Assembly: GCA_000231825.2 (NCBI GenBank)
Contig: JH720325.1
Location: 349,595-413,594, forward strand
DNA length: 64,000 bases
Source: Tetrahymena elliotti 4EA
Lineage: Eukaryota; Ciliophora; Oligohymenophorea; Hymenostomatida; Tetrahymenidae
Reading direction: 5' to 3'
Within the stretch, counting starts at the first letter, position 1; each line of letters opens with the position of its first letter. Position numbers and translations under genes: made by a program. Under the pieces are notes generated by a model. It had not been told where the DNA came from, did no database searches, and saw only the letters and a list, made by a program, of their open reading frames with translations. Below are positions 1-64,000 of this stretch, piece after piece.

Positions 1-1789
1 GATTCATGCTTACATTTATATATTTCAATTAATTTATTTAATTCTTAATGATATTTATGATTACATAGACCACCATGAAAGTATCATAACTAGCTAATTG
101 TATATTTTTTCAAAGAATTTACTTTGTTTTGTATCTCTTATTCATTTTTAAATGAAAATTTGAAATTTATTGCTAAAATGTTTCATTTATTTGTTTATTT
201 TTGGTTGACATTTTCATATTTCATAACTCTCCTTAATATAAGAACTCAAAAATTTATTTTTCTATTGAAAAAGATTCTGCTTAAATAGTTTTCTAATTTT
301 GATCAAATTATTATCTTTCTCATTACTTAATTTAATCATTATCTGCTGCAAAAAATTGAAGTTATTTTCTTAACAAATCTACTAAATATGAAGATTCTAT
401 TTCAGAGGAGCAAAAATTAAATATCTGATATAAAACTGTTCTTTTTCTAATTTTCCTCAGTTAAAGAAATATTAATCCTCATTTAAATTTCTATCAAATA
501 AAGGGAAAAAACCTCTTCATTATTAACAAAAATACTAATTATATTTTTGATACATTTTATTAAAAGTTATGTTTAATTTTTTCTCCTAACACTCAATACT
601 GAGCTATCAATTTATATTTAAGACTTTCATTAAGCTAAATTTCAGATTAACTAAAAGTAAAGAGACCCACCCACCCACTCATTCAGGTAACTTTGAATCT
701 TTTATTCTTATAAAATGGGTTTTAAGGAGTATTGATTGGACTCACTTAATTTACTCTTCTTATTATTTTTTTTAAAGGATAATTGTATTAGCTAGATAAT
801 AATAAAATTCAATTTAATTCGTTAAAAAGAATAGCTAATTTGTTGTTTCTATTCATAAATTTTGATAATTATTATTTTGCTTCAAGATTATTTTTGAAAT
901 TTTACATATTTTCTTATCTACTAATATTGATAAATAGATGTGTGTAAAGTACGTACTTTTATTTAAAGATGATATGATAAGCATTGAATCTAGATTAAAT
1001 TGTTTACTATTTAGCTATTTTATTGATATTATGAATTATAAGAAATCCAGTTTTTTTAATTTAATTTTCACCTTGTTAATGAAAAATAATTAAAAATTTA
1101 GATTAACCATAATTATGTGTTGCATAATCAATAATATTTGAATTCACTATTTAAGTTATTAGTATTACTACCATTGACTAAGTGATTAAAAGTCTCATTT
1201 GATGCTATTCTATTTTTGTATGTAGTTTAGTGGATACATTTACTTAAATTAAAGTGATTACATAAAAATAATTCCCATGAAATAGATAATGCAAATAAGT
1301 GATTTTTCCTTTAAAGTAAAATTAAAAGATGTTTTGAAAACAATGTTTGTAGTCAAATTACAAAATTTATATTAACTCTTTCTGAATTATTTTTATTCTG
1401 TTATTTTTTTAATCAAAAGAGATTCTCAAATTTATTAGAACAAAACAAAATATATATTATAACTAGTTAGCTAAATTATTTCTAAATTTTATTTCAACAT
1501 TTGATGTAATAAAAATGCTAGCAATATTAAATATTATCATTGAAAATTTTTATGATTAAATTACTGATAAAATAGTTTCTGATAATATTCATAAATCTTA
1601 ATCTGAATATGATAGAAATAACCCTTAAAATTAACTAGTATTAAAATTGAAAGAACAAATATTTTTTACATAATAAACTCCAAATTTTAACAAACAAATC
1701 AAATCTAATTGTATATGCTCTTTATAAAACTATCTTTTGAATATAAAAATGCATATTTTATTTTTTTTAGGTTAATTTTCAATCTTAAA

Positions 1790-2930
1790 AACCTAAATTT
1801 AATCACTTAAAAAAGCTGATTCATTTAAAGCTTTATTTTAGATAAAAAATGATTCTGAATATTTAAATATGAAAATAAGAATTTTAAATCTTTTTTAGAA
1901 TCTAATTTGCATTTTTTAAGGTTGTGTTTAGATTTACTTAAAATCAATTTCAAATTTAAGAAAAATAATTCAATTTTTTGATAAAAAATCTAATAGAATA
2001 TTAATGATACTAATTATTTTGAGAAAAATCTAAGATAAAAAAAAATTTCAAGATATTATAAAAAAAACATATTCAATCTTGATTCACTAAATCTTGATTT
2101 AAAAAATAATCAAGTTTGCTTATGATAAAGTTTCAAATTAGAAAGAAATTTGAAGACAGTCACTTTTGACATATAATATTCTTATTTTAGGAATATTATT
2201 GATGTAAATAAATAAAATATATTCCTTAACCTTCCACGAAATCTTTATTTAAAAGATAACTAAGTTTATTGTATGATACAGTTTCAAGTTAAATAGGGAC
2301 TTGAAGAAAGTTATTTTTGATTCCTAATGTATTTTAGCTCGAAATCTATTTACTAAAATAAAAAACTTATTAAACTCATATCTAATTTTGAAATAAATAA
2401 AGTTGCTGATATGATATTCTTATTTTAGAAAAACTGTAATTATAGATGTAGATTATTTCTGATTCTAAAAATAAAATAATAATTTTAAAATAGATGTACA
2501 AAGCTCTAATTTATATAACGAACACTGTCAAAAAGAATTAGTTACTAAAAAAATATAGGAATTTAGAGTGTATTTTTATAATTTATCTAATTAATTTTGG
2601 TTGAGTAGACACTATAGATTATTTATATCCTCTAGCATTAAATTCAATATAAAATTGAAATTTTTTCAAAAAAAATTATCCTATTTCTTAATTTATTGTT
2701 ACAAATGGAATCCAAGTAAAAATATTAATAGGTTTAAAAAAATATATGGATATCAGAATTTAAAATCAAAAGAAGTTTAATTTGCTTTAAATAATTCAAT
2801 TTAGAGAATGGATATAATCCAAAAATGAAAAGAATAGAGAGTTTGTGCATTTTTTTAAAGAGAAAGAAATTTAATTTTTGACAAGCAATACATATTATTT
2901 TTAAAATAAATTGCATTTTTGTAATTTTAA
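1790..2930. repeat. Diverged direct duplication, copy 1
   Basis: This block aligns by eye, in the same order, with 3430-4690. Shared landmarks include an 'aatatgaaaataa' segment (about 1868 and 3501), 'ttagatttacttaaaat' against 'ttagatttatttaaaat' (about 1929 and 3641), 'attcactaaatctt' (about 2082 and 3979), 'gaatttagagtgt' against 'aaatttagagtgt' (about 2560 and 4303), and 'gaatttaaaatcaaaag' (about 2756 and 4558). Copies differ by many substitutions and indels, so the event is old. No reading frame is preserved in both copies. Boundaries are approximate. Confidence 0.6.
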
Positions 2931-3154
2931 ATAGCTTTTTTGATAAATATTTTTAGCTAATTAAATGCTATTTAAAAATTTTTCTTTTGAATAATTTCTA
3001 TTAATTTACATAAACCTTTAGGTAATATTTTAAAAATAATTTTTACTGCTTAATAATATCTAAAAACATTAAAAGATCATTAATTTAAATTATAGAATGG
3101 CATTTTGAACATTCAAAGTAAAAATAATATCTCCACAAATTATAAGAATTATGA

Positions 3155-3212
3155 AAGGAAAAATTGTATTTTTTATGGTATTTATTTAGAATTTATTAAA
3201 CAGATTGTATAC
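3155..3212 (+). repeat. Dispersed element, copy at 3155
   Basis: A segment of about 58 bp beginning 'aaaggaaaaattgtat', followed by 'tttatggt', 'atttagaattt' and 'ttaaacagattg'. It is nearly matched at 6841-6898, and its first half at about 11955-12000. It lies outside the larger 1790-2930 / 3430-4690 duplication, so it is a separate dispersed repeat. Confidence 0.55.
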
Positions 3213-3429
3213 TTAAATATTAAAAAATTATAATATGATAAATAGTAAAAACTAAAAATAATAAGTTAAAGAATTTAGACTGGTTTTTTAATAAACTTTT
3301 CATTTTTAGTCAGGATAACAAATTTATGTTTTATGTTTTTTGTAACTTTATCTTCAAATTTAAATAAATGCGCTATGTCTTTTAATATTTTGATGATTTT
3401 CAAACTCATAACAAATTTAATTTAGCTAT

Positions 3430-4690
3430 TAATTACATAAAAAAAACTGACACATTAAAAGCTTTCTGCTAAGTAATTGTTATAGATTCTGAATCTATAA
3501 ATATGAAAATAAAAATTAAATACCTTTTTATCACATTTTTGTTTTAATGGATTAAAAGACTATAAAATAGTGTAAATAAATAAATTTATTAAAATAGTTT
3601 TGTTTTAATTCCATTTAGAACTTCTTTTTAAGGTTTCTTTTAGATTTATTTAAAATTAATTATTAATTTAAATTTTAGAAAAATAATTTATCTTTATTAA
3701 AGATAAATCTTCTTTCTTGCTTTTACTTTTGTAAAATATTTTTGAAAGGGTTTATATCAGAATAATTTATTTATCTTGAGAAAAAATTGTAACATTATTT
3801 CAAAATCAAAAGATATTCTTTTATTTAGAAGATTACAAATCTATTTCATCAATTTAATTTAATTGATAAAAACACCATAAGCAAAAGTAGATTGTTTAAA
3901 ATAGTAATTATTAGGAAGGAGAAACTTGGAAGATAAAAAAATTTCTCAACAGAAAGTTAGAAAGCAAAAACTATTTCTATTCACTAAATCTTTATTCAAA
4001 AAATAATCAAGTTTTGTCTATTAAAAAGTTTGAAATCTGAAAGAGATTTGAAAAGGTCTTATTTCATACATAATATATATTACTCTAGGTTTTTTATAAA
4101 AATTAATTCAACTCACATCTTTAAATAATTTAGAAATAAATTAAGTTACAGATATAATATTCTTATTTTAGACTCTGCTATTATTGATGTAAAATATTTT
4201 AGATTCTTATAAATAAAATACTTTTATATATAAAAATTTATAAAACTCCATATTAAATAAGTAAGGTTATCAAATAGAATAGGTTTCTAAAAAAAATGTC
4301 AAAATTTAGAGTGTCTATTATAATGTTTATTTCTATTTTATTGATGGATTATTTGCTAATAAATTATCTAATTAGTTTTTGTTTGAGTTGAAATTTATAT
4401 TTGATATTTATTTTGTTCAGCTTAAAATTGACTGGAAGATTATACTTCATTAAAAGAAAAGAAAAATTATATCATATTTCTTTTTTTTTGGGTTACAAGT
4501 GTAATTAAAGAAAAAAATATAAAAGGAATAATAAATAGAAAGATATATGTTTGTCAGAATTTAAAATCAAAAGAAGTTTAATTTTCTTTAAAAAAACTCA
4601 ATTTAGTTGAGCAAAAGATTTTGAAGATGAAAAGTCTACAAAGATTTTTTTAAAGAGAAAGACATGTAATTTATTTTTTGTGTGCATAAT
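3430..4690. repeat. Diverged direct duplication, copy 2
   Basis: Second copy of the block at 1790-2930, offset by about 1.6-1.8 kb and in the same orientation. The order of shared landmarks is preserved across more than 1 kb, which excludes chance similarity of AT-rich sequence. It may be a decayed gene or mobile element duplicate, but no protein is recognisable. Confidence 0.6.
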
Positions 4691-6394
4691 TTTAGTGGTC
4701 TTATCTTTTTATAAATAGGTTTATTACAAAATAATTATCCATTCTTTCATATCTTTCATACGAACTAAACAATTATTTACTATTTAACTTTTAACCTACC
4801 TTCTTTTGTAGTTTTACTGCAAAAATATGTCAACGTTTTTTTCTATTCAATAATCAAGAAGAGATCAAAACAGAAAGAATAAAAAACAAATATAACTTGA
4901 GATAAAAACTATTCTAGAAGCTTAAAACTTCTGTAAGCTTATTTTTAAGAGGTTACACTTTCTTTTAATGTTTGAAGGAAAATAAAGAGCAAAAATCAAA
5001 TCAAAAATATGTTTAATATTTTCCTTTTTAATTCTTAAAAAGAGAAATAAATTATTTATGACTGACTTTACATTTTTTGAGATTGATTAAATATCTTAGT
5101 TTTGAATCCTTATTTGAAAATCTGCTTATTTTATTTACTATTTGTTTTTTTAAAAGATTGTTGTTATGTGCTCATAATTTTATTTCTTTTAACTTATATG
5201 AACTCTATGCTTCCATTTCATATCTTAAAATAATATGATTTAAAATTTTCTACTCTATATATTGTAAATGTTTGGAATTACAGTCCTATAATCAAAATTT
5301 GAAAATTAATTTTAAGTTAAATAAAGAATTTTTTTCTTCCTTTTTTTATTAAAATTAAATTTATCCTTGCCCCCCTTTCCCTTTTTATGAGGGGATTGTA
5401 TTAATTTATTAGATGTAAGCAAATTAATAATATTGTTATTTATTTCATATTCATTTAAGCTGAATATTACAAGTGATGGTTAAAAGCTAAATAACTTTTT
5501 AAAATAAAATAATATTAGTTTTTAGTTTATCAGCTACAAGAATATCAAAATAGGACTCATTAAATTTAATTTTATTGTAGTAGTTTATTTAAATAGAATA
5601 AGTAAAATATCTTAAAAATATATAAAAACTTTTTGGTCTTTATGATTATTATTTATTTGTTTTACTTTTAAATTAAAAATATTTTAATCTTAAACATGTA
5701 AGTAATAGTTAGTTTCTTATATTTTAATTTACTCTAATAGTATACTTTTTAAGTATTTTAAGTGTTTTAAAAACCTAGTGAAATAGCAAATATCAAAAAA
5801 TAATATGACATGGATAGATAGATACTAAATTTTAATTATCTTATATCTTAATAATAGATTAGATTATTGAAGAAGAAAATTAAATTTGGAGGATCGTCAT
5901 ATTTTGAAAACTAAAATTTTGTATTTTAAACTTTTCAGAGGACCTATTCTTAAACTAAGATTTCTTTTAAAAATAATATTTTGTGTACTTCCTACTTTTA
6001 TAAAAATATCTTGAATTAGATAAATAAAATAGGAATAGATAAAATATCTTAATGAAATGCCTTTAATTTTGCGTACTCTCTTTGAATAAATTTGTTTACT
6101 TTATTAATTATTTTTGTTATCTAAACATTCTATTTGCAACAGTAATTAATATTAATTTACTTTAACTTTCAAGTTGAGCTTACTATTTTTGAAAAATGCT
6201 TCATTCTTAAAAAATAAAAATGTTTCATCAAATAAATTTATATTTAAAAATTGTAAAAATAATATAAATTATAATAGACTGATTGATTTAAGAAAAAGCT
6301 TTTTCAAGTTATTTGTATGAATGATTTTTTAATTTCCTAAAAATTACTCATAATTAAAGATGATTCTGATACTTCATATTTTTTTCATAAATAT

Positions 6395-6600
6395 ACTAAA
6401 AATGAGGAGATCTATTGGTACTTACATTAATTGAATATGTTTTTAAATATTTTAAATAACTCATCTAATTCAAATGAGATATTTATTGGTGGTCACTTTA
6501 ATTGAATTTAGTATTTAAAAACAAGAGAATCTTTTAGAATACTAATCTCTTAAATGAGCGATATTAATAACTAACATTGAATTTAATTTAATAAAATTTA
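6395..6600 (+). repeat. Degenerate tandem repeat, about 70-80 bp unit
   Basis: Three successive units start with an 'aaatgag' motif (about 6400, 6469 and 6553), continue with 'gat..tattggt' or similar, and end with 'taattgaattta' or similar. Related 'aaatgagag' segments recur near 11522 and 11566. Copies are strongly diverged. Confidence 0.4.
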
Positions 6601-6840
6601 AGATATAAATTATTAAAAAAAAGCAAATACTAACAAAAAGAGTTTTTTAAAGCATATCAGCAATAAATTAAAAAATGTTTTTCAAATAAAATTTATTTTT
6701 TTTTTTAGAAAACATTTTTTCTTTTTACCATAATTTCTATTTTGTAAATCCTCCAACTTAAGAAGCTAAATCAGTATTCGGTCCTAGTCTAAATTAAAAA
6801 AAATTAAAAATAATGTTTCAACTATTTAAAAGAATTATGT

Positions 6841-6898
6841 AAAAGGAAAAATTGTATATTTTATGGTAATTATTTAGAATTTGTTAAACAGATTGAAT
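6841..6898 (+). repeat. Dispersed element, copy at 6841
   Basis: Near-identical partner of 3155-3212 over about 58 bp, with a shorter relative near 11955-12000 that shares 'attgtatattttatggta'. All copies are in the same orientation. Function is unknown; it may be a remnant of a transposon or of an old gene terminus. Confidence 0.55.
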
Positions 6899-8200
6899 AG
6901 TTCGTAGACTTGTTCAATTTTTAATATCAAAAATTTATGAGATTACATCATCTTTGAAAATTAATTAAACTTAACATTCAAATGTTGGCAAAAAGTTTGA
7001 ATTCACTCATCTTTTCAAGAAAAATGTAAAATAAAAGATATTTTCGTATTATTATTAAATTTTTAGGAACTCAAATAGAAGATATTTCATTGCTAGTTTT
7101 TATTTCCTTTTGATTTTAATTGGTAATTTGAATTTTCAAAAAGTTTAGTGAATAAAATTTTTTAGAACTGTAACCTAAATAAAATATAAAATATTTTACA
7201 TTTAAGAAAATCAAATACTTAAACAGAAGCTTTCCAATTTCATAATATCAAAAAATCTTATTTAAACTTATAATAGAAAAAAAAATTTAAATAGAAAGAT
7301 ATTAGCTTACACTTTATCCAATTGTAAGAGATATTATTTATGGGAAGACTATTTGGGAATTTTTATTAAACTTCTTTCTTATGGCTTTTATATAGATGAA
7401 TTTTTTGATTTTTTTAGATAGCTAAAAATCTATTCTAAACTTTTAAAAAATAAATCCATAAATCCTTTAAAGTAAATGGATTACTAATTTTTTTATAATC
7501 AGATACATAATTTTAATTTATTTTTTTACTTTACTCAATATCATTATCATATTTAAAATCTATACAATTCTTGTGAATATATAATAGTGGATTATGATAT
7601 TAAGCAGTTAAAATAATCCTTAAAAAATTAGTAATGCAAATTTTATTTGTTTGACAGTAAGGCAAAGAGAGAAACGTTGGGGGGAAAAGGCCTAAATGCT
7701 CTTTCTGAAACAAGTAATTCCATTTTTCTTAAAATTTTCAAGACTTTTAGTATTAAATTTTAAAAAAAGACAATTTTTAGTAAAATTATAATATTTGTAA
7801 GCACAGATACATATCCAGAAAAGAGATATTTTATCAAAGTTTTTTAAGAATTAACTAAAAAGAAAATTCTTTTAATTGTTTCACCTAGGACTAGGATGAG
7901 AAAAATTGTTTTGGTTACCATAAAAAGAAAGCATAGCATATAAGAGGATAGTTTTTGAAGAGATATTTATTTGTATAAAAATCATGCCTCTTTATAATCC
8001 TATTCAACAATATTCTTTTTATCAAAATCATATCAAATAAAGAACATTTTTTCTTCTTTTAGTTTGTAATCTTACAAAATTTCCATCTTATTCACCCACT
8101 ATTCAATTTTTTGGTTTTTTAAATATCGGATTTTGATTTTCAATTAATATAAAAAATTATAAATCAAAACAATTAATTCAAAAATAATTAAAATAAGAAA

Positions 8201-9535
8201 ATGTATAAAGCAATTATTCTTTTGCTTTTGGCTACTTCCTTAGTTACTGCTGCTTCTAATGTATGCTATAGTAAATGTCCTGCTGGTACATACAGTTAAT
8301 CTGGTACCAACTAATAGGAATGTACTAAATGTTCATCTGGCTAATTCTCTTATCAAGGAGATACTAGTTGCACACCCTGTGATGCTGGTACATACTCTGA
8401 TGTTGAAGGAACTTAAAAATGTACTCCTTGTCCCCTTGGAAAATTTACTAGTGGAAGTGGAGCAAATAAATTAGCTGACTGTAGTCAAACTGTTTCAAAA
8501 TGTCCTGCTGGTAAATGGAGTGAAACTGGTTATAACAATCTTTCAGGAAATCTCTGTTTTGAATGTTATGGTAACTCTATTTCCTCTGAAGGTGCTACTG
8601 TATGTACAAAATGCACTCCTCCCTCTTCTTCTAATAATTTAAAAACTGAGTGTAGTGGTCCTAAACTTAGCTAATGTGAACCTGGTTAATTTAGTCTAAG
8701 TGGCTACAATGGCTTATATGAATAAGCATGTTTCAGTTGTGAACTAGGCTCTATTTCTGCCTCTAAAGGAGCTACTTCATGTACCAAATGTAGCACAGGT
8801 TAATGGCCTAATAGTGATCGTACCTCCTGTGTTAGTGTACCTCAATGCCCTGCTGGTAAATTCAGTACCACTGGTTATGCTTAGGATTAATCTTCTGGTT
8901 GTTCTCCTTGTCCAAAGGGTACTTATTCTACCAATCCAGGAGCTACTACTTGTACTCCTTGCCCTACTGGTAAATGGACCTCTAAAGATGGAAACACTGC
9001 TGTCTCTGATTGTGATATTACTGGCCTTACTCTTTGTTCTGCTGGTAGCTTTAGTTAATCTGGATATAATATTGCTATTAGTGACCCATGTATTTAGTGT
9101 GAAGTTGGTTTTTACTCTGCTGAAGGAGCTAGATCGTGTAGCTATTGTAAGTCAGGCACCATTGCTTCTAATAAAGGAGCCAGTTCTTGTACTCCTTGCC
9201 AAGCTGGTTTCTGGTCTAATTCATAGAGAACTGCTTGTGATGTTACTACCAGATTATGCCCTGCTGGTTATTAAAGCCCTAATGGATATGATACAAATAG
9301 CAAATGTAAGGGTTGTTTGCAATGCGAAGCAAATACTTATTCTACTGTCCCTGGTTCAACTAGTTGTACTGCTTGCTCAAACAACCGTACTGCACCTAAA
9401 GGATCAACAGCTGTCACTGCTTGTGCCTGCCCTGAAAGCAGCTCAGGTCCTAACGATGGTACTAGTGAATGCACATCTTTTTCTATTCTAATTAAATTCA
9501 GCTTAATCTTCTTTGCTTTTGTTATTATTTTTTGA
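8201..9535 (+). CDS. Cys-rich GPI-type surface antigen (immobilization-antigen-like), copy 1
   Basis: A 444-residue intronless protein read with TAA/TAG as Gln and ending at TGA. The N-terminus MYKAIILLLLATSLVTAAS is a typical signal peptide. The body consists of repeated Cys-rich segments with CxxC pairs and the recurring motif 'CPAG.(Y/F/W)S' spaced every 15-60 residues. The C-terminus, 'ILIKFSLIFFAFVIIF', is a bare hydrophobic tail as in GPI-anchor signals. This layout is that of ciliate immobilization antigens (Tetrahymena Ser and Ichthyophthirius i-antigen families), which coat cell and cilia and are expressed alternatively. The family call is firm; the serotype is not identified. The paralogue at 16840-18554 shares the C-terminal motif 'GPNDGTSEC' and the anchor signal. 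ATG 8201 is the first in-frame start directly before the signal peptide. Confidence 0.9.
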
Positions 9536-9607
9536 AAATAGAGTTGATATTTTATAATTGGAAAATAATCCAAAAATTAGAATAATGTTTATTTATTTTA
9601 TATATTG

Positions 9608-9625
9608 TATTATTTGGAAATAATA
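9608..9625 (+). promoter_or_regulatory. 3' UTR inverted repeat shared by both surface antigen genes
   Basis: The sequence TATTATTTGGAAATAATA begins 72 nt after the stop codon. The arms TATTATTT and AAATAATA are exact complements around GG. The identical 18 nt occurs 78 nt after the stop of the second antigen gene (18633-18650), followed by 'aaa' in both. Candidate RNA element for 3' end formation or mRNA stability. The function is inferred only. Confidence 0.55.
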
Positions 9626-9884
9626 AAAATGTAAGATATAATATGATAAAATAAAAATAATTTAAAATTATCTCTTTATGAAAATAAATTATTTATAAAT
9701 ATTTCAATAATAAAAAAATGTTAAATTAATATATATTGTATTTATTTCAAATAATATTTTAAAAAAATTATGTTTTCAATATTTGAAAAAACAAATTAAA
9801 ATTATTTTCCTGAAGAATTAAAAAAAAAAATATTATCCAATCTGTATTGAGCAATTTAAAATTTTAGAATAAAATTGTTTATTA

Positions 9885-10760
9885 AAATCTCCATGAAAAG
9901 TGCTTGTTTTTTTGAAATTTATTTTAAGATTAGCAATAAATTTGTCTCTTTACTATATTTTCGAATTTCATTCATAGTAAAATTTAATTACCTACCTCTA
10001 AAAAAAGAAAATCATCAAAGAAAATTAAAATATTTCTTGCTTTTTTTATTAAGAAATGAAACAGGATTAATAAAAATAAAAAGGAGCTTTGAAATATTTG
10101 TATTTCATGGACGCCATAGATAAAAGTTTGATTTGTTTTTTTAGAAAAATTATATCTCAAAATAAAAAAGATTATCAAATAAAGTATTTGCATAAATAAA
10201 GTATGTTTATTTTTTCTTAAATGATTACAATATTGAATAATTTATTTTTTTACCTTCAAACTCTCTTACTCTCTAATTGCCTTTATTTCTATTATATTTT
10301 TTTTGGTAATAAAACTCAAACATCATTAATTTTTCAAACCATCTAAATAATATTATATTTATATAATAAGCATAAAATAATTTTCAATATGAATTATTTA
10401 TATCTAAAATTTGTTAAAACTTGTTTACACTAGATAAAATTCTTATTGTTTGAAAAAACCAAGGGAAAATGGATACAAAAATTCCTTTACTCAATTTTTT
10501 ACAATATCAAAAACTAAAAAAGAGAAAAATAACTCAGCGCCTTCTATCTTTATTTAATCACATTTCGGTAGTTGTTTCATTTTGATTAAATTTCACAAAA
10601 GAGCATTTACAATATTTCTAAAAAATAACTATTTTACTAAATGATATCTATCTGTATTTCTCATTTTTAAAATTTTCAACTCTTTTTTTAATTTTTAAAA
10701 ATTTTTGAGCTTAAAAAATTATTTTTTAGAAAAAATTTCAAATTTTCTTGAGTGAAGAAA
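9885..10760. repeat. Direct duplication downstream of antigen gene 1, copy 1
   Basis: Collinear with 12979-13830. Shared landmarks include 'cgaatttcatt' then 'catagtaaaatttaat' (about 9962 and 13066), 'ttaaaatatttcttgc' (about 10025 and 13128), 'aataaaaaggagctt' (about 10075 and 13177), 'aattgcctttatttctatt' (about 10275 and 13398) and 'aaaaaaccaagggaaaa' (about 10454 and 13584). Better conserved than the 1.8/3.4 kb pair. No frame is shared. Confidence 0.65.
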
Positions 10761-12978
10761 GCATTAATCAATTAATATAAAATAGCTACTAATTTTATAA
10801 AATATAAATTTTAATTATTTTAAAATGCTTTTTGAGTAAAATTAATAACTCATTACTTGTAAAAAACATTCTAATAATAAAATAAATTTTTGGATTATTA
10901 AACAAAAAAAGAACTGGTTAAATTTAATTTTATGGTTTAAATTTAGCTTTATTAACAGATGAAAATGTTTTAGAGACATATATTAGTCATTTTGTGTTTT
11001 TTGATAAAAAGTTATCTTCTCTTTTAATTTAATACATTTTGATCATTAATAAAAGAATTATTTTTTCTAATTTTTATTCTAGTTTTACACACTGATATTT
11101 TATTTTTTTAGAAAATAAAAATAAGGTTAGCAATCAAATATGTTTAATATTAAAAGTCTCAAGAAAATAAGAATATTTTCTATCTTTTTTAAATTAAATT
11201 TTAGAGTAAATTCTATTCTATTTTGAAAACTAAAATTATTTATTTAGCATTGTTTATAGTGATTGGCGGAAATAATAATATTTTATGTATTTTTTGCCTG
11301 AAAAACAATTTAAAAGATAATAAAATATTATTAAAATTTGTTATGTCACAAATCTGCTTATTTAAATCCATATTTTTATATTAATTTTCATTAGATTTTT
11401 CAAAAATTCCATATTATTTTTCAAATAAACCTTTTGATGAAAGCAAGTAAATGTTAAGAAAATTTGTAACTTAATTATTTTTAAAAATTATGATATTTTA
11501 TCTAATCTTACAATTAATTAAAAATGAGAGATGAAATATGGTCATATTAATTTAAATTAGATCTGTCAAATGAGAGGTTGAATAATATATTAATTTACAA
11601 AGATCTATTAATTCCAATCTTCAAAATATCAATCTCATCAATAAAAGATTAAATAGTAAGTGCTATTAATAAGGATCATATGGTATTTACATTCATTTAA
11701 TTTAGATGCTCAGAAAAGATTTTTTAAAATATCAATAAATAAAATAAAATTTAAAGCTACCCAAATTTGCAACAAAAATAAATTATTTTTTATATGAAAG
11801 TTACTAAAAACTTATATAACATTTTTCTGTTCATATTACTGTAATTACTCAATTACTGTATTTTCTTGCGATCTTGGGGCTTAAAAATTAGTCCAAAATG
11901 ATCTGTCCTCTTGCCAAATATTTGTTAAATTTTTTAAAGGATTAGATTTTACTCAAGGAAAATATTGTATATTTTATGGTATATATATAGAAAAATTTTT
12001 TAAGATATAAATAATATAGAAAATTTTTTAATACTTTTGTAAAGCAATTTTTTGTTTATAAAATTGACTTTTTTTGCAAATAATAGGTGATCATAAAATA
12101 TAATTTCTAAAAAAAGCTTAATGAACTAACAATTTAGAAAATGAAAATAATTTTATCATATTTTCATGCAAAATATATTTTTTCAACAAAAAAAATAATT
12201 AGCTTTCAATAAATAATATCACAAAACTACACTAGAAAATATACAAAAACCACACATGATTTTTTCTCAATGTTATTGCACTCTATTTTAATTAAAACTT
12301 AATTTGATGGTTTTTCTAAAAAAGTAATCCATAAATCCAACCCAAACTCATAGAAATTAGATTTTATCAAAAAAATTAAAAATTGGTGAGCAATTAATAA
12401 AATCGTCTTCTTCAGCTTAACTTAATAATTTTTCTTACGATCTTGTCTTAAAAAAGGTTTTTAATCAAAAAAAATTAGATTATTATAACTGTTAAGATAT
12501 TATTTACTTAATTAGTTTGAAGAAATATAAAATACTTATCCCCAGATCATATTCTTAAAATTGAACTTCTTCTGTCTGTTTTTTATTTTTTATGTTTAAT
12601 TTATTTCATTGAAGATAAATAAATTCCACTTTATTTTTCTTTCATACCCACTAGGCTATTATCTCATAGATATTTCTTTGAGAATATATAAATAGCTAAA
12701 GTTTGATTTCATCTCAAAAAAGATTTTTAATTTATAATTACCATTTTTATTTTAAACCACATAATAAATTATTTGCCTTGTAATAAATTTCTATTACAAG
12801 TTATAAGAATATATATTTTGCATATTCATTGTTTCTTGAGGATAATAATTACTCAAATAAACAAATGTAAAAAAAATTATAATTTTGTAGCAAAGAGTGT
12901 AAAATGGGATAGAATCTAATTATTAGATATAGGAAAATAATAACACAGGAATTATTCTACTCATATCACTTTTTTTAA

Positions 12979-13830
12979 AAATAAGATTTTATGAAAAAGA
13001 CTTCTTTTTTTGAAATTTGTTTTATTTTTAAGATTATCAATAACTTTGTATATCTATTATATCTTCGAATTTCATTTTCATAGTAAAATTTAATGCCAAT
13101 AAAAAGAAGAAAATGTTCACAAAAAATTAAAATATTTCTTGCCTTTTATATTAAAAAATGAAACAAGGATATAAAAATAAAAAGGAGCTTATATTTTTGG
13201 ATTTGATGACACAGATGAAATTTTCATTTATTTTCTTTAGAAAAATCTATCTAAAAATAAAGAATAATAGAGACGATACATTTATTTAACAAAAATATTA
13301 TCAATTTTTTGTATTTATAAAATAAAGTATTTTTATTTTTTCTCAAATGACTTCAGTGTCAATTTATTTTTAAACCTTCAAACTATCTTCCTCTTTAATT
13401 GCCTTTATTTCTATTATATTTTTTTTTAGTAATAAAACTCAAACCTCATTAATTTTCCTAACCATTTTAAGAAAATTATTTAGATGATACACATAAAATA
13501 ATTTTGAAGATGAATTATTTAAAATTATGGTGTCTGAAATTTTCTAAAAACTTGTATGTGCTAGATAAAAATTGTTATTGTTTTAAAAAACCAAGGGAAA
13601 AGAGAAAAATAAATCCCTTAAATCAATTTTTCAAAAACTAGAAAATAGAAAAATCACTCTGTGTCTTCTATCTTTATTTAATAATATTTAAGTAGGTGTT
13701 TCATTTTGATTAAATTTCACAAAAAAAGATGTTCAAGATTCCAAATAAATAACTATTTTACTAAATGATATCTTTATTTCTCATTTCAAAATTTTCAACT
13801 CTTTTTTTAATTCTTTTTAATATTTTTTAG
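12979..13830. repeat. Direct duplication upstream of antigen gene 2, copy 2
   Basis: Partner of 9885-10760 in the same orientation, offset by about 3.1 kb, with landmark order kept for about 850 bp. The pair lies between the two paralogous surface antigen genes. This fits serial tandem duplication of the locus followed by loss of coding sequence in one copy, but no antigen-gene remnant is visible next to this copy. Confidence 0.65.
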
Positions 13831-16800
13831 CTTCATTTTTTTATATGATCTTTTATATGTTTCTTATTTTAATATTTAGGTATTCAGGGTTACAGTCTTT
13901 GGAATTAATGTTTTTCACATTAATTTTTTAGAATAATTAATTTTTTTTCAAAGGTTGGTGAATTAAATTAAATCTTACCCCCTCCCTCCTTTATTTTTAG
14001 ATTACTCATTTATTAATTTAAAAAAAAGTTAAACAAATAAATCTTTTTCTAAAATAATTTAAACATTTAGTTTCTTTGATAGTGGATGAGATTAAGTTTA
14101 GCTTACAATGAAGGTTTAGTTTTGTAAAAAGATATTGCAACTTAGAGGCTTAACCATTTAATTTTTAATTTTTTTATGATAATTTAGATACAATTTTTTT
14201 ATAAAACATATTATCTTCATGAAAAAATGATTTTTATTTATTTCATTCTTAAAATTTGAACTTTACACACTTGGTTTTGTTTGTGCTCTTATCTAAATAG
14301 AAAATAAATTGCTTTTTAAAAAATAAGGTGAGGAATAGAGACATTGATTGGAAGCTAAAATTTTTACTCTGGATATACATACCTATTTAAGTTCGATTTA
14401 TACAGTTCCAAATACTTTAGTTTATGTTCCTAATAATATAATAAACCACTAACAAGTAAAATCAATTATGATGAAATAAAATATTCATTCACCAAATACT
14501 TTTGTACTATGAATAAACAAATTTATTGTTTTTGCCTCTTAACTATCAAAAAATCTTCATTATTATAATAGATTTGTTTTAGATATGAATATGTGAAACA
14601 ATTTTTTAAAGTTTTGAAATCTTAAGAAAATAGAAATTGTTTGAGCTAATATTAAAATAGGAAAAAATAATGAAAATCCTACTCATAATAATTATTGATC
14701 AATAGAAAAACATTTTTTATTTAATTAATTTTAAGTATTATTTTTGAAGAAAACTCAGAGATATTAATGAATCTGAGATTTGCTTTATTTTTTTTACAAT
14801 TTGAAAGAAATCTGTGATTTTCCTTTCTTAAAAATGTGAGATCAAATGACAATTAATATGAATTAAATTTAGTTATATTTATGTATGTAACAAAAATACT
14901 AATATCATTAAAATTGAGAGATCAAATTTTGTGTACATTAATTTTATTAAGAGGTAATATCATCTCACAAATTAATTTTATTTTGTTAGATATTTTTGGA
15001 AAAAATAAAAAATAAGACACATAATTCGAAAGAAAATATTTACTTTATTATTTGAGTAGTGAAGCTAATTCGAGAAAGCAATTTCAAATAAACATTTTCA
15101 AAGCTAATTAAATAATGTAATTTCTCGAATTTAGTTTCTTAGTCGATATAAAAAAAAGCACAGTTTTAATACTATTTTGCTTTGTAATATTTTTGAGTTT
15201 GTTGGAAATTAATTAAAAGTAAATCTGCATTTTTTATGTTATATATAGAAAATTTTTAGATATGAAAAATATTCCTTGTAATTAAGATTTATTGATTTAC
15301 TAAATTATCTCAAACATAAAGCCAAAGCAATTCATTATTAAATACATATAAGACAAGCGTAGACAATAAAAATGAGTTTATCCTCTTATTTAATATAATT
15401 TTTTGATACGAAAAAATACTCATATTAAATTGAACAAAATACTTTTATTTACACATCAAGCATAATTTGTAGAAAGAGAACATTTTAATTTCTATTTGTT
15501 TTTCATAGATAGGTTTAATTCTATTTGATCCTTTAAAAAAATTAATAAAGATATTATAAAAATAAAATGATCTCAACAGAAAATCAAATAAGAAAAAAAT
15601 TAGCTTAGCTTTTACTTTTTAATTTAAAAGATCATATTAATGATTGAAAAAGATTAATAAATATAAATATTTTAATGACAATGAAGTTACTTAAATTCTA
15701 ATAATTAAATAGTATGCAATATTATTGAGAATAATTAATTTTTTTAGATCGAATTTCGAATGGTTGTACATTTAATTTTTTTTTCAAAATAAATTAGAAT
15801 AACTGCTATTCCAAACTAAATTTTAGGGTTTTAATGAATTAAATCCTAAAAAAAATAATTGAATTAATAAAATTTGTTTGCTATTCATAATAATTTAATC
15901 TTTATTTTCCATTTTGTTTTATCATTTTTTTGCTTTATTGTATCCAAATTTCCGTCTGTTACAAGTTTATGAATTTTTCTTAATAAATGATAATTGCTTG
16001 TGGGTTATAATAATTTAGTAAAGTAAATAATCTAAAATTTATTTACTTGTTAATCAAAAAGAAGGAACAGGTAAGGTAATATTAAAAATCTTAAATTAAC
16101 TTTTGAAATTCGATAAGAATGAATTTCGTTTTTTTTATCCAAATATTAAGTCATTTGTTTTTCTTTAATTTAATCAATCGAAGATTACTAAGTACAATTA
16201 ATCCATATAAAGCAAAGATAAATACAAAATATTTTATAACTTATTTGAAATTTTTTATCCCTTGTGAATATCAAACTAAAAATAATCAATTAAAATTTTA
16301 TTTTTTAGTTGTAGACATTTATCCATTATGAATTAATTTTTTTAAAGAATTATTCGATCTCCTTTTTCATTAATTTTTTGTATTTGGTCTCAAGAGTCAA
16401 GAGGAAAAAGTGTTAAAATAGAAACTTTATCAAATTATTTGACATTAACTGAAATTTTTTGGGGTGAGGAACCAATTTTCCTTTCAAAATAAAATTGTAA
16501 TCTCAATAAGAATGACATATTTATTTATTCTTCATTTCACAAAATGAAACTACTTCATTTTTTATGAGAATGTGGGTCTATTTTAAAATAAATTATATTT
16601 TATTATATTTTTTTATAAAAAGAAACCAGGCAAAAAAACGCTTTTGTTTCTATCAGATATTTCAAAAATTCTTAAAAATATATTTATAAGATGCCCATTT
16701 CTTTAGATTAAGATTTTTTAAATGGGTAATTTATCAAAGACATAATGTTTCGATTCTTTAAATTCTGCTGAAAACCTCAAATTAAATTATAAAAAATTAC

Positions 16801-16839
16801 AAAACTAATTAAATTAATTAAATAAAATTATAAAAGAAA

Positions 16840-18554
16840 ATGATGAAAACTATCATTGTTGCTTTGCTCTTAGCAACTTCTCTTGTTGTAGCTTAATCTG
16901 ATGTATGCTATTAAAATTGTCCTGCTGGTACTATTAGTGCTTCCGGTAGTACTAAAGATACTTGTACTAAATGTGAAGCAGGTAAATACTCTGCTTCAGG
17001 AGATACTACTTGCTATGCATGCCCTCCTGGTAAATATTCAAGTGTTGCTGGAAGTGCTTAATGTACAGTATGTGCTGCTGGTACTTATTCTGCCTCTGGT
17101 GCTACTTCTTGCAATATTACCACTACAAAATGTGCTGCTGGTAAATACAGTTCAAACGGCTATGATACTAATGGCTCTGGTGCTGGTTGTTCTTCTTGCT
17201 AGGCTGGTACTTATTCTACAGAAGGATCTACTTAATGTACTCCATGTACTGCTGGATCTTGGTCTGCTTCTGGAGCTGGCTCTTGCAACCTTACCACTAC
17301 AAAATGTGTTGCTGGTTAATATAGTTCAAACGGCTATGATATTGATAACTCTGGTGGTGGCTGTGCTCCTTGTGATCCTGGTTTTTATTCGACAGTAGGA
17401 TCTACTTAATGTACTAAGTGTAACCTTGGTACTTGGTCTACTTCTGGATAAGCAAGTTGTGGTATTACTACAGCTCAATGTGCTGCNNNNNNNNNNNNNN
17501 NNNNNNNNNNNNNNNNNNNNNNNNNNNNNNNNNNNNNNNNNNNNNNNNNNNNNNNNNNNNNNNNNNNNNNNNNNNNNNNNNNNNNNNNNNNNNNNNNNNN
17601 NNNNNNNNNNNNNNNNNNNNNNNNNNNNNNNNNNNNNNNNNNNNNNNNNNNNNNNNNNNNNNNNNNNNNNNNNNNNNNNNNNNNNNNNNNNNNNNNNNNN
17701 NNNNNNNNNNNNNNNNNNNNNNNNNNNNNNNNNNNNNNNNNNNNNNNNNNNNNNNNNNNNNTGATGGATGTATTTCTTGTGATCCTGGTTTTTATTCTAC
17801 AGTAGGATCTACTTAATGTACTAAGTGTAACCTTGGTACTTGGTCTACTTCTGGATCAGCAAGTTGTAGTATTATTACAGCTCAATGTGCTGCTGGTAAA
17901 TACAGTTCAAACGGCTATGACACTAATGGTTCTGGTACTGGTTGTATTTCTTGCAGTGCTGGTACATATTCTGCTTAAGGAGCTACTTCTTGCACTAATT
18001 GCCCTGCTAATAAATGGACTAATGGTTCTGGATAATCTTCATGTACAGTAGATGTTACTCCTTGTGCAGCTGGTACATCCAGTATCACTGGATATACTAA
18101 TGAAACATGCAGTTCATGTAATGCTGGTTATTTCTCAGCTGCTGGAGCTAAATCATGCACTAGATGTACTGCTGGTACATATGCTGCCAATCCTGGGTCT
18201 ACTAGTTGTACCCCTTGCAGTCTTGGTACTACGTCATAATCTCCTTTTACTTCATGTTCTATTACTACTAGAAAATGCCCTGCTGGATTTAAAAGTACCA
18301 ACGGATATGATACTAATTAATATTGTGATGGCTGTACATTATGCGATGTTAATACCTATTCCACTACAGCAGGCTCAACAAGTTGCACTTCCTGCTAAAA
18401 TAGCCGTGTTGCACCTAAAGGATCTACAGCTATTACTGCTTGTGCTTGTCCTGCAAATACTTCAGGTCCTAATGACGGCACCAGTGAATGTAATTCATCT
18501 GCAATACTTATTAAATTCAGCTTAATCCTCTTAGGTTTAATTATTATTTTCTGA
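16840..18554 (+). CDS. Cys-rich GPI-type surface antigen, copy 2 (interrupted by assembly gap)
   Basis: Intronless surface antigen with signal peptide (residues 1-18, starting MMKTIIVALLLATSLVVA), a Cys-rich repeat body and a C-terminal GPI signal ('ILIKFSLILLGLIIIF') before TGA at 18552. The central part is a tandem repeat of exactly 174 nt (58 codons): the conserved 'tgtg' before each 'CxAGxYSSNGYD' (or equivalent) block falls at 17131, 17305 and 17479, then after the gap at 17886. The 275-N gap lies inside this repeat. The upstream frame (position 1 mod 3) and the downstream frame (0 mod 3) do not match across it, so the N count is not the true length. The C-terminal 70 residues closely match the gene at 8201-9535 (shared 'GPNDGTSEC'). 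Surface coat role as for its paralogue. Confidence 0.88.
17131..18060 (+). repeat. 58-codon tandem repeat inside surface antigen 2
   Basis: Units of 174 nt each encode a Cys-rich module: 'C(A/V)AG(K/Q)YSSNGYD', a Gly/Ser linker, then 'CxxC.(P/A)G.YST.GSTQC' and a Thr-rich spacer. Two exact periods (17131 to 17305 to 17479) are seen before the gap. The units flanking the gap share 'DPGFYSTVGSTQCTKC' unchanged, indicating recent duplication or gene conversion. Later units (from about 17930) diverge. Confidence 0.8.
17487..17761. other. Assembly gap (275 N)
   Basis: Run of N within the tandem repeat of the surface antigen gene. The repeat period of 174 nt predicts a true gap of 216 or 390 nt (two or three units between the 'tgtg' anchors at 17479 and 17886), not 275. 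Either corrected length also restores the reading frame. Confidence 0.95.
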
Positions 18555-19617
18555 AAATAAAATATTTCATTTATTATTGGAAATTAAAACTAAACTAACT
18601 TTAACTTTAAATGTTATGTATTTTATGTTTAGTATTATTTGGAAATAATAAAACTCTGATTTATCTATCCTTTTCTAACTAATTCAATTTAAATAATTAT
18701 TTTATTAAATCATTAGAAATTTTTGTGAACCAATTTTATTAATTAACTTATTACAACAAAAATTAAAAAATCATAATTTTTTCAGAGTAAAATAAATAAA
18801 TGAAGATGTCTTTTAAGTTAAATTTCTTTGTGAATTCATGAGCTACCCTTTATTTATCCTACTCAATTCAAAACTTTTTTAAATTTTAACAATAAAATAA
18901 TTATTATTTCAGAATAAAAATGCATTTAATTTATCTAAATTCTATAAATATTTGAAACTATTATTAATATAATCTGCTACTTTTTTTGTTTGGAGAAAAG
19001 ATAATAAATAGTTTTTCAATTAAGATCCTACTTTTTTTATTTCACTTAATATTTTTGTTTCTTTTGAAATTTATTTTTTTTAGAATAATAAATTAGCAGG
19101 TTTACTACTTTTACTTGCAAGATTGTAATTTAATCTTGTTAGATAAATGTTGAAAGATTTAAAATATTCAGAGAAAAATTTAAATATCAGAAAATTAAAA
19201 TAAATAAATTATCACAAAACTAATAGTTTTTGATCAATGTTTTTTCATTCATCAATTAAATAGCATAAATTTAAAAATGATTAATTATTCTGTAAAAAAT
19301 TTTTTGTTGGAAAATTGAAAAAATAATTCAAAGAATTAAGAAAATAAAACTTGATAAAAATAATTATTAAAGAGATGGATAGGAATAATACTGATTATAA
19401 TAATGCAAACATAAATATTTAAATATATTTATAATAGAAGGATAATTACATATAAATAATTATTAAAAGCAATATATCTTCTCTCTTAAGAACCCAATCA
19501 ATCCAATACAATTTTATGTTTGCTTTACTTTAAATTCTTACTTTGCAAAAATATTTTTAAGATAGTTTCTGTACTTTTTAAAAAAATCTAGCCTTTTTTG
19601 AATAGCACTTATCATTT
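18555..19617. other. Intergenic spacer
   Basis: Contains the antigen 3' UTR hairpin and otherwise AT-rich sequence with no supported exon. It should include the 3' ends of both flanking genes, which converge here. Confidence 0.6.
18633..18650 (+). promoter_or_regulatory. 3' UTR inverted repeat of surface antigen 2
   Basis: Exact copy of the 18-nt palindromic element TATTATTTGGAAATAATA, 78 nt after the stop. See the copy at 9608-9625. Surrounding UTR sequence is only loosely similar, so the exact match suggests selection or recent conversion. Confidence 0.55.
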
Positions 19618-21271
19618 TCAAAGAGATACTGCTTTAGTTAATTCTTTTTCTCCTAAATTATGTTCAATTCTATCAATTCTAAGAACAGTCATTTTTTATC
19701 TATGTCCTTTTTATTTAAAAAAATTGATAATTTTTTGTTTGATTAAAATCTTTATTTAAGTAAAATAAAATTAAATAAACAATCTATTTCTTTTTTAGGT
19801 TAATTAGAATGGAGATTCCAATATAATTTCTACTAAAATTCAAAAGAATTATGTGAAAAATTAATGAAATACCCCAAGATTTTCTTGAAGTCTTTCTTCT
19901 TCTCATATGAAGACCTAAAACCTTTTCACCTTAAGTTTATTCTTCTACAGTAGCGTAGACCTAATTATTTTTAAAAATTTTTAATTTATGATTCATAATT
20001 AATATTTTATTTTTAAATAATAAATAAATACCTTAGCTGTGCTAATATAAGGACGACCAATAGATGTGTAATCAGTAGTGCCAACTAAAAGTACATTATC
20101 AAAAACTATTTAGTCGTTAATATCGTATTCTGATAACCAATCGATAGTTAAAACATCATCTTAAGCTACTTTATATTAGAATCCAAGAATTTCTACTACA
20201 GCGAATATTTAATTTTCTTTAGCAGGATATTAAATACCAATTTAAGGATTATGAATAACTAATTTTTAATCTTCAGGAGGGATTTCAGGCTTTTAATATG
20301 AGATAAAATAAAAAAAATAAGCAAAATCAAACTTGCTAATAAGTTAATTTATTGAGGAGTTATATAAATAATTAACTATTTAATACTCTTTCTGCTTTAA
20401 TTTATTCGATTCTTTCTCTTCTGTGTTCCTTTTTGATTGCAGCCTTTTAATATTCGTCACGAATTCTCTTATACTGCTTATCCATTAATCTTTCATCATC
20501 ATAGATTTTCAATTCAGAATAATCTTTCTCTTCAAAAGGAGTAAAATGATTTACTATTTTAAATAAAATATTTATCATTAAAAATGCCTACTCGAGTAAA
20601 ATAGTAAAATTAATCTGATAAATAAACAAATTAAATGCTTATTCTAATATTTCTATTTTCAGTTTTTATTAATAATCGATCATTTTAGAATATTTTCGAA
20701 AAATTTTAACAAATATTTAATGCATAATCTCTATTATAAATAGTAATTCAACTGCCTATCCTTATATTTCAACTTTCAAAAATATCTTAAATCTTAAGTC
20801 ATGCATTCTATTATCATATTAATTCAAAAATTTATTTTTAAAATGATATAGACTCTGTGAATTCTTATTTGCCTAAACAATTATTTTTGCATTATGTAAA
20901 TAATATCAATAATGAAACTAAACTGGCAATTTAGACTTAATGCTTAACTATATTCTGCTATTACCTTTGGGTTTAGCTCTGCCAAATGCAGCTGTTATAT
21001 AATTGTGGAAAGCGAATTGCTTAACTTATGTTTTAGCTAAATTACTGAATAACTTGTTAGCAATAATCATTTCTCTATTAATAAATAATGATTCTTCTTT
21101 TTCTACTTACTTCTATCCTTGATATATATTTAATATTCCTTGGCTATTCAATATTATGTTGTCCAATGCCTTTTTAATTAATTAATCTCTCAAATCAAAA
21201 TCATAGCAAATATACATTTCATTCTTATTACTAAGCATAAGATTAAAGCCTTTTTCATTCATATCTTTCAT
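19618..21271 (-). CDS. MRPL21: Mitochondrial ribosomal protein bL21m
   Basis: Five exons on the minus strand: 20965-21271, 20387-20553, 20032-20289, 19873-19960 and 19618-19706. All have GT..AG introns and phases that keep frame, giving 302 residues. The bL21 core lies in exons 3-5: 'FAVVEILGFQYKVAQDDVL', then 'DNVLLVGTTDYTSIGRPYI', 'KVYATVEEQTQGEKVL', 'RRRKTSRKSW' and, across the last intron, the family signature 'GHRQ', followed by 'TVLRIDRI'. It binds 23S-type rRNA in the large subunit of the mitoribosome. The region before the core (about 180 residues) is much longer than bacterial L21. A second Met at 21070 (MIIANKLFSNLAKTQVKQ) begins a better mitochondrial presequence, so translation may start there. 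The 67 residues before it are open but of doubtful coding character. Confidence 0.85.
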
Positions 21272-22544
21272 TTCATTTCAATATATTTCTAATCTTTTAG
21301 TATTCATTTTTCATGCAAGTACACAAACAATCAAGCTAACAAGCAAATCAAACAATCAAGTAGTAGAGTATCTTTTTATTTTTTTTCATTATCAAGAATT
21401 TTAAGATTTACATAAACATTTAAATCCTATCTTTTAATATGAGCCCTAAATTAAATTTATAATAAAACTTTTCATCAAATTTATTTTTTTTAATTAAAAC
21501 TAAATATTTAAATATTTCATTTCTTCCTCAAATTTAAAATTTTTTGGATTTCTATTGATAAATAAAATTTTTCTACTTATTGAATGAAATATTATTTTAA
21601 ATTATAAAAAGATTATTGTTGATAAAAAAATAAAAAAGAATCAATACAAATATACAGAGATTCAATATATTTTCATTTTAATCAATTGGTATTTTAGATA
21701 GGATTTCTTTTAGACAAATTACTTGAGTGAACTAGTCGAATTTTAATAAATTTATGAAAATTGAAAACCAAACGGACTAACAAAATATGAAAATAACTTT
21801 CTAAATGAAATTTGTGTAAAATTTAAAAAAATAAACATTTTATTTTGCAAATAAATTGAAAAATAATCTGATTTCACTTTAAATAATATTTAAAATCATT
21901 ATTTTAGATTTTTTATAAAGGATTTTATTTTTTTGGAGTTTACAAGCTTAAGTATTAGTAAATAAAGGCTAATTACTTTTGGTATAAAAATTTTCAAAGG
22001 TTAATCTAATCTATTTTATATATTTTATATATTTTAAAGCACTTATAAAATAAAATGAAAATAGATGAATTTACTATTTCAATATTTTATTTGAGTGAAA
22101 TTAGAATTGAAAAATGTTTCAAACTTTGAAGAGATTAAAAAAATATTTATTCTTGCCTTTTATTAATTAAACATGTTTAATTTATTTTTACAAAAAAATA
22201 TCTTTTTTTTAGCATTTTTTAATCTTAATAGATTATCTATTTATTAATATTTTATTGTTGTGTTTAGATGTCATTTTTTTTACAATTTAGAGCAAATCAA
22301 ATTTTTTATCTATTTTAGATATTTAGTGAAATCAATTTATTTATCTTCTTAAATCTTTGTGGCTATAGATTTGTTAGGATTAATTATTTATTTAATCAAT
22401 AATTAACCTAAGTTTCAGGCAATTATAATTAACCTTACATTCTTCTCCTTTTGTAAATTTTAAAGGGCTCTAATTTAAAAATAGTGTTCACCTAGTTATT
22501 AAATAAATAATTAAATAAAAATATTCAATATAAATAAAAAAATA
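21272..22544. other. Divergent intergenic region
   Basis: Lies between the bL21m gene (minus) and the dipeptidase gene (plus), so it should contain two promoters back to back. The sequence is AT-rich with TATA-like strings everywhere, which makes none of them diagnostic. A short upstream ATG-AAA-TGA minus-strand micro-frame sits just before the bL21m start. No coding exon is seen. Confidence 0.6.
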
Positions 22545-24005
22545 ATGGAGTGTAGAAGAAAATTTGATAGAATTTTGAGTGAAAAAACACTTAAACTTGA
22601 ACTCCCTATGTCTTTCCATAAAAAGGTAAGACAGACTCTAATAGATGCTATGAGAAAGAATGGGAATATAAAAGAAAGATCTATTGTTTTACTTAAAGGT
22701 GACACTATTAAATTCATGCATGATCAAGATATAGTTGAGGAATTCTAATAAGAAGCAAATATCTTCTATCTATTTGGTGTTAGAGAGTATGATTGCCATG
22801 GTGTCTTAGAATTAGATACAGGTAAGGCCTTTCTATTTTGTAGTAAAATCCCTGATGAGTTGAAGGTATGGATAACTGTAAAGGAACCTCCTTTCTTTAA
22901 GCAATAATATCAAGTCGATGATGCTTGGTTTGATACTGAAATGGAAAATTATTTAAAACAAAAAAATCCTGAAGAAATTCATATTTATCATGGCATCGAT
23001 TCAGACAGCGGTTTGATTCTTCCTGAACCTACTTTCGATTACTTAAAGAATTACACAGTCATCAAAGATAAGCTCTATAATATCCTGAACGAACTGAGAG
23101 TTATCAAGCACCCTGAAGAAATAGAATAAATGAAGTTTATTGGTAAGATTTCATCTGATGCTCATATAAGAGTCATGAACAATATAAAAGCTGGAATGAT
23201 GGAATACTAAATGGAAGCTTTGTACAAGTTTCATGTTCATGAATTGGTGGGTTCAAAAGAAAAATCTTATAATTGTATCTGTGCTTCTGGAGAAGCACCT
23301 GCTCTCCTTCACTACATCAACAATGAAAAAGAAATACCTTATAACTCTCTAATACTGAACGATATGGGTTCTAAATATAATGGATATACTTCTGATATAA
23401 CAATTACTTTCCCCTCTAATGGAAAATTCAACTAAAAATAAAAAGAAATTTATAATGCAGTTTACGAAGCTTACACAACAATTCTAAGTAAGGTAAAATC
23501 AGGAGTTTCTTGGGAAGAAATGCATTTTTTGGCAGAGAGAATAATATTGCAACATTTGATTAAATTAGGCTTGGTAGTTGATGTCCCAATTCAAGAATTA
23601 ATTGAAAAAAGAGTTTCAGCTATGTTTTTCCCTCATGGATTAGGTCACTTTATGGGTTTAAGAGTTCATGATGTAGGTGGATACAACCCTGGTCATCCTC
23701 CTAAACTAAAAGATGTAGCAGGATTAAGGAGTCTTAGAACAAGAAGAATTTTACAAGAAGGTATGTGTATTTCAGTTGAACCTGGATGCTATTTCAATAA
23801 ATCTCTATTACACCTTGCATTCAATCATCCAGTCATATCAAAATACCTAATAAAAGAAAAAATAAATGAGTATCTAGAAGTTTCAGGCGTTCGTTTAGAA
23901 GATAATATCCTTATTACTAAGGATGGATACATCAATTTCACAGAAGTACCTAGAACTATTGAGGAAGTTGAAAGAGCTTGTGTAGGATTACCCTGGAAAG
24001 AGTGA
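22545..24005 (+). CDS. PEPD: Xaa-Pro dipeptidase (prolidase), peptidase M24
   Basis: Single exon of 486 residues, close to the 493 of human prolidase, ending at TGA. It cleaves dipeptides with C-terminal proline or hydroxyproline, in the cytosol, using two metal ions. The AMP_N domain spans roughly residues 10-150 and the pita-bread catalytic domain about 185-470. All five metal ligands are present: D273 (in 'NDMGSKYNGY'), D284 ('SDITITFP'), H368 (in 'HGLGHFMGLRVHDVGGY', with H364 just before), E412 ('ISVEPGCYF') and E452 ('VRLEDNILIT'). No signal peptide. About ten in-frame TAA/TAG codons are read as Gln. The gene is divergently oriented from bL21m and followed by an unknown gene on the same strand 1.1 kb away. 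Functional assignment is strong because spacing and ligands match the eukaryotic PEPD subfamily rather than methionine aminopeptidase. Confidence 0.93.
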
Positions 24006-25110
24006 TATAAATTTAACTAAAAATATTTTAAAAGTATAAAAGAATATAAATTTTATCATTGGGATGTTATTTTTAATATTTGTTTAAAATACTAAATATT
24101 TCTGAATATTGTTCAAATTACCTTTTAAAGTTCTTTATTTTTTATTATTATTAATTCAATTTATATTGAGGTTACAAAAATAAGGGGTGTCTAGATAAAT
24201 TGTATGATTTTCTTTTTTATATTTTGAGGATTTCTGATAAAAACTCAGAATTTATCTGTACTATTTATTTTTCATAAAAGAATTAATTTCATCAAGAAGA
24301 TTACTAAAATAAGGGTATGAAGACAAATAAATAATGCTAAGATTAAAAGTATTTTAAATATTGTAATGAATTAATTTTGATATATTTTTTTATTTCATTT
24401 TTTTTAATTATTTAAAACAATGTTATATTTTATACTCATTCATAATTTATAAACATAAATTGAAATTAATGAGGGAATCATTCAACATAAAATTTGTTTA
24501 TCTTCATTTACTATCCATTTTACCAAATTCTCATAAATACTAAAATTTTTGAGATAAATTCATCATTTTATTCAAAAACTTATTTTTATTTTAGTATATA
24601 ATATTTTGCTTATTTCTATGTGATTATTAGATTTTTTATTTTTATAATTACTATTGTTATGATAAAAGGTAAAGAAGGATTACTTCACTAAACTAAAAAC
24701 ATTATTAATATTGAAAAATTAAATCTTTGAAAAATAAATTCACCAGTTTAATTAAATTTAATAAAAATTGAAAATACATTACTAATTATTAGCGACTTTC
24801 AAAAAAAAAATTTTAATTATTTTTAATGAAAAATAAGATTAAAATAAAATAATTTCTTTCAATCATTTCAATCAGATAGAATATTAATGAAATATTTAAG
24901 AAATACAAATTCAATATACTTTTAATCAAAATATTATCAGATAAATCTTGAATAATAATAATGTAATTTATTTGATTTAGGTTTAAATAAATAATTTCAA
25001 AATACTTTTGAGAAAAACTAAGAATTAAATTATTAACTTTTCTTAGTAAAATGTATCACCACTAAAATTGTTTAGATGAAAACTAAAAAAAAATAATTAT
25101 CTAACAAATA
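24006..25110. other. Intergenic spacer
   Basis: AT-rich, with no supported exon. Holds the dipeptidase 3' UTR and the promoter of the gene at 25111. Confidence 0.6.
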
Positions 25111-25995
25111 ATGAATAGAAGTTATGAGTCAGAACCTTAAAATTAGGCTCAGCTATCAATGGAGGGAGTTATTTCTAAAGAAGAGTTTTCATTTTTAAGG
25201 GAATTAAATCTTTTTTACTTTTGTCTACTTGAAATATAGATGAAATGGGATAACTTCTAAAAGTACATCAGAAATAAGGATGCAAATGGAAAGCATTATT
25301 ACGAGTAGGAATAAAATGGTTTTAGCTTTTCTTCAGGTGAGAGAAAATATTATTTCTTTAAGTCTACTTAATAAAAACCATAGGATTATTCAGTAGATCA
25401 ATACCCAAATTCATTTTATGATGACAGAAAATATGCAGTAGCCGCTCTCACTTTTGAGTATATTTTATTTTATAAATAATTTATTGATGTCTTAGACAAG
25501 AAAAATCAGTAGTAAGTAGAAATGAAAATTTAAAAACCAAACTCAAAATCGAGTTAGCCTCCTTAGAATGAATCAATAGCATACTTATGCAAGAGTAATT
25601 TATAAAGAGATATTTTTATTTAAAGTAAGAATGCAAATAATGGTCAAATAAATAACATATTCCCTCTATCTCCTTTAACCAAAGCTAATTATTTCATGAA
25701 AGCTTTGGGGTCAGCTAGAGTGTTTAAGACCGTTAAGGAAATAGAAAATTGGTAACGTTGGAAAGTATATTGGTATACTAAAAATCACCCTATATTTTGT
25801 TATTCAACTTGCTCTGGTAATTGTAGAGACTACTGTAAAGATGCTCCTTGTATATTTATCTACCCTTTATCTGAATTAGAAAATGAAGCTCTTCCTGATG
25901 TTGAAAAAATTGAGCCTAGTAATATCTTTAGTGATGAATTATACTTTTTAGCTTATCAACTTCATGCATATTCTTACCGTATTTCAGAATATTGA
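25111..25995 (+). CDS. Hypothetical protein with C-terminal Cys cluster
   Basis: Single-exon frame of 294 residues, starting MNRSYESEPQNQAQLSMEG and ending at TGA. I do not recognise the family. It has no signal peptide or membrane segment. It has an aromatic-rich N-terminal third (e.g. 'FLRELNLFYFCLLEIQMKW'), a Gln/Asn/Ser linker around residues 135-160, and a compact Cys cluster near residue 230 (CYSTCSGNCRDYCKDAPC, six Cys in 18 residues) that could bind metal or form disulfides. Numerous TAA/TAG Gln codons and base composition above the flanks support it as a real gene. An apparent intron acceptor at 'aaatatag' (about 25240) was considered, but the frame is open across it. Convergent with the esterase gene. 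Confidence 0.7.
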
Positions 25996-26739
25996 TTAAG
26001 AATATTGTGTCTATACTTAGATTAGTTAGAATTAATCAAATATTATGTTTATCAAAATATTTTCGCATCTATAATAAGTTTTTGCTTATTTTCCCAATAT
26101 TTTTAATGAATTAATTTTCATATTATTTTTTACTTTAAAATTTATAATTCTTATTTTGAATGATCAATTTTTTATCAGGATTCATAAATAATTAAAAAAA
26201 TAATTTGGTAATTAATGATAATTTAATTAGAAAATATTTTAAAATCTATATTTAAAAAGGGAATCCTTAAAAAAAAAGCTTGCTTTTTTTCCAACATTGC
26301 TTAAAATATTTAATAAATTCATTGGCTCTTATTTTTGTTTCTTTAATTTATGATGTTTAATATTTAAATATGATTTGGTATTCACATTTTTTTTTTTAAT
26401 TTATTTTCTAAAATTTTGTTGAAATTTAATTAAACTTAATTCAGGAGAAGAATTTATTTTGGTCAGATAAAAAAAATATGATTGAAAAAAATAGAAAACA
26501 TGAAGCTTTTTTCATTGAAGTTATTATTTTATAAGTGTAAGTTAAAATTAAGAAAATTAAGATATTGTTATCATTTTACCTAATTTTATCTTTATGATGG
26601 TAACAATTTTAAAGCTATCAAATTAATTAGTTTTATAAGAATAAATAAAACAAAATCTATAAAATGTATAGTTAAGTTTGAAAATTTATGAAACAAATAT
26701 AAAACTTCAAATTATTTCAAAATTTTTAAGATTAATTTT
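25996..26739. other. Convergent 3' spacer
   Basis: Separates two convergent genes. AT-rich, no supported exon. Should contain both 3' UTRs. Confidence 0.6.
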
Positions 26740-28269
26740 TCAAATTTCAAATTAGTAAAGGAAATTCTTCTTTTTGTATTCTAAAATATTACTGGTGAGT
26801 TCTTCAAATTAAGTTACTACATTATCCATTTTAATTTGTTCAAAAGTTTAGGGTCTACTTTAACTTTCATAAATAAAGTACTCCACAAGTTTGTTAATCA
26901 TTAAGTAGAAGTTACAAACCTCTCTTACTTTAAGTATATCCTCACGAAGTTGTTACAATTCAAAAGGAATGAAGAAAGCCATGTCTACGAAATTGCCATG
27001 GCCAAATTCTTTAAGCTCAGCTGCTAAAATAGCATTTTTATAAACTCTTTATGACTTGATGAAGGTTTGTATATGGTCTCTTTGACTAAAGAATGGGAAT
27101 CTCTTATGGAAATTTTCACTACAAAGGATGAGGAAAGGCTTCTTTTGGGGAGTGCTAAGTAATTTTTAGAATTTAGGGTCTTCATCGAATAAACTCATAG
27201 CAGGATCTAAAACTATAGTTGTAAAAATTCTTGGATCATCAAGAGAAGCAGCAATAGAAGTTAAGCCACCATATGAATGTCCACACATAATAATTTACTC
27301 TCTTGCTGAGAATGACTCTTTCAATTCATCTCCATTCGGGAAATAATTTAAAAACTTCTTTGAAGGATCAAGAGCAAAGGTAATTATTTTTTAGATATCT
27401 TCTTTTCTCTTGATAACTGATTCATTCATGACTTCTTTAAAACTGTTAAGTGGTACAGGATATTGCTTGATTTTAGCAATAAAATCTTCATCACGATGCA
27501 TAGGAGCAATAACTATAACTCCTTTTGAAGCTAAATCTTTACAAAAAGTGGCTTAGAGATTCATATGAGAATTAAATCCATGTGAGTACATCATAATTGG
27601 ATATTTATTTTTCAAAACAGCTAAATTAGCATTGGCAATAACATCCATCATTTGGTTTCTTAATAAAGGACCTAAACTAATTTTAAGAAGAGCAGCTGGA
27701 ACATGATCAACCTTGAATTCTCTTGGGTATCTGTATGTCAAATAAGCTAAAGTATCTAAGTATTTATTCACATTAGAAAAGTAGGGTACATTTCTTCTAT
27801 GGCTATAGTCATCTTCAGTTGGATAAAATATAGCAAATTAAATGTCATCTATGTTTTTAACTGTATAGCCAACTTTAAGAGATCCTGTGACAGGTATTTG
27901 CATAAAAATGGGATTTATCATCATTAAAACAAAATGAACAATAATCATAGCTGTAATAAAAGCCATACAAATATGGTCAATTGTTGTGTTTGCAATAATT
28001 TTCCAATTGTTTGATTAATCATACCTGTAAAATTGCAGAACAAATTCTAATAAAATGGCATAAATAGTTGGCAATCTTATACCCTCTTTTTTAATTATCA
28101 TTATCAAGAATAATACCAAAACTATTTCACTCTAAATTGAATACTCTAAAACCTAATTTAATATCCATTTGCTTTGTAATCTGAAACTTAGTGAAGACAT
28201 AGACAACAAAAAGCCTACGTTTCTTAAACCTAATCCAATTTCAAATGGTCTTAACTACCTTTTTTCCAT
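26740..28269 (-). CDS. Membrane-anchored PAF-acetylhydrolase-like serine esterase
   Basis: Single exon, 509 residues (MEKRQLRPFEIGLGLRNVGF...). The C-terminal two thirds is an alpha/beta hydrolase of the platelet-activating-factor acetylhydrolase / Lp-PLA2 type. The nucleophile elbow is 'GHSYGG' with S332. D355 in 'TIVLDPAMS' lies 23 residues later, the same spacing as in human plasma PAF-AH. H424 is in 'FGHGNFVDM', which resembles the family 'HxNF.DF' box. The upstream 'YPIMMYSHGFNSH' segment is the oxyanion-hole strand. The expected reaction is hydrolysis of short or oxidised sn-2 acyl chains of phospholipids. Unlike the secreted human enzyme it has about 100 N-terminal residues with two or three hydrophobic segments ('EIVLVLFLIMIIKK', 'IYAILLEFVLQFY', 'AFITAMIIVHFVLMMI'), suggesting membrane anchoring. 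Several internal Met codons near the start leave the precise N-terminus uncertain. Confidence 0.85.
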
Positions 28270-29249
28270 ATTCCCTAATTATTTTCTTTATCACTTAAAA
28301 ATAATATCTTATTAAATTTTTTTTAATTTAAAAAATTTGGAGTTTTGATGAAAATAGAATCTTTCTAGTTTAATTTATTATTACTAATTAAATTTATTTT
28401 TAATTTAAATAAACAAATAATATGTATACATACCCACAACAACTTAATATACTTAAATCAATAGGTTTATTATTGAATTAACTCTATTAGTTTTGAGAAA
28501 TAATTTTAAATTGAATTTAAATCTAGTAAAAGTTCTATGTTAATCAAACAATAGTTTTTTATCTTCAAATTATAAAAAATTTTTCTTCAATGATAAATAT
28601 TTGTTTTAAATTATTTAATTTTCAATTCTTCATAATTAATTTTTACTAAAATTGAAAAAAAGAAAAATAATATTGAATAATTAGATATTTTAATTGAAAT
28701 GACATTTATTTTTGGCTATTTTTACTATTTAATAATTGATAAGCGAAATTCTTTTTGAATAATGAGTAATTATTTTAAAAATTATCTAGATTCTATTTAG
28801 CAATTTTTTAATGATTTAGTAAAAAACAAATTATTCCTTTCAATTCTTTATCAGAATTAATTTAAATATTTAAAAACTTATTATAATTTTTCTTTTTTTT
28901 TTCTTTAATGTTTTACATTTATTATCCTTAATGCGAATTATTAATTAAAATATTTTAAATAATAGATTTATTTTTTATGCTAAAATTTCAAAAATAAAAT
29001 ATTTTGAATGCAATATTAAGCAATAAAAAAATGAAAGATTTCTTGATTTATTTTCTTTTAAAGAGTTTATCAAAGAAGAGTATTATATTGAGGATATATA
29101 TTATTATTGATTAATGATTATCAAATCTTAGTAAATCAAAAAAACTAAAGTTTATTTTTGAAATTCAAGAATAATTTTTGTGAAGCTTAGCTCATCAATA
29201 AGCATCGGATTATTAAGTTAAGTATTAAGTTCTTTGATAATTTACAGAA
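28270..29249. other. Divergent intergenic region
   Basis: About 1 kb between two divergent genes (esterase and MFS transporter). AT-rich, no exon recognised. Both promoters are expected here. Confidence 0.6.
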
Positions 29250-32200
29250 ATGCTTGGAGACTAGATCATTCCCGTTTATTGGGAGAATGTAAACTTTTTT
29301 ATCTTCCATTTTTTAAAATACTACATGATTCTAATTTTTAGATTTAAAATGCGAAATTTTTTTTTTTAGTTTTAGAATGAAGAGGAAGAAGAGAAAAATA
29401 ATTATTAAGAAATATGCAATTCTGAATATATAAACAAATTAATCTTTCAATAAGAAAAAGTAGAATATTATGAGGTTTTAAATATTGTAGGAAGTGATGA
29501 TTTCTACTAATTAATTATGTCATTACTTGTAGGATTAATTTGGTTTTTTTCTGGATTGGGACTTTATTCTATACCTTATATTTTTTAGAATCCTAAATTT
29601 ATGTGCTATGATGGATTTAACACTCTTAATTCTATGTAGAATTAATAAGCTTCTTTTAATTATAGTTCTCTATCTGCTTCCAAACATACATCTGATTTTT
29701 TAGCATTCTAAAACAAAGGAGAAATTTAGCACTAACATAATTACTTACCTAATATATTAGAGAATGAAGGATATAATAATCAAGAATAATATGATGCTAA
29801 TTAAATAATGATTGAAGAAGTAGAAGGTTATGAATGCTGGGAAAATGAACTTGCTTGCAGAAAATAAATAGTTATAATGAGTGATAGACTTAATTAAATA
29901 AATGGTTCGTTAATCACATAATTTTCTATGTTTTGCTCTCATTTTTATAACAAAATATTTTTGCTTGCATTTTTTTTTGCTGGAGCATCAGTAGGAATCA
30001 TGTTTAGTTAAATTTTTATTTCTAACAAGATGGGATAAGCTCTATAAATAAAAATTTATTTACTATTATAGTCAATCAACATATTTTGTATGTGTTTATT
30101 TGATATTGACTTTATTTTAATATGCACTCATATTTTCTTTGCTGGTTTCTTCGGGTTTGCTCTTTGGAGTATTTCGTAAACTTACTTAAGAGATGTATGC
30201 TCAAAAGATTTCTTTAATGACTACAGGTGTGCTATTTTCTTTGTAAATACTATTTCATAAATGAGTGTGACATTGATGTTTACATTTATATAAGAGTGGA
30301 GAAAATCATTAATCTATGGTGTATCTTTTCCTCTAGGAATTCTATTTTTGGCTACAGCATATTTTATGGTAGAAAATCCTAAATACTTAATTGGTCGTTC
30401 CAGTAGCAACAGTAACAAAGTTTATAAAGCTTTCTATGATATTTTTTTGTATAACGATGCTAGAAAGTTTTTTTCTCCAAGGCAATTTGAGATTATATAT
30501 GTAAAAATGTTAGCAACTCTAAAACTGTATCATCCTAATTAAAATCAAAATTAATAAGAATTCATATAAAATAGAAGACAAAATCCTCTCTCATCTCCTT
30601 CTTCTGGATCTAATCTATCACCATCTTAATTAAACAGAAACTCAAACAACCAACATTTATTGACAGAATTAAACAATTTTAATAATAACAATAACCAATA
30701 ACATATCAGAAGAAATACTATTGAATTATTAAATATTAGAAATAACACAACTGATCACCAAAGAGCAAATACTCAAGAATAAATACGAATTAATACACTT
30801 GATATAAATAGAGTTAATACTCAGGAAATTTAGAGAGCTAATACAGCTAGTTCTCCATTCTATGCAAATCAATCTAACAAAAATGCTTTTCAAAACTAAT
30901 AGCCAATGAGTTTAGATAATTTTAGTTCGCCCTTCTTTTAATAGTAATAGTAATTTCAGCTATCTTAATAGCCAAATGATCATAATTACTACTAATCTTA
31001 ACTAAATAATGATAATAATAAATAAGAAGACCTGTTTTCAAGGAAGAGTATATAAAATTACAGTAATAATCTATAAAATAAACTAGATTTATAATCGTAT
31101 AAAAATAATAATAACTTAGCAAATTAGTTCGATGATAAATCAATTGATAAGATATCCTTGATAAGTCTTCAAAACCCTACACCTGAAGCTATGTCAAATA
31201 TCTTCCTTAAAATACCTTCGAATAATTAAATAAATAACTAAAATTCAATAAAAAATGTTTAGAAAATGAATGAGGATATTTAGTCTTCTTTTTCAAACAA
31301 TTAAATTAATTTTTAAAATTCAAATAATCAAATTAATGTTTAAAATTCTTTTTTACAGCAAAAGAATTAATTTAATATTCCAAATGGGTTGAACTAAAAT
31401 CAACAATTCTAATAAGAAAATTTACAAATGAACTTGAACAATAATCTGTAAACTGAATACATTACAAGGAGTTAAATAAATCTAAATTAAAATGACAACC
31501 TTTTCACTAATAACAATAATAATTTTAATAACAATACAAACAATATTTTAATTACAAATATGAACAATAATCAGATCTAATTAACAACAAACAACTACAC
31601 TTATCAAGCATTTACTCATATTAATATGGGAGAAGAGTAAAAAAGTTAGAGTGAAGCAATAAGCAATAATACTATTGCTGCATTCAGGCAAAACCAAAAT
31701 ATAGAAAATAATGTTTGTGAAGAATCAGAAAATCAGTAGCCAATAAATGAAAAATAGTAATTCTAGGAATACTTAAAAAGATTGATTGTCTATTTAATAG
31801 CTAGCTCTGTGTTATTAGGTATGTACTTCTTATTTATGATAGAAATTGATAAAATAGGAATTAATCTATCTTACAATATTTTTATACTTGGATTTAGCGA
31901 ATTTATAGGAATTTTATTTTCTGATAAATTTATTGAATTTCCTGATCCTCGTAATACAGTAAAGCATTGCTTATTTGTCAGTGGAATTCTTTGTTCATCA
32001 TTTATTATGATCAAATAGTCTAAATATTGTGAAGCTAGTCATATTGCAGTTTGCCCTGAAAAGATTGTACAATTGCTATTTATTGGCTTAATTAGATTTT
32101 CAACAGTATTTGGTTTATCTTTTCTGATAAGAAACTTTAAACTAATAGAGACCACAAACTAAACAAAAGAATAAACCTGGAAGCTAATATTTGCTGTTGG

Positions 32201-32315
32201 TATTTTTGGAGTCTTCATACCTCTAATTATACTTCTCATTACCAAAAACATTTATTCCACAATATTTATATATGGAATCATATCTATGCTAGTTTCTCTT
32301 TTTTTTAGAGGTTGA
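29250..32315 (+). CDS. MFS transporter of organic-cation type with giant Gln/Asn-rich loop
   Basis: Two exons (29250-29288 and 29370-32315), 994 residues, with an 81-nt intron ending in a T-tract. Twelve hydrophobic segments are visible: TM1 starts at 'LIMSLLVGLIWFFSG', TM2 at 'IFLLAFFFAGASVGIMFS', up to TM6 'SLIYGVSFPLGILFLATAYF'; after the loop TM7 is 'LIVYLIASSVLLGMYFLF', through TM12 'IFIYGIISMLVSLFF'. An extracellular-type loop after TM1 and the TM2-TM4 layout suggest the SLC22/SV2-like branch, substrate unknown. The loop between TM6 and TM7 (DNA about 30530-31765, about 410 residues) is almost pure low-complexity Asn/Gln/Ser, far longer than the usual 60-90 residues. The frame stays open through it with TAA/TAG as Gln. 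A second acceptor AG six bases later (29375) would remove only two residues. Confidence 0.8.
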
Positions 32316-33003
32316 AATTTAATTTAAATAAATGATCTTCTGTAACCATAGCAACCTACGAGATCGATTAAAAAAACTAAAATAAATATATGGATAATTT
32401 AACTAAAATTATTAATACTTTAATTGTTTTTCCTTTTAATAAAAAAAAAATTATCATTGTATTGAATTAAAATTTTAAAAGTCATTTTTAATTTACTTTA
32501 AGCTCAGGGATTTTTTTCTATTGATTTGCTTATGAATTGGATTATTTTTTTCAAGTAAGAAATAAAATATGGTAATTTTTTAATCTTTCGTTCTAGCTTA
32601 CTATTGTTAAGAACATGAAACGTTGATTTATTCATTTTAAAAAATCCCAACAATTTTAATGGTTAGTTTTATTTATGCTTTTTAACTAGATTATTTCTTC
32701 CCTTTACCAATCAGACTAAGCCTATTCATTTTTACTTAAATGATGATAATTTACTTTTTATTAAAAATTAAATAATATAATAAATAGTTGTGTTTATATG
32801 AAGATTGAGAAAAAGCGTTAATTAATTATCAAGAGAATATAGGGTTAAGTAAGAATATAGACATATAAGTTTTACAAGATATAATATAAGTGGTGATTAT
32901 TTTATTTATAATTTGTAGAATATTTTTTATAAATATTAGGATTGATTTGTTAAAATTTTAAAACCTTTTATTAGTTATTTAATTTATTTTTGTTAGTATT
33001 ATT
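32316..33003. other. Convergent 3' spacer
   Basis: Separates the convergent MFS and DMT transporter genes. No exon is seen; both 3' UTRs are expected. Confidence 0.6.
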
Positions 33004-34540
33004 TCAATTATTTAATAAAGCAACAATAACTATTACCAAACCAATAATTTACAGCAAATTTGGTAATTCTCCTAAAATTAAAATTTCATAAATGTAAGAA
33101 AATAAAACAGCGCTGTAGCCAGTCATAGCATATTTACCATGATTAGTAGTAATTATTGAGCCTCTTAAATACATGATTTGATAAATATAAGAGAAAGTTC
33201 CAATTAACATCATTCCATTTATTATTGTTTCAGCACTTAATTAAAATGATAATCCTACTTCTTTTTAATTAAGAGAAAGGACAGAACCAAATACCAAGTA
33301 TTAAAATCTAAAATTTACAAAAATAATGTTAAATATATTTGATGAGACACTTTAATTAAAATATGATAATTAAAATTGAGCTATTTAAGGGATGACGAAA
33401 TTGAAAGTATAGACAGTTTAAAATTAATAACAACTACTATGTTGATTTTAGTAACCAAAGTAGGTAATATAATTATTAATTATCATTCAATAACCCAAAA
33501 ATGATGCAATGGTCTGATGTACTAAATTTTGATAAGTTTGATTTTTGAAATATCTTAGAAGTGAAAAATATAAGTTGAAATAAATCTTTTACCCTTGGTT
33601 AAAGATAATCTATATAACAGATAGATGTTCCTTAGCCTTCTTAATATATAGTAAGCCAAAGCTGAAAGAAATCATACTCATTGAATATACAATAACTAGA
33701 ATTAAACGAGCTGTTCCCTAGTAATATTTATCTTCGGTAATGGTTCCATTATTCTACTGAATATTGTCAGTGCTTTATTCAGTTTAATTGTAAGAAGAGA
33801 AAACTGAGGAAAAAATAGAAGAGAATGTATCAGGAAAGGTAATCATACAAACTCCTAGCATAGAAGCAAAAAAAATAAAAATATCCTTAATACGAATATG
33901 TAATCCATATTAAAAATAATTGATAATGAAAATCCAGAGAGGTGCAGTTTATTCAATAATATATATCAAAGATACAGGGAGTTTGCCAATGCAGTAAAAT
34001 ATCATAAGTATATGTAACCCAACAAAAAAGTTTCTGATTGTAACAACCTTTTAATATTATCAAAAATTATTTAAATTTTCAATTAAATTTTTTAATTTTA
34101 TTTCAAAAAATATTTTAAAAATTTTTAGTTTGTTTTTTGAATGAAAAATATTTGTAGAAACTTCTACAAAATAATATAAAATTGGAAAAAACTTTTCTAA
34201 AGCAAAAGAGCTAATTAGGAATTGGGAGATAAAGAGAAAAACGATAAAAAACTGCTTGAGTGTTCTTTACCTTAAATAAGTGAGAATTTAAATGGAGAGG
34301 AATGCCTTATGCTTTTGACATTATCAATGCTATAACCATACTAGAGATACCTCTTATCATTAATGCTGTTCCAGAATCCATACCTGGAATAAGGATTACG
34401 CCCAAATTGGCAATAAAAAAGAATAACTCAGACAATACTCCATAAGTGTAAGCTGCTGGATCATTTCCGAGAGTTTTTTCCATAAGATCAGAATAACTAG
34501 AGCATCTCTCGATGAAAGCAGAAGCTAATTTAGCAACCAT
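33004..34540 (-). CDS. DMT/EamA-type multi-pass transporter
   Basis: Preferred model has three exons: 34271-34540, 33593-34047 and 33004-33436, giving 385 residues. Hydrophobic segments fit a ten-TM drug/metabolite transporter (SLC35/EamA fold): 'ELFFFIANLGVILIPG', 'IRGISSMVIALIM', 'LHILMIFYCIGKLPVSLIYI', 'TAPLWIFIINYFQYG', 'IFIFFASMLGVCMITF', 'RLILVIVYSMSMISFSFGLLYI', and, C-terminally, 'INGMMLIGTFSYIYQIMYLR' then 'NLLQIIGLVIVIVALLNN'. The EamA-like 'GKLPVSLIYIIEQTAPLW' corresponds to the substrate-path helix. If the second intron is not removed, the whole stretch 34047-33004 stays in one frame except for a single TGA at 33487-33489. I therefore place a 156-nt intron (33437-33592, GTAAAAG..CATAG) that removes it. 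The region around TM7 is the least certain part. Substrate unknown. Confidence 0.7.
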
Positions 34541-36455
34541 AATTTGTTCTATTAAATATATTTTGATAAATCAATAACTAAAGCAAACTGAATTTCTTCT
34601 ACCTTTAATTTTTTTACTTTTTTTAATTTTTTAGTCGAAAATATTCTTTCAATTATTTTTGTATCAAAATTAAGTTAAGAAAGTAAATTAAATCTTACTT
34701 TTGGATTCAATCATTTACCTGTCAAAGATTTATTCTAAAGGAAAAACATTTAATTAATTATGTAAGTATATTAAAGTAAAATTTAATATTTGACAAATAT
34801 TTAATTTGATTAATACCTTTCTTCAATGAAAATGATTCAAAATTTCCTCTTCAAAATTTTTGCTCCTTAACTAGCAAAGACTCAATAAGATTAATTCAAC
34901 CTAAGATTAAATTACAAAATTTTTATTATTTCTAAGTAACTTAAAATCAAATTTTTTAACAAAAAAAAATAAAATACTGATTTTGTGATTGTGGAATGCA
35001 TTATTTTATTTGATAATTTTTTTTTTAAATTTTGAGACCTTGTTTCTAATTAATCTATAAATTTTATAATACAATTCTATTTTTTTAAATTTTTAATTTT
35101 AAGCTCAACCATAAAACATTTTATTTAAATATTTGAAAAACAATTTTTGAATAATCATATTTTTTTAGAAAATTTAAATTATTTATTAAATAGATGGATG
35201 TTAGCATAATTTTTGATCTCTTTTATATTTATATATTATCTATCCATACTATTTGATTTTTTTTCTCTTTAAAATAATATTTAAAAGAATGAAAAAAACA
35301 TAAAATTACAATAACAAATAAAAATTAATGAATGGAATGGAAGAGATAAAAAAATATCAAAATATATTATTTTTTTATCATACATAAAATAATTTTCAAA
35401 GAGAAGTATTAAGTTATTTTGATCAATGAAAAATTACTCAATAAAATTAATTTTGTCAGATGAATTTGAAAAGAAATACTATTAATTTTTATAATAATAA
35501 AATAATTTTTTTACAAAATTTTAAAAATATTATTATAAATAGGTAGGTGATTATTTTTATTGTAGAAAGACAATAATTGACATTATTTTAATTTAATTTT
35601 TAATTAATGAATTTTAATTATAAATTTTTTTAGTAATATCTATCTTATTCTGTTTTGAATTTTAAATATTACATTATATTTTCTTAGATAAATTTTTTAA
35701 TTTGAGTCTATTACTAAAATCCATTATTATTAAATAATTTTAAAGAAAATGAATGATTAGTTAATTCAGACCACATTTCCTATTACTAATCTTATCAAAT
35801 TAGATAGATAATTGTATTACTTGTCAAAAATTTAATCTAAATTTATTTAAAATTTAAATATTTTGCAATCAAATATTGAAATAGAAATATAGAAAATTAT
35901 TTTTTATTTTCATTTTATTTCTTATTTTTTGAAGGTTGTTCAAACCTTTTTTAAAATGAACTATAAAAAGAATTGTGAAGATTCAATTTAATAAAAAAAA
36001 GAAATAAAATATTTAATTAAGAAACAGCTGAGTTAAAAATTTGTATGTTAAAGGTAAAAATTTATTTAAAAATTAATTTATTTCATCGTAAATTAACAAA
36101 TAAAATATATTTAAAGAAGTCTAAAAAAGATTGAAATGAGTGATAGATAGATTGTAAATAGGGTCTTTAAGGTGGTTCTATGTGAATGGAGCTGAAAGTA
36201 GTTAGTTTCTATTCTATAAAAATTGTGAATTTACTCAATCGAAAAAGAAAGTTTAATGAATTTAGTATAGCTCTAAAATAAATAAGGAAAACATTAATTC
36301 TAGATAAATTGTGATTCGACTATAAATTAGAAATAGTTTGATTAAATAGATAATAAAAGAGAGATATATACATTCATATATACGCGCATACATACATTTA
36401 TTACTGTACAAGAATATAAATAAGAGTAATAGCTATAATAAATAATAATTGATTC
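34541..36455. other. Divergent intergenic region
   Basis: 1.9 kb between the DMT transporter (minus) and kinesin (plus). Very AT-rich, with no supported exon. A short run of repeated 'tatacattcatatatacgcgcatacatacattt' type sequence lies near 36366-36400, just upstream of the kinesin start. Confidence 0.6.
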
Positions 36456-39400
36456 ATGAACTAAGGAAATAGCAAGATTTAAGTAGTTTTAAGAAAACGG
36501 CCTCTTTTATAAAAGGAAATAGAAAAAGGTAATGGAGCAGAAGTAGTAGAAGTAGTTAATAGGTAGCAAATAAACTTACTTGATCCTGATGAAATTAATT
36601 AGAGATATAATCTTCAATATAATGTCAACAAGAATAGATTTAAAGAAACACACTTCACATTTGACAATGCCTTTGATTAAAATGCAAATAATTATCAAAT
36701 TTATCAAGAAGTAGGAGAGCAGTATTTAAATGATATATTAGATGGGTTTAATACTACCATTTTTGCATATGGTGCTACTGGAGCAGGAAAAACATATACG
36801 TGATTATTTATTTAATTACTTAATTCACAAATTGAAATATTTACTTTAGCGAAGCAAAAACAAAAAATAAGCATTGAGTAAATAAAATGGAAAAGAGGAA
36901 TAAACATTAAATGATAAATGATTCAAATATATTTTTTGCAGAATTTTTAGAAACCTTTTAATTTATTTATTTTATTAATCAATAAACAGGATGGTAGGAT
37001 CTAAAGATATGCCTGGGTTAATGGACATGATGCTAGATGGATTATTTTAAAAAGTAAAATAAAAAGAAGTAACTCATGATGTAACTATAAAGATAGCTTA
37101 TATGGAAATATATAATGAAAATCTTAAGGATTTGATTTCAACTGAATAGAAGAATCTTGAGTTGAGAGAGGACCCAAAATCAGATGTTACCTTAATCCAT
37201 GTATTATTTTAAATTATGATTTCTTGCTTATTAATGAATTGTTATTTTATTTTAAGAGGGTGTATTAATTAATTATTAAATCGGGATTAATAGATAATCA
37301 ATAACAAGTTAATAATCCTTACTAAATCAATCACACTTTCAGTGAATTATCTTTCAAAACCAGTGTTTCAAATGCTAATTTTCTCTCCAATCAAAATAAA
37401 ATCAAAAATAATAAATATTCATCACATTTTTCGTATTAAATTCAACAGTATTTAGCTTATCCCCTTTTATTTTTCTAATGACTACAAAATATCTTAACAA
37501 AATAATAAATTATAGGGTTTAACTGAAATAGAAGTTACTGATTCATAATCAGTTGCTAATATTCTCAAAATAGGAGCTAAAAATAGATCCAAAGATTCCA
37601 CTGTATCTAATGAAGCATCTAGCAGATCTCATGCAATTTTATAAATTTCAATAGAATCATTAGATAGAGCTGAAGGCTTAGAAAAAGAAATGATAGTTTC
37701 TAAACTTTCTTTAGTTGATTTAGCAGGTTCAGAAAGAGCTTGGTCCAATAAGAGTAAAGTCTCAAAACTAGAAGGAGCTAAAATAAACTAGTCTTTATTA
37801 ACTTTAGGAAATTGTATCCAAGCACTTAGTGAGTAAAGTGAAAAAGGCCCTTAAAAAAATAATTTTATCCCTTATCGTGGATCTAAGCTAACAAGATTAT
37901 TAAAAGTAAACAATTCTTTAAATTTACTAAATAAATAAGTAAATACCCAAAATTTCTTTGTTAAATTAAATGGTACATACCTGTCCAAAAATTTTGCTTA
38001 AAAATAAAAAAAATAATTCTCGAAAGTCCGTCAAATACAATAACCTCAGACTAAAAATAGCTATAGTATTTTAAAATTATAAAACATAAATTTTTTTAGA
38101 AAACATTTAAAATAAATTAAACTAAATAAAATAGTTTCAAAAATGATTGAAAAGGGATTTTTTAGCCAATAAAATTTAGAAATTTTAAATTCTTCTTGCA
38201 TTTGAAAAAGAGCAATTATTTTAGCAAAAAAAAACAATTCATCTAATTTCATTATTAGATATAAATAAGATGATAGTTTTCCAAATTAATTTTAAGATTA
38301 TAGTAATTAAGACACTCACAATTCAAAATCTATCATCTATTTAAACACAAATTAAAAAAAAATAGAGTTTTAATATTTATTCACAAAAATTTTTTGATAT
38401 CTTTTATCTAAAATTTTAATCTTACATGGAGAAAATAATTTTTATCAATTTTGATGGGTTTTTGAATAAATTTCATCATTTTGATGCAAACAGACATAAG
38501 CAAATTGCTTTTAATGAATCACAGCTAAAATAAATCTTATATTGCTTTGGAAAGTTAACTAATTGCATCAAGCTAATAAAATAGTTTCAAAAACATAGAA
38601 AAGAAATAAATTGTGAAGGCATTTTTATGATAATAATATTTACAAATTATTACGCAAAAAATATAAAAACAAATAAATTATTTAATTAAAGGATAATACT
38701 GTTTTAAAGAGCGATTTTTAATTATTCTAAGCTCTATTTATTAATATTTTTTAATCATAAAGTTAATATAAAGTTATTAATAATGCAAATAATACTAAAT
38801 ATTATTTTTGATACCTTTTTTGAATAAAACCCCATTATAAAAATAAAGATGAGGTATTAACTTTTAGATCAATGATAACCAAAATAAATTTTTAAAGATT
38901 TCGTTACAATTATTCATTTTTGAAACTTAAATTTATTAAATTTTTAAAAATACTTGATTTGCTAGAAAATGAAATGAGATAATAACTCGAAATCAGAATA
39001 ATTTGGTTTTTTGGAATAGATTAAAGCTATACTTTCAAAATCTTAATTTTTAAAATTTGATTTCTCAAAATTTGTTAAAAATCCTAAGAAGTCAAAGTAA
39101 AATTTTGCAGATACAATACAACTAACAAGAGCATTTTGGAGTATATAAATTTTCTAACTCACTCGAATTTAATTAAATTTATGTTTTGATAAATACTTAC
39201 CAAATTTACCTATATTACACTTATATCAGGATTCATTGGGTGGAAATTGTAGGACTATAATGATAGCGAATATATCAGGCAGCATCCTAAGCTTTGAAGA
39301 TACTTACAACACACTTTAGTATGCTAGCAGAGCAAAGAATATTCAAGTCCATGTCCATAAAAATGTAATATAGTCAAGTAATCATGTTTCTAATTATGCA

Positions 39401-41143
39401 GCAATTATTGAGAAACTTAATAGAGAGAATGAAAATTTAAGAAATATCCTAAATAATGATAATATTAGACTACCTCCTATAAATGGGTAACCCCCAATGA
39501 CTATGAACAATTAAGTAGATCCATAATAGTCTCAATAATTAGAGTAATTAGAATAACTTGTAAAAGTCCATTTTGATGAAGAGTAGGGATGCTTTAGATC
39601 TATCTAAGAAAACCAGATGAAGCAAGAAAAAATATACAAAATGAATTTAAAACTGCAACAAGAACTCCAGAGAGGTTCTGGAAACAATCAATAGGCCTAG
39701 CATTTCAGAGAATAGCTTTAAATCAATAACTAGGGCTTACAAAATATATAATAAAGTATTTAAGAAGCGACTTAAAGATTTCGATAGCTGTAAGAAGGGA
39801 GAAAGATGATTTTACAAAAAGTAAAAGGCGCATAAATTCCACAAAAAATGACCGTCTATTTGCAAAATTTAATTGGTGTAAGATAATCTTTAATACATTA
39901 ATCTTTTTTTTATAGTTAATAATATTACCACCACACAATCCATACAATATCATAAATAAAAAGATTCTAAACCACAGACATCTCAAATACTTAATATTTA
40001 GTTTTTATTTGTAATTTAAAGGTAAACGAAGTAGCTGTTAGCAATTTAGAGAAAGAACTTAGTTATAAAAAAAATGAAGATAAGATTAGAGAAAAAGAAT
40101 TAGAAATAGCAGAGTTATCAGACCAATTATAGTTGAGAGACAGAATTCTGATTTAGCAGAAAAATGTCTTAGAATAGAATGAAATAACTCCTCATCTATC
40201 AAAGTTTGCCAATATAAAAGATACAAACATTATCATTTAATCGATTTCTCCAGCACAGAACTAAAGTCATTCACTAAATGCAAATTATAATGGGTATGGC
40301 AATAACTATAATAATCTTAACCTATCTATGCACTCAATAGATTAAGACAGCATACCCTCAATAACAAAAATTTAGAACAACAATAATAGATATTCTAACC
40401 CACGATAATCATCTGATAGAATAGGTAGACCTGTTGCAAAGAACGTGCTAAGTATTTAAGATATATAAAATTTAGTAAAGCCTAAAAGCAAAGGTAAAAA
40501 GAGATTCTTACCTTCAGCAAGAGTTTAATCTCAAGTAAATCTATCAGCCAAAAACCCTACTAACTTTACTAATAGCCCTTCAGGTAGTAATTCAAGCAAT
40601 AAAAGGCCGCTTTACCCATACTTAAATGCCAAAAAATAAAGAGTCTAGAATATGCAAGGTGACCCTTTACATTCTTATACACCTCAAGGATATTAGAAGA
40701 AAAAGAGACAAGTGTAATCCTCTATAATGGAAGACTAATCAACAGCAAACATTTCATATTCAGATACAAATTTATCACCAAACTCAAAGAACCCATATTC
40801 AAATTATAATTACCAAAACTATCTAGCAAATAAATACACAAATCATATTTACAGCATATAAAATCTAGAAACAATTGACAATTCTTCAAGAAAGAGTGCA
40901 AATAATACACCAGGTATGAAGAATAAAGGTGGCATAAATAAAACTTAATCATAGAGAAATATGCCTACCTTTTAGTAACGCAAGAACATAGTTGATTATG
41001 ATGTGCATCAAAGTCCTTATGTAAAATCATTTAAAAATGCAGAAGAAGCTGCAGTATCAAGAAAAAATAAACTAATGTAATTAAACCTCAACTTAGATCA
41101 CTTGAAAGAACTCTATACAAAGAGATAAATAAACAACTCATGA
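36456..41143 (+). CDS. Kinesin-8-like motor protein
   Basis: Five exons: 36456-36799, 36990-37200, 37516-37905, 39230-39877 and 40022-41143; 904 residues. The N-terminal motor domain (about 1-375) has P-loop GATGAGKT (residues 106-113), switch I 'SSRSH' (220-224), switch II 'DLAGSE' (253-258), '[16 protein letters not shown]', '[18 protein letters not shown]' and neck-linker start 'YASRAKNIQ'. The following '[13 protein letters not shown]' resembles the neck of kinesin-8 (KIF18/19, Kip3), which walks to and shortens microtubule plus ends in spindle and cilia. A short coiled coil (about 400-560) is followed by a Ser/Asn/Gln-rich basic tail ending 'KELYTKRQINNS'. Introns 1, 2 and 4 are 144-315 nt; intron 3 is 1324 nt. 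The kinesin call is certain, the kinesin-8 subfamily likely. Confidence 0.92.
37906..39229 (+). other. Exceptionally long kinesin intron 3
   Basis: A 1324-nt intron splits the motor core between 'LTRLLK' and 'DSLGGN'. Donor is GTAAAC, acceptor ATATCAG. It is AT-rich with no ORF of note. It contains an internal direct repeat with 'aaaatagtttcaaaaa' at about 38128 and 38579, and two similar 'caaatt(a)' rich stretches. The other introns of this gene are 144-315 nt. Confidence 0.75.
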
Positions 41144-41151
41144 ATGAGTTG
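41134..41151. repeat. Palindrome over the kinesin stop codon
   Basis: CAACTCAT (41134-41141) and ATGAGTTG (41144-41151) are exact complements around GA. The stop codon TGA (41141-41143) forms the centre. Possible RNA hairpin; it may also be chance. Confidence 0.4.
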
Positions 41152-42428
41152 ATTTATTAGTAACTAGAAAAAAACAAACAAAATAATAAAATTTATTTTT
41201 GTCAGGCACAGATAATTTATTGATTGATTGAAAAAAATAATCATAAAATAATATAACTATAATTAATAGTAATAATAACAATTAGAAATAAGTAAGAAAT
41301 AAAATATTAATCTCTATTAATCTTTTTCTCTTTTAATTTTTGTTCTAAATAATAGTTTTAAAAATATTTATTCCATCCATAGTTTTTATATCTTCCGCAT
41401 ATTATAGCTTTCATTTTTATTAATTTTTCCAATTCAATAATATTCTACCTATCTATCTATCTATTTATTTGTTTAAGTGTAACTTTTTGTAATGGTCAAT
41501 ATAGATAATGATTTTTGTAATTAAGATTTGATATTTTTTTAGGGGTTTACTATCTATCCTCAAAATTATCTATCAAAGATATGTAAATTAATTAAATGCG
41601 ATATGAATTTTATAATTTTGTGGTTCTATGTGAATGCATTACAAATAATATTTGACTTTTTAGCTGAATGAATTTGAAGATTCTACCACATACTATTAAA
41701 TGCTATTTATATTTATAACAGTTTTTTAAAGTAAAGAAGTATTCAATTTTATTTTAAAATTTAGCTTAGATGATGAATCCTTATATTAATTTAAAATAAA
41801 TTTGTCTATTACAACTCTTTATTTTTTTGTAATGGAAATATTTGGTCCAGGAAATTAAAATTTATGAAACTTTTTAATGGAATTTCAGAATGATGATTAA
41901 TGTATTTTTATTAATTTATATTTACACTTTGTTGCAAAAGTTAATCCATGGAAGTGGGGATTAACTGACGAAATAATAAAACAAATACAAAATTTTTCTC
42001 ACACTCAATTAAGTATTAAAAATTTTACCCATATTGAATAGTTTAGAAAATTTATCATTGAATTAATTTCGATTAATTCATTTGGTATTTTTTTTTATTA
42101 ACTGTAATAAATTTTAATCCACAAATATTATCTATCTACTTATTAATTTAATAATCATTAACGCTTATACTGGGGAAAACGATGAAATCACAAAATAAAG
42201 GCTATAAAAAATCTTTAATTTTTTTTTAGTATTTGAAAATGTAAATAATGTATTTTCCTATTTAATATCATGTTTAAGTTATAATTTTTTCTTAATATTA
42301 GATTTCGAGCAGTTAATTATTTTAAATACAACTACTAAAGAAAATTATTAAAAATATTTAACAAAAAAATCCATAAATTTCAATTCTTATTAAAAAAAAA
42401 GATTTAAGAAAAAAAATAGTATTTTGAA
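41144..42428. other. Intergenic spacer
   Basis: Holds the kinesin 3' UTR and the promoter of the next gene, both on the plus strand. Includes a 'tatctatctatctattt' microsatellite near 41449-41468. No exon recognised. Confidence 0.6.
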
Positions 42429-43235
42429 ATGATTCCTGTCTATCCTTAAAATGTTAACGTTTCTATGGTTCCTTTGAACTAATAAATGTATCCATAGATT
42501 CCAACAGCTTAAACTAATACTCAAGAAAAAGAAGTAGAAAATTCAGCTTCCTTATTGGTAAGAGGATCTTAGAATTTAAGTGTTGAAAGAGAAGAGAAAT
42601 GCATCTAATGCTATTGGGATTTCAGAGATGTTAGCTATAATTCATAACAGTTAGGTTAACATAAAGTTAAGCGTTTCTAACCTAATTATATCAACGCTTT
42701 TTGTTGCTGGCCATGCAAGGTCTGTTGTTGTACTTACAATATTCCTCCTTTTGTTTCTAATGATATCGTTTTCCAAGAAGGTATCGAAATCAAATTTGCT
42801 AACTCATTCCATGGAGCAGTCTTTGCTAAAGGAATATGCATAGGTACTTATGAATTATAGCAACCTGGTGCATTATGTTCTTTACTCATTTGCTCTTAGC
42901 CTAAAGTTATTATTTCAAAGGCAGTTACCAATGAGTAAATTACTTTAAGACCTAATGATAGCATATGTATGGGGTTCTTAGAGAGAATGTTTGGTTGCTT
43001 TATTAAATAAAAAGAAATGTATGTTGAAAAGGGAGGATCAGTGATTAATGCAAATTATACTAGATCTTGCTTCAATGCTACCTTCAATTATTTCTGTTGC
43101 AATTACCATTTGTATGATAAGTTAGATGTTGACTTCTAAACTTTCATTAAGAGCGATGCTGATAAAGTTCTCATCTATGGTGCTTTCTTATTGCTTCAAG
43201 AAAATATTAACTGCTTCAGAGGTTGTTTTTGCTGA
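42429..43235 (+). CDS. Cys-rich hypothetical protein, possibly scramblase-fold
   Basis: Single exon of 268 residues (MIPVYPQNVNVSMVPLNQQM...), ending at TGA. A Pro/Gln/Asn-rich N-terminus of about 55 residues is followed by a compact domain with dense cysteines: 'CIQCYW', 'FCCWPCKVCCCTYN', 'YFCCN' and 'CFRGCFC' at the very end. Clusters such as CCWPCKVCCC next to hydrophobic residues are typical palmitoylation sites. The C-terminal 'DADKVLIYGAFLLLQE' weakly recalls the hydrophobic last strand of phospholipid scramblases, which also have a Pro-rich N-terminus and a Cys-rich stretch. This resemblance is only suggestive; I do not assign the family. No signal peptide. Codon use with TAA/TAG Gln supports a real gene. 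Confidence 0.72.
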
Positions 43236-44036
43236 TATAATAATATATATCACTTTTATTAAACTTACAGTATCTTATATTTCGATTAATACTATTTTAC
43301 TATATAAATTAACTGGTAGCTGAAGTACATATATATTCAACAAATACATATTCTAGTATCTCATTTTCGATTACTTATCATTTAACTATTCTCTCATTCA
43401 TATTGACCTGACATATATTAAACAAAAAAAATTAGAATGAGTATTACAAGCTTTGTAGACATAGAATATTGAAGAGAAATTATGAAATATTAGATGTAAA
43501 ATTAGAATAGAAATAATTTTGATTTATTTTTTAAATTATTAAAACTTTTTTGCAGTCACAATTTTTTAAATAATTAAATATTTTTTTAGGTAAATTAATA
43601 TTTTAGTACTACAAACTACTTTAATTTAAAATAAGATTACTCACTAAGAATAATAACTCAACCTTTTATTTATTGATAAAAATAATTAGAAAAAGTGTAA
43701 GATAGAGGATGAAACAAATATTTCAAAAGCAGAAAATTTATCTTATGTGATATCCATTCAAATATTGAATTAATTCAAGGTGAAAAATTTTTTTTCTTTT
43801 TGGGGTTTGGATCCATTTTTAATAAGAAAAGAATCTTATTTACATTTAAGGCAAATAAAAGCAACTCTGTTGGAAATAAAATAAAATCTACAAAATATAA
43901 ATATTTTTAATTGAAATAATATTTGAAGAAGTTTTATATTTATTTTATTATATAAAAAAAATATTATTTAATGAGCTTTGAACAGTTCAAATAAATTTTA
44001 ATAAAAGTACTCAAAATACATAAAATTATTACCGAA
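43236..44036. other. Intergenic spacer
   Basis: Between the Cys-rich gene and the tRNA gene. AT-rich, nothing supported. Confidence 0.6.
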
Positions 44037-44120
44037 CCGAACTTAGCTCAGTTGGAAGAGCATCGGACTGTAAAGTTTGTAGTCATCCGGTGGTCCCCGG
44101 TTCGAACCCGGGAGTTCGGA
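44037..44120 (+). tRNA. tRNA-Tyr (GUA) with 11-nt intron
   Basis: Complete cloverleaf. The acceptor stem CCGAACT pairs with AGTTCGG and the discriminator is A44120. The D arm GCTC..GAGC is present. The anticodon stem TCGGA pairs with TCCGG, and the T arm CCCGG-TTCGAAC-CCGGG is perfect with internal box B. The anticodon GTA is at 44070-44072. Between the loop CTGTAA(A) and the 3' anticodon-stem strand lie 11 extra bases (about AGTTTGTAGTC), at the canonical 37/38 intron position as in most eukaryotic tRNA-Tyr genes. A T8 run (44121-44128) directly follows and serves as pol III terminator. Confidence 0.95.
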
Positions 44121-44128
44121 TTTTTTTT
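44121..44128 (+). terminator. Pol III terminator of tRNA-Tyr
   Basis: Eight T residues immediately 3' of the tRNA discriminator base, the standard RNA polymerase III stop signal. Confidence 0.8.
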
Positions 44129-46821
44129 ATTTTTGGAAAAAATTCAAAAAAAATGTTTAAAAAAATAGATAAAGAATAAAATGAAATAAAATAGTATTTC
44201 TATTTAATCATATTTTAAATAATTTTATATTTTTAATTGTAAATTATAAATTATTAAATTTCCTAAATACTTAATTTTTGTTCTCTTTAAAGAGATAATT
44301 TGTAGGTCTTTTATCAAAATAGTAATATCAATAATTTATCCAAGTAAAATTTTCTGAAAAAAAAAATTATTTAAAAAATTTTCATTAAAGATCAATTAAA
44401 AAATTTAAATAGATATCGAACAAGAAATTAAAATTTTTTTTGCTCATTATAAATCAGTTAAAGTAGGAATAATAATAAAAAGCGTTTTAACATTAATAAA
44501 TTCTCATTGGCTGATATTTTCATTTATTTATCTATTAAAATTTTTATGAGTAAACAAATTTTACTCACTAATTTTACTAATTTGAAATATTTTGTAGTTT
44601 TACTTAACCTCATAAAGAAGATACTATCTTATTGAATATAAAAATAAAAATGATTTTGTATACCTATCTATGTACATTGTATATAATTATTTAGTTCTAA
44701 TGAATATTCTCAAATATTTAAAAAAATTTCACAACTATTTTAGTGATCATTTCAAGTTGTCTAAATTAAATTATCAAATTAAAAGATTAAGAGAAATTAA
44801 TTTTCTAAATAAAAAGGATTTTTTTTGTTTTAAACTATTTTTTAAATTTTACTAATAATAGATAGTTTAAAGTATTATGAATTTATAGCCTAAAATAAAA
44901 TTAGGTAGGTTGCTTAATTGATTATAGACAATTCTAAAATTGAATAATTAAAAAAATAAAAAATACTCACCTAAATTTAAGGCTATTTCAATATTAGAGT
45001 ATTTTTAAATAATATAATACAAAAAAATCAATAAAACTGAAGATTTCTGATTGATTTTTCTTTTTCATTTTTAACAAATTCAAGCTGTCAAGGAAACAAA
45101 AAAATTAACATTATAAAGGATTGTAAAATGTTTAAAATTACTTATTTAAATAGTTTTTTATTTAATTTAATCCATTTTATTTCAAAAAAAGGTTTTTGTG
45201 CTGAATCTATTCTTCATAAATGCTATATTAAAAAAGATTTTTAGCTTTCAAAATGATTATATTTTTACTTTAGATTTTTTATTTGGATAAATTAATTTAT
45301 TGTGTTTGGAAGGAAAGTAATTACCACTGTTTAATACTCAACTCTTATTAATTGCTTAAAGTATGTAGGCTAGCAGAAATATTATATAATTGAGTGTATT
45401 TTAGTGTTGTTTCATAAATTTACGTTTATTTAATTATTAATATAGATGAGCTTGAATGATTAATAATAGATCATAGAAAGTTAAATTTTAATTGCAATTT
45501 ATATTTTAATTTTGCAAATTAATTGAAGATAATTTGTGGTTCTAAAACCTTCTATAACATAAAAAACAGTAATTCACAAAAGAAAAATTTTTGATAAATT
45601 TGAAAATGAAATACAAAATTTTTTGAACAAAGCATCTATTAATAAGAAACTATTTATTTTGGTCATTCAGAATTTAGTATTCTATTACAATTTTTTTCTG
45701 CAATTTTCATATTAAATTATTTCCGTTTTCAAAATATTTTTTGAGGCAGAATTTTTTTATCCGCCTTAATAAAAAATAGACAAATAAGAAATAACTATCA
45801 CAAAAATTCTTCTTAAGCTTTTACTTTGAACAGTAGTTTTGCAAAGTAAAGTTTTCAAAAGCAAGAAGAAAAGATTCTTGGTTGAGATTATTTTTGATTT
45901 TTAGAAGTTTTAAAATGGATAGTCTTTTCAGAGAGTAAGCTATCTTTATTTAAAACTTGAAAGAATCTGCTTAAAAATAATGCAAAAACAATAAAAACCT
46001 TAAAATGTCATATTACAAAAGTATTAATAAAAGCAAAAAGATTTCGATAATTTTTAAGCTTTAGAATATTTAAGTCAGTATTTATTTGATAGAATAAACT
46101 ATTTTTTATTCAAATACTGAAAAATTAACTCAAAAACATAAAAGTGGATAATACTTTAAAGTCATTATTTTGGAAAATATGAAAGAAAATATGTAGATTG
46201 AGTTAAATTTTTCATTTTTGAAGGTTTAAGCATTAGAGTGATTATTATTTTGAATTAAGCTTAAAAAAGCAAATAATGATAAAACACTTAAAGTGTTTAT
46301 TTTGTAAGATATGAAGGAAACATGTTAGACTAAGAGTACAATTTCATTTTGAAGTTAGGATAATTACTTTGTGATAGAATGAATTAAATATTATTTAAAA
46401 GTTGAAGAATTTGTGTATTGAAAAACATAAAATAGATAAATAGGTAAAAATAGTATATTTTTATTATTATATTAACTAAATTGTATGTATGTATTTAAGG
46501 TTGTTTATTAATTTTTGATAAGAATAAGTTGACAAATAAATATTTGTTTTTTCGAGAGTTAATTAAAACAAAGAAGAGTTTTGTTATTGAAGATTTTGAT
46601 TGTATTGATACGTTATTGTTAATTATTTTGTTAGTTGAAGGAGTTATTATACATTTCACTTTATTTTAAATTGTATTGTTTTTATTGAATGAATTTCAAG
46701 ATAAAAACAGTTAATTGATCATTGATTTATGTCATTTTAGAGCTTAAATTATTATTTTCCAGTATTGTTTTTAGTTCTATAAGATTTTTTACAGTTTTTA
46801 CTTAAAGATAGAATAATGAGG
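44129..46821. other. Gene-free spacer with weak tandem repeats
   Basis: 2.7 kb with no supported gene. At about 46020-46480 loosely repeated segments occur. 'gatagaat(a/g)aa' is followed about 45 bp later by 'aaaaacataaaa', at about 46091 and 46374; within this, two segments contain 'tattttg(g/t)aa(a/g)atatgaa(a/g)gaaa'. Short open frames here look non-coding. Confidence 0.55.
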
Positions 46822-47364
46822 TCAGTTAAAGGCAAATTATAAGCTTGAATACATTCGAGGACTAACGGCATAGTATTAAGATTCATTCCTTTCTGGAATT
46901 TCAAACAATTCATAAATGTTTTCACTGCATTATTAGGAGAGTTGTTTTTAGTAATTTTTATCAAGTATAGCTTATATTTTTTCTTCAAATTTGATTTATT
47001 CCATTACTTTGTCAAGCTTGTTAGATTGAGGAAGTCTCTCATAGCTCATTTATTTTTGACTTATAAAGGATTTTTTATTTTCTTAATTACTATAATTTAA
47101 TTAATTTTAATGGTTTATGTTTGATAATTTTTCTTCTTAAAAGTATTCGACCCTGCTCATTCTACCAGAGGCAGATCCACTGTTAGAAAGTATATTTAAA
47201 GCACTAATTTAATGGTCATCTTCATCTCCAAATATTAGATCTTCATCGCAGAAAGTATCTTCATCCATTTTAGAGTCTCTTAAAGACATCATACTATCAA
47301 GAAAGACCTTACTTTGAATTTCAACTAGAGAGCGCTTGGATTAGGGAGAACTTGAATTAGACAT
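46822..47364 (-). CDS. Hypothetical acidic protein
   Basis: Single-exon frame of 180 residues (MSNSSSPQSKRSLVEIQSKV...) ending at TGA (46824-46822). I do not recognise it. The N-terminal 60 residues are Ser-rich and then acidic ('DEDTFCDEDLIFGDEDD'). The remainder is Gln/Asn/Lys-rich with a possible short coiled coil ('KLDKVMEQIKFEEKIQAIL'). No signal peptide or membrane segment. The many TAA/TAG Gln codons and local composition favour coding. An overlapping frame at 46752-46988 is open too, but is judged the shadow. Expression is unproven. Confidence 0.55.
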
Positions 47365-49121
47365 TATTAAATTATTGATTATTTAAGGATGAGAATAAGT
47401 TAGTTTGTTTGTTTGTTTCTTTATTTGTTATTTATTGTTTTTGTTTTGATTTATCTATCTATTTGGATTTTTTTTGTTTTTAAATTAATTATAATTTCAG
47501 TCAAGCCTATTTTTCAAGCTTTTAATTTATCATGATTGTAATTAAAAACTATCTTTTTCAAGACTTTTAAAAAATTTGGAGAAGACAAAAGTATTTCTTT
47601 TTCATAGATTTGTTTACACTTTAACAAAGCGCCAGTTTTTTAAATTACATTATTTAAATTATCTGAAATTTTTGTGAAAAATACCAGGATAACTTTGCAG
47701 CCTTTAGTTCAAATAATAGTTAAATGATGAAATATACAAGAGATTCTTTCTTTCTATGATAAAATGCTAAAAATAAATAAAATTCAATTAGAATTCATGT
47801 ATAAAATCTATATCTCACAACTTTTAGCCAGCTATTGAAATGGAATGTTAGTTTATTAAATCCACAAATCATTCAAATTTTATTAACAAATTGACGCTGA
47901 TAAGAATTTAAATTAATCAAACCATGCCAAATTAAAAACAAGCATGAAAGAGAATTCGCTTTCTATTAACCTGATTCTCAGAATAGTTAAATTATTACTT
48001 ATTTTTGTTGCACTTTACCGTATCCAAAATATACAGCTTTATATTTTGAAAGTCTAATGCTATTTATTTTTAAATATTTTTACATTTGATCTAGTATCAT
48101 TCAAAATTATTAATAGTTGTTCTAAATACTAAAGAGAACTAGCTGTAAATAAGCTAGTATAAACAATTATTTTAGTCTCTCACATTTATATCATATTCAA
48201 ATAAATTTAAATAGATTTTTGACCAAAAGGAAAAAGTAACTTTCGTCTTTCATTTATAGACAATTACTATAATAAAAATCATTAAGCCATTATCACTAAA
48301 TTCGAGGATTTGCTATTAATTTATTCTATATAGACTTATGATCATAGTTTGTTTTAAAGATAGATGTAAAAGTAACTAAAAATAAATAGCTTTTCTATCA
48401 AGTAATGTCAATATTTAATAAAAAAAATAATCAGTATTATTCGCTCATTCATTAACGGTCTGTGGTTAAGATAAAATGTAAAGCAAAAGAACAAAAGCTG
48501 TTTCTAAATTAAAAACAATAAATAAATACCTATGTTGATTAGATAGAAGATCCTTTTATTTATGTAAAATAATCAATGTTTTTAAATTAAATTTTGTAAT
48601 TATTTGATTCAGTAAGAGTGTTATCACTTAATCACACTCACACACAAATATTAAGTAATTAATTGGTTTTAAATAGTTAAGCACAAGTATATTTTCACTG
48701 AGCAGCTATTTATTGCCCACACATAGGGAGGTGCTTAGAATTAATAATTTGTAAAATAATTCAAAGAAAGACAAAAAAATGACTTGAGAGTTAATTTGAA
48801 ATATAGACTAAATACAAATATTTAAATAAGTTTATTTATTTATTTTGTTTACATTTTTTAATTTTTGTTAGTAATTTAAGAGTTAATAAATATAAATTGA
48901 AATATGTTTAATGATCTTAAGATTATGTATGCTCTTTTGCTGAAGATATCAGTGTAACTTAATAATTCCTAATTCTGTTTTACTACTGGTTTTATAAACA
49001 CTTTGAGTAAAATAGCAATTAGGTTTGATTTTGATTTTTTGGCAATATTTTTTAACCATCAATTTAATAAACACCTAATTTTATATAAAATTATAATTAG
49101 GAAGACAAGAATAAGTGCTAA
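47365..49121. other. Intergenic spacer
   Basis: 1.76 kb with no supported exon. It begins with a low-complexity 'gtttgtttgtttcttta' tract near 47403-47440, upstream of the minus-strand gene. The rest is ordinary AT-rich sequence. Confidence 0.6.
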
Positions 49122-50105
49122 TCATTCTTCTTTCTTTTGTTTTTTGTCATTTTAGATGAGTGGTTTATCATCTAAGGTTAAATTTCTTTCATTTAATGAT
49201 ATATTTCTTAATTCTTCTTTAATTTTCTTATCAAGCTTAGGTGATAGACTGCTTTCAGATTTATTGAGTAAAATAGCCAGTTTTTATGCATGTTTTTCTT
49301 ACATTTCTTTACACTTTTTTTGTTCTTGCTCTTCGAAATGCTTTTCAATTTTATTTGGCTACAGCAAACGATAGTAGTCACTTGGAATATTATATATAAA
49401 ATTAAATAAGTAGTAATAGATATTTTCTACCAAAGACCTCTTAGGATAGACCTACTTACGAATCTCTTCAAAAAGTTGATCACTAGCCTATATCTTATCA
49501 CCTGCATACAGAGTTAAAAGAGTAGTGCATTTAGAAATTTCTTCACTTAGTGTTATAGGACAATCAAAAATTTTTAAAGCACCATCCCATAGGATAATTT
49601 GTAAATGCTACTAGAAATCTTCGGTAATTTATTTGAGTAGCTTCTCATTTTTACCCCATTGCCTAGTCGGGTCAAATTAATCCTTACTAAGACCTAAATT
49701 TTTTCTAATGCTATATTCACAAACACTCAAAGAAATTTGTTTATTAAAATTTCTTCTTACTTAAAGAGCCTATTTACCATCCTAATAAATAGCTAGAACT
49801 AATTTTAAAATATTAAAAAATTCATTTAATATTACACTTTTATTAAATTTTGAATGCTAATTAAATTTTTTTGCAATGTAAACCAGCTAATCCAAATAAA
49901 ATTGCAAATGCAATTTACATTTTTGGAATGCAAATATTTTTGTAAAAAAATGTAAGCTAAAATTTTTAGAAGTACTGAATTTATATTTTTTCCATTCATT
50001 AAAATTTGAGTAAATTGAATCATAAATTCAATGAATTCATCCTGATTACTTATAAAAGAAAGCTAAAGTACTAGTAAAAAATGAATGAATTTTAAATAAT
50101 CTCAT
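49122..50105 (-). CDS. Hypothetical protein, Lys/Glu-rich C-terminus
   Basis: Model: exon 1 at 50050-50105 (MRLFKIHSFFTSTLAFFY) and exon 2 at 49122-49956. They are joined across a 93-nt GTAATC..TTTTAG intron in matching phase, giving 296 residues. Exon 2 is well supported: a long frame with coherent protein such as 'NFNKQISLSVCEYSIRKNLG', 'DQFDPTRQWGKNEKLLKQI' and 'LWDGALKIFDCPITLSEEI', then a charged coiled-coil-like end ('KIEKHFEEQEQKKCKEMQEK') and a final KKQKKEE. I do not know the family. The first exon is a guess; its hydrophobic/basic start could be a targeting peptide. The gene lies 254 bp downstream of, and on the same strand as, the PX/C2 gene. An alternative overlapping frame (49832-50023) is probably a shadow. 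Confidence 0.6.
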
Positions 50106-50359
50106 AAGTGATTGTATGATTTCATATTGCGCATTTCGAAATTTATCATTATTGTTAATTAATTATAAATTACAATTATTTAAATTTTCAAAACTAAAAA
50201 TCTAATCTGTAACAATAGTGCTTGGAAATAGACAAAATATTATGAATTTAACTTAATCTGTTTTCCTAAATTAAAGAATCTAATAAAGTAATTCATGTGG
50301 TAAAAAATAAGACTTATTTGTCATAGAATGCCTAGAAAAATATTATTCTTTAATTTAAA

Positions 50360-53300
50360 TCAATACTAACTAAATTCTTTCAATTTAAAAATTAATGATT
50401 TTTTACCTACGATAATTAAGAAGAGTCTGATTGGGAGAGCGTGAATGATAATGCAAAGCACAAATAAGAAAATAATCAGATATGTTGTTATAATTGGATT
50501 TTTCCATGTAAAAACATTTTTTATTTTCTCACAGAAATTGCAAATAGTTGTAATGTATCTATGGATTTGGATGAATTTCTTTTTTAAATTTTAATATTTT
50601 TAGTAAATTGAGGTAGGTTCATCATCATTATCTTCCACAACTATCTTTTGAATATTTATTTTATCAAAGCTATTTCTCATTTGCTCATACATTTCTTCAT
50701 CTTCAGTTAAGAATGAAGGTTCAGCAAAGAATTAATTCTTTTAATCTAGCAAATAATTTTTGAAGAAGACTTCTAATTTAACTCTGATATCTTTTTAGTA
50801 AGACAAGCAAAGTAGAGCAATTAGCATGAATATATGAGTAAATACTCTACTTGCATCACAACTAATTACATAAAGAAGTATTAGTGCAAAAAAAAGATTA
50901 CTCAGCTTAGGATATTTAAAGTAAAAAAGATCTTCCATAATTTAAAAGAAAAATGCTATATATCCTATAATTCTTCTAAATCTGTAAAAGCTGACCATGA
51001 ACAAATCAATGCTTGATTATATCTTCTCGCCTTCTTCATATCCATAAGGATTCTTTGCAAAGATGCTCAATTTGTTAGTATCATTTCTCACACTTATTTT
51101 TAATGGTACTTTCTTCTTTGCTTTATTTTAGTTGCTCTAGTTATCATCTGTAAGTTCTATATCAAGAATCATTCCCTATATTATTAATTGGTTATCATTA
51201 CTTTCTCTATAAAAATCTGATAAATTAGCAAGAAACATTACTCCAAGAAAATTCTAAATATGAGTAACAATTTACTGACACAATAAATATTTTATTACAA
51301 ATATCAATTGTAAGAGAAATAAAATAGGGTTAAAATAGACAAAATATTTTATTAAAAAGCTCAATCTTCTATGAATCTGCACTAAATTTAACACTTGGAG
51401 TTAATTTAGTCAAAGTAAATTTAAAAATATTTTCATTTTATTGATAAAAATTAACTTATTTAGTTCTATTTGTTAATGGATCAATTTTAACGTTTTTGTA
51501 AATAAATCAAATTAATCTGTAAGTGTAATCTTTTTGATAGAAATTTTAATGATTTTCAAAAATTAAAAGAATCTTCATAGAATATTTAAGAAAATTTATT
51601 AAGGAGTAAGTTAACAAAATTGAGGCAAGAATAAAAGTAGAATATTTTACTTCAATCACATATCCAGCATTCAGACTGATCATGTCTATATAGTTAAATT
51701 TAGCTCTTCCAATTAAATTTTCTTTTAATTTTTTTCTCAGCCAAGAATCATTCACTAAGTGATAGAATTCAATATAAATAGTCTCGTAAGGATTACTGAT
51801 AGGGCTATTAAATATTTAATAGTATTTACATTGGTATTAAGTAAATTTAAATTATTTACAATGAGAACTCTTGCTTAATTAATATTCCATTTTGGGTATG
51901 AATATGAATAGAAGACTCAAAAGTAAAATGGTGAGTTCTAAGCTTAATAAGAACTGGCTCTCCATTAGGAATACCAATACTTTAACATCTATTCACTTAA
52001 TTAATATAATTATATATTTTAACAAATAGTTCTATCTCTAAGTTTAAAAAACATACCTAACATCACAATTTTTCCAATAGGAGTAAAAGAATTAGAAGAA
52101 TCAAACTTAGTTTATTTTCCATATTCTTCAATCTATTGAATCAAGTTATTCATTTTTCTTTGACTGCTTGTCTTTATTTAAATTGGCTTGTGATCATATT
52201 AATGGTACATCTCAATAAAGTTTTCTTCAGTTTCACTTTTCTTGATTATCATTTCATGGATGCAAATTAATTTGCTGAAATTGCTGTCCTAAATATTTTT
52301 TAAAAATAAAATAAAAATATTTTATATTGATCAATAATTGGCTTAAAAAAAGTTAAAAAATAAAAATCTTAAAAATTAATTCTTGAAAAAGTATATTTAT
52401 TTTTTTAAAAATCTGTTGTGATCATAAAATGAATTTTTTTTAAACTCAATGTCTATCTATAATGAAAATAATTTCATCAAAATTCATAATTTTTATAAAA
52501 ATAATAATTTAATTTTTAGTTTTATGTATCTATTTCATGGGATAAATAATTTTTAAATGCTAAAGAATAATAAAGTCATTTAGGAATAAATTAAAAATAA
52601 AAATTACATGAATTTTAGAGTAGAGGAGCATGTCATGGCCTTTAAATTTGACAAAATATGTATCAAATTTATCTTTATAGTAGAATTTAAACTGCATTTT
52701 AAAATTAAAATTAGAAATTTTTTCTTCTTCAGATTCAACTTCATCAATCTTAACAATTTATTCTTGTTCTTTTTCTTTTTATTTATTTTGATTGAACTTA
52801 TTTCCTAAATCTTCACTAAATTATCTTTTTCTGATTGGAGTTTCTACTTTAGAATCATCATTAGAGCAAATTGACATCTTGTACATAGCATCCCTCCTTT
52901 AATATGAGTATTCTGAATCTAGAATATCTTAAATTAAAATTGAATTCTCATTTTAGTTGTTTGCTTCCTTTGAACCATCTAACTCTCCTCCACTATTAAT
53001 TCTATTAACTTCACTTTAAGTATTATCTACAGTTGGTTGCTAAATGGGTGAATAAATTTTTCCTCCATTTACAGATTCCAACTTATTTTCATTTAATGAT
53101 CCATAATCTTCTGATGCTTCATCAGTATGGGAAGCAAGAGAAGGACTAAGCTAATAGGATTCAGAACTATCTAAAGTAAAAGATTTTTTAATAACTCTTT
53201 ACTTTCCTTTATTCTTAACTTAATATAAATTAAAACTTTTATATTTATCATCCAAAGTGCGCAAATAATATTACTGTCTTATAGAAGAAAAATGAACAAA

Positions 53301-53920
53301 GACTATATGAAATCTAATCTCTTTTCAGGATACATCTCTGCATATTTCAAAATTGTGTCAAATACTTCTTGAAATGATTTCTTTCTAGTTTGCTTTGTAT
53401 TGAAAACTTAAAGTTTTGAAGGAAGCTCAGGGAACTTAAAATTATGATATTTCATCTCCAGCTTTACAAATAATAAAAAAATATCAATATTATCCTAAAA
53501 TGTTATTTCTAATGTCACTAAACAAATTTTTTTATCATTTCATCTTTAATTTTTTAATAATATTTGCTCATTTTAATTTATTTCAATCTTTCATATTTAT
53601 TCAAATAATAGCAATTTACCACTTAATAAAGAGCTTCAAATTCACTGTATCTTTTATAAACTGTAATATTTTCTACATCCCCAAGTTAAATCTCTATAGG
53701 ATAAAATGTCTAAATTATTTTATTAAAGAAACCTTATAAGTAACCATGTTAGTTTAAACTTTTTCTGTTAATTATATTTTATCTGCATTAAAAATAAGAA
53801 AAAGATAATTACGACTGAAGATAATAACTTTCTCTCTGGTTCTTTAACTAAAATCTTAATATTTGAAGGATCAATGCTTAGAGCCTACTCAATAGTTTCA
53901 GAAACTTCGTCTTAATTCAT
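50360..53920 (-). CDS. PX / PH-like / C2 / multi-TM membrane protein
   Basis: Eight-exon model: 53813-53920, 53620-53709, 53334-53461, 52608-53277, 52057-52288, 51860-51995, 51651-51804 and 50360-51253; about 803 residues. The N-terminus is a PX domain (about 20-125) with 'ILVKEPERKLLSSVTFYPIEI', 'ITVYKRYSEFEALY' (Arg-Tyr-Ser-x-Phe phosphoinositide motif) and 'FKFPELPSK'. An acidic Ser/Asn/Gln linker follows. 'MQFKFYYKDKFDTYFVKFKG' begins a PH-like segment (about 302-395). A C2-like domain spans about 397-505 ('GEPVLIKLRTHHFTFESS', then 'NPYETIYIEFYHL'). The C-terminal 300 residues carry three or more membrane segments ('LFFALILLYVI', 'HIFMLIALLCL', 'TTYLIIFLFVLCIIIHALPIRLFLIIV') laid out like MCTP proteins, which tether membranes. 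The exon 3/4 junction is uncertain: other donors at about 53303 or within 53360-53380 are possible. Confidence 0.72.
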
Positions 53921-56256
53921 AAGTATTGTGATTGCTATGCAGTATGTTTACAAATAATGAAATGCTTAAAAAACAGCTTTAATTATTATTAGTTATGTAT
54001 GTATATGCTTTTGTTTCTTACTAAATTTAAAGTTCTATCAAATACCAACACAATTAATTTTTTTCTGATAAAAAATTTGCTTTGCCTTTAAATAATTGTA
54101 AGTGTAAAAATTAAATTGCTTATTATTTTAATCACCTTTAATTTATTAGTATGTGATTTCTTACATTTAAATAATTATTAATTGTAGGTGCACTCCATTC
54201 TCCTTTTACATAAGATAATAAGATAATATCCTTATCAGCAAATATACCTCATATTAGTTAAATAAATAAATATTTTTCTAAAACTACATTATCGGATAGC
54301 TAACAAGCACTAAAGTATTTTTGATGCTTGCTTATATTTCACCAGAATTTTTCAATTTACTTTTTTTTTTACAAAGTTCTACATTTTTAAAATTTCTAGT
54401 AAATTCTTCCTAAATATCTCATTTTATTTATTTATTTATAAATTGTAAGTTTATACTTTAAGCCTCTCTTTAAAATATACAAATTTTCAATCAAAATAAA
54501 TTTAAATTATTTTCTCTTCAATTTATTAAAAATCATAGCAAAATATAAAATATCAATTTTAAAATATTATTTCAAACACATATTAAATTTAAATGAAGGC
54601 ATACATTTTGATAAAAATTATTATAAAGAAAGATTAAGGAAAATTTATAGGTTAGTTAATATTTATCTAGTTATAAAAAACTACATCAATAATAAAAATT
54701 TTGTTATTATTTTTTAAGATTGATTTAGTTTTTTAAAATAGAAAAATTATTAACTAAAGGAATCAGATGACTTATTTTGTAAAAGAAATTTCTATGAATG
54801 AGAAATGATTGCTGATCAAAAAAACCAAAAAAACAAAGAAATTCTTTTTAAATGTGGCTAAAAAAATTAAATTCTAATGAAAATTCATTCCGTAATATTA
54901 TTAATAAAAGGTAATAATTGTAAACTTTTGGCACTGATCTGAATGTACAGTATGTTCAACTTAATCATTTTGCTGAAGAATTTAGATAGTACGATTTGAG
55001 TGAAAATTAGTTTTTTTTGAAGTCTTTTTGACCTGTTCAAAGAAGATAACTAACTTCAAGAGAAAATATCTAAGTAGATTACTAATTTAGATAGAAACTT
55101 CTAAGATTATTTTGGTTTAAATATAGACTATAGTTTGAAAAAAATATTTAAAAAATTAGAGTAGAAAAGGAAGATAAAAAAAATTGAAAAAATATGATTG
55201 AGGGAAGTGAACAGTAATTTACAAATAAATTCAATAACAAAAAATAATATTTTATGAAACAGAGTAATTTAATATATAGTAAAGGCGTTTGTTTGATCAT
55301 TTAACATAAAAAAGAATCATATTAATTGTTGTTGATGCGATTATGATCAATCTTTATTGTTTTATTTTCTTATATTAAAAGGCTTAATTTATAGATAGGG
55401 TTTCAAAATATTTTATTATAATAAACTAATTTTGATTAAGTTTATGTTTATTTATTTTATTTATGTGTTTATATTTTTATTGACTATCTTGAGTGTTAGG
55501 TAGTATTTGTTATAGAGTTGAAACAAAATAGTTTAAGTTCGTTAGTTTGTTTATGCTATTACTTAGGTTTTTGGTTAAGTTATATATAAGCTAGAGAACT
55601 ATAATTTGGTGTTTTTAAAGATAATTAAAATTATGTTTGATAAAGTATTGAAACAGTTTACTTTTGTACATTCATTTACATGGTAAGATAAGTGAGAAGT
55701 TGATAATTATTATTAAAAGTATTTATTGTATTTGTTTTCTCTTTGTATTTTGTGATTATAGAATCATCTTTTTATCTTAAAAAGCATTCATTATAAACAT
55801 AGAATTGTAAGATTTATAAATAAAAATTTTTGTTTGCTTTTTTGTTATGGTTTATTCTGTGTTTTGTTTCTCTTTCGCTTCAATAGTTTTTATCACATTT
55901 TTTTATTTTAAGAAGAATGACTTCTTTTCTAGATTTTTAGCTTAGATCATTTGATTGTTAATTTGATTATTGATTAAGATAGATGATCAAGAAGAGAATT
56001 AGAGTTTTGAAGCTTGAAATATTTGTTTTAGATTAAATTTGAATTTAAATAATTGATAGAAATAAAAGTTTTTTAGATTGGAATCACTAAGAATCTAATA
56101 GAATGAGTAAAAAGTTTCTATTCTGATGTTATTTATTTTGATGTGGCTAATTTATAAATTTGTTTGTGTTTTTTATAAGCCCTTTTTATTTTTATTTGCT
56201 AATTTCATTATACACCTCCAGTTTTTTAGGTATTTTTTATATTTTATGGAATATTT
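53921..56256. other. Intergenic spacer
   Basis: 2.3 kb between two minus-strand genes. It should hold the promoter of the PX/C2 gene and the 3' UTR of the Atg13-like gene. AT-rich, no supported exon. Open frames such as 56160-56351 (plus) overlap the 3' end of the Atg13-like gene and lack coding character. Confidence 0.6.
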
Positions 56257-57942
56257 TCAGTAATTCTCTACATACTTTGTCAATGATTGGTAAAGCTCGA
56301 AAGCAGATTAAGAAGCTGTTTATTCACGTATTTAAACTTTATGTAGGTTGATCATATCTGAAAGCTTTTTGATGGCTAAATCTAGTTGTTTGTCACTTTC
56401 TTCTTCGATAAATTAGAAATCAAAATCATCATCAATTATAATTTAAGCGGCAGGGATTTCTTATTGGGCTTTTGAAGGGATAGTTTGATTTACATTATAT
56501 GTATCATCCATATTACCATATTTTTAATTTTTTGGGCTGATTTCTTTTGTTTTATTCTATTGGTTTGGTTTGGCTTGCTATTTTTTACCACTTTAATCTT
56601 CATAAAAAAGGTTCTAATTTGAAGTAAGAAATGGTCTGCTATTAACTTTGTCTTCTTCTAAAACCATTTCTATTTCAAGTCCACCTAAATCATTAGCTTA
56701 ACCGTCATTCATTTTAAGAACGATCTCTTCGGGCGTACTTACAATAGTGATGTCATCTTTGCGGGAATAAACTGAAACTACTGAACTCTATCTTAAGTGG
56801 TGGTTGATTATCTTTTTATCTTCATCAGAAAGAGGTTCATTATCACTAAATGAAAAACGGAAAGTCATATTATTCTAATTTTAAACCAAACCGTGTTTAC
56901 TACGGGGTATGTTTTCTTTGTTGAGTTAAGTGTTGATTCTCGTGCTAGCAGAAATATTATTTTAATTACTTTAGGGTAGAAGGTCTTTTAAGTCAAGGTT
57001 ATCACTTAAAAAGCGTTCACGTTCTGGTTTCTTTTTAAAATTTGGAATATAGTAATTAGTGTTAATGTTATTCATTGCGTTGGGACTTGAATGAGCTGTG
57101 CTAATAGAATTTTGATTATTACTAATAGCGGAATTGTTATTATTTGTATTGCCAGCACGACAGTTTCCTGAAACACAATTATTAGAGCAGTTATTAGAAC
57201 AATTTTATAAATTTTAAGTGCCATTGCTATTGACTGAGCTAAGTAGTATTTTTTCTAAATCTTTATAGTAGAAACAATTAAAAATGAGTGAGCCAGAAGT
57301 TAATTGAAGTTCAGAAAACTGAATCGAAGCAGCGTTTTGAAGAGGTTTGTTTTTAGCAAATGAAATCTTGTAATCAAGAATGTAGGCATTCTTAATGGTT
57401 CGATTTTCAGATTAAATGTAGTATTACCAAAGAGGAGTATTAATCAATAGACTTACTATGCTTCTTGACAATACTGATAACTTCACATCAGTGCTTTGCT
57501 TTTTATTCTTTTTATTAGATAATGGAGCTGAATTGCTTTTAGAGTTTGCACTGTTGGTAATGTTGCTATTGTTGTTACCTTAGTTGCTTTGAGGGAGGGC
57601 AAACTCCTTTTCATAACAAAATTACCATTATTCTATGCAATAATTAGTACCATCTGATTTATTTTGCAAGAAAAATTCTACTGTCATTGCAGTGCAAGAG
57701 CTATTCCACTTTTCAGTGATGAGATTAACCATCTTATACTGCTACTTAGGTAAAACAAAACCGAATTTCTGGTTACTACTTCGACCAGCTGAATTAGAAC
57801 TGCTGCTTGAATTACTGTTGTTTGCTTGAGATGATAATGAAGTAGATGCTGAAGCAAGAATATGGGGATCGTAACGCATTTACAGAATTAACTCTGCAAC
57901 CTTTGATAGATATTCTATCATCAAACCTTCTTCTTGGTTCAT
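56257..57942 (-). CDS. ATG13: Atg13-like HORMA-domain autophagy protein
   Basis: Single exon, 561 residues (MNQEEGLMIEYLSKVAELIL...). The N-terminal half reads like the Atg13 HORMA domain: a first helix 'YLSKVAELILQMRYD', a long Ser/Asn insertion, 'MTVEFFLQNKSDG' then 'CIEQWQFCYEKEF' (compare the 'E.W' strand of Atg13), 'VLSRSIVSLLINTPLWQYYIQSEN' (the helix with R..S/L..L...P.Y), 'ILDYKISFA', and 'SIQFSELQLTSGSLIFNCFYYKDL' as the final sheet. The C-terminal half is disordered, Asn/Gln/Ser-rich and acidic, as expected for the Atg1-binding tail, with a late 'IIIDDDFDFQFIEEESD' acidic patch and a final amphipathic helix. In autophagy Atg13 activates the Atg1 kinase and recruits Atg9 vesicles. 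Assignment is from strand-order resemblance, not a search. It could be another HORMA protein. Confidence 0.62.
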
Positions 57943-58477
57943 AGTTATTACTTTGTAAAAGGGAATTATTTGCTTGCTTTCCTTTTAATATTTGGATTAC
58001 TCTTGTTGTCTATGTATGTATGTTTTTGAATATATGCAATATATATTTTTTAATAGTTATTAATTAAGTGGTCTGTAGTCTGCTTCTGCCTTTTTAAATT
58101 TACTATAAAAAGAGTTGTAATAATTAATTAATTTATTAATTCAATAAATGAATATTAATAATTTGATTATGTATGAATGAATTAAATTTTTTGATTTTGT
58201 TTCGCTAATATGATTTATAGGGTCTTATAGATAGTTCAGTATTTAATTATGATTTTTTTTTTCTTTTTCTTATTTTCAAGTTGAAAATATGAATGGTCTT
58301 TTGTTAATCTTTTTCCCTTAATGATTTATTAATTTAATTTATTAATCAATTAAGATAGATAGATTGATTGATAAAGGGAGGTTATAAGATAGGATTTGCT
58401 TTTATTTTTTTATTTTTTTTCTTTGTTAATTTATTAATCAATTTACCTATTTTTTTCAATCTGTCTTATTTAATTAA

Positions 58478-58577
58478 GGATAAACGGATGCGCTAAACTG
58501 GGTTTGTGACTTATTATCAAGAAAAAGGCGTAATGCAATTTTTCTTTGCAACCTAGGGTGAGTGAGTTGGATAAAGA
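58478..58577. other. GC-richer island 1, possible RNA or regulatory element
   Basis: About 100 bp clearly less AT-rich than its surroundings. It contains a short hairpin (TGCAA..TTGCA, about 58536-58552). No frame, tRNA fold or known snRNA motif recognised. Lies about 540 bp upstream of the Atg13-like start. Confidence 0.3.
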
Positions 58578-58892
58578 AAGGGTATTTCTTTGATTTGATT
58601 TAATTTTCTTTTATTTATTTTTTAGCAACAATAATCATTATAAACCCATTCCTTTTCTTAGTCTTTTATTTCAAGCAAAGAGCTATTTATATACATTCAC
58701 TAATAGCCATATTTTTTACTTGCTTTAAGTAAGCCACATGTTTCAAAAAAAAAAAAATTCAGAAAATTCCAAACATTAGCTAAAATTTCATAGGCCATAC
58801 TTTTTTCTCCAGCATATATGCTTGAGTTTAACAACATAGAAAAGAGTGTTTTTAATGTCTGATCATATTTTATCTTTGAATTTCATCTATAT

Positions 58893-58974
58893 TGACCTCG
58901 AGAGAAAGTTTGTGGAGAAACTTCTTTTATTTAAAAAAAACAGTCACTTTAACTCGCTCCCCGCTGTGAATCAT
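58893..58974. other. GC-richer island 2, possible RNA or regulatory element
   Basis: Contains 'gacctcgagagaaagttt', a 6-bp hairpin (AAGTTT..AAACTT, about 58905-58922) and 'aactcgctccccgctgtg'. No known element recognised. Confidence 0.3.
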
Positions 58975-61416
58975 TAATATTTTTTTTTATTTTTGATAAA
59001 AATAGCAACAAATAAAAAGTTTTTCAGATAACATCCTTGTGAAATCTGTATATAATTTACGAATATATAAAAGAATAACATATATTTGGTCATAAACACA
59101 TCATGCATATTTCGTTTGCACTAAAAAAAGTACTTTCTACTAGTCAATTATTATAAAAATTTATACATGCTATTATCTATTTTAATTGAAATGTTAGTAA
59201 TAGTAAATAATTTACTTAAATAGATGAATTTTACATTGTGGCTTTTTCTCCCTCTTGAGTGAAATATTTATGATTGTCTATTTTACTGGCTTTATTCAGA
59301 TTGTTTTTTGCATTTTTAATTTATTTTTGTAGAAATCAAAGCAGAATGACTGATAATTTCTTAATAAAAGAACCAAATTTTTTAAAAAACACACAAATAT
59401 TTTGCAAATCTTCAAATAAATTTTGACATTTCTCTTACTTAAACGATTCTCATACAAATCAATAAATATTCAGCTCAAGAGAAATTAGTTCAATAATATT
59501 TAACTAATAAATTTAAATAAAAAACTTCCACTTGAATTTATTTTTTATTTGATGCTTACTTTTCTAGAATATTTCTCTCTGTAACTCTTAATATTTTTTG
59601 CCCAACAATTTTATATTTTTATCTAAAAATTGATGCTTAACTTGGTAAATCATGTTAAGTTGATTACAAAAAAAAGAATAGAGAAATAATTTGACATTTT
59701 TGATTGCAAAAGAATTAGTTTGTAAATAAAGTAAAGTAGACGGATTTAGGCAAAAGTGATTATCTTTAAAACTTCTGGAAGAATTTAAAACCCAATTGAA
59801 AAGAATCTACTAAATCTAATTCAACAAAATCAATTCTAATATAATTAGGAATACTATTTTTTCACTAAATGAAATATTTTTACAAAGAATAAATACCAGA
59901 TGCATTTTAGTCCTTTTAATCAAAAATTAAAAATTTGAAGTAGAGAAATAATTTATCAAAAGTCAGTCACAAAAATCTTGATTTACAATCAGCTTGACGT
60001 AAAATTAATCCATTGCCTCCTATTTGATGATCAATAATAACAAAAATCTAAATTGTTTGATTAAGCTTAAAAAAATCAGATGATTATAAAAATTTTTCTT
60101 ATGTTTTGTCTATTTTTTATAATTTATACTTTAGAAATCTGATTGTATTATGTCAAAAGAAATTTATAAATTATAAATCATTACAACATTTTCTTATTAA
60201 ATCAACCTTACACCAAAATAAAACTTAATGTAAAAACAAGTTAGAATAATCTAGCAAAACAAATACACAAAAATTTGATTTTTTAAATGATTTTAATGCT
60301 TCTCAATTTATTAAATTTAATAATTGCTATGTTTTCTTGAAAGAATATTAATCAGAATAATAATAAATAGTTTTTTTTGAGATCATGTCAACAAATTCTT
60401 TTAAAAGGAATCAATCAAATGAATATATTATAATTTATTCAATATAAAGTTCCCTAAAATATAATAACAATTGGTCAACTGTAATTCAGAAATTTAAGTC
60501 CAGTTATTTATAATATATCTAGCAATAGATGCTTTTGAATTAATTTATTTGATAAAAACTTTTAGTATGCAGCTATATCTTAATGAAAGAATTGAAAATT
60601 TGTTACTTGTTATGAGAATTATAATATCAAATAATTATCTGAACCTTTACGTCATTCCAAATGTAAATAGTTTGTTATCAGATTCTATTATGTTTTTGAC
60701 AAAAAAATTAAATTCAAAAAATACAAATTAAAACCTGTTTTTGTAAGAATTTCCAATTATTTTTTTTACATTTAAAAACTATTTTCTATCCAATGTAAAG
60801 CAATTTGCCAATCTGATTTTTTTCCCTCTAAAAATTTTAATTCAAAGCAATCATTTAATTACATTGAAATTATCATTATTTTCGAAAAGACTGTTTTGTT
60901 CTAAACTCATGGCAAGAAAATATTTTTAGAGGAATCTCAAAAACTGTAAAAAATAATTTGCAAAAAGGAATGAAAAAAATAAATTTATTAATGAAAAAAT
61001 TGGTCTTTTACTTTAATAATTAATTATTAGAAGAGTATTAAGTTACCTTTATTTTCAAAAGTTTTTGTAAAAAAAAGTTTGATTTCAAACAGAAGATTAA
61101 TAATTAATTAATACGCATAATACAAATTGGTGAATTGCATAAGACGAAATGTAGTTAATTATATGACCTTTATACAAATTTTCGAATATTTTTTTTCTAG
61201 TTGGGTAATTAAATATTCATTTTGATAATTTTATGATTTTTGCTATTTAAAATAATATAAATAAAAAGAATAAGGAGGGTATTAAATTTAATTTATTTAG
61301 GAAATAATTTGAAAGAAATAATTGATTGGTTTTATTCTTGTGTTTTAGACATGTATATTAATTTGTGCTCGTTCCTCCCTTTTACTAACTCAAAAATTTT
61401 AAAGAGACAAAATTAG

Positions 61417-64000
61417 ATGAATAAAATTTTGTAAAATGATCTTTAAAAAAGTGAATCTAAATTTTCATATAATTAATTAATTCTTATTTTTCTTTAAAAA
61501 TTTTAAAATTTGAAAAAAATAATGTTGAAAAAAAATAGAAAAATTATTTCAAATCTAACTGAAGTATTTCAATTTCTTTTCAGATATAAATGCATTTTAA
61601 TTTTTATCTATTTAAAGTTACTTAGCTCTAATTTAACTTCTTACTTAAATCTTCATATTGATCTCAGGTAAAGTTATTAATTTTTCATTAAAGCAATCAA
61701 ATCTTTAAACTCTGATTTTTAACCTTATAAATAATGTTTAATAATAAATTATGCATTTAGTAATAAAATGATTGAATTTGGTTAATTTTTTATTTGTTTT
61801 TTTCATTTTTAATTCAAATTTTGGTTTTTTTTTTGCTTTTTAAATATTTCTTTATTCAATATTTATTTTTATCAACTTTTAAAAGGTATGATAAAATTGG
61901 TAAAATGGAAGCAGAAAAATTAGGATCTCATATAGCAAAATGCTCTTATCTCTAAACTTTGGTTCTTTAAATTGGGTAAAAATAGTGTTTCAATATTAAT
62001 TTTTATTGGATGAATAAATAAGATTTTAATTTATGAGGGATAACTAATTAATTAATTTAGGTTTGAGCTTGATATTAGTTTGGCTTACTCATTCATTAAT
62101 TTTGATTTTTTTGTTTTAATTTTTAATTCAAATACATTTTTCAAAAGGTTTAAGAATATTGGTGAAACGAGTGCATAAAAATTAGTATCTGAGTTAGCAA
62201 AATGCTCTAATCTCTAAACCTTGACACTTGACCTTAAGTAAAAAAATTGTTTCAATATTAATTATTATTTTGAATGAATAAATAAGATTTTTATTTCTCA
62301 TGGGTTTTTCATTGACTGACTAATAATTAATTTAGGTTGGTGAATTAATTTTTATTTATTATTTAGTATTTTTAATTTTAATTTTATTTCAAATTTTTGT
62401 TTTATTTTCTCCAATTTTAATATTTTTTTTTAATTTTATTTATTATCAATTTTTAAAAGGTCTAATAATATTGGTGAAAAAGGTGGAAAAAAATTAGGAT
62501 CTGAGTTAGCCAAATGCTCAAATCTCTAGACTTTAACTCTTGATCTTAGGTAAAAATAGTTATTAATTATTATTTTAGAATTCATAAATATGATTTGAAT
62601 TTATGAGGGGTTGACTGACTAACAAACTAATTTAGGTTGGAGAACTTGATATTAGTTTGGCTTACTCATTTATTTGTTTTTTTCATTTTTAATTCATATT
62701 TTTGTTTTTTAAATATCGCTTTATTCAATATTTATTTTTATCAATTTTTAAAAGTAAGAATAATATTGGTGAGTTGGGTGTATAAAAATTAGAATCTGAG
62801 TTAGCAAAATGCTCTAATCTCTAAACTTTGACTCTTGACCTCTAGTAAAAATAGTTTTTCAATATTAATAATGCTTTTTGAATCAATAATAGGTACAACT
62901 GACTCATTAACTAATTAATTTAAGTTGGTTAATTTGATATTAGTTCGGTTTACTCATTCATTAATATTTATTTGTTGTTTTCCTTTTTAAATCAAATTTT
63001 TGGTTTTTTCTCCTTTTTAAATATTTCTTTATCCAATATTTATTTTTATATAGTAATATTGGTGAAATGGGTGCATAAAAATTAGGATCTGAATTAGTAA
63101 AATGCTCTAATCTCTAAACTTTGACTCTTTACCTCTAGTATAAATAGTTTTTCAATATTAATAAGGCATTTGGGAAAAAATTAGTTTGTCTTACTCTCTC
63201 ATTAATTTTTATTTATTGTTTTTATTTTAATTCAAATTTTTGTTTTTTTAAATATTGCTTTATTCAAAATTTACTTTTATCAATTTTTAAAAGATAAAAT
63301 AATATTGGTGAGTTGGGTGTATAAAAATTAGGATCTGAGTTAGTAAAATGCTCTACTATTTAAACTTTGGCTCTTTACCTTAAGTAAAAATGCTGTTTTT
63401 ATATTAATTATGCATTTTGGAACATATTAGTTTGACTTACTTACTTACTCATTCATTAATATTTTTTTGTTGTTTTCATTTTTAAATCAAATCTTTAGTT
63501 TTTTTCTCCTTTTTTAAATAGTTCTTTATCCAATATTTATTTTTATAAAGTTGGAATGGTATTGGTGAAATAGGTGGATAAAAATTAGGATCAGAGTTAG
63601 CAAAATGCTTTAATCTCTAAACTTTAACTCTTGACCTTGGGTAAATATATTATTTCAATATTAATTATTATTTTAGAATTAATAAATAAGATTTGAATTT
63701 ATGAGGGATTAAATAATTAATTTTTTTTTATTGATTTTTATTGTGTTTTTTCTTGTTTTTTATTCATTAATTTTTATTATTATTTTTATTTTTCATCCAA
63801 ATTTTTGTTTTTTTAAATATAGCTCTATTCAATATTTTTTTTATCAATTTTTAAAAGCTAGAATAATATTGGTGGCTTGGGTGCATACAAATTAGGATCT
63901 GAGTTAGCATAATGCTCTAATCTCTAAAATTTGACTCTTGGCCTAACGTAAAAATAGTGTTTCAATATTAATTCTGTGTTTTGGAATATATTAGTTTGAC
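61417..64000 (+). CDS. Leucine-rich-repeat protein, one LRR per exon (5' part; runs off window)
   Basis: Exons: 61417 (or 61522)-61667, 61886-61975, 62148-62237, 62460-62549, 62755-62844, 63054-63137, 63294-63383, 63551-63640 and 63858-63947, then off the edge. Each of the last eight encodes one ribonuclease-inhibitor-type LRR with consensus 'NIGE.GAQKLGSEL' + '(A/V)KCSNLQTLTLDL'. Every exon begins with one base completing a codon and ends with two bases of the next. They are 90 nt (84 at 63054), so any exon can be lost or gained without a frameshift. Donors are GTAAAA/GTAAAT/GTATAA, and most acceptors are 'TTTTAAAAG'. The first exon reads from ATG 61417 (MNKILQNDLQKSESKFSYNQ) or 61522 (MLKKNRKIISNLTEVFQ) into 'LLSSNLTSYLNLHIDL', a degenerate LRR. 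The gene may also start further upstream. LRR solenoids usually bind proteins; the partner is unknown. Confidence 0.85.
61886..64000 (+). repeat. Tandem array of exon-intron LRR units (8 copies, 246-312 bp period)
   Basis: The 'tgct(c/t)' inside the conserved 'AKC' codons lies at 61941, 62203, 62515, 62810, 63103, 63349, 63606 and 63913, giving periods of 262, 312, 295, 293, 246, 257 and 307 bp. Introns are also repeated: most contain 'tttggcttactcattcat' or a variant, then 'tttaattcaaatttttg', 'tattcaatatttattttta' and 'tcaatttttaaaag'. The duplicated unit is therefore exon plus intron. Length variation is in the introns. The array continues past the window end. Confidence 0.9.

What the first reader, a model, noticed from the sequence alone, without database searches (positions are those of the whole stretch)
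61417..64000. One-repeat-per-exon LRR gene built by tandem exon-intron duplication, all introns in one phase
Seen directly: eight consecutive exons of 90 nt (one of 84) each encode a single LRR, all start with 1 nt and end with 2 nt of a split codon, and the introns themselves are recognisable copies. Such symmetric exons can be duplicated, deleted, shuffled or skipped without frameshift, so the gene is a ready substrate for rapid repeat-number change and alternative repeat choice. Inference: this could be a fast-evolving recognition-type LRR family. I recall that Tetrahymena has expanded LRR genes with about 90-bp exons, so the exon form may not be new, but this locus deserves study.
Basis: partly seen in the sequence, partly recalled or inferred. 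Interest (0 to 1): 0.9.

Follow-up and report, generated by a model that had tools for sequence, protein, structure and literature searches.

The report
Tetrahymena 90-base-exon leucine-rich-repeat gene
This is the front part of an ordinary member of a very large, already described family of ciliate genes in which every leucine-rich repeat sits on its own 90-base exon; the one fresh detail is that the residues varying most lie at the splice junctions.

Summary
Eight consecutive exons (seven of 90 nt, one of 84) each encode one leucine-rich repeat; introns are phase 2 and diverged copies of each other; frames are open under the ciliate code. Two corrections: the conserved start codon is 61522, not 61417, and the window stops inside the gene, at 1,101 N; the 18.8 kb searched beyond holds no further unit. 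The genome is Tetrahymena-like and holds 1,294 matches (up to 3 mismatches) to the exon core, 0 for the reversed pattern. Xiong et al. 2019 (PMC6564038) described this architecture in ten Tetrahymena species: exactly 90-bp exons, phase 2 introns, leucines at six fixed positions; all three match. Brown-algal ROCO genes are a parallel case. Not found in the parts of Xiong that I saw: a site-level result. The three most variable of 30 positions are the two residues flanking the intron and the split-codon residue; one of them, residue 1, shows a diversifying-selection signal stronger than any of 50 control triplets in that direction. Verdict: real, a new member of a known kind; recognition function and fast turnover here are not shown.

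The parts
61522..61667 (+). Exon 1 (146 nt): N-terminal cap, conserved start codon, ends with 2 nt of a split codon
   Evidence: ATG in 17 of 20 aligned 5' ends incl. window, 1 of the others N; donor GTAAAG; window frame open
61668..61885 (+). Intron 1, phase 2, 218 nt, similar to the later introns
61886..61975 (+). LRR exon 1, 90 nt
62148..62237 (+). LRR exon 2, 90 nt
62460..62549 (+). LRR exon 3, 90 nt
62755..62844 (+). LRR exon 4, 90 nt
63054..63137 (+). LRR exon 5, 84 nt (6 nt shorter at its 5' end; frame kept)
63294..63383 (+). LRR exon 6, 90 nt
63551..63640 (+). LRR exon 7, 90 nt
63858..63947 (+). LRR exon 8, 90 nt; last one before the N run that begins right after the window
   Evidence: N run
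63948..64000 (+). Start of the next intron (GTAAAAAT...), cut by the window end

Best explanation
This is the 5' part of an LRR gene of a Tetrahymena species (presumably in its macronuclear genome), of the kind Xiong et al.-bp-exon array genes, most likely their young group III. Shown by sequence: an N-terminal exon, then one LRR per 90-nt exon, phase 2 introns that are diverged copies of each other, and many paralogs with different unit numbers (for example 7 in L029 and 12 in L030 before a closing exon). Inferred from paralogs: the lost 3' end is one more short exon that closes the LRR stack (KAKRLV-like motif, then stop). Inferred mechanism: unequal crossing-over or other ectopic exchange in the germline between units of one or several arrays, breaking in introns, adds, removes or swaps whole repeats without frameshift. 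The product is a small, apparently all-LRR protein (horseshoe) that binds some partner through its concave face. Purifying selection holds the leucine scaffold while residues next to the splice junction vary freely or diversify. The partner (bacterial, dietary or internal) is unknown.
For: Exon and intron anatomy. Of 207 strong units (over 40 bits) in the window and 19 of the 20 stretches fetched (L017 had none), 175 are exactly 90 nt and open; 143 introns between them have median 212 nt, range 91-449. The six leucine positions given by Xiong (codon centres at nt 36, 48, 66, 75, 81, 87) equal codons 12, 16, 22, 25, 27, 29, which are Leu in 165, 167, 161, 167, 170 and 159 of 175. 629 + 665 = 1,294 exon-core matches in the genome, control 0. 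A KAKRLV-like closing exon was found after 6 of 21 arrays (L012, L019, L022, L023, L029, L030); one more row (L013-) gave a loose chance match and 14, the window among them, gave none within 900 nt. Pfam LRR_6 E 1.3e-11; the only other family over its cut-off is HalOD2, probably spurious. 19 PDB sequences match at E up to 0.001, many named as LRR proteins, RanGAP or ciliary proteins. Ciliate telomerase RNA in the genome; a neighbour protein is 93% identical to a T. thermophila SB210 protein over 80% of its length.
Against: The gene is incomplete, so its length, end and intactness are unknown. No RNA evidence. 32 of 207 strong units were not scored as exactly 90 nt and open (a simple splice finder, so partly its own failures and cut units, and the 84-nt window exon is one of them), and 8 of 18 readable paralog first exons are frameshifted or lack the start, so part of the family looks decayed and the window copy could be too. 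In exon 1 the third codon position is not the most divergent (0.234, 0.158, 0.194), so coding constraint there is weak. Within loci, exon similarity does not track similarity of the following intron beyond permutation (r 0.146; 500 permutations mean 0.123, maximum 0.284). For the window alone, on a gap-ignoring measure, r is 0.46 (p 0.016) with the following and 0.31 (p 0.085) with the preceding intron. Clean whole-unit duplication is therefore barely traceable now.
Confidence: 0.92

Rival explanations
1. Decaying pseudogene or dead fragment of the family: the array is a relic, not translated.
For: 32 of 207 strong units were not scored as exactly 90 nt and open; 8 of 18 readable paralog first exons are broken; the window gene runs into an N run; one exon is 84 nt; weak codon-position signal in exon 1.
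Against: All 9 exons found in the window are open and bounded by AG/GT (exon 1: donor only); 0 TGA in 230 LRR codons; the one length change keeps frame; exon length is nearly fixed while the window introns range over 156-222 nt.
Confidence: 0.15
2. Self-propagating repeat: exon-intron units spread with a non-LTR element (REP) and the coding frame is a by-product.
For: Over a thousand unit cores genome-wide; Xiong reports that REP elements lie next to such units in the T. thermophila germline.
Against: Fitted overall omega 0.52-0.54 and strong constraint at several leucine codons, for example 27 and 29. No element was sought here.
Confidence: 0.06
3. Annotation illusion: an unspliced ORF or chance AG/GT pairs in AT-rich DNA.
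For: Part of the 5' end is open without splicing (ORF 61351-62013).
Against: Same exon frame and edges in 175 units of the window and its paralogs; chance hits elsewhere in the window are few and unlike the repeat.
Confidence: 0.01

Closest known systems
Tetrahymena 90-bp-exon LRR genes, group III (Xiong et al. 2019, PMC6564038; I read the abstract, sections 9, 10, 11, 25, 27, part 1 of section 15, and found passages)
   Same: Exactly 90-nt exons in tandem, phase 2 introns, six fixed leucines, long introns that are themselves copies, variable unit number, exons scrambled between genes
   Different: Median intron here 212 nt against about 257 (T. thermophila) and 232 (T. malaccensis); one unit of 84 nt; species of the window not named by any tool; site-level selection not described in the parts I saw
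Brown-algal LRR-ROCO genes (Teng et al. 2024, PMC11378527, passages only; Zambounis et al. 2012 seen only as cited there)
   Same: One LRR per exon, all phase 2, exon shuffling, diversifying sites on the concave face
   Different: 72-bp exons, LRR attached to a ROC-COR GTPase domain; here 90 nt and no such domain in the part seen
Ribonuclease-inhibitor-like LRR proteins (PDB sequence matches: 5irm, listed as 'Uncharacterized protein' and recalled to be NOD2; RanGAP 1yrg, 1k5d)
   Same: LxLxLxxNxI strand motif and long repeat; significant sequence match
   Different: 30-residue repeat fixed by the exon; no other domain seen

Membership tests
[quoted passage not shown]
   Runs of 4 and 3 exact 90-nt exons separated by one of 84 nt
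[quoted passage not shown]
   All 8 introns between the 9 exons found: 1 nt + 2 nt split codons
[quoted passage not shown]
   Codons 12, 16, 22, 25, 27, 29 are Leu in 91-97% of 175 exons (positions)
Group III (young) subset | Units similar at nucleotide level within and between genes, long introns | tested here: met
   118 DNA matches at E up to 0.001 in the genome, the window itself included, 40 of 652 candidates scored; median intron 212 nt
Group III (young) subset | Masked by a RepeatModeler consensus of the species | not tested
   No repeat library available
Group III (young) subset | Near REP elements, pericentromeric or subtelomeric in the germline nucleus | not testable with these tools
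   Only one assembly held, presumably macronuclear
Group III (young) subset | Expressed, intact open reading frame | tested here: inconclusive
   Open as far as seen; 3' end not seen, N run; no RNA data
Brown-algal LRR-ROCO | 72-bp phase 2 LRR exons followed by ROC-COR | tested here: not met
   Exons are 90 nt; no ROC-COR in the 286 residues scanned; what lies in the N run was not seen
Ribonuclease-inhibitor-like LRR subfamily | 28-29-residue repeats with LxxLxLxx(N/C)xL (recalled) | tested here: inconclusive
   Pfam LRR_6 and matches to 5irm and RanGAP, but repeat is 30 residues

The most novel reading that the evidence does not exclude
The phase 2 intron cuts through the ligand-binding patch itself: residue 28, the split-codon residue and residue 1 of the next exon are the three most variable of 30 positions, and at least residue 1 appears to be under diversifying selection. 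Every exchange inside an intron would then not only change repeat number but re-pair half-patches from different units and recode the junction residue, making the 90-nt exon a combinatorial unit of recognition, convergent with brown-algal ROCO genes.
Probability: 0.3. Interest if true: 0.55.

Novelty: new member of a known kind. Interest (0 to 1): 0.22.

Why it matters
As a locus it adds one more gene to a family of thousands. What could matter is that the site pattern makes Xiong's open question, whether these genes are recognition proteins, testable from sequence: if the junction-flanking residues are under diversifying selection in several species while the scaffold is constrained, the case for a recognition repertoire in a single-celled grazer becomes stronger and parallels brown algae.

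Tried and rejected
Start at 61417 (reader): rejected, not conserved. An intron between about 61451 and 61583 with a small exon after it: rejected, 10 of 18 readable paralogs keep one open 146-nt exon through it. Recent block duplication of window units 4-5 into 6-7, suggested by shared acceptor forms: not supported by unit identities. More LRR units to the right of the N run: none in the 18.8 kb searched. Counting methods for dN/dS were ambiguous: pN/pS 1.11 at codons 1 and 28, 1.28 at codon 26 alone, 0.61 in the rest, 0.72 overall; tree count 1.28 for codons 1, 26, 28 against 0.62 for the rest. I therefore fitted codon models; the first fit had a badly started optimiser and was replaced. Controls for the per-site test: of 20 intron triplets one exceeded omega 1 with LRT 17-18; of 30 wrong-frame triplets, which are not neutral, 8 did so with LRT up to 19. 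So codon 28 (LRT 8-15 over) is not beyond controls; codon 1 (LRT 27-48) is; codon 26 shows nothing. The junction codon came out with omega 0.3-0.6 and a very high synonymous rate in the per-site test, although the class model put it in the class above 1; its third base belongs to the next unit, so I trust neither. Species naming: not possible. The protein search with the LRR product returned 6 distant hits, so it adds little.

Full report
What is there. The right end of the window holds eight exons of 90 nt (one of 84), each coding one leucine-rich repeat, with AG/GT borders and phase 2 introns. In frame there is no TGA in 230 codons under the ciliate code, while the other frames have 4 and 17. 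Introns are 156-222 nt, GC 0.12-0.20, against exon GC 0.28-0.37. They match over 63% of alignment columns, against 52-53% for shuffled or unrelated AT-rich sequence; whole units over 68%. So the introns are diverged copies, less similar than the exons.

Corrections to the finding. Alignment of the 5' end with 19 paralogous 5' ends puts the conserved start at 61522 (ATG in 17 of 20 rows including the window; of the other three one is N), with exon 1 at 61522-61667; ATG at 61417 occurs in 2 of 20. The window stops 53 nt after the last exon, where a run of 1,101 N begins. No unit occurs in the 18.8 kb to its right, and the one loose match to the closing-exon motif there is on the other strand and unlike it, so the 3' end most likely lies in the N run, which may be an assembly gap or a withheld stretch. 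Of the 20 stretches fetched, 9 contain an N run of at least 100.

The family. The DNA of the array has 118 matches in its own genome at E up to 0.001, itself included, and a degenerate exon core (up to 3 mismatches) has 1,294 matches against 0 for the reversed control. An HMM over the window and the fetched stretches gives 207 strong units, of which 175 are exactly 90 nt and open; median intron 212 nt (n = 143); donors GTAAAA in 111 and acceptors AAAAG in 94 of 143. A KAKRLV-like closing exon was found after 6 of 21 arrays (L012, L019, L022, L023, L029, L030). L030 looks complete: exon 1, twelve 90-nt exons, closing exon, all open. Not all is healthy: 32 of 207 strong units were not scored as exactly 90 nt and open, and 8 of 18 readable paralog first exons are broken.

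Identity. The genome has ciliate telomerase RNA, and a neighbouring Xaa-Pro dipeptidase is 93% identical to a T. thermophila SB210 protein over 80% of the query, so it is a Tetrahymena or very close. The same gene form was published in 2019 for ten Tetrahymena species: exactly 90-bp exons, more than 98% of the introns before them phase 2, six leucines at fixed exon positions, long introns in the youngest group, scrambled exons among paralogs, and a proposed mechanism of unequal crossing-over possibly with a retroelement (PMC6564038, read in part). The leucine positions coincide with those here. Four searches of the open-licence library for this gene form returned this as the only relevant paper (one search listed two others, judged by title and abstract start only).

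How it likely works. The protein is LRR only, as far as seen (Pfam LRR_6; PDB sequence matches include 5irm, recalled to be NOD2, RanGAP and ciliary proteins); the N-terminal exon is moderately hydrophobic (best 19-residue Kyte-Doolittle mean 1.50), not a clear membrane segment. Exons of one array are more alike than exons of different arrays (0.775 against 0.741), and 84 of 175 have their nearest relative in the same array, 8.5 expected by permutation. That fits duplication within arrays plus exchange between them, or old age. In the window array itself no pair of units is recent (best unit pair 76%), and exon and following-intron similarity are not linked within loci beyond permutation.

Site pattern. 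The most variable of 30 positions are residue 1 (3.83 bits, 175 exons), the split-codon residue (3.75, 143 junctions), residue 28 (3.39) and residue 26 (2.30); the next is residue 7 (2.24). By standard LRR geometry (recalled) these four are the outward positions of the strand LxLxLxxN, that is, the concave face. In 35 disjoint close exon pairs their first and second codon positions differ at 0.296, against 0.214 at the third positions of the same codons, 0.086 (first and second) and 0.124 (third) at the other codons, and 0.21 in 50 nt of intron on either side (the difference from the third positions of the same codons is 0.082, bootstrap interval 0.011-0.157). The third positions of these codons are raised too, so part of the excess may be local rate. 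The intron baseline is compressed by AT-rich composition and by alignment: random unit pairs give only 0.26-0.27. At the strictest threshold (12 pairs) the excess over introns is no longer clear (P 0.13-0.14). With a free synonymous rate per site, codon 1 has LRT 30 and 44, codon 28 10 and 15, and the junction omega 0.28 and 0.60, that is, not above 1. In a rerun with controls codon 1 (27 and 48) exceeds every control triplet with omega above 1 (20 intron, 30 wrong-frame; maximum 19); a wrong-frame triplet with LRT 31 points the other way (omega 0.24). Codon 28 (8 and 14) does not exceed the controls, and codon 26 shows no excess. So diversifying selection is fairly supported at one position, suggested at a second, not established at the junction, absent at 26. 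The same kind of result, four concave sites, is published for brown-algal ROCO genes with 72-bp phase 2 LRR exons (PMC11378527, passages). In the main text of Xiong 'solvent' and 'positive selection' have 0 occurrences; it reports gene-level Ka/Ks below 1 (purifying), and sequence logos in its supplement, which I did not see, may show the variable positions.

Verdict. Interest 0.22; the splice-junction site pattern is the part worth a proper test.

Noticed in passing
window 44037-44120 (+): tRNA-Tyr(GTA) with an 11-nt intron in the anticodon loop; the plain scan called it tRNA-???. Ordinary.
   Followed up: yes
window 22173-24005 (+): Xaa-Pro dipeptidase (M24) ORF of 610 codons; 93% identical to a T. 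thermophila protein over 80% of its length, but the listed T. malaccensis hit is only 65% identical, so there may be two paralogs; the first 137 or so residues match no solved relative.
   Followed up: partly
window 17487-17761: Run of 275 N inside the ORF 16564-19233, whose first 299 residues match NCD3G and ephrin-receptor-like cysteine-rich families.
   Followed up: no
window 36991-38205 (+): Part of a kinesin motor gene.
   Followed up: no
window 26740-28269 (-): Platelet-activating factor acetylhydrolase-like ORF.
   Followed up: no
L013 (G000:C17:861500-870000): Two LRR arrays converging on opposite strands within 8.5 kb, the + strand one with lower-scoring, more diverged units.
   Followed up: no
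L012, L014, L015, L016, L021, L023, L024, L028, L030: 9 of 20 fetched array stretches contain N runs of at least 100 in or beside the array, as at the window end: unit numbers and gene ends from this assembly are unreliable.
   Followed up: partly
window 63054-63137 and 63551-63640: Exons 5 and 7 both lack the usual acceptor stretch ending TTTTTAAAAG and use TATATAG or TATAAAG instead, a possible shared derived acceptor.
   Followed up: partly
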